Under the pieces are notes generated by a model that was not told the DNA's origin, ran no database searches, and saw nothing but the letters and a program-made list of their open reading frames with translations. DNA of 28,525 nucleotides from Candidatus Desantisbacteria bacterium CG1_02_49_89. GTDB lineage: Bacteria; Desantisbacteria; UBA1551. The position numbers were made by a program, and so were the translations under genes. This document shows, one piece after another, positions 1-28,525 of the stretch. Position 1 is the first letter of the stretch, and every line of letters starts with the position of its first letter. The stretch spans positions 1 to 28,525 of the forward strand of contig MNUP01000063.1 of assembly GCA_001871075.1 (NCBI GenBank), given 5' to 3'.

Positions 1-1352
1 TGCCTCGGTATACCGTCCTTAAAAATAAAGACTTTTTTGATCACTCCCTGACCCACAGCGCATCTCGCGTGCAGGAAAAATTTATTTCCCAGGGTATTGT
101 CAGCCGTGAAATTCCCCAGGCAGCATAGAAGGCTGTACCTGAATTTCTCGGTTTTTATTGGATTTTCGAAATAAACGGGATTTGACAGGGCGGATCTCCC
201 GTATTCATCCGTTACGCGCACCGTATACCACGCGGAGCCCTTCTCTTTGAAATCATAAAACATCCTGAACCTGTAATTCTTCTGCTTCATCAGTGACTTG
301 AATTCCTTCACTGTATTGCCGTTGCGTATAACCTCAATGCTGCTTATCCGGTTCAAAGCGAAAACCTGGACCCGCGCCGTGTATGTTTTTCCGAGTTCGG
401 GGATCACTGTGCTTCCGGGCGCTGCGCCGTCAACGTCGAATATGACAAATACCGGGCCGTCTGTGACGAAATTATTCCCGTTCCTGATGCATTTCGCGGC
501 GTTTTCAGGACCTGACAGCCCGTCGCTGCCGCAGGTATAGACCCTTTTGCTTCCCGGGCATACGGAGAATTTCCTCTCAAGGCACGCGTCTGTGCTCGCG
601 GTTCCCGGTATTCTTGCGCCCATATTAAGCAGGAGGAAATACATAAGCTGTTCCGCCTCCTTTTTGTAGCAGAAAACGTCAAAACCTTCCGGAGTATTCC
701 CGAGAACCACGTCGGAAAAGACCCTGACGGCTGTCAGCCAGTTCAGCGCCGGGATATTCCCGAACGGATGCGTCACTATTTTCATCCCGTCCATGACCGC
801 GTAATGCCCGTCCAGCGCGTGTTTTATCTCTTTTTCAGCCGTTATAAAAGGATTTTTACTTTTTAATTTTGCAATTTGCAATTTGCAATTTGCAATGTTA
901 TTTAAAATACTTCCCTGTTCCGTCCCGTAGTCCAGCCCTTCAGCGCGCAGGACAAGCCGTGCGTATTTCCAGTCAGGCGGGTTTTCCAGCCCGGGAACCT
1001 TCGAAAGATCGTCGTGGCAAAGGTGCCAGTGGTTATCCCCGCAAAACCAGCCCAGCTTCCTCATATCCGCCCATTTTTTTAGAAGGAATTTTTTTATTAT
1101 CGTCCTGCCTTCCGCGGCCTTTATAGACTCGCAGGCCGGCGCGTAATCAAAACCGCGCGATACTTCTATTTCTATCCTGCCCGGTTTGCACTCGACCCAG
1201 AATTTCCCGTCAGCGTAAAACCTGCTGCCGCTGCCGTAGGTCCTTCCGCTCGCGGACGTTCTTATGACATCGCCGGATCTTACGGTTATCCTGGCAGGGA
1301 TCTTTTTTTTCGTCTGCGCGTCCAGTATATTTCCAACTATTCTGCATTTCAT
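1..1352 (-). CDS. CehA/McbA-type PHP-fold metallohydrolase (partial, cut by window edge)
   Basis: An open frame runs without a stop from an ATG at 1352 to the window edge, about 450 codons, so the C-terminus is missing. Residues 1-70 look like a beta-sandwich (prealbumin/carboxypeptidase-regulatory type). The motif GDNHWHLCHDD at about residues 105-115 matches the metal-binding Gly-Asp-x-His-x-His start of PHP-superfamily CehA/McbA hydrolases. Further candidate ligands are THPFG and the later GTASTDA, which resembles the Gly-x-x-Ser-Asp-Ala/His motif. The family hydrolyses phosphoester or carbamate-like bonds and is often found near sugar-catabolic genes. The start has AGGA about 8 nt upstream. 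Residues about 152-166 are encoded by a heptamer repeat (GCAATTT x3-4) of the type otherwise found in the spacers, and the frame stays open through it. The exact substrate is unknown. Confidence 0.72.
   Translation of the reverse strand, partial: MKCRIVGNILDAQTKKKIPARITVRSGDVIRTSASGRTYGSGSRFYADGKFWVECKPGRIEIEVSRGFDYAPACESIKAAEGRTIIKKFLLKKWADMRKLGWFCGDNHWHLCHDDLSKVPGLENPPDWKYARLVLRAEGLDYGTEQGSILNNIANCKLQIAKLKSKNPFITAEKEIKHALDGHYAVMDGMKIVTHPFGNIPALNWLTAVRVFSDVVLGNTPEGFDVFCYKKEAEQLMYFLLLNMGARIPGTASTDACLERKFSVCPGSKRVYTCGSDGLSGPENAAKCIRNGNNFVTDGPVFVIFDVDGAAPGSTVIPELGKTYTARVQVFALNRISSIEVIRNGNTVKEFKSLMKQKNYRFRMFYDFKEKGSAWYTVRVTDEYGRSALSNPVYFENPIKTEKFRYSLLCCLGNFTADNTLGNKFFLHARCAVGQGVIKKVFIFKDGIPR
870..896. 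repeat. Heptamer repeat inside the CehA-type gene
   Basis: Three complete and one partial copies of gcaattt lie in tandem within the coding frame. The words aatttgcaattt and gcaattt recur in the spacer at 23488-23583. The repeat encodes a short polar stretch (Asn-Ile-Ala-Asn-Cys-Lys-Leu-Gln-Ile-Ala) between the metal-binding region and the conserved helix that follows. Confidence 0.85.
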
Positions 1353-1363
1353 TTCTAATTCCT

Positions 1364-1480
1364 GATGACAGCGATTTTAAAATACGATGTCAGCGATTAA
1401 ATGACGATTTTAAAGATAAAAGAAAGATATCAGCGATAAGGATTTTATCGCTGCAATCGGATCTTTTTATCGCTGCAATC
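1364..1480. repeat. Spacer repeat element A, copy 1 (CAGCGATAA words)
   Basis: An approximately 117-bp element made of ATCGCTG/CAGCGAT words in inverted orientation. It contains a 9-bp perfect stem (CAGCGATAA and TTATCGCTG) around AATCC. The reverse complement of 11063-11180 aligns with it over its whole length with few differences. It fills the spacer between the MFS gene and the CehA-type gene and covers the MFS stop codon, so the last MFS residues (Leu-Gln-Arg-stop) are read from repeat sequence. Confidence 0.9.
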
Positions 1481-2657
1481 TATAATACACAATTTGTAAA
1501 ACAATAACACCCACAACAACGATAATGCAGGCAAGATACGGAGCCCGCAGGGTGTAGTTCTGGGCGAGTATGCCCGCGATCAGAGGGCCCAGCAGGCTGC
1601 CGCTTCCGACAATGGATTCATGGATCCCGGTCCCGGAGCCTTTGCTTGACGCATCGTTCAGACTGTAATACAGGCTTGAAAAATACGCGACCCCGGCTCC
1701 GATCCCGGCAAGCGCGAACCCAATGAAAAAAAGAACATTGTTTGAGGAAAAAATAAAGATCAGGGACCCGGCGGCAATAGCCGCTTCAATAGCCAAAAGG
1801 AATGCGATCTTGTAATGCCACCAGGAAGAGCAGCACAGGATATAGGACGTGACCGCCTGCGACGCGGTTATCGTGAAAAGCATGAATCCCAGTATTTCCG
1901 GGGTGATCCCTATGTCAACCGCGAGTTTCGGGAACAGGAACCTTATTGCGCCGACCACGAACCACACCATGAAATTCGACATCCAGGCGATCTTTAAAAA
2001 AACGTTGGTTAGTTTGTTAGTTGGTTTGCTGGTTGTCTGGTTATTTGTTTCGAGGTTTTGCGGTTTCGAGGTTTCGTGGTTCAAGGAATCATCTTTTGAC
2101 TCTGACACGTTGACACGTTGATACGTTGACACTGCCTTATCTTCTTTCGCCATACTTGTAAAAACCGCTGCCAGCGCGCAGAACGCGGCGCCGATATACG
2201 GCGGGTAAGTAAGGCTTACCGCACTGACCATCCCTGATGCCAGGGTGCCGACGGAAATTCCCGCGCACCATGAAACGCTGAACAACCCCACAGCCCGCAG
2301 GACGTTGCCTTTTGAATTCTTCGCTATCCAGACCTCGATGCACGGCCAGAAAACAGCGGCGCACACGCCGTAGAAACTCACGAACGCGAAAAGCAGGAAT
2401 ATTGATCTCAGGGACGGCAGGACCAGGCATGCAGCGGCTGAAAGCAGCGCGGCAATAAAAACAAGCTTCTTGCTGCCCGTCCTGTCGCACATCCTGCCGA
2501 ATAAAGGCGTTAAAAATGTATAAAAGATCCCGAAAAGAAAACCGAACATCCCCAGCGCTAAAGGGCCCGCGCCGAGTTTTATGGCGATCAGCGGCACAAC
2601 GAAAAATACCATGCCTATCGACGCATCCATAAAAAAAGCCGCGAAATATAATGACAT
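1467..2657 (-). CDS. Major facilitator superfamily transporter
   Basis: 396 residues with about 12 hydrophobic segments, the usual MFS length and layout. The loop after TM2 carries GRMCDRTGSKK (residues 54-64), close to the MFS signature Gly-x-x-x-Asp-Arg-x-Gly-Arg-Arg. It probably imports a sugar or glycoside across the inner membrane. It lies downstream of the cytosolic GH106-like glycosidase, which fits uptake followed by intracellular cleavage. The ATG at 2657 has AGGAG 7 nt upstream. The central TM6-TM7 loop (about residues 175-219) is unusual: it is coded by three successive blocks of spacer-type repeat and is rich in Ser, Thr, Asn, Gln and Lys. The last residues and the stop lie in repeat element A. 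The substrate cannot be read from the sequence. Confidence 0.85.
   Translation of the reverse strand: MSLYFAAFFMDASIGMVFFVVPLIAIKLGAGPLALGMFGFLFGIFYTFLTPLFGRMCDRTGSKKLVFIAALLSAAACLVLPSLRSIFLLFAFVSFYGVCAAVFWPCIEVWIAKNSKGNVLRAVGLFSVSWCAGISVGTLASGMVSAVSLTYPPYIGAAFCALAAVFTSMAKEDKAVSTYQRVNVSESKDDSLNHETSKPQNLETNNQTTSKPTNKLTNVFLKIAWMSNFMVWFVVGAIRFLFPKLAVDIGITPEILGFMLFTITASQAVTSYILCCSSWWHYKIAFLLAIEAAIAAGSLIFIFSSNNVLFFIGFALAGIGAGVAYFSSLYYSLNDASSKGSGTGIHESIVGSGSLLGPLIAGILAQNYTLRAPYLACIIVVVGVIVLQIVYYRLQR
2008..2133. repeat. Three word-repeat blocks in frame within the MFS loop
   Basis: Forward-strand blocks are gttagtttgttagttggttt-type, gtttcgaggttttgcggttt-type and tgacacgttgacacgttgat-type. The last is the reverse complement of the word gtgtcaacgtatcaa that is tandem at 2675-2706. 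All three keep the MFS frame open. They encode about 43 residues of the hydrophilic central loop. Confidence 0.85.
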
Positions 2658-2971
2658 GAATCACTCCTAAAAGCGTGTCAACGTATCAAAGTGTCAACGT
2701 ATCAAAGTAAAAAAGTTTATAGAGTTTATAAAGTTTACATAGTTTACAGAGTATAAATCTCAGTAACCTCAGTACCCTCAGTGGCAGAACAGGTATTTCT
2801 CTGTGTCTCCGTGCCTCTGTGGTGATATTCAAAATAAAAAAGGAGACGGTTAAATTGTTTTCGTAGGGCAAACCTTCAGGTTTGCGGTTTCGCAAGGCTC
2901 CCTCCTATCAAAATTGGCGGGTCTTCGAAAAGCCTTGCCCTACATAAACCATACCTGTCTCCTTGCTAAAA
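2658..2971. repeat. Composite repeat spacer between glycosidase and MFS genes
   Basis: A 314-bp stretch with no credible gene. From left to right it holds gtgtcaacgtatcaaa twice (2675-2706), agtttata/agtttaca words (2713-2755), cctcagta words (2761-2785), the ctctgtgtctccgtgcctct phrase (2800-2819), and a nested inverted structure. In that structure the outer arms AAGGAGAC (2840-2847) and GTCTCCTT (2957-2964) enclose the inner arms GTAGGGCAA (2863-2871) and TTGCCCTAC (2935-2943). These in turn enclose the hairpin CAAACCT-TC-AGGTTTG. A closely similar GTAGGGCAAACC hairpin occurs near 28273. The structure starts 8 nt after the glycosidase stop codon. Confidence 0.85.
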
Positions 2972-5900
2972 TCAAATTTCCACGCCGTATTTGACAAAGA
3001 AATAATCGTCCTTCCAGTTCGCCTCATCGGTGAAATCGTGCGGCCCGACCCCGAAAAGCTCTCCCTGCTTATGGTGGGGGCCCAGAAGGTTGTGCAGGCT
3101 GTGCGCGAGCTCAAGCGTTATCTTGTTTTCGCCTTTTTTCAGGGCGTCCGTAATATCGAGCTTGAACGGCGGGAAGATCATCAGGCCTTCCGGCTTACCG
3201 TTTATCTTCACTGCCGTAACGATCGCGTTAAGCCTGCTGAATTCAAGGTTGTACCTGCGGCCCTTCTCCTTGTCGATATTAACGGTCTGGCTCAGGGAGA
3301 TCGTCCCCGCGAAAAAAGGATATCCCTGGTCCACCAGATCCCCGGTCACCAGTGTTTTCCGTTCAGGCACAAGCCTGAATTCCTTCCTGTCCTTATGCTC
3401 CACCGCAAAATCACCGACGATATAGCAGGACTCGAGCTCCACGCCGTCTTTTGTGTATATCATCGTCCCGGGCTTTATGGGAAGCCTGAAATCGCAGGAA
3501 AGCGCAACAGTGTTCTCTCCCATTTTCACGAATTGCCTGATGTCTATTTTTTTGAACGAAGTATCCGTCCAGTATCCGGTATCCCGGTATTTCACGGTTT
3601 TCCCGTTCACTTTTACGCCGTATATTTCGGGTTTCTCCATAACGAAGAACAGCCTTGCGTCCTCCGGCATCTCATAATCCATGTTAAAGTCTAGTTCCAT
3701 TTCAACGTTGATACTTTGACACGATGCCTGCCCGCCAACGCTTTCTGGGCGGGACACGTTGACACGTTTTTCCGCCTCCGCCTGCACCTTCCACACCGGC
3801 ACCTTCGACTCGGTCCATCCCTGATCCCCAATCCTGTACCTTCGGCAGTAGTCAAGGGTGAGCGCGTTCATGTCCTTCCGTTCGAAGGTCCATTCATTCT
3901 TCAGCCTGACCTTCTCTTCCTTTATCTTTTTTTCATTTGCCGGCAGGATCTCGCTCAGGAAATGCTTGAGGGCTATGCCTTTCCTCTCCACCATGATAAG
4001 ATGCGAGCCCGCGGGGCTGAAATCAAGCTCAATCTGTGTTTTGTTCCCTTTAACCCGGAACGGGATCTCGGCGATCTTGCCTGTAAAAAGGTCCCACTCC
4101 TCCGCTTTCCCGAGTGAATTCAGTGTTACAGTCGTGCTGAACTCCTTTTCCTGGTCAGTGTTGCACAGGAAAAATATATCAGCGTCTTCGGTTGTTCTGT
4201 GCTGGTAGTAGATAGCGGGAACGCCTGCTTTTTTCTTATCCGCAACAGTCACTTCAGGATCAAGCATCTCGTCCAGTAATACTTTCAAATTGTCTTTATT
4301 TGCAGGAATTACCTTTATACTACTAATAAACTCCTTTAATTCATCCGAAGCCTGGCAATCCACCATTGTTGGTGCGGGTTCTAACGCAATAACTTTACCC
4401 CCACTGTTCTTAAATTCCTTCAGTAGCTTGAATGTATTTTTTCTCAGTGTTATTGAAGACGGGATAATGACCAGCTCGTACCTGGATCCGCCCACCTGCA
4501 GGCGCGGCAGTCTTTTCATGAAAGCGCCGTCGTAATAACCTTTATTCCCGTCCATGCCCTTTGCAGGCTGTTCAACCCAGGAAAGCCGGGCGTATTTCTC
4601 CATCAGTTTTTCGTCCCCGTAATCATAATCCCTCTGCAGGGAGCAGAGGTCAATGCTCAGCCGCTCGAACGCGCTGCTCATTTCATTGCATTTTGCCGCG
4701 TCAAGCCTGCTGTACGCCACCCAGGCGCTGCCCATCGGATGCATCAGCAGGATATCGCATTTGTGCTTTCCCCTTGTAAGCATGTAAGTAAGGCGGGTGA
4801 AATAATCCTCGATCACCCTGTTGTATTTCCACCACGGCTGCTGAAAATAGATATTAGGCGGGAAGTCGCGCTTGCGGCATCCCTTCATTGAATAGAGCGA
4901 AAGGTGGTGGTTCAGGATATTTATGCCCAGGACGAATTCCCAGTCCCCTATCCATTTCCTCCCGGTGAACGAGAAATTCTGCCCGGAACAGCCGTACGTC
5001 TCGGAAAGCGTTCTCAGCCTGCCCAGCTGGTGGGCGGCGCTTGAACACTGTTTCGGGGTCATTACGTTTGAAATGTTGCGGCAGAGATGGTCTATGCCCG
5101 GCACGTGCATGTATTCGTAATGCGGCATTGCCGCCCCGATGCACAGGATCTGGCTTTCCAGCGTGTCCTCGCAAAGATAATGGCCGGCGTACCTTAAATT
5201 GCGCTCCTCGCACCAGTCATACATTTTCTTTGAATACGACTCAAGGAAAAGGTCTGTCGCAGCCTCCCAGTAATCATAACGCGCTTTCTCGCACCCCTCC
5301 CCCGGGAAGAAAAGAAGAGGCAGTTTTTCCATTATATCGTAGCCTTTCCTCTTCCTGAAATATTCCTGGAAGCCGCCTGTCCAGGGTATGACGCACACCT
5401 TTTTTGAAGGATCAGAAGGCGAAAAAGCCCCTCCCTGGAACGTGAAATAGTTCGGCTCATCCGTGAATATCCCCGGTATGCTTTTCCCGAACTCGCTGCC
5501 GAATTCCCTGTAATACGCTTCGTGGGTGACTTCAATGAAATCATCCACCGCTTCCGGGTTCATGGTGTCAAGGTAGGTCTGGTTATTGTACCAGGGGTTT
5601 GGCGGGCCTGTTATCACGCGCGTCGAAACGATGTTTTCTCCTTCAATAGTGCATTCAAGCCCCTTCATCTTGTTTTCGTCTTTGGCAGTTACAATACCGC
5701 CGGCAAACCCGGAAGGCCACCTGTCCTCATCATACAGCCAGGCACCCATCCCTCTTTTCTTCGCCTCGGAAACGCAGGTCCTTATCCTTTTCATCCATTC
5801 CTTGGTAAGATAAGGCGTGATAAGCCCGATGCGGGAATGCATAAAGAAACCGCCCCAGCCGTTTTCATCCATTTCCTTTATCTGCCTTGCGAGTTCCTTG

Positions 5901-5989
5901 TCCTCAAGGTCATCGTTCCAGGACCAGAACGGCGCTCCCCTGAATTCCTTTCCCGGCTCCTTAAAACCTTTTTTTATATCCTCCGCCAC
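2972..5989 (-). CDS. Large GH106-like glycoside hydrolase with C-terminal sugar-binding-type domains
   Basis: About 1005 residues. The N-terminal third carries a barrel-start signature (GAPFWSWND, then a Gly-Gly-Phe-Phe-Met-His segment, then WLYDEDRWPSG). This is typical of large uncharacterised hydrolases related to GH106 alpha-L-rhamnosidases. A middle segment (about residues 490-545, ELVIIPSSITLRK) resembles the Rossmann-like trimerisation domain of GH42-type enzymes. The last 300 residues look like two galactose-binding-like beta-sandwiches. There is no signal peptide, so it is probably cytosolic. I place the start at GTG 5989, preceded by AAGGGGGAA with good spacing; an in-frame GTG at 6013 is possible and lies beside repeat sequence. 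About residues 743-761 are coded by a spacer-type repeat insertion. The rhamnosidase specificity is a guess; the glycosidase call is firmer. Confidence 0.75.
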   Translation of the reverse strand: MAEDIKKGFKEPGKEFRGAPFWSWNDDLEDKELARQIKEMDENGWGGFFMHSRIGLITPYLTKEWMKRIRTCVSEAKKRGMGAWLYDEDRWPSGFAGGIVTAKDENKMKGLECTIEGENIVSTRVITGPPNPWYNNQTYLDTMNPEAVDDFIEVTHEAYYREFGSEFGKSIPGIFTDEPNYFTFQGGAFSPSDPSKKVCVIPWTGGFQEYFRKRKGYDIMEKLPLLFFPGEGCEKARYDYWEAATDLFLESYSKKMYDWCEERNLRYAGHYLCEDTLESQILCIGAAMPHYEYMHVPGIDHLCRNISNVMTPKQCSSAAHQLGRLRTLSETYGCSGQNFSFTGRKWIGDWEFVLGINILNHHLSLYSMKGCRKRDFPPNIYFQQPWWKYNRVIEDYFTRLTYMLTRGKHKCDILLMHPMGSAWVAYSRLDAAKCNEMSSAFERLSIDLCSLQRDYDYGDEKLMEKYARLSWVEQPAKGMDGNKGYYDGAFMKRLPRLQVGGSRYELVIIPSSITLRKNTFKLLKEFKNSGGKVIALEPAPTMVDCQASDELKEFISSIKVIPANKDNLKVLLDEMLDPEVTVADKKKAGVPAIYYQHRTTEDADIFFLCNTDQEKEFSTTVTLNSLGKAEEWDLFTGKIAEIPFRVKGNKTQIELDFSPAGSHLIMVERKGIALKHFLSEILPANEKKIKEEKVRLKNEWTFERKDMNALTLDYCRRYRIGDQGWTESKVPVWKVQAEAEKRVNVSRPESVGGQASCQSINVEMELDFNMDYEMPEDARLFFVMEKPEIYGVKVNGKTVKYRDTGYWTDTSFKKIDIRQFVKMGENTVALSCDFRLPIKPGTMIYTKDGVELESCYIVGDFAVEHKDRKEFRLVPERKTLVTGDLVDQGYPFFAGTISLSQTVNIDKEKGRRYNLEFSRLNAIVTAVKINGKPEGLMIFPPFKLDITDALKKGENKITLELAHSLHNLLGPHHKQGELFGVGPHDFTDEANWKDDYFFVKYGVEI
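3709..3765. repeat. Spacer-type repeat in frame within the glycosidase gene
   Basis: The forward strand reads caacgttgatactttgacac, then a small hairpin (CCCGCC and GGGCGGG arms around AACGCTTTCT), then gacacgttgacacg. The first and last parts are the ACGTTGACAC words seen in the MFS gene and at 2675-2706. The frame stays open, giving a peptide around RVNVS and SINVE between two beta-strands of a predicted sugar-binding domain. Confidence 0.85.
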
Positions 5990-6013
5990 GTCTTCCCCCT
6001 TAAATATAGTCAC

Positions 6014-6077
6014 GAGTCATGTGTCATGAGTCATGAGTTATAATCCACTAAAGACAAATGACTATTGACTAATGACT
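6014..6077. repeat. Word-repeat spacer between cimA and the glycosidase gene
   Basis: The forward strand has gagtcat, gtgtcatgagtcatgagtta and then the related words aatgactattgactaatgac. The repeat overlaps the end of cimA: the final Ser-His and the TAG stop are read from an AGTCATTAGTCA word. Confidence 0.8.
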
Positions 6078-7634
6078 GCTCTTCTCTTCTTTCATGAGCT
6101 TGTATTCAATACTGTCAACAAGGGCCTGCCACGACGCTTCTATGATGTTCTCCGAAACCCCCACGGTGCCCCAGGTATCCTCATCGTCGCTTGATTCGAT
6201 CAGCACGCGCGTTTTAGCCCCGGTCGCTGTCTCCGGATTTATGATCCTCACCTTGTAGTCAGTCAGGTGCATTTCCTTCAGGACCGGATAGAACTGCTCC
6301 AAAGCCTTGCGCAGGGCGTTGTCAAGCGCGTTTACAGGGCCGTCTCCCAGCGCGGCGGTATGTTCTTCCTTGCCTTTTACGGTCAGCCTTATAGTGGCTT
6401 CCGAAACCATCTTGCCGTCGTGCTTTTCAACAACAACCTTGAAGCCCTTCAGGTTGAACGCCTTTTTATGCTGCCCGATGATCTTTCTGACCATGAGCTC
6501 GAATGACGCTTCAGCGCCTTCGAACTGGTAACCTTCGTGCTCAAGGTCTTTTAATTTCTTTAAGATACTGCCGATCTTCTTGTCGTCCTTTTTCAGGTCA
6601 AGCCCGAATTCCTCCGCTTTGAATACAATGCTGCTTTTGCCTGAAAGCTCGGAAACCAGGATCCTGCGCTTGTTCCCGACCTTCTCAGGCTCAATGTGCT
6701 CATAGCTCCTGCTCTGTTTCTGGACGGCATCCGCGTGCACCCCGGCTTTGTGCACGAAAGCGCTTAGGCCCACATACGGCTGGTTTACCTGCGGCACAAG
6801 ATTAGCTATCTCAGCCACAAAATGCGATACCTCGGTAAGCATTGCGAGGGACCTGTCGCTGACGCAGTCTATCCCGAGTTTAAGCTTAAGGTTGGGGATC
6901 ACGGAACAGAGATTCGCGTTGCCGCTTCTTTCCCCGTACCCGTTTATCGTGCCCTGTACTTGTACAGCGCCTTCTTTTACCGCCACAATAGTGTTCGCTA
7001 CAGCGGCATCAGAATCGTTATGCATATGCGCGCCCAGAGTGACTTTCACAGTTTTCCCGGCTTCCCTGAACGCGGCCCTGACCTCATCAGGCATCGCGCC
7101 GCCGTTCGTGTCGCACAGGACGATCACATCAGCTCCTGCTTCTTCCGCTGCTTTCAAAGTTTTAAGAGCGTATCCCGGGTCATCCCTGAACCCGTCGAAA
7201 AAGTGCTCAGCGTCGTAAAAAACTTCCTTTGTTTTTTCTTTCAGGAAGGCAATTGTGTCCCTTATCATTTCCATGTTCTCTTCAGGGGTAGTTTTCAGGA
7301 CCTCCTTCACGTGCAGAAGCCAGGATTTCCCGAAAACTGTTATAACATCGGTTCCCGCCCTGACAAGCGTCTGAAGGTTTGTGTCTTCCCCGGCTTTCTT
7401 GTGCGGTTTTCTCGTGCTGCCGAAACTTGCTATTTTTGAATTTTTCAACCGCAGGGATCTTACTTTCTGGAAGAAGCCGATATCCTTCGGATTGGACCCG
7501 GGCCACCCGCCTTCGATATAATGCATGCCCAGCGCGTCAAGTTTTTTCGCGATCTTCAGTTTATCTTCGAGGGAGAAAGAAACCCCTTCTCCCTGCGCGC
7601 CGTCGCGCAAAGTCGTATCGTAGATTTTAACCAT
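6069..7634 (-). CDS. cimA: (R)-citramalate synthase
   Basis: 521 residues of the DRE-TIM metallolyase family (2-isopropylmalate/homocitrate/citramalate synthases). It condenses pyruvate and acetyl-CoA to citramalate, the first step of the threonine-independent route to 2-oxobutyrate and isoleucine. Visible evidence: the N-terminal [12 protein letters not shown] with catalytic Arg10 and Asp11; metal ligands in GAHMHNDSD (His203, His205); the family motif [12 protein letters not shown] (231-242); and a C-terminal regulatory LeuA-dimer-like domain (about 380-510) that probably senses an amino acid end product. The length and the [11 protein letters not shown] segment fit the CimA-type clade better than LeuA. 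The ATG at 7634 follows AAGGAGTAAAT. The stop codon lies in spacer-type repeat. A second, decayed copy of the first codons of such a gene sits at 9205-9243. Confidence 0.9.
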
Positions 7635-7675
7635 ATTTACTCCTTATTATTCTTTGTTATTAATATATCTTATTC

Positions 7676-9082
7676 TTATTTAATTTTAATCATATCTATG
7701 AATTCTCTTAGTTGTGGAAATAAAGCATTTATTTTAACAATTTGATACGCACACTGCAATGCCATCAACTTTTCTCCCTGTTCCAAAAATAACAATCCTG
7801 CCTGATAAAAATCATCACATGCTGATTCTTTGTGATCAAGCGCTTTGTTAGCCATTCCTCGTCCATTATATGCAAGTGCATTTTTTGGATCAAGGTCTAT
7901 AGTTAACGTATAATCATCTACGGCTTTTTTGTAATCTTTTTTATTTAAATAAGCAATTCCACGATTATAATAAACTATTGATCTACCGGGATCTAGTTCG
8001 ATCGCTTTTGTATAATCTTCTATTGCCAGGTCCTGGAAACCTTTAATATCAAAAGCGCTTCCGCGGTTGCAGTATGCTGCCGTATCTTTTGGATTTGACG
8101 CAATTACTTTAGTAAAATCATTTATCGCCTTGTCTATCTCTCCCTTTCTGGCATAAACAACACCTCTTCGAGAATAAACATCTATAAGTCCAGTATCCAA
8201 ATTTATAGCCTTACTCCAATCCTTTATTGCTTTTTCGTATTCACCTTTATCACTGTATGTATTGGCTCGGTTATAATATGCAAAAGCGTTCAGGGGATCT
8301 ATTTCAATTTCTTTATCAAAATCTTCTAAAGCTTCAAAAATACGCCCTTCATTTAAATAAATTATTCCGCGATAACAATGAACCATAACGTGCTTTGGAT
8401 CAAGCTTGATCGTCTTGTTGTAATCTTCTATGGCTCTTTTATAATCACCCTTTCTGTCATATGCTACCCCGCGGTTATAATGGGCATAAGTAAATGTATT
8501 TTCCAATTCAATCACTTTAGTATAGTCTAGAATGGCACTGTCATAATCAGAATTATATATATAGGCGTTTCCTCGATTGTAGTATGCCTCGTAACTTCCT
8601 GGTTCAAGTTGAATAAATTTAGTAAGATCTATAATTGCTTTACCATAATAACCTTTCTTGCCAAAAGATATACCCCGATTAAAATAAACAGATGTTTCTT
8701 TCGGATCCAATTCTATCGCTTTGGTGTAATCTTTAATCGCATCTTCTTCCTGACCTTTTATACTGAAAATATAACCACGGCAGATATAAATATATGCATC
8801 TTCTTTGTTTAATTCGATCGCTTTATTATAATCCTTTAAAGCTTCATCGAGATTTTCTATATCGGCAAAAGCACTACCCCGGTAGTAATATAATAAATAA
8901 TTTGCATCCAGTTCAATTGCTTTAGTATAGTATTCGATTTTTATAGAAGGTGTGTCTGTTTCTTCAGCTTTCTTGAGCCATTCTCTGGATTTATTTTGAT
9001 TTAAAGATAAAGTTTCTTCTGCAAAACAAATTGTATAAATAACAGAATGTAACAATACTATTAAAACTAATCTCTTTCTCAT
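7676..9082 (-). CDS. Secreted TPR-repeat protein (11 or more repeats)
   Basis: About 468 residues. The N-terminus MRKRLVLIVLLHSVIYTICF is a signal peptide, probably cut before AEETLS, so the protein is periplasmic or exported. At least 11 successive 34-residue TPR units follow, each with Tyr-x-Asn-Arg-Gly and a terminal Lys-Ala-Ile-Glu-Leu-Asp-Pro. It therefore acts as a protein-interaction scaffold with no catalytic domain. The C-terminal block (CDDFYQAGLLFLEQG) recurs in the TPR protein at 14071-14718, so the two are paralogues. I chose the ATG at 9082 (GGGG just upstream) over a TTG at 9094. Its bases are clearly richer in A and T than the adjacent cimA, suggesting acquisition. The binding partner is unknown. 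Confidence 0.85.
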   Translation of the reverse strand: MRKRLVLIVLLHSVIYTICFAEETLSLNQNKSREWLKKAEETDTPSIKIEYYTKAIELDANYLLYYYRGSAFADIENLDEALKDYNKAIELNKEDAYIYICRGYIFSIKGQEEDAIKDYTKAIELDPKETSVYFNRGISFGKKGYYGKAIIDLTKFIQLEPGSYEAYYNRGNAYIYNSDYDSAILDYTKVIELENTFTYAHYNRGVAYDRKGDYKRAIEDYNKTIKLDPKHVMVHCYRGIIYLNEGRIFEALEDFDKEIEIDPLNAFAYYNRANTYSDKGEYEKAIKDWSKAINLDTGLIDVYSRRGVVYARKGEIDKAINDFTKVIASNPKDTAAYCNRGSAFDIKGFQDLAIEDYTKAIELDPGRSIVYYNRGIAYLNKKDYKKAVDDYTLTIDLDPKNALAYNGRGMANKALDHKESACDDFYQAGLLFLEQGEKLMALQCAYQIVKINALFPQLREFIDMIKIK

Positions 9083-9120
9083 TACATACCCCAAAAATAA
9101 TCAGGTATTTAGATTTAAAT

Positions 9121-9202
9121 AGGGACAGCCCCCATTTTTTAAAACCCTTATTTTACAGCCTTTTTCTGCTACCCTTGACATTAGAAAAAACAGCCTGTCC
9201 CT
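9121..9202. repeat. 82-bp element with inverted ends (AGGGACAG...CTGTCCCT)
   Basis: Terminal 8-mers AGGGACAG (9121-9128) and CTGTCCCT (9195-9202) are exact inverted copies, extended by T/A-rich tracts (CATTTTTT on one side, GAAAAAAC on the other). There is no ORF of its own. It lies directly after the 12-codon cimA-like remnant in the direction of transcription. It looks like a MITE-like or hairpin remnant. Confidence 0.6.
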
Positions 9203-9204
9203 TT

Positions 9205-9243
9205 TTATACGTCCCGCAATGTCGTATCGTATATTTTTACCAT
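9205..9243 (-). pseudogene. Remnant of the start of a cimA-like gene (12 codons)
   Basis: Read on the minus strand, ATG to TAA encodes [12 protein letters not shown]. The first 11 residues are identical to the N-terminus of the intact CimA at 7634. The DNA differs at four third-codon positions over those codons, so it is a diverged copy and not a recent duplication. It stops at TAA where the conserved Gly-Ala-Gln should follow, at the edge of the 82-bp inverted-end element. A GGTGG stretch precedes the ATG. It is most likely the leftover 5' end of a second DRE-TIM synthase gene or a scar of rearrangement at cimA. A functional leader peptide is less likely. Confidence 0.7.
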
Positions 9244-9251
9244 AATCCACC

Positions 9252-9572
9252 CTATTTCTTGATTTCCTTTCTTTTTTGAATCTTATATGCAGCTTTCGGT
9301 TCCTCAATCCCTATTCCTGTTCTGTGATTTTTTTTCGAAGCCTCTAATATGGTTATGCCAACGAGTTGATTCTCTTTATACCGCATAAGCAATCCCTTGT
9401 CCTTAAGCATAACTGATTCGGTCGCTTTCTGAGGACGCCTGAAACTAATATAAAGCGCATCTGCTTCCTTATCATAATCTATCCACATTCTTGTTTCAGG
9501 AAACTTTAATAAATGAGGGGTCGCCTCATAGATTTCAGATATAATATTTTCTGCTATCACTGTTTTTGCCAT
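9252..9572 (-). CDS. DUF2283 family protein, antitoxin-like
   Basis: 106 residues. The core WIDYDKEADALYISF (about 30-44), then a Gly-Leu-Leu-Met-Arg-Tyr segment and LVGITILEAS, is the DUF2283 pattern (small beta-rich proteins, often next to toxin-like genes). The ATG at 9572 has an ideal GGAGGTAATCAT leader and overlaps the end of the upstream gene by 16 nt, so the two are translated together. DUF2283 proteins are often the second gene of toxin-antitoxin-like pairs; an antitoxin role here is inferred from that pairing. The Lys-rich tail (KIQKRKEIKK) could bind nucleic acid. It lies in the AT-rich island. Confidence 0.75.
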   Translation of the reverse strand: MAKTVIAENIISEIYEATPHLLKFPETRMWIDYDKEADALYISFRRPQKATESVMLKDKGLLMRYKENQLVGITILEASKKNHRTGIGIEEPKAAYKIQKRKEIKK

Positions 9573-9859
9573 ATGATTACCTCCTTTTCAATCTTTATCC
9601 TGCTGGTGAAGTATGCAGTTATGATAAGACCGTTGTTTTCAGATTCCTTGTATACAACAGCCAGAAACTTGTTCTTTAGCATTTGAGTTAAAGCAATCAG
9701 CGCTCCCCCATAACCTTCTATAATACAATCCGGCTCTTCAACTGTTTTAAGAACATCTTCGTAATAACCGGCTAAGTCATCGTGGTTTTCTATTATATGG
9801 AACCACCTTTCTTCCGTCAGTCTTACGGTAACATTATTTTTTGACTTAACAACGTCCAT
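9557..9859 (-). CDS. Small protein of BECR/RelE-like nuclease type (PBECR2- or DUF4258-like), toxin candidate
   Basis: 100 residues. Visible features are VRLTEERWFHIIENH (about 12-26), followed by a helix, a Pro-Asp-x-Ile-x-Glu segment, a central strand (FLAVVYKE) and the terminal GLIITAYFTSRI. This order (Arg-Trp-x-x-Ile-x-x-x-His, then Ile-Ile-Thr-Ala-Tyr) is shared with small predicted RNases of the BECR fold. Those are usually annotated as PBECR2 or DUF4258. The conserved His25 and the Thr-Ala-Tyr motif would be candidate active-site residues. Its overlap with the DUF2283 gene supports a toxin-antitoxin-like unit. The family assignment is from memory of sequence patterns and could be wrong in detail. 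Confidence 0.6.
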   Translation of the reverse strand: MDVVKSKNNVTVRLTEERWFHIIENHDDLAGYYEDVLKTVEEPDCIIEGYGGALIALTQMLKNKFLAVVYKESENNGLIITAYFTSRIKIEKEVIIWQKQ

Positions 9860-9884
9860 CGTTATTCCCCGATGCTGCTCAAGT

Positions 9885-11045
9885 CTATCGTTTCACTGCG
9901 ACCCATTTTGCGGATTTGCTGGATTCCAGAACCGCGTCGCATATCAGGAGCTCGTCGTTACCGTCCACGAATGTGGAAAAATCCGGCTTGTCCCTAACGG
10001 GATCCTTGCCTTCCGCGATGAAAGAATACACCCTTAAAAGGAAATTCTTCAGCCCGTCAGGATAGGCTTCCGGATGCCCGCCCGGGTAAAAAGCGTATGC
10101 CTTTGCCTCCGGGCTTAAAAGAGACGGGTCCTTGACAAGGATCTCATTCGCTTTCTCCCTGTACCCTATCCACATCTCGTTCGGCGTTTCCTGGTCCCAC
10201 ACGACCGCGGACTTCGAGCCGTAGACCTCGAAGAAAAGCCGGTTCTTCCTTCCAGCGCAGCACTGGCATACCGTGAGCACGCCTTTCGAGCCGTTGTCAA
10301 AATTGAGAAGGAGCGTGGCGTAATCCTCTGTTAACACCTTCTTACTCTCATAATCCGCCGGCTTCAGCTCTTTGCCCGCGTAAGTCTCTATCGCTTTTTT
10401 CGGCTTTTTTCTGTACTCGTGTATGATCTTCATATCCGCAAATATGGAATCTATTTTCGAGCCGGTGATAAACTGGATCAGGTCGCACCAGTGTGAACCC
10501 ACGTCTCCGACAGCCCTGGGATTGCCGCCCAGCTCAGGCTCAACGCGCCAGTTGTAGTCGGTATCCAGGTAGAGCCAGTCCTGCAGGTATGAGCCCATCA
10601 CTGTGTAGATCGTACCGAGTTTGCCCTTTTTTATCATTGCCTTTGCTTCCTGCACAAGAGGGTAATACCGGTAGTTGAAATCAACCGCGTTAACCACGCC
10701 TTTTTCTTTCGCAAGGCTTACAAGCCTGGTCCCCTCTTCCGAGTTCATGGCGAGCGGCTTCTCGGAAATAACGTGCTTGCCCGCTTTTATTATATCGCTT
10801 GAGATCCGGACGTGCAGAGAATTGGGAGTGCAGTTGTGCACCACCTGTATCTCTTTGTCCGCGAGCATCTCTTTGTAATCGCCGTATGCCTTAGGGATGC
10901 ACAGCTTCTCCGCCTTCTGCTTCGCAATCTCATCCCCTGCCTCCGCAAGCGCGACCATGTCAACGAACCCCAGCCGCCTCGCGGCCTCAACGTGCGCGGG
11001 CCCTATGAACCCGGTCCCGATTATTCCCGCTTTTATCTTTTTCAT
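9885..11045 (-). CDS. Gfo/Idh/MocA-family NAD(P)-dependent oxidoreductase
   Basis: 386 residues. The Rossmann motif GIIGTGFIGPAH (residues 7-18) and the family signature SEKPLAM (94-100) with catalytic Lys96 are present. DVGSHWCDLIQF supplies the conserved Asp and His of the substrate pocket. The family oxidises or reduces sugars, inositols and sugar acids with NAD(P). The ATG at 11045 follows AAGGAGTTATTA. It is the third gene of a run (URO-D family protein, oxidoreductase, oxidoreductase) and is separated from the previous one by repeat element A. It shares the DWxxDxxxNWR-type segment with its neighbour (LQDWLYLDTDYNWR versus LQDWIVDPAFPLNWR), so the two probably act on related substrates. 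The exact substrate is unknown. Confidence 0.88.
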   Translation of the reverse strand: MKKIKAGIIGTGFIGPAHVEAARRLGFVDMVALAEAGDEIAKQKAEKLCIPKAYGDYKEMLADKEIQVVHNCTPNSLHVRISSDIIKAGKHVISEKPLAMNSEEGTRLVSLAKEKGVVNAVDFNYRYYPLVQEAKAMIKKGKLGTIYTVMGSYLQDWLYLDTDYNWRVEPELGGNPRAVGDVGSHWCDLIQFITGSKIDSIFADMKIIHEYRKKPKKAIETYAGKELKPADYESKKVLTEDYATLLLNFDNGSKGVLTVCQCCAGRKNRLFFEVYGSKSAVVWDQETPNEMWIGYREKANEILVKDPSLLSPEAKAYAFYPGGHPEAYPDGLKNFLLRVYSFIAEGKDPVRDKPDFSTFVDGNDELLICDAVLESSKSAKWVAVKR

Positions 11046-11062
11046 TAATAACTCCTTATTTC

Positions 11063-11181
11063 TGATTACAACGATGAGAAGATCCGATTACAGCGATAAA
11101 ATCCTTATCGCTGATATCTTTCTTTTATCTTTGAAATCATCATTTAATCGCTGATATCGTCTTTTAAAAATCGCTGCCATC
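11063..11181. repeat. Spacer repeat element A, copy 2 (inverted relative to copy 1)
   Basis: The reverse complement of this block aligns end to end with 1364-1480, including the CAGCGATAAGGATTTTATCG core and the GATATCTTTCTTTTATCTTT tract. It starts at the TGA stop of the upstream oxidoreductase gene and ends about 18 nt before the next start. It can form the CAGCGATAA/TTATCGCTG hairpin. Confidence 0.9.
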
Positions 11182-12361
11182 AATTATTATTTGCGATCAC
11201 ACGGGTCCACTTGCCGTCCTTCACCGAACGCTCAACCGCGTCCAGCACAACCTGGCACCTGTACCCGTCCTCGAAATTAGGGTGCGGCTCTTTATTCTTC
11301 GCTATGCAGTCCATCAGGTCCACGACTTCGTGCACGAATGTGTGCTCCCAGCCGATCGTGTGCCCCGGAGGCCACCAGCCCGCGATATAAGGGTGGTTCG
11401 GCTCTGTTACCAGGATCGTCCTGAACCCCCTGGCGTAATCCGGGTCTTTGCGGGAGTAGAATTGCAGTTCGTTTATCCTTTCCAGGTTGAATATGACGCT
11501 GCCCTCGCTGCCGTTGATCTCTATGCAGTTCATGTTCTTGTGGCCTGCCGCGAACCTGGTAGCCTCAAAAGTCGCGAGTGTGTCGGCCTTTGTGAACCTT
11601 GCGAGGAAGATCGCTGCGTCATCCACCGTGACCTTCCCAATCCCTTCGGACTTGACCGTGCTTGTGATACCGTCGCTGGAAGTTGACCTTGGCCTTTCTT
11701 TTACGAATGTTTCGGTTGTCCCGACAACGCTGTCTATCTCGCCGACCCCGTCGCAGATAAGGAACCTGCAAAGGTCTATGAGATGCGCGCCGAGGTCACC
11801 CAGGGCTCCTGAGCCCGCTGATTCCTTCTCAAGCCTCCAGTTCAAAGGAAAAGCCGGGTCAACTATCCAGTCCTGCAGATAAACCGCGCGGAAATGGTGG
11901 ATCCTGCCGATCTTCCCTTCGTCTATCAGTTTCTTAGCAAGGACTATGGCGGGAACCCTGCGGTAATTGAAACCTATCATATGCTTGACCTTCGCCTTAT
12001 TCGCCGCGTCCAGCATTTCTCTTCCGTCTTTAAGGGTAAGGGCAAGGGGTTTCTCGCAGAAAATATGCTTTCCAGCCTTCGCTGCCGCTATCGCTATGTT
12101 GGCGTGCATCGCGGGCGGGGTTACAATATCTATCAGGTCAATATCATCCCTTTCCACAACCTTTTCCCAGGAAGTGCTGTATTCAGGCCAGCCGAACCTG
12201 GCGGCAGCGGCCTTCACGTCAGCCTCAGTCCTGCCGCACAGCACCTTCATTACCGGCTGTGCCGCGGGGCTGAAAAACATAGCCGCGTCCCTGTACGCCC
12301 GGCTGTGAGCCTTACCCATGAACTTGTAACCGATCAACGCCACGTTTACCTTCTTAGCCAT
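11180..12361 (-). CDS. Gfo/Idh/MocA-family NAD(P)-dependent oxidoreductase
   Basis: 393 residues. The N-terminal Rossmann segment is VALIGYKFMGKAHSRA and the signature is FCEKPLAL (101-108) with catalytic Lys104. DLGAHLIDLCRFL provides the substrate-pocket Asp and His. The ATG at 12361 is preceded by AGGAGGGGAGAG. The final TGA overlaps the first base of repeat element A. With the URO-D-family gene upstream and a second oxidoreductase downstream it forms a probable sugar- or polyol-catabolic operon, although word-repeat spacers separate all three. Proteins of this length with the HxxGWEHTF and Gly-Trp-Trp-Pro-Pro-Gly-His segment are common in glycan-degrading bacteria. The substrate cannot be assigned. 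Confidence 0.88.
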   Translation of the reverse strand: MAKKVNVALIGYKFMGKAHSRAYRDAAMFFSPAAQPVMKVLCGRTEADVKAAAARFGWPEYSTSWEKVVERDDIDLIDIVTPPAMHANIAIAAAKAGKHIFCEKPLALTLKDGREMLDAANKAKVKHMIGFNYRRVPAIVLAKKLIDEGKIGRIHHFRAVYLQDWIVDPAFPLNWRLEKESAGSGALGDLGAHLIDLCRFLICDGVGEIDSVVGTTETFVKERPRSTSSDGITSTVKSEGIGKVTVDDAAIFLARFTKADTLATFEATRFAAGHKNMNCIEINGSEGSVIFNLERINELQFYSRKDPDYARGFRTILVTEPNHPYIAGWWPPGHTIGWEHTFVHEVVDLMDCIAKNKEPHPNFEDGYRCQVVLDAVERSVKDGKWTRVIANNN

Positions 12362-12372
12362 CTCTCCCCTCC

Positions 12373-12480
12373 TAGATATAATTATGAGTGCTGAATTATG
12401 AATTATGAATCAACAACAAGGATTTTTCTATTTAAAATAAATTCCTTGACTCATAATTCATAACTCATAATTCATAATTG
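12373..12480. repeat. Inverted-arm spacer (AATTATGA words around an AAGGA core)
   Basis: The left arm is tgaattatgaattatgaatc, the core is caaggatttttctatttaaaataaattccttg, and the right arm is actcataattcataactcat with further aattcataatt. The arms are inverted copies and the core is itself bounded by CAAGGA/TCCTTG, so the block can fold into one long imperfect hairpin. It begins at the TAA stop of the URO-D-family gene and stops before the ribosome binding site of the oxidoreductase gene. The block at 24041-24127 has the same design. Confidence 0.88.
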
Positions 12481-13563
12481 TTATTTCAAGCCGCATAGAA
12501 CTTTGCGGCGCTCAATGTAGTATTTGTAGTTGTCAAACGAAACGTCTTCAGGGATCGCGTGGTCAACCAGGGGTATGAACCCGCCTTCGGCAGTGATCCC
12601 CGCAAGCCTGTTGATCTCCGCGTCGATCTCTTTTCTTCCCTTTGCCAGCGCCCTCTTGTCCACGTTGCCCCACATTATTATGTTCTTCCCGTAGATCTTG
12701 CGCAGTTTTACCGCGTCCATCCCCGCGGCTACTTCGAGCGGGTAAAAACCCGTGACCCCGCCTTCGATCCACAGGGGAATAAGCTCCTCGATGTTCCCGT
12801 CGCAGTCCACCCAGGAATGCCTGACCCCGTGCTCCCTCAGGAGCGCGGTGATCTTCTTGTAATGCGGCAGCATGAACTCCCTGAACATTTTCGGCGATAT
12901 CAGAGGGCCGGTCTTGTAACACATATCCTCCCAGAAACAGGCGTAGTCTATGTCCTTTACTTCGTCAAGCGCCCTGTGCAGGACCTTCATTGCGAAGTCA
13001 AGTATGAACTCGTTCATCTCGTGTATAAGGCCGGGGTCGTCGAAGAACATCACGCTAAGGTTCTCAACGCCCACCCAGTTGCGGATCCAGCCGTAGAAAC
13101 TGCACGCACCTATCGTCAGCGGGTAATCCCTTTTCTTCATAGTCTCTTTCCACTCTTTCCAGTCTGTTTCAGGCGGGTACCTGCACGGAGAACTAACGTT
13201 CATCCTTTTCCTATAATCCTCCCAGTCTTTCCTGGTTTTTATGGGATATTCTATCCACTGGGGCATCCCGAACCCCGAATATTCCTTGAACTGCTTCTTT
13301 ATTGAATTATCGCCGTCCCTGAAAACCCGGTACTTGTCGGTTTCTTCAAGCGTCTCGTATTTAAAACCGGGGATTATACCCAGGTTCACAGGGACCCCGG
13401 CTGTCCGTTCAAAACCGAAATATTCCGAGATATGCACGTCCTGCGGCAGGCCTTCTTTATACCAGCGCTCCAAACCTGTAGGCGAGTACCAGTCCATCCA
13501 GAACGGAACATGGTCCTGCTTCTTGAATTCAACCATTTTCCAATATCTTTCTCTTTCAGTCAT
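12481..13563 (-). CDS. Uroporphyrinogen decarboxylase (URO-D) family protein, probably not haem synthesis
   Basis: About 360 residues with the URO-D/methyltransferase-like TIM-barrel pattern: N-terminal KKQDHVPFWMDW, a helix with MNEFILDF, a central CFWEDMCYKTGPLISPKMF, then HSWVDCDGNIEELIP and a C-terminal MWGNVDKRAL. Members with this layout are common in glycan-degrading candidate phyla, next to Gfo/Idh/MocA genes. They lack evidence for haem synthesis; some relatives are corrinoid methyltransferases. Here the gene precedes two oxidoreductases, so a sugar-catabolic or demethylating role is possible. I chose ATG 13563, which has AAGGGG 7 nt upstream, over the ATG at 13587, which lies in a GCATATGGCATATGGC spacer repeat. 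The stop abuts a repeat spacer. Confidence 0.82.
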   Translation of the reverse strand: MTERERYWKMVEFKKQDHVPFWMDWYSPTGLERWYKEGLPQDVHISEYFGFERTAGVPVNLGIIPGFKYETLEETDKYRVFRDGDNSIKKQFKEYSGFGMPQWIEYPIKTRKDWEDYRKRMNVSSPCRYPPETDWKEWKETMKKRDYPLTIGACSFYGWIRNWVGVENLSVMFFDDPGLIHEMNEFILDFAMKVLHRALDEVKDIDYACFWEDMCYKTGPLISPKMFREFMLPHYKKITALLREHGVRHSWVDCDGNIEELIPLWIEGGVTGFYPLEVAAGMDAVKLRKIYGKNIIMWGNVDKRALAKGRKEIDAEINRLAGITAEGGFIPLVDHAIPEDVSFDNYKYYIERRKVLCGLK

Positions 13564-13577
13564 TTTGCAACCCCTTA

Positions 13578-13597
13578 AATGCCGCATATGGCATATG
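13578..13597. repeat. Short GCATATGGC word repeat
   Basis: The forward strand reads atgccgcatatggcatatgg, tandem copies of a GCATATG word also found at 16969-17056. It fills the gap between the one-TM protein gene and the ribosome binding site of the URO-D-family gene, and adds a spurious in-frame ATG. Confidence 0.6.
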
Positions 13598-13599
13598 GC

Positions 13600-14058
13600 T
13601 TATTTCTGCAAATCCTCTCTCATCGTTAAAATTAATTTATTAAATGTATTCGTCCAGTTTGTAGCCAAATTCTGTATTGAACTATTTTTTTCTTTTTCTG
13701 TTTGGAGGTTCTCTATTTTTATTATTTCTATTGCTAAAGTTTTCCGGGTTTTTTCAACTAAATTAGCATATCCTAATAATGATTTAGTGACTTTTTCCGA
13801 AGCATATAAATGAAGAATATCAATTGCAATTTTCATAGAATCAATTTTTTCATTAATTTCTTCGGATTTTTTAGGATTATCATCATAACTAAACAAGAGA
13901 GTTGTGAAGTCTTCTATTGTTCCAAATGCTTTAATGAATTCTTCATATACTCTTTTTTTATTTTCGTGAATTACCGACCACCTTTGAGTGCAAAAAGTTA
14001 TTAACCCACCTACCAATACGCCTAAAAAACCAAAAAGCACAGTTTGCCAACCTTCCAT
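13600..14058 (-). CDS. Unknown protein with one N-terminal membrane segment
   Basis: 152 residues, not recognised. Residues 4-24 (WQTVLFGFLGVLVGGLITF) form one membrane helix. The remaining 125 residues are charged, predicted largely helical and probably coiled coil, facing one side of the membrane. The ATG at 14058 follows AGGG. It begins 12 nt after the stop of the secreted TPR protein, so the two are probably one operon. It shares that gene's high A+T content, unlike the metabolic genes downstream. The layout resembles short phage- or defence-associated one-TM proteins, but nothing in the sequence fixes a function. Confidence 0.7.
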   Translation of the reverse strand: MEGWQTVLFGFLGVLVGGLITFCTQRWSVIHENKKRVYEEFIKAFGTIEDFTTLLFSYDDNPKKSEEINEKIDSMKIAIDILHLYASEKVTKSLLGYANLVEKTRKTLAIEIIKIENLQTEKEKNSSIQNLATNWTNTFNKLILTMREDLQK

Positions 14059-14070
14059 AAATTACCCTTT

Positions 14071-14718
14071 TCACTTCTCTGTTTCTTCGTAGATTTTGTC
14101 CATAAGTTTTTTGATTAAAGGAGAAGATGGATCTACATTTTTCATAGAATCAATACATTTTAAGGATTCAGTTTTTTTATTTTGTTTCAGATCCAATAAT
14201 CCTGCTTTGTAAAGATCATCACAGGCTACCGTTGGAAGTTTTAAAGTAGCATAAATAACTCCGCGCTTGAAATAAATGACAGGATCTTCGGGTTCCAGTT
14301 CTATTGCTTTGGTGTAGTCATCTATTGCTTTTTGGTATTGGTTTAAAAGAAAATAAGCATTCCCACGGCTGTTGTAGATACCGGCTCTGTAAACGGAGAT
14401 TTCCCTTTCAGCAAAACTCTTGTAATCAGCACCTGCAAGGACGTTGGTGTAGTCATCTATTGCTTTTTGGTATTGGCCTAAATTAAAATAAGCACCCCCA
14501 CGATATTCATAAAGAACACAAGACATATAAGTATCCTCAAGATTTACTTCTATTACTTTAGTGTAGTATTTAATTTTTAAGTTTAAGGTTTCTGATTGTT
14601 CCGCTTTAATAACCCATTTAAAAAATTCATTAACTTGTTGAGTGGTTAAAGTTTCATTTGCGAAACAGTAAATACTTATACAAAGAAAAAATGTAGTAAA
14701 CAAAATCCGTTTGAGCAT
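14071..14718 (-). CDS. Secreted short TPR-repeat protein
   Basis: 215 residues. MLKRILFTTFFLCISIYCFA is a signal peptide with likely cleavage before NETL. Three to four TPR units follow, each containing an Ala-Ile-Asp-Asp-Tyr-Thr segment; two of them share the string YQKAIDDYT. The C-terminal block CDDLYKAGLLDLKQN matches that of the larger TPR protein at 7676-9082. The two also share the mature N-terminal layout (Glu-Thr-Leu, then a Lys-Ala-Glu-x-x-x-Thr segment, then KYYTKVIE). They are paralogues in two different AT-rich islands. The ATG at 14718 has GAGGT upstream. The role is a protein-protein interaction scaffold of unknown partner. Confidence 0.82.
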   Translation of the reverse strand: MLKRILFTTFFLCISIYCFANETLTTQQVNEFFKWVIKAEQSETLNLKIKYYTKVIEVNLEDTYMSCVLYEYRGGAYFNLGQYQKAIDDYTNVLAGADYKSFAEREISVYRAGIYNSRGNAYFLLNQYQKAIDDYTKAIELEPEDPVIYFKRGVIYATLKLPTVACDDLYKAGLLDLKQNKKTESLKCIDSMKNVDPSSPLIKKLMDKIYEETEK

Positions 14719-14840
14719 TTTAACCTCATTCTCATCGGAAAAATATTTATCAAAGGGAATATTAAGCCCTTGGTTCCCGCGAATAAATGCATTTTAAAAC
14801 GTTTACGTGATTCGTTTTTACTGTTTTCTTATAGCCCATT
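14719..14840. other. AT-rich gap, no gene seen
   Basis: A 122-bp stretch between hicB and the TPR gene. It is one of the few spacers here that lacks the word-repeat structure. It may hold a promoter for the TPR gene, but no convincing -35/-10 pair stands out. Confidence 0.4.
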
Positions 14841-15050
14841 CTATGCGAATACCAAACGCCCTTTTGGTTTAGGAATTGCCCTTTTTAATTCTTTGGCGGT
14901 TTCTATCCATTCCTGAATTACCGTTTCTGCGTTATCCAGAGCTTCCTGATAGGTTTTCCCATCAGCCATACAGCCGGGTAATTCAGGCACATCCGCGATA
15001 AACGCTTCGTCTTCATAGCTCCAATAGATAATAACTTCATACCTAAACAT
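14841..15050 (-). CDS. hicB: HicB-type antitoxin (short form)
   Basis: 69 residues. The pattern Tyr-x-Val-x-Ile-x-Trp-x-x-Glu-Asp-x-x-Phe, DVPELPGCMADG, then an Ala-Leu-x-Asn-Ala helix and a terminal IPKPKGR is the HicB partial RNase-H-like fold. It neutralises the HicA mRNA interferase by covering its active site. The short form has no C-terminal DNA-binding domain, so autoregulation may be weak or provided elsewhere. The ATG at 15050 follows GGAGGTAAAA and overlaps the end of hicA by 8 nt. The toxin-first order is the usual one for hicAB. Confidence 0.88.
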   Translation of the reverse strand: MFRYEVIIYWSYEDEAFIADVPELPGCMADGKTYQEALDNAETVIQEWIETAKELKRAIPKPKGRLVFA

Positions 15051-15300
15051 TTTTACCTCCGAGTTTATGCTTTAGAATTATATTTCGAACCTGCTTAACT
15101 TGATACGGCTTTGCTTTTGCGCCTTTAGGCTGTAAGTTCAAAATCTCCGCAATATCATCTCTCGTAAAAATATGATGACTGCCACGAATACGCTCGTCAA
15201 AATTCATTCTATCCAGTAATAAACACATTTCCATAAAAGAAATATTCGAATCAGAATTACCCTGCAAAATGCGAATCAAAAATTTTTTATATTGAATCAT
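15043..15300 (-). CDS. hicA: HicA-type toxin (mRNA interferase)
   Basis: 85 residues with the double-stranded-RNA-binding-like HicA fold. RGSHHIFTRDD (about 39-49) carries the catalytic His in the Gly-Ser-His-His motif, and the C-terminal helix QVKQVRNIILKHK matches the Val-Arg-x-Ile-Leu-Lys end of the family. It is slightly longer at its N-terminus than many HicA proteins. It cleaves mRNA and tmRNA when free of HicB. ATG 15300 follows AAAGGAAAGGCC. The pair lies at the edge of the second AT-rich island, as expected for a mobile addiction module. Confidence 0.85.
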   Translation of the reverse strand: MIQYKKFLIRILQGNSDSNISFMEMCLLLDRMNFDERIRGSHHIFTRDDIAEILNLQPKGAKAKPYQVKQVRNIILKHKLGGKNV

Positions 15301-15332
15301 GGCCTTTCCTTTATGGAATGTTAATAAACAAA

Positions 15333-15421
15333 ATATGAATCAGGGCTGAAGCCCTGAGTTACATAAAAATATTGCTTTTGATTCATAATGCCCCTCGGGG
15401 CATAACTCATAATTCATAATT
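15333..15421. repeat. Inverted-arm spacer downstream of folD
   Basis: The forward strand has aatatgaatc, then the hairpin CAGGGCT-GA-AGCCCTG, then tgcttttgattcataatgcc with the hairpin GCCCC-TC-GGGGC, then ataactcataattcataatt. The phrase tgcttttgattcataa is shared with the spacer at 24041-24127. The block begins at the TAA stop of folD. Confidence 0.82.
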
Positions 15422-16283
15422 AAATACCAAGCTGCATTTTAGTGACTTCAACGGTGTTCCTGAGCAGAATGGCGGTTGTGACCGGGCCCACACCGCCTTT
15501 CACAGGCGTGATCCAGGACGCTTTCGCGGACGCAGGCTCAAAATCCACATCCCCGAGCGCGGTCCCGTCCGGCAGCCTCTTTATGCCCACCAGCACAATT
15601 ATAGCGCCTTCTTTCACCCATTCGGGTTTGATAAGACCAGGTTTTCCCACTGCTGAGATTATTATGTCAGCCCGCCTTATATGGCTTTCAAGGTCTTTTG
15701 TGGCAATGTGGCATACTGTTACGGTCGGAGAATCTGTGAGCCACTGCAGCAGCAATATTGCGACCGGCTTCCCCACTATTTCGCTGTGCCCGACCACGAC
15801 CGCTTCTCTGCCTTTAAGGTTTTCGCCGGTTGATCTCAGGAGCTCCATGACAGAAAGTGCTGTGCAGGGTCCGATTTTAGGATTTCCATACAGGAGCATG
15901 CCGAGATTTGAAGGATTCATTCCCTCAACGTCTTTCGCAGGCGAAAGCGCTTTCTGGGCAGAGCGCGGGTTTATTCCCTGCGGTAAAGGCATCTGCAGGA
16001 TGATCCCGTTGACGGATCTATCGCTGTTCAGCTTCTCTATGTATCGGACCAGCGCGGTTTCAGACGTATCAGCGGGAAGCGTGTGAAGGTTATAAACCAG
16101 GCCGATTGCTTCACAGTTCTTCTTCTGCATCCCGACATACATCTTTGACTCCGGGTTGTCTCCGACCTGGACCGCTGCCAGGCTGGGTATAATCCCCTTT
16201 ACCTTTAATGCCTCCATGTCCCTTGCAACCTCATCCTTGATTCTCTTCGCAACAACATTTCCATCCATTAATTGTGCAGCCAT
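15420..16283 (-). CDS. folD: Methylenetetrahydrofolate dehydrogenase (FolD family, cyclohydrolase residue replaced)
   Basis: 287 residues, normal FolD length. It should oxidise 5,10-methylene-THF to methenyl-THF with NAD(P). Seen: SKMYVGMQKKNC (46-57), LQMPLP (96-101), KDVEG (117-121), PCTA (139-142), GHSEIVGKP (165-173) and GGVGPVT. Three positions are unusual. In bifunctional enzymes the residue four after the active-site Tyr is the catalytic Lys (Lys54 in E. coli, Lys56 in human); here Tyr49 is followed by Gln53 (codon CAG). The Asp of the KDVDG motif is Glu120. GRS is GHS, and the following Glu resembles NAD-specific dehydrogenases. In the human enzyme the Lys to Gln change is known to remove cyclohydrolase but not dehydrogenase activity. 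Because fchA lies directly upstream, I infer a mainly monofunctional dehydrogenase. Confidence 0.88.
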   Translation of the reverse strand: MAAQLMDGNVVAKRIKDEVARDMEALKVKGIIPSLAAVQVGDNPESKMYVGMQKKNCEAIGLVYNLHTLPADTSETALVRYIEKLNSDRSVNGIILQMPLPQGINPRSAQKALSPAKDVEGMNPSNLGMLLYGNPKIGPCTALSVMELLRSTGENLKGREAVVVGHSEIVGKPVAILLLQWLTDSPTVTVCHIATKDLESHIRRADIIISAVGKPGLIKPEWVKEGAIIVLVGIKRLPDGTALGDVDFEPASAKASWITPVKGGVGPVTTAILLRNTVEVTKMQLGI

Positions 16284-16323
16284 TTTCTACCTCCCCCTTA
16301 ATACAATTATGAATGATGCTTCT

Positions 16324-16956
16324 TCAATATTTGCCCCGATTGATCTTCTTAACGACTTCATACTTTATCGCTCCGCCCTTCACCATCAGCGGCTTCAGTG
16401 CAATCCTGGTCTTTTCCGTAAATTCTTTATCGGTTATGCTTGAAAGGTTAATTTCAACGTTAAGCAACGCGCTCTCCATTGCCGCGCAAGAAAGAACCGC
16501 GGCCATTCCCGTATCCGTTATGAGACCTGGATTACCCGCTTCCAGAAGTTTTTCGGCAAGCTCAAGCAGCTGATAGGAAAGTTTTAAAATTTGCTCCGGA
16601 ACCTGCATTGCTTCTTTTAACACCTCCTGGATCACGATAGCTCTTTTTGCCTTTTGCTCCTCGGTATCTTTGGGAAGCTTATAAGCGATGCTCACCTTCC
16701 CGTATACCCTCACATCTTCGTCAATCAACCTGCAGAGTTCTTCCCTTACGCTGCCTGCAGAAGAAAGTATCCCCATACATTCATTTTGTTGCAAATCCGG
16801 AAATTTTGGGTTGCCGATCGTAAAATTGCAAACCATGGAAATGAGCCCGCCCGCGAGCGCGCCTGTGAGAGCGGCAACGCTTCCGCCGCCGGGAGCCGGC
16901 AGTTTCGCCGAAAGATCTTCCAGGTACTTTTTAATTGACTGTTCGATGTATAGCAT
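16324..16956 (-). CDS. fchA: Cyclodeaminase/methenyl-THF cyclohydrolase
   Basis: About 210 residues, the stand-alone C-terminal domain of the FTCD family. It converts 5-formimino-THF or 5,10-methenyl-THF, and in formate-metabolising bacteria supplies 10-formyl-THF/methenyl-THF cyclohydrolase activity. Seen: LPAPGGGSVAALTGALAGGL (19-38), LIDEDVRVYGKV (77-88) with the likely catalytic Asp81, AYKLPKDT (91-98), and the helical EAGNPGLITDTGMAAVL segment. I chose ATG 16956 with GAGG upstream over the in-frame ATG at 16989, which lies in GCATATGGC repeat. It follows fhs after an inverted-arm spacer and precedes folD by 40 bp. The fhs-fchA-folD order is the classic methyl-branch C1 cluster. Confidence 0.88.
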   Translation of the reverse strand: MLYIEQSIKKYLEDLSAKLPAPGGGSVAALTGALAGGLISMVCNFTIGNPKFPDLQQNECMGILSSAGSVREELCRLIDEDVRVYGKVSIAYKLPKDTEEQKAKRAIVIQEVLKEAMQVPEQILKLSYQLLELAEKLLEAGNPGLITDTGMAAVLSCAAMESALLNVEINLSSITDKEFTEKTRIALKPLMVKGGAIKYEVVKKINRGKY

Positions 16957-16968
16957 TTTACCTCGCTT

Positions 16969-17056
16969 TTTGCATATGGCAAATGGCATATAGCTTATGG
17001 CAACTGCTTAAGGAATTTATTTAAAGCCATGTGCGATGTGCCACATGCTATGTGCG
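16969..17056. repeat. Inverted-arm spacer between fhs and fchA (GCATATGGC / CATGTGCGATG words)
   Basis: The left arm is gcatatggcaaatggcatat and the core is gcttaaggaatttatttaaagcc. The right arm is catgtgcgatgtgccacatg with a further tatgtgcgatac. The AAGGAATTTATTT core is the same as in the AATTATGA-type spacers at 12373 and 24041, although the arms use different words. It lies just after the fhs stop. Confidence 0.85.
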
Positions 17057-17060
17057 ATAC

Positions 17061-18755
17061 TTAAAAAAGACCAACAACCCTACCCTCGCTGTCAATGTCC
17101 ACTTTCACGCCGGCGGGAACCGAAGGAAGCCCCGGCATAGTGCGCATATCTCCGCATAGCGGATAGAGGAACCCCGCCCCCACGGACGCCCTTATATCCC
17201 TTATCGGAAGAGTGTAGCCGCCTGGCGCTCCCTTCCATGACGGCTCGTGTGAAATGGAAAGGTGCGTCTTTGCCATGCATACGGGCAGCCTGTCGTAGCC
17301 GAATTTCGTGTAGAGTTTTATTTTTTCCTCTGCGGCGGGCGAATACGAAACGTCCTTTGCGCCGTATATTTTTACCGCTATCGCCCCGATCTTTTCTTTT
17401 ATCGGAACGTCCAGCGGGTAGAGGAATTTGAAATCCGTTTTTTTCTCGCAGGCCCTGACGACCGCCTGCGCAAGCTCCCTGCCGCCTTCCCCGCCCTTCG
17501 CCCAGACCTCGCTGAGGACAGCGTCTTCAGCGCCTGCCTCAACCGCGCGCTTGCGTATAAGGCTGATTTCGTTGTCCGTATCCGTTGTAAATCTGTTGAC
17601 GGCCACCACCACCGGGACCCCGAACAGCTTTGCGTTCTCAATATGCTTTCTGAGATTGCACATGCCCTCTTCAAGCGCCTGCAGGTTTTCCCTTACCAGC
17701 CCTTCGTCCAGGGGTTTTCCGGCTACCATCGTAAATTTACCGCTATGCATCTTCAGCGCGCGAACTGTGCAAACTATGACAACACAGTTGGGGACCAGCC
17801 CGCTGCACCTGCACTTTATGTTCATGAATTTTTCCATTCCCATGTCCGCGCCGAACCCGCTTTCGGTTACCACGTAATCCGCAAGTTTCAACGCAATGTT
17901 ATCCGCAATTATGGATGAATTGCCGTGCGCTATATTCGCGAAAGGTCCCGCGTGAACAAAGCAGGCGGTATTTTCCGTTGTCTGCAATAAATTGGGTTTT
18001 ATTGCATCTTTCATAAGCACTGCCATTGCGCCCGCAACCTGCAGGTCCTCGGCTGTCACCGGTCTTCCATCATAAGTTGTGCCAACGCAGATCATTCCCA
18101 GGCGTTTGCGGAGGTCAGGCAAACCCGAGGTTAATGCAAGAATAGCCATTAGTTCGGAGGCTACCGAGATATCAAAACCAGTCTGTCTGGGAATTCCGTC
18201 ATCCTTAGTTCCAAGTCCGATTACAATATTCCTCAAAGCCCTGTCACTCACATCCACAACCCTTCTCCAGGTGATGCTGGCCGGGTCTATGTTCAGTTTG
18301 TTGCCTCTCAGCAGGGCGTTATCCAGAAAGGCCGCGCACAGGTTATGCGCTATGCTGACGGCATGCACGTCCCCTGTCAGGTGCAGGTTAAAATCTTCCA
18401 TCGGAAGAACCTGGGAATAACCGCCGCCCGCGGCGCCGCCCTTTATCCCGAATACAGGCCCCAGTGAAGGCTGCCTTATGACCGTAACTACCTTTTTTTC
18501 GATTTTATTCAACCCTAACGATAGGCCTATAGTTGTGACGGTTTTTCCTTCTCCCAGCGGAGTCGGCGTAATCGCCGTAACATCAATGTACTTACCCTGC
18601 GGCTTACCATCAAGCCTTTTCAGAACATCAAGCGTTATCTTTGCCTTGTATTTACCGTACATCTCAAGCTCGTCTTCCAGGATACCGATACCTTTTGCTA
18701 CGTCCAGCACGGGTTTCATTTTAGCCTGTTGCGCAATTTCCAAATCACTCAGCAT
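17061..18755 (-). CDS. fhs: Formate--tetrahydrofolate ligase
   Basis: 564 residues, the usual length. It makes 10-formyl-THF from formate, THF and ATP. Seen: the P-loop TPLGEGKT (64-71), then FGIKGGAAGGGYSQVLPMED and NLHLTGDVHAVS, DRALRNIVIGLG, ESGFGADMGMEKF, and the C-terminal segment APGGYTLPIRDI. ATG 18755 follows GGAGGATTTAT, and the folB stop lies 14 nt upstream, so folB and fhs are one transcript. With fchA and folD it interconverts formate and methylene-THF for purine, Met and Ser synthesis, or in a reductive C1 route. No CODH/ACS or metF is in view, so direction is open. No odd residues were noticed. Confidence 0.96.
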   Translation of the reverse strand: MLSDLEIAQQAKMKPVLDVAKGIGILEDELEMYGKYKAKITLDVLKRLDGKPQGKYIDVTAITPTPLGEGKTVTTIGLSLGLNKIEKKVVTVIRQPSLGPVFGIKGGAAGGGYSQVLPMEDFNLHLTGDVHAVSIAHNLCAAFLDNALLRGNKLNIDPASITWRRVVDVSDRALRNIVIGLGTKDDGIPRQTGFDISVASELMAILALTSGLPDLRKRLGMICVGTTYDGRPVTAEDLQVAGAMAVLMKDAIKPNLLQTTENTACFVHAGPFANIAHGNSSIIADNIALKLADYVVTESGFGADMGMEKFMNIKCRCSGLVPNCVVIVCTVRALKMHSGKFTMVAGKPLDEGLVRENLQALEEGMCNLRKHIENAKLFGVPVVVAVNRFTTDTDNEISLIRKRAVEAGAEDAVLSEVWAKGGEGGRELAQAVVRACEKKTDFKFLYPLDVPIKEKIGAIAVKIYGAKDVSYSPAAEEKIKLYTKFGYDRLPVCMAKTHLSISHEPSWKGAPGGYTLPIRDIRASVGAGFLYPLCGDMRTMPGLPSVPAGVKVDIDSEGRVVGLF

Positions 18756-18769
18756 ATAAATCCTCCTTA

Positions 18770-19168
18770 TTATCGTATCTTGGAGCCCCAGGCCTTATCG
18801 GGCTTCTGCATCCTGTTTATCTCGATCTCCGCGTATTCAATAAGGCCGCCCACGGGAGGCCGGGGTTTTCTTACCTTCACGGTTATATCGTGTATTTCCT
18901 TAAATTTATCAAGCAGCGCGCCGGCAGTGTCTTCGGCAAGTGCTTCAAGCAGGCGGTATTTTTTACCCCCCTGAATTTTTTTAACAAGCACGCAGGCCTG
19001 CTTGTAATCAAGCGTCTTTGAAAGCTCATCGCTTCTGCCGGCCTTCTCCAAATCTACGATCATTTCGATGTCTATATAATACCTCTGGCCTTTTCGCCTT
19101 TCTATTTCCGAAGTGCCGTGGTATCCGTAGAAACTCATGCCCTTAAGGATTATTTTATCCTTAGTCAT
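18770..19168 (-). CDS. folB: Dihydroneopterin aldolase
   Basis: About 132 residues. It converts 7,8-dihydroneopterin to 6-hydroxymethyl-dihydropterin and glycolaldehyde in folate synthesis. Visible: IILKGMSFYGYHGTSEIERR near the N-terminus (family motif Phe-x-Gly-His-Gly), LSKTLDYKQAC, a LLEALAEDTAG helix with the pterin-binding Glu, and VRKPRPPVGG (the catalytic-region Lys-Pro segment). The fold is the tunnelling (T-fold) type, working as an octamer. ATG 19168 with GGAG upstream is preferred over the TTG at 19174. It lies between a rubrerythrin-like gene (34 nt upstream) and fhs, linking folate supply to folate-dependent C1 chemistry. Confidence 0.9.
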   Translation of the reverse strand: MTKDKIILKGMSFYGYHGTSEIERRKGQRYYIDIEMIVDLEKAGRSDELSKTLDYKQACVLVKKIQGGKKYRLLEALAEDTAGALLDKFKEIHDITVKVRKPRPPVGGLIEYAEIEINRMQKPDKAWGSKIR

Positions 19169-19202
19169 TATCAAGCTCCGTATTCATTGATTACCCGGAA
19201 AT

Positions 19203-19661
19203 TTAGTTTTCCGGCGAAAATACCTGCTTGTATCTCTCTTCAAGCCTGGCCTTGTGTTTAAGCTCTTCTTCGCCAAGTTTTTTCAGCAGGCCCGCAACAT
19301 CCTCATTTTCAATAATAAATTCAGCCCATGAAACATAGAAAACGCGCGTGTCCTCCTCGTCTTTTATGGCGGCAAGCATTACGTCTTTTGCGTCCGCGTA
19401 TTTGTTGATAACGGGTTTCTCGAGGAAATCGGATATGCGCTTGTCCTCAAGGCTTTTTATGCCAAGCCCTATATCCGCCTTTCTCCTCTGAAAATCCTGC
19501 AGCCTCTCTTTATGTTTCAGCTCCTCGCCTGACAGCTCTTTGAGCAGGTTGCGCGTGGCAGGATCCGTGATCCTTCTGGACAGGTCCTGGTAAAGCGACG
19601 AAACCTCTTCTTCCTTCCCTATCGCCCTCTGTATGATCTCGTCCATCGCGTAGCTTTTCAT
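19203..19661 (-). CDS. Rubrerythrin/ferritin-like di-iron protein
   Basis: 152 residues predicted as a four-helix bundle. Two Glu-Glu-Leu-Lys-His motifs (about residues 46-50 and 130-134) and upstream glutamates (Glu17-Glu19 in GKEEEVSSLY and IKDEEDTRVFYV) give two symmetrical ExxH-type metal sites. This is the duplicated half-ferritin layout of the COG1633 type. There is no C-terminal rubredoxin domain (no Cys-x-x-Cys), so it is not a classical rubrerythrin. The likely role is peroxide reduction or iron handling in an anaerobe; the electron donor is unknown. ATG 19661 follows AAGGGGCCTGC. It is followed closely by folB, perhaps as one transcript. Confidence 0.82.
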   Translation of the reverse strand: MKSYAMDEIIQRAIGKEEEVSSLYQDLSRRITDPATRNLLKELSGEELKHKERLQDFQRRKADIGLGIKSLEDKRISDFLEKPVINKYADAKDVMLAAIKDEEDTRVFYVSWAEFIIENEDVAGLLKKLGEEELKHKARLEERYKQVFSPEN

Positions 19662-19687
19662 GCAGGCCCCTTTAAATTAATTTCCTG

Positions 19688-19836
19688 TTTGATCAACGGT
19701 TTAACGGATTAATCAGCAGATTAACGGTTTCTCGGCTTTAATACAGTTTATAGAGTTTACAAGTTTACATAGTTTACAAGGTAAAAAATTCGTGGAAATT
19801 AGTGTAAATTCGTGGTTAAAAAATTTCGTGGTAATC
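19688..19836. repeat. Composite word-repeat spacer
   Basis: The forward strand holds, in order, aacggtttaacggattaatc with agcagattaacgg, then agtttatagagtttacaagt and tttacatagtttaca, then attcgtggaaattagtgtaa followed by attcgtgg and atttcgtgg. The agtttata/agtttaca words also occur at 2713-2755. It fills the gap between the TPR/zincin-like gene (stop at 19840) and the ribosome binding site of the rubrerythrin-like gene. Confidence 0.82.
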
Positions 19837-19839
19837 TTT

Positions 19840-21744
19840 TCACTGTTTCAATTTGGCTTCAAGGTTTTTAAACAGCGCGGAAAGCAGGACTGCCAGCTGC
19901 TCGTTATTGACCTTGCAGTTCACGAATGTAAACTCACATTCAAAGTTCTTGTATGTCCCCATCATATTGAGTGTGTATGTCCTCTGATTCTGGGTAGGCG
20001 CGATTATTACTTCTTTGATAACGGTTTTTCCCGCGGGAGGGGCATCCAGCTTTATATCCTGCAGGACCTCCATCGCGACTCCGGGCGTGCCCTTGATTCT
20101 CTCCCATTTGCTTTTTATGGATTTTTCCTCAGCGGCAAGGAAAGAGGCGGCATCTTTATTCTCGCGGAACATAAGCAGGGCCGCGGAAATAAAAGCGGTA
20201 TTGCCTTTTGCGAATGTAAGAGAATACCCCTCGTTAAAACCCTTCAGCGTTTCTTCTATTTCTTTCGGGGTAAGGCCGGTTGAAAGCCCCGCCCTGAGAA
20301 GCATTTCGTTGATCTCTCCTCCCTGCTTCTGCCATTTTTCCTTTTCGGGCGCTATGACCCTCTCAAGAACGGACAGCAGGGAAAAATAGTCTTCTTTTGC
20401 AAGCAATTCCTTTTCGTAATAAAGCTGGGGCTGCATAACGGCGGACAGTTTTTTCGGAGGCGAATTAAACAACCGGGTGATACCCGGATTTCCTTCTTTT
20501 TCATGGACGAATTTAATGAATTCCTCTCCCCTCACATATATCTGCTTGAACCTGGTGCTTACGACCTGGCGGGCGCCCTCGTCAAAAACGGAAGCCTCAC
20601 CAAGGTCACCGGAGGTGAACATCATTCCGAACCTGACGTCTTCCTCCTTCAATCCCATTTTTTCAGCCACCTTGCGCGCCACAAAAACCGCGTGCCCCTC
20701 AACTATGCTTTCAAGTATTCCCAGTTCGTCCTGGCTTTTCGGTTTTATTATCCTTGCCGAGATGCCGTAATTCTGGTCATCAAGAGCATGGACCATATCG
20801 TGCGCGACCAGAAGGACCATGATGTTCCTGATCTTATCTTTTGAAGGTTTTACAAGCACTACATTCCTCTGAAAAGTATCGGGGACCATATACAGGTTGC
20901 CGTCCGCGAACTCATAAAGCTCGGGTATTATCTCGGAATAAAACTCTGAGAACAGGCGCGAATTGAGCTCGATCTGTTTCCTGTCCGCGCCCGGGCTGAC
21001 GCTGACCGACTGCGCAACGAGCCTTTTTCTTTCTATCTCACCCAGCTCATCGGGAGTGATGATCCTGAGATCAACTTCTTTCATGAACTTTAAACCCGTT
21101 ATTTCTTCTATCAGGGGCCTGGCAAGGCGCATCGCCTCTTCCATTACCGCCGGCGTAACGTCAAATTTCAGGTCTTTTGCCGCAAGTTCAATGTATTTAC
21201 GGAAAGCTTCTCCCGACTCTTCATACTTCTGCATCTTGCGCAGTACCGAGGCTTTATTCGCCCAGGCGCCCGGATATTTCGGGTCCAGCCTTATCGCCTC
21301 GTCATAACTCCGCAGGGCGTCCTCAAGCATGCCCTTCCCGTATTGCGCGTTGCCCTTATAAACCCACGCTTTGACTTTTTTCGGTTTCAGTATCAGCGCT
21401 CTGTCTAATGCCTCGATCGCCCTGTCCGGATCACCCATTGAATCCAGGGCTAAACCCAGGTTCATCCATGCTTCCGCGATCCTTGGATCCTTCTGGATGG
21501 CCGTCTGGTACAGGTTCACGGCTTCCCTGTATCTTTTGTCTTTCAGCAGCTTGTTGCCTTTTCTTACAAAGGACCCCGCGCCCGTTAACATAAAATATAC
21601 TGACAGGGACACCAGCAGTCCGGCAAAACATACTGCCGCAGCGATCATGAAGATTTTTTTCTTGCCTGCGCTCATGCCCTGTTCAGGATCCTGCTGCTGC
21701 CCGCCTTCACCGCTTCCGGTTTCTTCTTCTCCGTTCATTTCCAT
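19840..21744 (-). CDS. Membrane-anchored TPR protein with degenerate zinc-peptidase-like domain
   Basis: About 634 residues. After an acidic N-terminus, one membrane helix (about 30-54) is followed by three to four TPR units (about 60-190), then a long helical domain outside the membrane. That domain holds VAHDMVHALDDQNYG (about 313-327), which aligns with the HELxHALxDQ motif of gluzincin-type metallopeptidases, and LESIVEGHA (344-352) that would give the third zinc ligand. The catalytic Glu is Asp here (codon GAT), so it may bind zinc but be a weak or inactive protease. I chose the ATG at 21744, inside the end of the alcohol dehydrogenase gene, because AAGGTG lies just upstream. An ATG at 21765 is the alternative. 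The overlap suggests translational coupling with the dehydrogenase. Confidence 0.75.
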   Translation of the reverse strand: MEMNGEEETGSGEGGQQQDPEQGMSAGKKKIFMIAAAVCFAGLLVSLSVYFMLTGAGSFVRKGNKLLKDKRYREAVNLYQTAIQKDPRIAEAWMNLGLALDSMGDPDRAIEALDRALILKPKKVKAWVYKGNAQYGKGMLEDALRSYDEAIRLDPKYPGAWANKASVLRKMQKYEESGEAFRKYIELAAKDLKFDVTPAVMEEAMRLARPLIEEITGLKFMKEVDLRIITPDELGEIERKRLVAQSVSVSPGADRKQIELNSRLFSEFYSEIIPELYEFADGNLYMVPDTFQRNVVLVKPSKDKIRNIMVLLVAHDMVHALDDQNYGISARIIKPKSQDELGILESIVEGHAVFVARKVAEKMGLKEEDVRFGMMFTSGDLGEASVFDEGARQVVSTRFKQIYVRGEEFIKFVHEKEGNPGITRLFNSPPKKLSAVMQPQLYYEKELLAKEDYFSLLSVLERVIAPEKEKWQKQGGEINEMLLRAGLSTGLTPKEIEETLKGFNEGYSLTFAKGNTAFISAALLMFRENKDAASFLAAEEKSIKSKWERIKGTPGVAMEVLQDIKLDAPPAGKTVIKEVIIAPTQNQRTYTLNMMGTYKNFECEFTFVNCKVNNEQLAVLLSALFKNLEAKLKQ

Positions 21745-22799
21745 TCTACTATCACCTTCCCGCATTCTTTCGCTGCCGCTGTCTCAAAAGCCTCTTTGGC
21801 TTTTTCGATCGGAAACCTGTGCGTAACCATTTTTTCCAGGTTTGTTTTATGCTTCAGCATAAAACCCGCAAGCTTGTCATACATGCCCCTGGGCATTATA
21901 AAAGAACCCCTTATGCTGGTGTCGCGCCCTATAAACCAGTTCGGTATCGGCGCGCCGCCCGCCACGGTAACCGCCCTTCCGTCAAAAGTCAGGAGCTGCA
22001 GCATCCATTTCATAGCGTCCTCGGAACCGCTGGTTTCGTATCCGGCGCTGAAAGATCCGGGGAACTTTTCCCTGATATCGCCCCATATCTTTTTCGGGTT
22101 CTTGTCGGCTTTTACCGCGTCTATGTCCACAACCATATCAGCTCCGAACTTCCGCGCCAGGCCCAGCCTTATCTCGCGCCTTCCGAACGCCGCGACCTTC
22201 GCGCCCATAGCCTTTGCCATCACAACCCCGCACAAACCCACGGGCCCCAGCCCGAATATAGCTATGTCATCAAGGCCGCTCAGTCCCAGTTTATTCAGCG
22301 CCGCGAAACTTGTCTGCGCGCCGCAGGCTATGAAAGCCCCGTCCACAAAGCTCAGGCCTTCGGAAAGGACCATGCAGTTCCTTTCCGGAGTAACCTTGAG
22401 ATCCGCGAATGAACCCTGGCAGCCTATCTGTCCCATGCCTTTTGTTTTAGAGCATCGCATAAAATAACCTTTAACGCACTGCTCGCACTTGCCGCAGCTT
22501 TCATAATGGTATATGCTGACGCGGTCGCCCGGCTTCACGGACGTCACGCCTTCCCCGGTCTCTTCCACTACGCCTGAACCTTCGTGGCCGGGTATGGGCG
22601 GGTATGGTTTTGCGTCTTTGAATTTTGCGTCCATCTCCTTCTGCTTTTCCGGCGGAACTTTATAAACGTACTGCTTAAGGTCGCTGCCGCACACGCCGGA
22701 AACCTTGATCCTTACCAGGACCTCTCCGGGACCCGGTTTCGGGTCAGGGAATTCCCTTACTTCTGATCTTGAATCGCCCAGCAATACCAGAGCCTTCAT
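21735..22799 (-). CDS. Zinc-dependent MDR-family alcohol/polyol dehydrogenase
   Basis: About 354 residues. The catalytic zinc site is Cys37 (GVCGSD) with His72 and Glu73 (PGHEGSG). The structural zinc site is Cys102, Cys105, Cys108 and Cys116 (CGKCEQC and MRC). The NAD(P)-binding fold carries IFGLGPVGLCG. The family oxidises alcohols, polyols and sugars such as sorbitol or threonine. Neighbouring sugar genes favour a polyol or sugar substrate, but the substrate is not certain. I use ATG 22799 (GAGGAG just upstream); a GTG lies two codons earlier. The stop overlaps the start of the TPR/zincin-like gene. An inverted-arm GATTACAGTGATT spacer precedes it. Confidence 0.88.
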   Translation of the reverse strand: MKALVLLGDSRSEVREFPDPKPGPGEVLVRIKVSGVCGSDLKQYVYKVPPEKQKEMDAKFKDAKPYPPIPGHEGSGVVEETGEGVTSVKPGDRVSIYHYESCGKCEQCVKGYFMRCSKTKGMGQIGCQGSFADLKVTPERNCMVLSEGLSFVDGAFIACGAQTSFAALNKLGLSGLDDIAIFGLGPVGLCGVVMAKAMGAKVAAFGRREIRLGLARKFGADMVVDIDAVKADKNPKKIWGDIREKFPGSFSAGYETSGSEDAMKWMLQLLTFDGRAVTVAGGAPIPNWFIGRDTSIRGSFIMPRGMYDKLAGFMLKHKTNLEKMVTHRFPIEKAKEAFETAAAKECGKVIVEWK

Positions 22800-22805
22800 T
22801 TTCAC

Positions 22806-22893
22806 TCCTCTAATGTGATTACAGTGATTAGTAATGAGATTACAGTGATTATTTTAATATCACCGTAATCATAAGTTAAAAATCACCGTAATC
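22806..22893. repeat. Inverted-arm spacer (GATTACAGTGATT words)
   Basis: The left arm is gtgattacagtgattagtaa then gagattacagtgatt, the core is attttaatatc, and the right arm is caccgtaatcataag with aatcaccgtaatcattcc. The arms are inverted copies. It begins about 5 bp after the stop of the galactose-binding-like gene. The same words occur at 24747-24781. Confidence 0.85.
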
Positions 22894-22897
22894 ATTC

Positions 22898-23467
22898 CTA
22901 TTGAGAAAGCATTTCGCATTCCACGCTCGTCCCCCAGGGCGGGGAACCGAACTCGCCCATTTCAAGCGCCTTAACCCAGCTTTTATCCTCTACGCCGTCC
23001 TGCCAGCCCTTTGTGGCCTTGCTGGATGCTTTCCATGTGGAATTGGAAACAAGCGAAACCTTCTTGCCGTCAGCCGTCACAAGGCCTCCCGCCACAATGA
23101 AACCGGCTGGTCCGTCCTGATTCGTAGCCAGGATCGCTATTACGTTCTTCCCTGTTTTAAGGTTCTTTGTTATGTCATAGACCGTTGCTGCCTGCCAGTT
23201 ATCCCCTTCCCCTATCGATTTCCCGTTCACAAAGAGCTGGTAAACATTGTCAACCGCAACTTCTATCTTCGCTGATTTGGGAGCTGCTTCAAGGCTGAAA
23301 ATCTTTACAAAATACCTTGGCTCTGCCGGCGCTTCCGCTATCGGGTCCATATCCTTTTCAGGATACCATATCCACTGCGCAGTCCCTGCGCCTTCCGCGC
23401 ATATGCCCGTCTGAACCGCTGATACCAGCGCCATTGCCGCAACCAAAATTACCGCCATTCTTTTCAT
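22898..23467 (-). CDS. Secreted galactose-binding-like (rhamnosidase N-domain-type) protein
   Basis: About 189 residues. MKRMAVILVAAMALVSAVQT with a likely cut after CAEG is a signal peptide, so the protein is exported. The rest, IWYPEKDMD, RYFVKIFSL, then VDNVYQLFVNGKSIGEG and ATVYDITKNLKTGKNVIAI, is the beta-sandwich pattern found at the N-terminus of bacterial alpha-L-rhamnosidases and beta-galactosidases. It stands alone here with no catalytic module, so it is likely a carbohydrate-binding or surface protein. ATG 23467 follows GGGGGTGGG; a TTG at 23485 is less likely. A nearby secreted beta-sandwich protein (24128-24712) suggests a small group of exported glycan-binding proteins. Confidence 0.78.
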   Translation of the reverse strand: MKRMAVILVAAMALVSAVQTGICAEGAGTAQWIWYPEKDMDPIAEAPAEPRYFVKIFSLEAAPKSAKIEVAVDNVYQLFVNGKSIGEGDNWQAATVYDITKNLKTGKNVIAILATNQDGPAGFIVAGGLVTADGKKVSLVSNSTWKASSKATKGWQDGVEDKSWVKALEMGEFGSPPWGTSVECEMLSQ

Positions 23468-23487
23468 AACCCACCCCCATTTCAATT

Positions 23488-23583
23488 TGTTGCATTGTAA
23501 AATTCAAAATGTAAAATGTAAAAGTCAAAATTATGGAATAGTCTGTAAAACTTTTACAATTTGCAATTTGAATTTTGACTTTC
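23488..23583. repeat. Inverted-arm spacer (AAAATTCAAAATGTAAAA words)
   Basis: The left arm is tgtaaaattcaaaatgtaaa then atgtaaaagtcaaaatt, the centre is atggaatagtctg, and the right arm is taaaacttttacaatttgca then atttgaattttgactttc. The outer AAGTCAAAATT/AATTTTGACTT pair is inverted. The gcaattt word links it to the in-gene repeat at 870-896. Confidence 0.82.
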
Positions 23584-23593
23584 AGTTTAACAA

Positions 23594-24025
23594 CTATGCT
23601 TTGACCAGCTTTTCCTTCATTGTTTTAAGGTAGCCGACCGAATCTTTTATCGCCTCAACAGGCAGCCTTACGCCCTTCTTTGTAGGTCCTGAATAATCTT
23701 CGGTATCAACATACTCCCTGATGTCAAGCCCCTGTTCTTCCTTGTAAGTGGTAATATTCACGGCTATGAATTTCCCGTCCTGCACCTGAACCCTGCCGAC
23801 TTCCTTGTCCTCCATCTTACCGGTTTGCTTCAGCAACCCGCTCAGGAGAACCACGAGCTCGTCAATGCCGTCCGTGCTGAGGACCACGCCGCTTTTTGTC
23901 GGCCCGGAATACGCCTCCGACTCCACGAATTTCCTTATGCTGCCGAACCTCTTTCCCTTAAATTCCTCCACGTAAAAAACGCACTGCGATGAATCGTTGA
24001 GCTCTACCTTGCCGACGATGTCCAT
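23594..24025 (-). CDS. Tandem PC4-like (transcriptional coactivator p15) single-stranded DNA-binding protein
   Basis: 143 residues made of two similar halves. Half one has SIRKFVESEAYSGPTKSGVV and half two DIREYVDTEDYSGPTKKGVR, each followed by an amphipathic helix. This is the bacterial PC4-like layout: Leu/Ser-x-Ile-Arg-x-Tyr/Phe, then a Gly-Pro-Thr-Lys-x-Gly-Val turn, then strand and helix. Bacterial members are usually a single domain that dimerises on ssDNA or ssRNA. Two copies in one chain would form an intrachain dimer. A regulatory or nucleic-acid chaperone role is likely. ATG 24025 follows AGGGGGAAAA. Neighbours (secreted proteins) give no clue to a target. Confidence 0.82.
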   Translation of the reverse strand: MDIVGKVELNDSSQCVFYVEEFKGKRFGSIRKFVESEAYSGPTKSGVVLSTDGIDELVVLLSGLLKQTGKMEDKEVGRVQVQDGKFIAVNITTYKEEQGLDIREYVDTEDYSGPTKKGVRLPVEAIKDSVGYLKTMKEKLVKA

Positions 24026-24040
24026 TTTTCCCCCTAAATC

Positions 24041-24127
24041 AATTAGTTATGAGTTATGAATGAAGGAATTTAATTTGAATAAAATTCCTTGCTTTTGATT
24101 CATAATTCATAAATCATAATTCATAAT
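24041..24127. repeat. Inverted-arm spacer (AATTATGA words around an AAGGAATTT core)
   Basis: The left arm is agttatgagttatgaatg, the core is aaggaatttaatttgaataaaattcctt, and the right arm is gattcataattcataaatca then taattcataatt. It has the same design and core as 12373-12480. It begins at the TAA of the secreted protein gene and stops just before the ribosome binding site of the PC4-like gene. Confidence 0.88.
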
Positions 24128-24712
24128 TTATTTTACTTTAACTACTGCGGCGCTTGAGATCGCGAAGTCCATCCCGCCAGGGATCTCAAGGCGGATATCC
24201 GCGCCGTTGCAGTTGTTCTCAAAACGGGCGTCCTCGATATGGAAGGTCATCGTTTTCCATTTGCCCGTGTCTTCAAGCACTATTTTGTCCTCCGCGGGCT
24301 TCCATGTCCCCATCGGATAACCTTCAACCAAGCTGAATTCCTGGTCGGAAGAATCGTAAACGAGCCCTATCTCAGCCTCACCTTCATCCAGGTATTCGAT
24401 TATAATGTCCACCTTGGGGGTCTTGCTGTTTTTGAACGCCTTGTTTACAAGATTAAAATACATGTATCTTGCTGCATCCTGGGAAGCCGGGTTCTCTCCT
24501 GCCACCCAGCATTCCTTGCCGGCTTTGGTCCCGGGACTATGCTTTCCTTCGCCTGTCTCATACACAAACGCCAATCCTTTTTCCACTGGTTTCTTGCCTA
24601 AAACCGTCCATGCAGCGTTCGCTGCATCCTTCACGTATGAAGGCGCTCCGCTCTTATCCTGCGCACGCGCGCCTGCCGCTGCGGCAAGAACCGCGGCCAG
24701 CACTAAACACAC
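24128..24712 (-). CDS. Secreted beta-sandwich (carbohydrate-binding-like) protein
   Basis: About 194 residues, not matched to a named family. A signal peptide (CLVLAAVLAAAAGARAQ) is followed by a beta-rich domain with YMYFNLVN, VDIIIEYLDEGEAEIGLVYD, a Trp-Lys-Thr-Met-Thr-Phe-His strand and NNCNGADIRLE. This resembles the non-catalytic sandwich modules found in exported glycan-acting proteins. Start choice is odd: no ATG is in frame. GTG 24712 gives a signal peptide without a basic n-region and a poor leader. Reading from ATA at 24724, four nt after AAAGGAGG, gives Lys-Arg-Ile-Val before the hydrophobic core, as a normal signal peptide needs. An upstream in-frame TAA limits other choices. Confidence 0.72.
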   Translation of the reverse strand: MCLVLAAVLAAAAGARAQDKSGAPSYVKDAANAAWTVLGKKPVEKGLAFVYETGEGKHSPGTKAGKECWVAGENPASQDAARYMYFNLVNKAFKNSKTPKVDIIIEYLDEGEAEIGLVYDSSDQEFSLVEGYPMGTWKPAEDKIVLEDTGKWKTMTFHIEDARFENNCNGADIRLEIPGGMDFAISSAAVVKVK

Positions 24713-24746
24713 AATCCTTTTTATGCTACCTCCTTTTTTTGAACTT

Positions 24747-24781
24747 GATTACAGTGATTTCTAACTGCGATTACGGTGATT
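24747..24781. repeat. GATTACAGTGATT word pair
   Basis: Two copies, gattacagtgatt and gattacggtgatt, separated by tctaactgc. They are the same words as at 22806-22893. They lie just upstream of the leader of the secreted beta-sandwich gene. Confidence 0.75.
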
Positions 24782-24789
24782 AAACCAAG

Positions 24790-24960
24790 TGTCAAGGGTC
24801 AAGTATCAAAAGTCAAGTTAAAACTATGATCTCTGTGCCGTAGCCCGCCACGATTATTGGCGGGCGAAGGTCCCTGCGTTATAGCTCCGGAATCATCGGA
24901 GCTGCAGGGAACTCCGTGTCTCCGTGGTTATTCTTTTAAACTTTTGACTTTTGACTTGCC
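24790..24960. repeat. Composite inverted spacer with nested hairpins downstream of radC
   Basis: Outer arms gtcaagggtcaagtatcaaa with agtcaag (from 24791) and cttttgacttttgacttg (to 24958) are inverted. Inside lie the ctctgtgcc / ctccgtgtctccgtgg words and two strong hairpins: GCCCGCC (24843-24849) with GGCGGGC (24859-24865), and CCCTGC (24872-24877) with GCAGGG (24904-24909). The second encloses AGCTCCG/CGGAGCT. The block begins 2 bp after the radC stop. Confidence 0.85.
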
Positions 24961-24962
24961 TT

Positions 24963-25646
24963 TCAAATCAATCCTTCATCCGCGAAACTGTAATACCTGT
25001 TGTCCCCTATTATTATATGGTCCAGTACCTTTACCTGCATTACTTCTCCCGCGGATACGAGGTTACGCGTGAAATCCCTGTCCCCCTCGCTTGGCTGGGG
25101 GTTGCCGGACGGATGGTTGTGCACTGCGACCAGGGCAGCCGCATATTCCTGCATTGCCTTCTGCATTATCTCCCTTATCGGGGGCATAGCCTGGTTTACA
25201 GTGCCTTCTTCTATTTCCTCATTTCCTATCACGTTGTTTTGCCCGTCAAGCAGGAGGATCTTAAAAACCTCTTTTTTCAGGTCCCTCATCCTCGGCATCA
25301 TCATGTCCGCGATCTCCCTGGAGGATTTCACGCACCCGTCAATTTTCTTTTCTTCGGTCATGAACCTTCGGCCGATCTCTACCGCGGCCCTGATGCGCGC
25401 CAGCTTGAAACTGCCTATCCCCTTTATTCTCTTCCAGTGCAGGATATCCGTATGCCCCATCTGCCTGATGGTCCTGAATTCCTGTATAATTTTCCTGCCA
25501 AGCTCCACAGCGCTCATGCCTTTTACCCCGGTGTGCAGCAGCACTGCGAGCAGTTCGGCGTCGCTAAGGTTATGTTCGCCCTTTTTGAAGAGTTTTTCAA
25601 CCGGTCTTTCACCTTCCGGCCAGCCCTTGATACCGTTTTTCTTCAT
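24963..25646 (-). CDS. radC: RadC-type JAB/MPN+ domain protein
   Basis: 227 residues, usual RadC length. The N-terminal helix-hairpin-helix domain is seen as IKGIGSFKLARI (74-85). The C-terminal JAB metalloprotease-like domain has HNHPSGNPQPSEGD (176-189), giving zinc ligands His176, His178 and Asp189, and an upstream Glu in VNQAMPPIREI context. Once linked to repair, the precise function of RadC proteins remains unsettled; mobile-element anti-restriction relatives are known. It has the only convincing sigma70-type promoter in the window (25683-25710), giving an mRNA leader of about 30 nt, and no strong Shine-Dalgarno (GAGA at best). It is thus probably expressed independently of the esterase gene upstream. 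Confidence 0.93.
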   Translation of the reverse strand: MKKNGIKGWPEGERPVEKLFKKGEHNLSDAELLAVLLHTGVKGMSAVELGRKIIQEFRTIRQMGHTDILHWKRIKGIGSFKLARIRAAVEIGRRFMTEEKKIDGCVKSSREIADMMMPRMRDLKKEVFKILLLDGQNNVIGNEEIEEGTVNQAMPPIREIMQKAMQEYAAALVAVHNHPSGNPQPSEGDRDFTRNLVSAGEVMQVKVLDHIIIGDNRYYSFADEGLI

Positions 25647-25682
25647 TGTTTGTTCTCTATATAAATATATAAATATTTTAAT

Positions 25683-25710
25683 ATTATAGCATATATTTAA
25701 TAAATTGCAA
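25683..25710 (-). promoter_or_regulatory. Sigma70-type promoter for radC
   Basis: On the minus strand: TTGCAA (-35, 25705-25710), a 16-nt spacer, TATAAT (-10, 25683-25688), with an extended -10 TG one base upstream (TGCTATAAT). Transcription would start near 25676, about 30 nt before the radC ATG. The surrounding bases are very A+T-rich. Confidence 0.75.
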
Positions 25711-25748
25711 GTTTTAAGACCGGCTAAATAGACGGAGATCCCCCTGTT

Positions 25749-25766
25749 TACTTTCTTCAGAAAGTA
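25749..25766. other. Perfect short hairpin between esterase and radC
   Basis: tactttcttcagaaagta folds with an 8-bp stem and a 2-nt turn. It lies about 43 nt after the esterase stop, in the right place for a transcript end. No T-run follows on the minus strand, so a terminator call is weak. Confidence 0.35.
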
Positions 25767-25808
25767 GAAAGATAAGCTTGTAGAAGATCCCCGCGGAATA
25801 AGCTGTCT

Positions 25809-26747
25809 TTATTTCTTAAAGAATTTTGAGATATCTTTCAGGCTGTCTACGGACGCCCTTCTGAAATAATAGACATCGTGCTTCATGCCTTCGTAAGTCC
25901 GCCAGTCGCACTGGATCCCGCTTGCCCTTATAAAATACACGAAGTCCGTTACGGACGGGTATAAACCGTCCGCGGTCCCGCATTTTACCGCGAACTTGAT
26001 ATTCTTGACCTTGTTGTTATTCCCTTTTATGAGCCAGAATGGATGGTTCTGCCTGTAGTAAGACGGGTCTGCCTGGGGTCCGTATATCTGAGTAAACACT
26101 GTAACCTGGCCGGAAGGAAGCTCGGACGGCGGGATCGCGGGAGAGATCGCGCATACGAAACCGAAAATATCCGGGTGGCGCAGCGCTATTTTCAGCGCGC
26201 CGAACCCGCCCATTGAAACCCCGGCTATCACGGTATTCTTTTTTCCCTTCAGGACCCTGTATTTTTTTTCTATATACGAGCGGACATCCTTCACAACCCA
26301 GTCTTCGTAAAGAACCGAGTAATCATAATAATTCGACCAGAATCCCCTTCCCCCGTCAGGCGCAACGAGTATCATCGGAATGATATCGCCCTTTTCTGCC
26401 ATAAGGGTTGCCATCCTGTCCATCTCCTGCTCGCCGCCAAGCCAGGTCCTGTTATGGTCGCCCATCCCGTGCAGGTAATACACTACCGGGTATTTCTTTT
26501 TGGACCTGTTATATCCCGGCGGCACGTATACGGAGATCTTGCCCTTGCCCCTCAAGGATTTACTCTCGATCTCAAATTCCTTCATTTTCCATTCTTCAGC
26601 CGGAGCCGCTGGCATCATGCCCTTGTATTCCGGCGTAGCCGCGTCTATCCTGAGCTGGTCCGCTGTCAGTGTCTCGCAGGAACAGCTGGCACAGAACAGC
26701 AACGTAACTCCACCCAGTATAATTGTCAGCGATCTGATTAATTTCAT
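25809..26747 (-). CDS. Secreted esterase (Esterase D / feruloyl-esterase-like)
   Basis: 312 residues. The N-terminus (MKLIRSLTIILGGVTLLF followed by CASCSC) is a signal peptide; the Cys cluster is a poor lipobox, so a lipoprotein is only possible. The alpha/beta-hydrolase core shows VVYYLHGMGD (oxyanion region, 88-97), GVSMGGFGA with nucleophile Ser178, GTADGLY with Asp260, and MKHDVYYFRR with His290. This is the Esterase D family (PF00756), which includes feruloyl and acetyl-xylan esterases. It probably removes acyl groups from plant glycans outside the cell. The ATG overlaps the TGA of xylB by 4 nt (ATGA), so the two are translationally coupled. Confidence 0.87.
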   Translation of the reverse strand: MKLIRSLTIILGGVTLLFCASCSCETLTADQLRIDAATPEYKGMMPAAPAEEWKMKEFEIESKSLRGKGKISVYVPPGYNRSKKKYPVVYYLHGMGDHNRTWLGGEQEMDRMATLMAEKGDIIPMILVAPDGGRGFWSNYYDYSVLYEDWVVKDVRSYIEKKYRVLKGKKNTVIAGVSMGGFGALKIALRHPDIFGFVCAISPAIPPSELPSGQVTVFTQIYGPQADPSYYRQNHPFWLIKGNNNKVKNIKFAVKCGTADGLYPSVTDFVYFIRASGIQCDWRTYEGMKHDVYYFRRASVDSLKDISKFFKK

Positions 26748-28228
26748 TTTTCACCCGTGGTCAGCTGCAGCAGTTTTTGGACCAGGATCTTTCTTGTCTT
26801 GTCGATCCCCGCGTAGGTTCCGGCGTTTGCCCTCTGCGGCTTGTTTGAAAGCGAGTATTTTATTCTCTTTGAGCAGGCTTCTTTCAGGTTCCTGAAAATA
26901 CCCGTCCCAACGCCCGCAAGGAGCGCTGCCCCGTATACGGAATGCTCCTGCCGGTCCACCCCGTAAATATTCCTGTTATATATATCCGCCTGCATCTGTT
27001 TCCAGAAATCGCTTTTTGCCCCGCCCCCGGACGCAACCACCCTGCCAACCTTCACGCCAAGCTCACGGAATATATCCAGGGATCCTTTCATCGAGAAAGT
27101 CACGCCTTCCATTACGGCTCTTATCAAATGGCATTTGTTATGTGCCAGGGTGATCCCGTAGAAACATCCTTTTAGGTCCGGGTCCATATACGGGGTTCTT
27201 TCTCCAAGAAGGTACGGAAAGAACGTAAGGCCATCTGAGCCGGCAGGCGCTTTTTTTGCGTATTCATCAAATCGAGAATAGTTTTCCTTCAAAAAACTAT
27301 CCCTCAGCCACCTGAGAGAAAGGCCTGCCGAGAGGATAGCGCCCATCAGGATCCAGTTGCCCGGCATCGCGTGGCAAAGCGTGTGGATCCTTTGTTTGGG
27401 GTCAAGCACAGGCCTTTTTACCGCTGTTATGAACTGGCCTCCGGTTCCCAGCACCGAAGCCGCAAGACCGGGTTCAACCATTCCCATCCCGATAGCGCCC
27501 ATTGCCTGGTCACCGCCCCCTGCAACTGCGCGAGTGCCTGCTGTAAGACCCGTGTCTTCTGCTGCAGTCTTTGTTATTCTTCCGGCGATACTGCCGGACT
27601 CAACCAGCTCCGGCATTATTGATCCACTGATACCTGTTTTTGACAGCACTTCCGCAGACCATTCCCTCCGTGAAACATCCATGAGAAGCGTTGCGCAGCC
27701 GTCTGTGGGCTCAGACAGGAATTCGCCTGTCAGCCTGGACCTGAGATAATCTTTGGGAGAAAGGATCCTGAATATTCTGTCATATATCCCGGGTTCATTC
27801 TTTCTTATCCAGAGCAGGCTGGGAAGCAGGAATCCGGGAAAAACCGGAATGCCTGTTATCCTGTATAATCTTTCCTGCCCGATCTTTGCTTTGAGTTGTT
27901 CGCATTCTTTCTGGCTTCGCTTATCAATCCAGGGAATGGCATTGCGTAAGCATCTTCCTGACCTGTCAACAGCAACAAGACCGTGCATCTGTCCTGAAAA
28001 TCCAATTCCTTTGATTTCACAGGAGTTAATTTTTGATTGTTTAAATATGAGTTGTATTGAATATTTAAGTGCCTGCCACCAGTGTTCGGGGTCCTGTTCA
28101 GCCCAATCCTTGTGCGGAGTAAGTATCGGGTATTCCCTGCCAGCAATGGCAACAGTTTTTCCCGTCCTTTCAATCAGGGCTGCGCGAAGGCTTGAGGTCC
28201 CAAGGTCTATTCCTAAAAGATAACCCAT
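26744..28228 (-). CDS. xylB: Xylulokinase
   Basis: 494 residues, FGGY kinase family, usual length. Seen: LLGIDLGTSSLRA (4-16), the xylulokinase-typical GFSGQMHGLV (76-85), AIPWIDKRS (97-105), GGGDQAMGAIG (237-247) with catalytic Asp240, LGERTPYMDP, and the C-terminal ASGGGAKSDFWKQMQAD. It phosphorylates D-xylulose for the pentose phosphate pathway, so xylose or arabinose units are likely growth substrates. It is coupled by a 4-nt overlap to a secreted esterase, which fits acylated xylan. The ATG at 28228 has no Shine-Dalgarno; the sequence just upstream is the CTGACTAAACTG word repeat. A start that depends on repeat-derived sequence or leaderless initiation is possible. Confidence 0.93.
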   Translation of the reverse strand: MGYLLGIDLGTSSLRAALIERTGKTVAIAGREYPILTPHKDWAEQDPEHWWQALKYSIQLIFKQSKINSCEIKGIGFSGQMHGLVAVDRSGRCLRNAIPWIDKRSQKECEQLKAKIGQERLYRITGIPVFPGFLLPSLLWIRKNEPGIYDRIFRILSPKDYLRSRLTGEFLSEPTDGCATLLMDVSRREWSAEVLSKTGISGSIMPELVESGSIAGRITKTAAEDTGLTAGTRAVAGGGDQAMGAIGMGMVEPGLAASVLGTGGQFITAVKRPVLDPKQRIHTLCHAMPGNWILMGAILSAGLSLRWLRDSFLKENYSRFDEYAKKAPAGSDGLTFFPYLLGERTPYMDPDLKGCFYGITLAHNKCHLIRAVMEGVTFSMKGSLDIFRELGVKVGRVVASGGGAKSDFWKQMQADIYNRNIYGVDRQEHSVYGAALLAGVGTGIFRNLKEACSKRIKYSLSNKPQRANAGTYAGIDKTRKILVQKLLQLTTGEK

Positions 28229-28231
28229 AGT

Positions 28232-28298
28232 TTAGCCAGTTTAGTCAGTTGAGTCAGTTTTGTCAGTTATTTCGTAGGGCAAACCTTTAGGTTTGCGT
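28232..28298. repeat. GTCAGTT words and GTAGGGCAAACC hairpin
   Basis: tttagccagtttagtcagtt then gagtcagttttgtcagtt, followed by cgtagggcaaacctttaggt with ttgcg. The last part is the CAAACCT-TT-AGGTTTG hairpin seen with one loop change at about 2869-2884. It sits immediately upstream of xylB. Confidence 0.82.
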
Positions 28299-28302
28299 AC
28301 TG

Positions 28303-28525
28303 CTAGTATGGTGTCGCATAAATCCCTTGACATTTGATTCTGCTTTGAGTTGTCATTGCGAGCGACCAAAGGGAGCGTGGCAATCTCGATTTTTAGGTCG
28401 AGATTGCTTCGTCGTTAACACTCCTCGCAATGACAGCCCAAATGTAAAGAACTGTTAGAGACACCACACTAGTATGGTGTCACATAAATCCCTTGACATT
28501 TGATTCTGCTTTGAGTTGTCATTGC
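28303..28525. repeat. 166-bp tandem repeat containing a TCATTGCGAG inverted repeat, running off the window
   Basis: ctagtatggtgtcgcataaa at 28303 recurs as ctagtatggtgtcacataaa at 28469, a period of 166 bp. The second copy still matches at the last base of the window (one unit and a third are visible). Inside the unit TGTCATTGCGAG and CTCGCAATGACA form a long inverted pair around GGCAATCTCG...CGAGATTGC. GACACCA...TGGTGTC at 28460-28481 is a second palindrome. No ORF of its own. TCATTGCGAG-type hairpins are widespread in bacterial spacers. Confidence 0.88.

Follow-up and report, generated by a model that had tools for sequence, protein, structure and literature searches.

How do short tandem words whose main home is between genes come to be read as protein inside a transporter? 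The question is raised by the window, the whole 28,525-nucleotide stretch analysed here, which is contig C48 of the Candidatus Desantisbacteria bacterium CG1_02_49_89 genome (2.48 Mb, 150 contigs, 93.5% complete). The MFS reading frame in this window stays open through three period-8 blocks (2004–2132), which encode about 42 hydrophilic residues in the loop from helix 6 to helix 7 (Table 1). A preliminary description had reported three word blocks in a row read in frame in this loop. The TRF arrays within the open PF07690 reading frame bear out the in-frame reading, but the blocks do not adjoin throughout, since about 21 bp between them (2082–2102) are non-repetitive. The match it had drawn between the ACGTTGAC block and the repeat upstream of the gene start (2675–2706) was also found, the two being oppositely oriented members of one word family. 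The 2103–2132 array has the orientation of all 11 intragenic period-8 arrays of the ACGTGTCA family, and the 2004–2047 block resembles a AACCAGCGAACC array at the end of topA (L249:14848–14882).

Table 1 Coordinates of word arrays, composites and their host genes in the window.
Feature	Position	Strand	Basis
MFS transporter CDS, 396 aa	1467..2657	-	ORF call; PF07690, E=1.9e-37
Loop-coding insert, residues ~175-216, between helices 6 and 7	2008..2133	-	Repeats and homologue alignment
8-mer array, coding strand GTGTCAAC words, peptide STYQRVNVS	2103..2132	-	TRF; score-16 segment
8/16-mer array, GAAACCTC-type	2047..2081	-	TRF, periods 8 and 16
8-mer array, AACCAACT/AACCAGCA-type	2004..2047	-	TRF
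Extragenic period-16 array, ACGTTGAC family, upstream of MFS start	2675..2708	-	TRF
7-mer array ATTGCAA, peptide NNIANCKLQIAKLKSKN, in frame in neighbouring ORF 3..1352(-)	853..896	-	TRF; self-match scan
Composite of ACGTGTCA words flanking a 28-bp palindrome (3726-3753), peptide RVNVSRPESVGGQASCQSINV	3704..3772	-	Recurrence in other genes
GH106-like CDS carrying the composite	2972..6013	-	PF17132 match
Extragenic form: 7-mer array after stop codon, reverse complement before next Shine-Dalgarno	12380..12479	-	TRF

The nearest genome compared, G001, is the only other one of its order in the set. Over one alignment span the MFS loop comprised 86 residues in the window protein and 60 (26 fewer) in G001, with flanks of 41% and 47% identity, and the same span comprised 61–73 residues in homologues from five other genomes. 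The extra length in this lineage amounts to 26 residues beyond G001, but the empty site is less clean for MFS alone because loop length varies among homologues. A scan of genome contigs with the MFS protein returned no relative. A low-confidence single-sequence model placed a coil at residues 184–212 between helices 152–183 and 213–241; we make no fold claim for MFS or for XerC, since the mean pLDDT of their single-sequence models was only 47 and 46, respectively. The lengthening of the MFS loop is probably without dedicated function and may well be neutral.

Tandem arrays were sought across 1.66 Mb, about two thirds of the genome, by a self-match scan at each offset (score of at least 12), and 1,350 genes, making about 83% of the sequence coding, were called with a hexamer model. 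Periods 7, 8, 9 and 10 gave 404, 113, 85 and 48 arrays, whereas the control periods 5, 6, 11 and 13 gave 0, 0, 6 and 6; inside genes the corresponding counts were 81, 19, 8 and 1 against 0, 0, 0 and 1. The preliminary description had called for a search for the words in other ORFs of the genome, and after merging, 98 period-7/8 arrays were found in frame in 74 of the 1,350 called genes (5–6%). By placement, 449 of 633 arrays were intergenic, 107 lay inside genes and 77 at gene edges. The inserted 7- and 8-mer arrays averaged 31.9 bp in length and comprised many different words. The 15-mer ACGTTGACACGTTGA occurred 295 times in the genome with up to two mismatches (reversed control, 2).

Extragenic arrays often ended just before Shine-Dalgarno sites or started right after stop codons, and 118 of the 290 arrays on the 3′ side began 0–9 nt past the called gene end. 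About 24% of intergenic array regions were inverted repeats (77/324; control, 9). Examples at 12362–12482 and 24026–24130 of the window, and at L254:13343–13502, consist of an array following the stop codon, a common inner core CAAGGAATTT ... AAATTCCTTG and a reverse-complement array before the Shine-Dalgarno site; such regions are possible hairpin, terminator or mRNA-boundary elements. Wider-spaced intergenic words, GTGATTAC/GTAATCAC and CAGCGAT/ATCGCTG, also occur near gene boundaries (window 22811–22851 and 11046–11182).

Intragenic and extragenic arrays share a vocabulary. Among the 90 intragenic arrays that were testable, namely those with an exact tandem unit, 75 had a unit also found in extragenic tandem words, where 8.1 were expected from shuffled units. 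Furthermore, a composite of words, 28-bp palindrome and words recurs in four unrelated genes (the GH106-like gene, leuC, gltA and one more), always in the same sense and encoding RVNVSRPxSVGGQASCQ or close variants. Both results argue against local replication slippage, by which sequence already in each gene would be expanded with nothing copied from elsewhere; slippage should also make arrays of periods 5 and 6, yet none exist. In favour of slippage, the long simple repeats of most genomes are most often heptamers, for which a polymerase slippage origin has been put forward (Mrazek 2007, as reported in PMC4679880 and PMC4692102), and words replace rather than add sequence in adhesin-like domains. 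Taken together, we regard slippage as an improbable explanation.

NCBIfam profile identification covered 30 array-bearing genes, most of which matched their profile on both flanks of the array. The hosts include LeuS, ProS, UvrA, TopA, XerC, XerD, MurF, RecN, TsaB, TsaD, ThiL, ThrC, HisF, RibD, AhcY, MiaB, V-ATPase subunit A, two LeuC-type proteins and a dihydroorotate dehydrogenase electron-transfer subunit, among others, so that the frames stay open through arrays in conserved genes. Relative to the profile, XerC was longer by 11 aa net and ThiL by 22 aa (two arrays together). Residues absent from solved structures numbered about 62 in HisF, whose insert combines words with several palindromes, about 31 in V-ATPase A, 8 in TsaD and 4 each in AhcY and RibD. 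Against distant homologues the net gain was small in AhcY, RibD and ProS, and close to zero in TopA, RecN and one LeuC. Housekeeping enzymes predominated among the 30 genes scanned, giant surface-like repeat proteins being a minority. Giant proteins of 898–5267 aa with repeated DTQTET domains are encoded at L117, L081, L150, L108 and L255. Word-bearing and word-free domain copies in the giant repeat proteins were equally long; words therefore replaced sequence there and did not add to it, which points to template switching or conversion, over simple insertion, as a possible route.

Comparison with G001 showed both an empty site and re-used sites. At the second UvrA site a 26-aa insert is absent from G001, whose UvrA is 82% identical downstream. 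G001 carries other inserts, including hairpins (GGGTGGGT and GGGACTGTCC types), at the first UvrA site and at both ThiL sites; the two genomes have therefore filled the same permissive sites with different material. These UvrA and ThiL sites were mostly empty in more distant genomes. ThiL of a further genome outside the order (G002, locus L282) is likewise extended by a loop at the same position, in which a word-like CGAACGTCGAATGCCGAATGCCGA stretch occurs. The ACGTTGAC words had 157 matches in the present genome, none in G001 and never more than one in any of 288 other genomes. CATAATT/CATAACT words had 199 matches here, none in G001, and 29, 15 and 10 in G191, G222 and G265, respectively. 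Loci from other phyla, 543 kb in all, carried period-7 arrays at about one tenth of this genome's density, mostly outside genes. Arrays of 7-mer words in the same style are plentiful in the distant genomes G191, G222 and G265 and in the loci L206, L209 and L226 from Chloroflexota-type records, and one array (L225:679–712) lies inside an apparently coding ORF.

The intragenic arrays bear marks of selection on reading. The ACGTGTCA 8-mer family occurs in genes 11 times forward and never in reverse, only the forward strand being free of TGA, and outside genes 31 and 18 times, respectively. Read in a random frame and strand, an extragenic array is open 46% of the time; if a third of all lengths preserve the frame, we infer that about 15% of arrays landing at random would remain readable. 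Signal-peptide regions are enriched: 16 arrays fell within the first 40 residues of signal-peptide-like N-termini, called by a simple ad hoc rule and not by a trained predictor, against 1.3 expected by length (about 12-fold). A related set of 19 early arrays, in which a few of the N-termini are not signal peptides, encode more hydrophobic stretches than arrays elsewhere (mean GRAVY 0.14 vs −0.48, p = 0.02).

The preliminary description had further asked whether insertions come in multiples of three more than expected; a bias of this kind in insertion itself found no support, and selection suffices. The gltA gene (glutamate synthase small-subunit-like, L113:5199–6637) is split between Fer4_20 and Pyr_redox_2 by a word–palindrome–word composite, its halves lie in different frames and the array supplies the ATG of the second ORF. 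This is likely an out-of-frame insertion, a sequencing indel being the alternative, and the process is therefore not limited to multiples of three. Ten neighbouring gene pairs were checked as array-broken halves, and only gltA fitted.

We consider it quite improbable that a mobile palindromic element of the type found in Rickettsia (RPE) was inserted and that the words are its decayed remains. The four-gene composite, of which one copy lies in the window, and the inverted-repeat fraction of intergenic array regions are what such an origin would predict. Inside genes, however, only 2 of 98 arrays had an inverted partner (reverse-complement 9-mers within 150 nt), not above the control of 1–4, strict palindromes numbered only 3 inside genes and 5 outside, and the inserts consist of many different words with no single fixed element. 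Among possible movers, ten Y1_Tnp (IS200/RAYT-type) matches were found in this genome (G000; contigs C83, C13, C100, C38, C80, C114, C23, C111 and C51). These proteins might move the small palindromes; no link between the Y1_Tnp matches and the words was seen in the genome. For the words themselves, neither a target-site duplication nor a mobilising enzyme was identified. A reverse-transcriptase origin was rejected, as a single RVT_1 match at a contig end is too little to support it.

The unit lengths of seven and eight are not multiples of three, so that one unit gained or lost shifts the frame, as would be needed for contingency loci in which copy-number change switches genes on and off. Such loci are found in surface or antigen genes, whereas the hosts here are mostly housekeeping genes (leuS, proS, uvrA, topA, V-ATPase) in which off-switching should be harmful, and the arrays are short and degenerate; we hold this explanation to be very unlikely. 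An assembly chimera or binning error at the MFS site can practically be dismissed, for although the assembly has 150 contigs and repeats can mis-join, more than 90 similar in-frame cases have intact genes on both sides and the frame would not repeatedly survive mis-joining.

We therefore think it likely that lineage-specific tandem words, which are mainly intergenic, have about 100 in-frame copies kept at tolerant sites, the MFS insert among them. Words of 7–10 bp, at home between genes, would spread by copying or by slippage-assisted template switching, and some copies, either by themselves or together with small palindromes, would end up within coding sequence. A copy would survive only where it does not shift the frame over its whole length, no stop occurs in the strand and frame that are read, and the site tolerates extra residues; such sites would be linkers, signal-peptide cores and loops predicted to lie at the surface. 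Purifying selection would remove the other copies. In the MFS protein, the three blocks would in this way add about 25 residues to the loop that joins helix 6 to helix 7.

More tentatively, the lineage may have an active word-writing process through which core proteins keep gaining loops and signal-peptide segments at permissive sites that are used repeatedly, a reading that we regard as doubtful. If it is true, protein loops would turn over by DNA insertion and not by point mutation. The arrays amount to a natural insertion-scanning experiment on which loops of LeuS, UvrA, HisF, XerC, ThiL and V-ATPase tolerate extra residues, and the spread of short tandem words becomes testable. For annotators, word-encoded loops are not to be taken as functional domains.

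Rickettsia is the chief known case of selfish or filler repeats that code in frame. RPEs are about 150 bp long, and each of their ten families has an ORF encoding a conserved peptide (Ogata et al. 2000, 2002, as summarised in PMC10969869, which reviews the in-frame copies). As with RPEs, non-coding copies coexist here with in-frame copies in many unrelated, conserved protein genes (98 arrays in 74 genes), and one composite yields the same peptide in four genes. That composite is the sole exception to the lack of a fixed family of about 150 bp with a conserved peptide, and the intragenic arrays are not paired into palindromes or hairpins above control. Because the palindrome and fixed-sequence comparisons fail, we do not assign the inserts to the RPEs. 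They work like RPEs yet are mostly unpaired tandem words, as the preliminary description had anticipated in reading them as intergenic words inserted in frame; the shared units, the empty uvrA site and the unpaired arrays agree with it on this point.

The arrays also resemble long simple sequence repeats (units of 5–11 nt), in that tandem units exceed chance at periods 7–10 and lie mainly between genes beside start and stop codons. Small dispersed repeats are reportedly embedded in Nostoc heptamer arrays, as described by Elhai and colleagues in 2008; by that description a short palindrome nested in tandem words is like the composite at 3704–3772. To our knowledge, being read inside genes is not a feature of those repeats. 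Intergenic heptamer arrays of Xanthomonas and Nostoc, studied for G-quadruplexes and 89–93% intergenic in Xanthomonas (PMC4692102), share the heptamer unit, the gene-flanking position and lineage-limited words, with some inverted-repeat pairs in Xanthomonas. Repeats of coding regions usually have units of three (PMC4679880), unlike the 7- and 8-mers read in frame here.

The TAACTGA heptamers of Beggiatoaceae, Cyanobacteria and Bacteroidetes form arrays mostly beside start or stop codons, with 10 ORF-internal sets in stop-free orientation in one Beggiatoaceae genome, one of them where a surface loop is predicted in an RNA polymerase beta-prime-like protein (PMC4679880). Heptamer arrays at gene boundaries, some of them in ORFs and in stop-free orientation, are common to both systems, but the word itself differs, TAACTGATAACTGA having no match in 321 loci that include about two thirds of this genome. 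The Beggiatoaceae repeats are a smaller precedent: one word and about ten intragenic sets, mostly in hypothetical proteins or at protein ends, compared with many words here, in the middle of core enzymes and in signal-peptide regions. The present arrays enter 5–6% of called genes, with essential enzymes and signal-peptide regions among their sites, and two related genomes hold different inserts at the same sites.

Follow-up and report, generated by a model that had tools for sequence, protein, structure and literature searches.

Imperfect palindromes with tandem-word arms in the intergenic regions of a Candidatus Desantisbacteria genome, probably a dispersed repeat family

In the genome of Candidatus Desantisbacteria bacterium CG1_02_49_89, several gaps between genes are occupied by short words repeated in tandem, a core, and a second arm of such words in inverted orientation. 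These spacers raise the question of whether their arms are built and rewritten where they stand or arrive together with a copied element. We analyzed a window of 28,525 bp, which represents one contig (MNUP01000063.1) of a genome of 2.48 Mb (150 contigs, 93.5% complete). All 26 genes called in the window are encoded on the minus strand, and within the window neither an Rfam match nor a tRNA was found. The detailed sample comprised 1.09 Mb of the genome in stretches picked in part around matches, and densities derived from it are therefore inflated; pattern counts over the whole genome are unaffected.

Inverted-arm spacers in the window

The original prediction, made from the letters of the window, placed inverted tandem-word arms around a core of the AAGGAATTTTATTT/AAGGAATTT type at positions 12373, 16969, and 24041. 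As shown in Table 1, all three elements were confirmed. At 12373, the arms as delimited by their pairing (12380-12413 and 12446-12479) are 85% complementary. Site 16969 was absent from the matches of the core HMM, and a direct search identified four further copies of its family, at least one of which, L106, retains TTAAGGAATTTAT. The start of an ORF called at 16989 overlaps the left arm of this element; the true start of this ORF is probably near 16956. The window also contains a degenerate fourth copy that had not been predicted, composed of a REP palindrome (CAGGGCTGAAGCCCTG), a core remnant (ATTGCTTTTGA), and a heptad arm with a GCCCCTCGGGGC insert, in this order.

Inverted arms lacking the core had been proposed at 22806, 23488, and 24790, and inverted-arm spacers were found at all three places. 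When the first was used as a query, the sample gave 18 matches, 14 of which covered at least 70% of it (the query itself is counted, and a match may count on both strands). The second was present as one copy only in the 1.09-Mb sample, and in the third a CTCTGTG array and another palindrome are nested between the arms.

Table 1. Elements of the window and their parts
Feature	Position	Strand	Evidence
Element 1, A arm (long side), AATTATGA-family heptads	12380..12409	+	Arm sequence and 30-copy alignment
Element 1, core TCAACAACAAGGATTTTTCTATTTAAAATAAATTCCTTGA	12410..12449	+	HMM match 12411-12452, E 1.6e-5, minus strand
Element 1, B arm (short side), inverted heptads, without GTTG spacer	12450..12479	+	
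Degenerate fourth copy	15345..15421	+	
Element 2, left arm, GCATATGG-type words	16972..17009	+	
Element 2, core AAGGAATTTATTTAAA	17010..17025	+	Copy L106:8213 retains TTAAGGAATTTAT
Element 2, right arm, inverted GCACATGG-type words	17026..17058	+	
Inverted-arm element without core, GATTACAGTGATTA words	22811..22895	+	
Inverted-arm element without core, AAAATGTA/TTTGCAA words	23499..23576	+	Inverted repeat I2, 89%
Element 3, left arm (short side), cut down to two heptads	24044..24062	+	
Element 3, core AAGGAATTTAATTTGAATAAAATTCCTT and GCTTTTGA spacer	24063..24099	+	HMM 33.6 bits, E 3.1e-8; inverted repeat I15
Element 3, right arm, four heptads	24100..24128	+	
Inverted CAAGTGTC/ACTTTTG arms, >100 nt between them	24786..24957	+	

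The core, its arm families, and their frequency in the genome

The core was strongly enriched, with 92 occurrences of AATTATGAATTATGA in the whole 2.48 Mb and none of the reversed control. In the 1.09-Mb sample, 327 arrays of period 7 (score ≥40) were detected versus none in a dinucleotide shuffle, and for periods 8 to 10 the numbers were 261 and 3. Inverted repeats (score ≥12) were present in 148 of ~549 intergenic regions versus 5 after shuffling. As these counts far exceed those of the shuffled controls, the design is real and genome-wide, and an origin by chance is ruled out. The 14% of the sequence called intergenic harbors 77% of the period-7 arrays, and the intergenic share over periods 7 to 10 is 77 to 87%; direct heptads are thus enriched in intergenic DNA, as in heptameric SSR arrays. 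The density of period-7 arrays was ~300 per Mb, a value inflated by the sampling, compared to ~33 per Mb in twenty stretches of 2 to 20 kb from other genomes. Altogether, 283 distinct canonical word units were counted.

A direct search of the sample with the 12373 element yielded 44 loci, and 30 intact AATTATGA copies could be aligned as a single polar element of ~107 bp. In its consensus, the A arm of four heptads is followed by TCAACARCAAGGA, by an AT-rich loop, by AAATTCC (with TTGCTGTTGA present or absent), and by the B arm, again of four heptads. The second heptad of the A arm is usually a variant (TCATCAT or TCAGCAT, read outward), and the B arm has no such variant. The core is itself a hairpin or palindrome (CAACARCAAGGAATTT / AAATTCCTTGCTGTTG), which corrects its initial description.

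The same core was found with GTGTCAAC octad arms, with GATCCTGG arms, and with GCATATGG arms; in the last family, which includes 16969, the core position of the copies holds TTAAG(G), and AAGGAATTTAT is retained in L106. A half-core was present in 53 of 75 AATTATGA intergenic regions (6.2 after shuffling) and in 13 of 39 GTGTCAAC regions lacking AATTATGA (1.0 after shuffling). In regions with AGTTTACAG, GATTACGGTGATT, ACGTCGT, or CACGAATT words it was not above chance, which rules out a core tied to every word family. The proposal of a constant core with varying arms therefore holds for four families and is not universal.

Unit number, placement, and pairing of the arms

Among AATTATGA runs of at least three units, 75 of 91 have exactly four (13 have three and 3 have five), and the same is true for 40 of 49 GTGTCAAC runs (7 with three, 2 with five). 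The longest AATTATGA run has 5 to 6 units. Two-unit runs are common too (35 for AATTATGA, 22 for GTGTCAAC), many of which are probably fragments of arms interrupted by variant units. The median array length is 31, 32, 36, and 29 nt at periods 7, 8, 9, and 10, respectively; the detection threshold drops short arrays, but the missing long tail is nonetheless real. A unit number near-fixed at four without a long tail argues against open-ended slippage, in agreement with the initial view that simple slippage is not the cause, and the slippage-like variation in copy number of STRRs and heptameric SSRs was not observed.

The near-fixed unit number and the arm length of ~30 nt whatever the length of the unit would suit paired binding sites, in which a multimeric protein, either a nucleoid protein or an intercistronic RNA binder, reads arrays of three to four words and the inverted pair unites two arrays. 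A similar layout is known from Geobacter metallireducens, where paired tandem-word sites of classes 1 to 3 were read as global-regulator sites and a protein of the IHF/HU type was proposed (PMC2700814). Those sites have 3 to 5 tandem words of 7 to 9 nt on opposite strands, variable spacing, and tens of copies, and the arrays described here likewise comprise 3 to 5 tandem 7- to 9-mers, with the partner array on the other strand at a variable distance. Class 2 is described there as TCTCCGTS in three tandem copies, with partner arrays on the other strand, and it matches CTCTGTGTCTCCGTGCCTCTGTGG near 2800 in our window. In the text consulted, no core common to different arm families is described, whereas such a core is present here. 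In Xanthomonas, GGGAATC heptamers are likewise intergenic, occur most often as four units, and form 70 to 75 inverted pairs per genome; they differ in being a single word with up to 26 units that has been the subject of G-quadruplex studies (PMC4692102). Inverted pairs of ~30-base tandem-word arms were thus already known from both organisms (PMC2700814, PMC4692102), and the design, for which the original prediction knew no name, has precedents. Binding sites would also agree with the depletion of arrays outside co-directional gaps: in gaps between oppositely oriented genes the ratio was 8 of 23, compared to 322 of 526 elsewhere. However, the many unrelated words, with 283 distinct canonical units, would require many binders, the orientation of the elements to the genes is random (16/14 for the 30 copies), and homology over the whole copy, including the loop, fits dispersal better. 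We therefore consider binding sites an unlikely explanation.

The placement of the elements could instead reflect functional intercistronic RNA hairpins, selected in long directons for mRNA punctuation, stability, or attenuation. The elements occupy the gap from stop to start codon, usually 0 to 30 nt from either gene, 96% of the genes per contig share one strand, and RNA folding of the three named sites on both strands (six strands) gave strong folds, with z-scores of -3.0 to -8.0. However, inspection of the sequences revealed no T-run after the arms, which means that the elements are not ordinary intrinsic terminators; for element 2, the strand opposite to the genes gave the better fold; and selection on stems would require a covariation at mirrored positions that is absent. 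Selected hairpins therefore appear quite improbable to us.

The arms might also be the product of dedicated, widespread machinery that makes or selects inverted pairs of a constant length of ~30 nt (4 × 7, 4 × 8, 4 × 9, 3 × 10, 3 × 8), with word families extending across phyla and the core as the signature of one mobile lineage; we regard this as distinctly doubtful. Among the 290 genomes sampled, the CTCYGTG arm was found as a two-unit pattern in 28, the reversed pattern being almost nil. Most of the CTCYGTG loci inspected reach three units, they have a common GTGGT or GTGGC ending, and several of the listed places are -/+ pairs ~100 to 290 bp apart, an arrangement that agrees with class 2 of Geobacter metallireducens. 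Triples of AATTATGA were found in 6 of the 290 genomes, including the one studied here. The seven loci inspected elsewhere are direct arrays in varied contexts without such a core, and we rejected them as instances of the same element. The exact 20-mer CAACARCAAGGAATTTTATT had five matches in the GTDB genome collection, which may lack the records of the genome studied here, all of them in apparent coding sequence and two of them in one gene context in two Nostocales; with these coding-like matches only and no repeat elsewhere, the exact core was dismissed as a cross-species mobile sequence. Comparison within the phylum was made with one genome, G001, of the same order and another family, in which one period-7 array was detected in 126 kb sampled and the exact patterns AATTATGAATTATGA and GTGTCAACGTGTCAACGT were absent from the whole genome.

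Finally, the arms could be built in place, as originally proposed. Slippage would then create the words, and one arm would be copied across a constrained core by template switching or by gene conversion. Across families, the left and right arms of an element do match: their similarity was 18.45 versus 16.1 for permuted pairs (P ~ 0.0005), and neighboring arrays had inverted word matches in 23% of the cases versus 6% after permutation, direct matches showing no excess. Within the AATTATGA family (30 copies), however, the A and B arms of a copy were less alike (21.0) than permuted pairs (22.8; SD, 0.38), and both A arms (25.9) and B arms (24.2) were more similar between copies than the two arms of a copy to each other. 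Mirrored heptads were identical in 28 of 99 cases, with 41 expected. The predicted covariation was hence observed across families, and within the AATTATGA family these two comparisons rule it out. The deficit of matching heptads probably results from two subfamilies offset by a shift of one unit, so that relatedness rather than selection may be behind it; we therefore make no claim that perfect palindromes are selected against. Identical asymmetric variants occur in copies at unrelated loci, and the long tail typical of slippage arrays is missing. To judge from these sequences, the arms come down with the copy in the AATTATGA family and are not jointly rewritten in place. The idea of an active process that rewrites arms where they stand is thus largely refuted for this family, and we consider in-place building in general very improbable.

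Probable dispersal of whole elements

The copies are homologous and of one fixed polarity, occur in either orientation, have a near-fixed unit number, lack a target duplication, and can carry REPs inside the core. Similarity between the own flanks of a copy was 2.03 versus 2.07 in permuted pairs (P = 0.61); the target site duplication of classical MITEs was thus not found, which is the expectation for Y1/single-stranded DNA elements. The spacers are probably dispersed, non-autonomous, imperfect-palindrome repeats of ~107 bp, MITE- or REP-like in behavior, which fill co-directional gaps. Their layout is four tandem words, a half-core, a palindromic loop, the complementary half-core, and four inverted words. 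Such elements would spread as whole units, perhaps as single-stranded hairpins processed by a transposase of the Y1 type or through replication and recombination, and the arm families may have diverged or been swapped by recombination at the common core, giving rise to hybrids.

Hybrids joined at the common core were found at L122:8356, L096:4381, L100:1784, L058:13509, and L116:2957, and three loci carry an AGATTGT/GTGTCAAC hybrid. Of 110 cases examined, 25 have a REP-like palindrome next to half of the core, compared to 6.5% of random intergenic positions, and at L048, L047, and L112 both core halves are intact around the REP insert. Hybrids at the core and REP inserts in the core explain the mosaic elements.

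Profile searches for mobile genes (Y1 and reverse transcriptase genes) identified ten Y1_Tnp genes and one RVT_1 match; the latter is partial and located at a contig end, and a reverse-transcriptase mover was rejected. Two Y1_Tnp genes, on contig C23, are flanked by REPs of the GTAACTCAGGGCTTTAGCCCTGA type, which makes RAYT-REP activity a plausible source of the nested inserts. In the ~350 bases inspected on either side of the ten Y1_Tnp genes, AATTATGA arms were not found, the nearest AATTATGA array being ~2 kb from the gene on C100. This counts against a Y1 mover, which on the sequence data is a candidate. The avoidance of gaps between oppositely oriented genes counts against a purely selfish element, which need not avoid them.

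Dispersed palindromes of other kinds have some of these properties. REP/REPIN-RAYT systems are likewise short, high-copy intergenic palindromes, and the genome has RAYT-like genes and REPs (PMC3733652, PMC3116915). However, the 30-copy consensus has no GTAG or CGTC tag by the palindrome, and within the ~350 bases inspected on either side no copies flank a RAYT gene at the ten Y1_Tnp loci; the REPs nested in cores are separate from the main element, which lacks the tag. The organelle palindromes of Volvox carteri are also spacer-filling, tens of bases long, present in both orientations, and equipped with a conserved loop and nested insertions, but they belong to organelle genomes and their arms were not presented as tandem words (PMC2670323). 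In the P6b stem of the Nostoc trnL intron, a stem of heptanucleotide repeats, the word class is replaced in a kept setting, but this is a single RNA locus and not a dispersed family (PMC4476775). The family described here is dense and modular, its anatomy being closest to the Geobacter-type paired word sites and its behavior to the Volvox or REP palindromes.

Intergenic tandem-word arrays are known piecemeal from Calothrix, Nostoc, Xanthomonas, Geobacter, and Beggiatoaceae, and their origin is not agreed upon. This genome is very dense in such arrays and combines a near-fixed unit number, a core common to different words, and REPs nested in the core. When transcribed, the copies would fold into strong hairpins between cistrons, but any cellular role is most likely incidental, the elements being selfish or neutral DNA. 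If whole elements do move, an unexplained class of repeats would become a question of mobile elements, for which the mover could be searched.

Window sites and a recurring insert at the arms

The left arm (16972..17009, + strand) of the inverted-arm spacer at window 16969 contains the start of an ORF called from 16989, the first 11 residues of which (window 16956-16989) are probably not translated. The AGTCATG/ACTAATG site listed below, which borders the gap between two genes, is likely a further inverted-arm spacer. The insert GGAATTCGAAAACATTCTGTAAAA..CGAGAATGTTGCCCGAAGGGCAAAGTTATGA was found repeatedly within or adjoining heptad arms, at at least five loci and on either strand.

Positions of the arrays and insert loci (L, sampled stretches of the same genome)
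Feature	Position	Sequence
Three-unit array	window 2797-2820	CTCTGTGTCTCCGTGCCTCTGTGG
AGTCATG + ACTAATG arrays	window 6008-6077	
Insert	L104:1060, L108:2381, L052:9356, L056:3430, L057:14740	GGAATTCGAAAACATTCTGTAAAA..CGAGAATGTTGCCCGAAGGGCAAAGTTATGA

RAYT-like genes and their palindromes

Two RAYT-like genes lie ~2 kb apart on contig C23 and are bordered by REP palindromes, TCAGGGC..GCCCTGA and CAAACCT..AGGTTTG with GAGTTAC, arranged in tandem and alternating. A further RAYT-like gene on contig C111 is bordered by another palindrome family, GGAAGCCTCAACTTGTTGAGG / CCCCAACAAGTTGGGG, in tandem.

Gene orientation and the three-unit array

Gene strand bias was extreme: neighbours were co-directional in 776 of the 797 adjacent gene pairs of the whole sample (L044-L123 and the window), and 43 of its 54 stretches of at least 10 kb had a single-strand layout throughout. 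A same-order genome (G001) was likewise biased (94%, compared with 75% in 20 other genomes).

The CTCTGTGTCTCCGTGCCTCTGTGG word, with its usual unit number and GTGGT ending, was found again in 28/290 sampled genomes, counted with a two-unit CTCYGTG pattern, with three units at most of the loci inspected and a GTGGT or GTGGC ending common to these loci. In word, unit number and ending, the array agrees with the class 2 sites of Geobacter metallireducens (PMC2700814).
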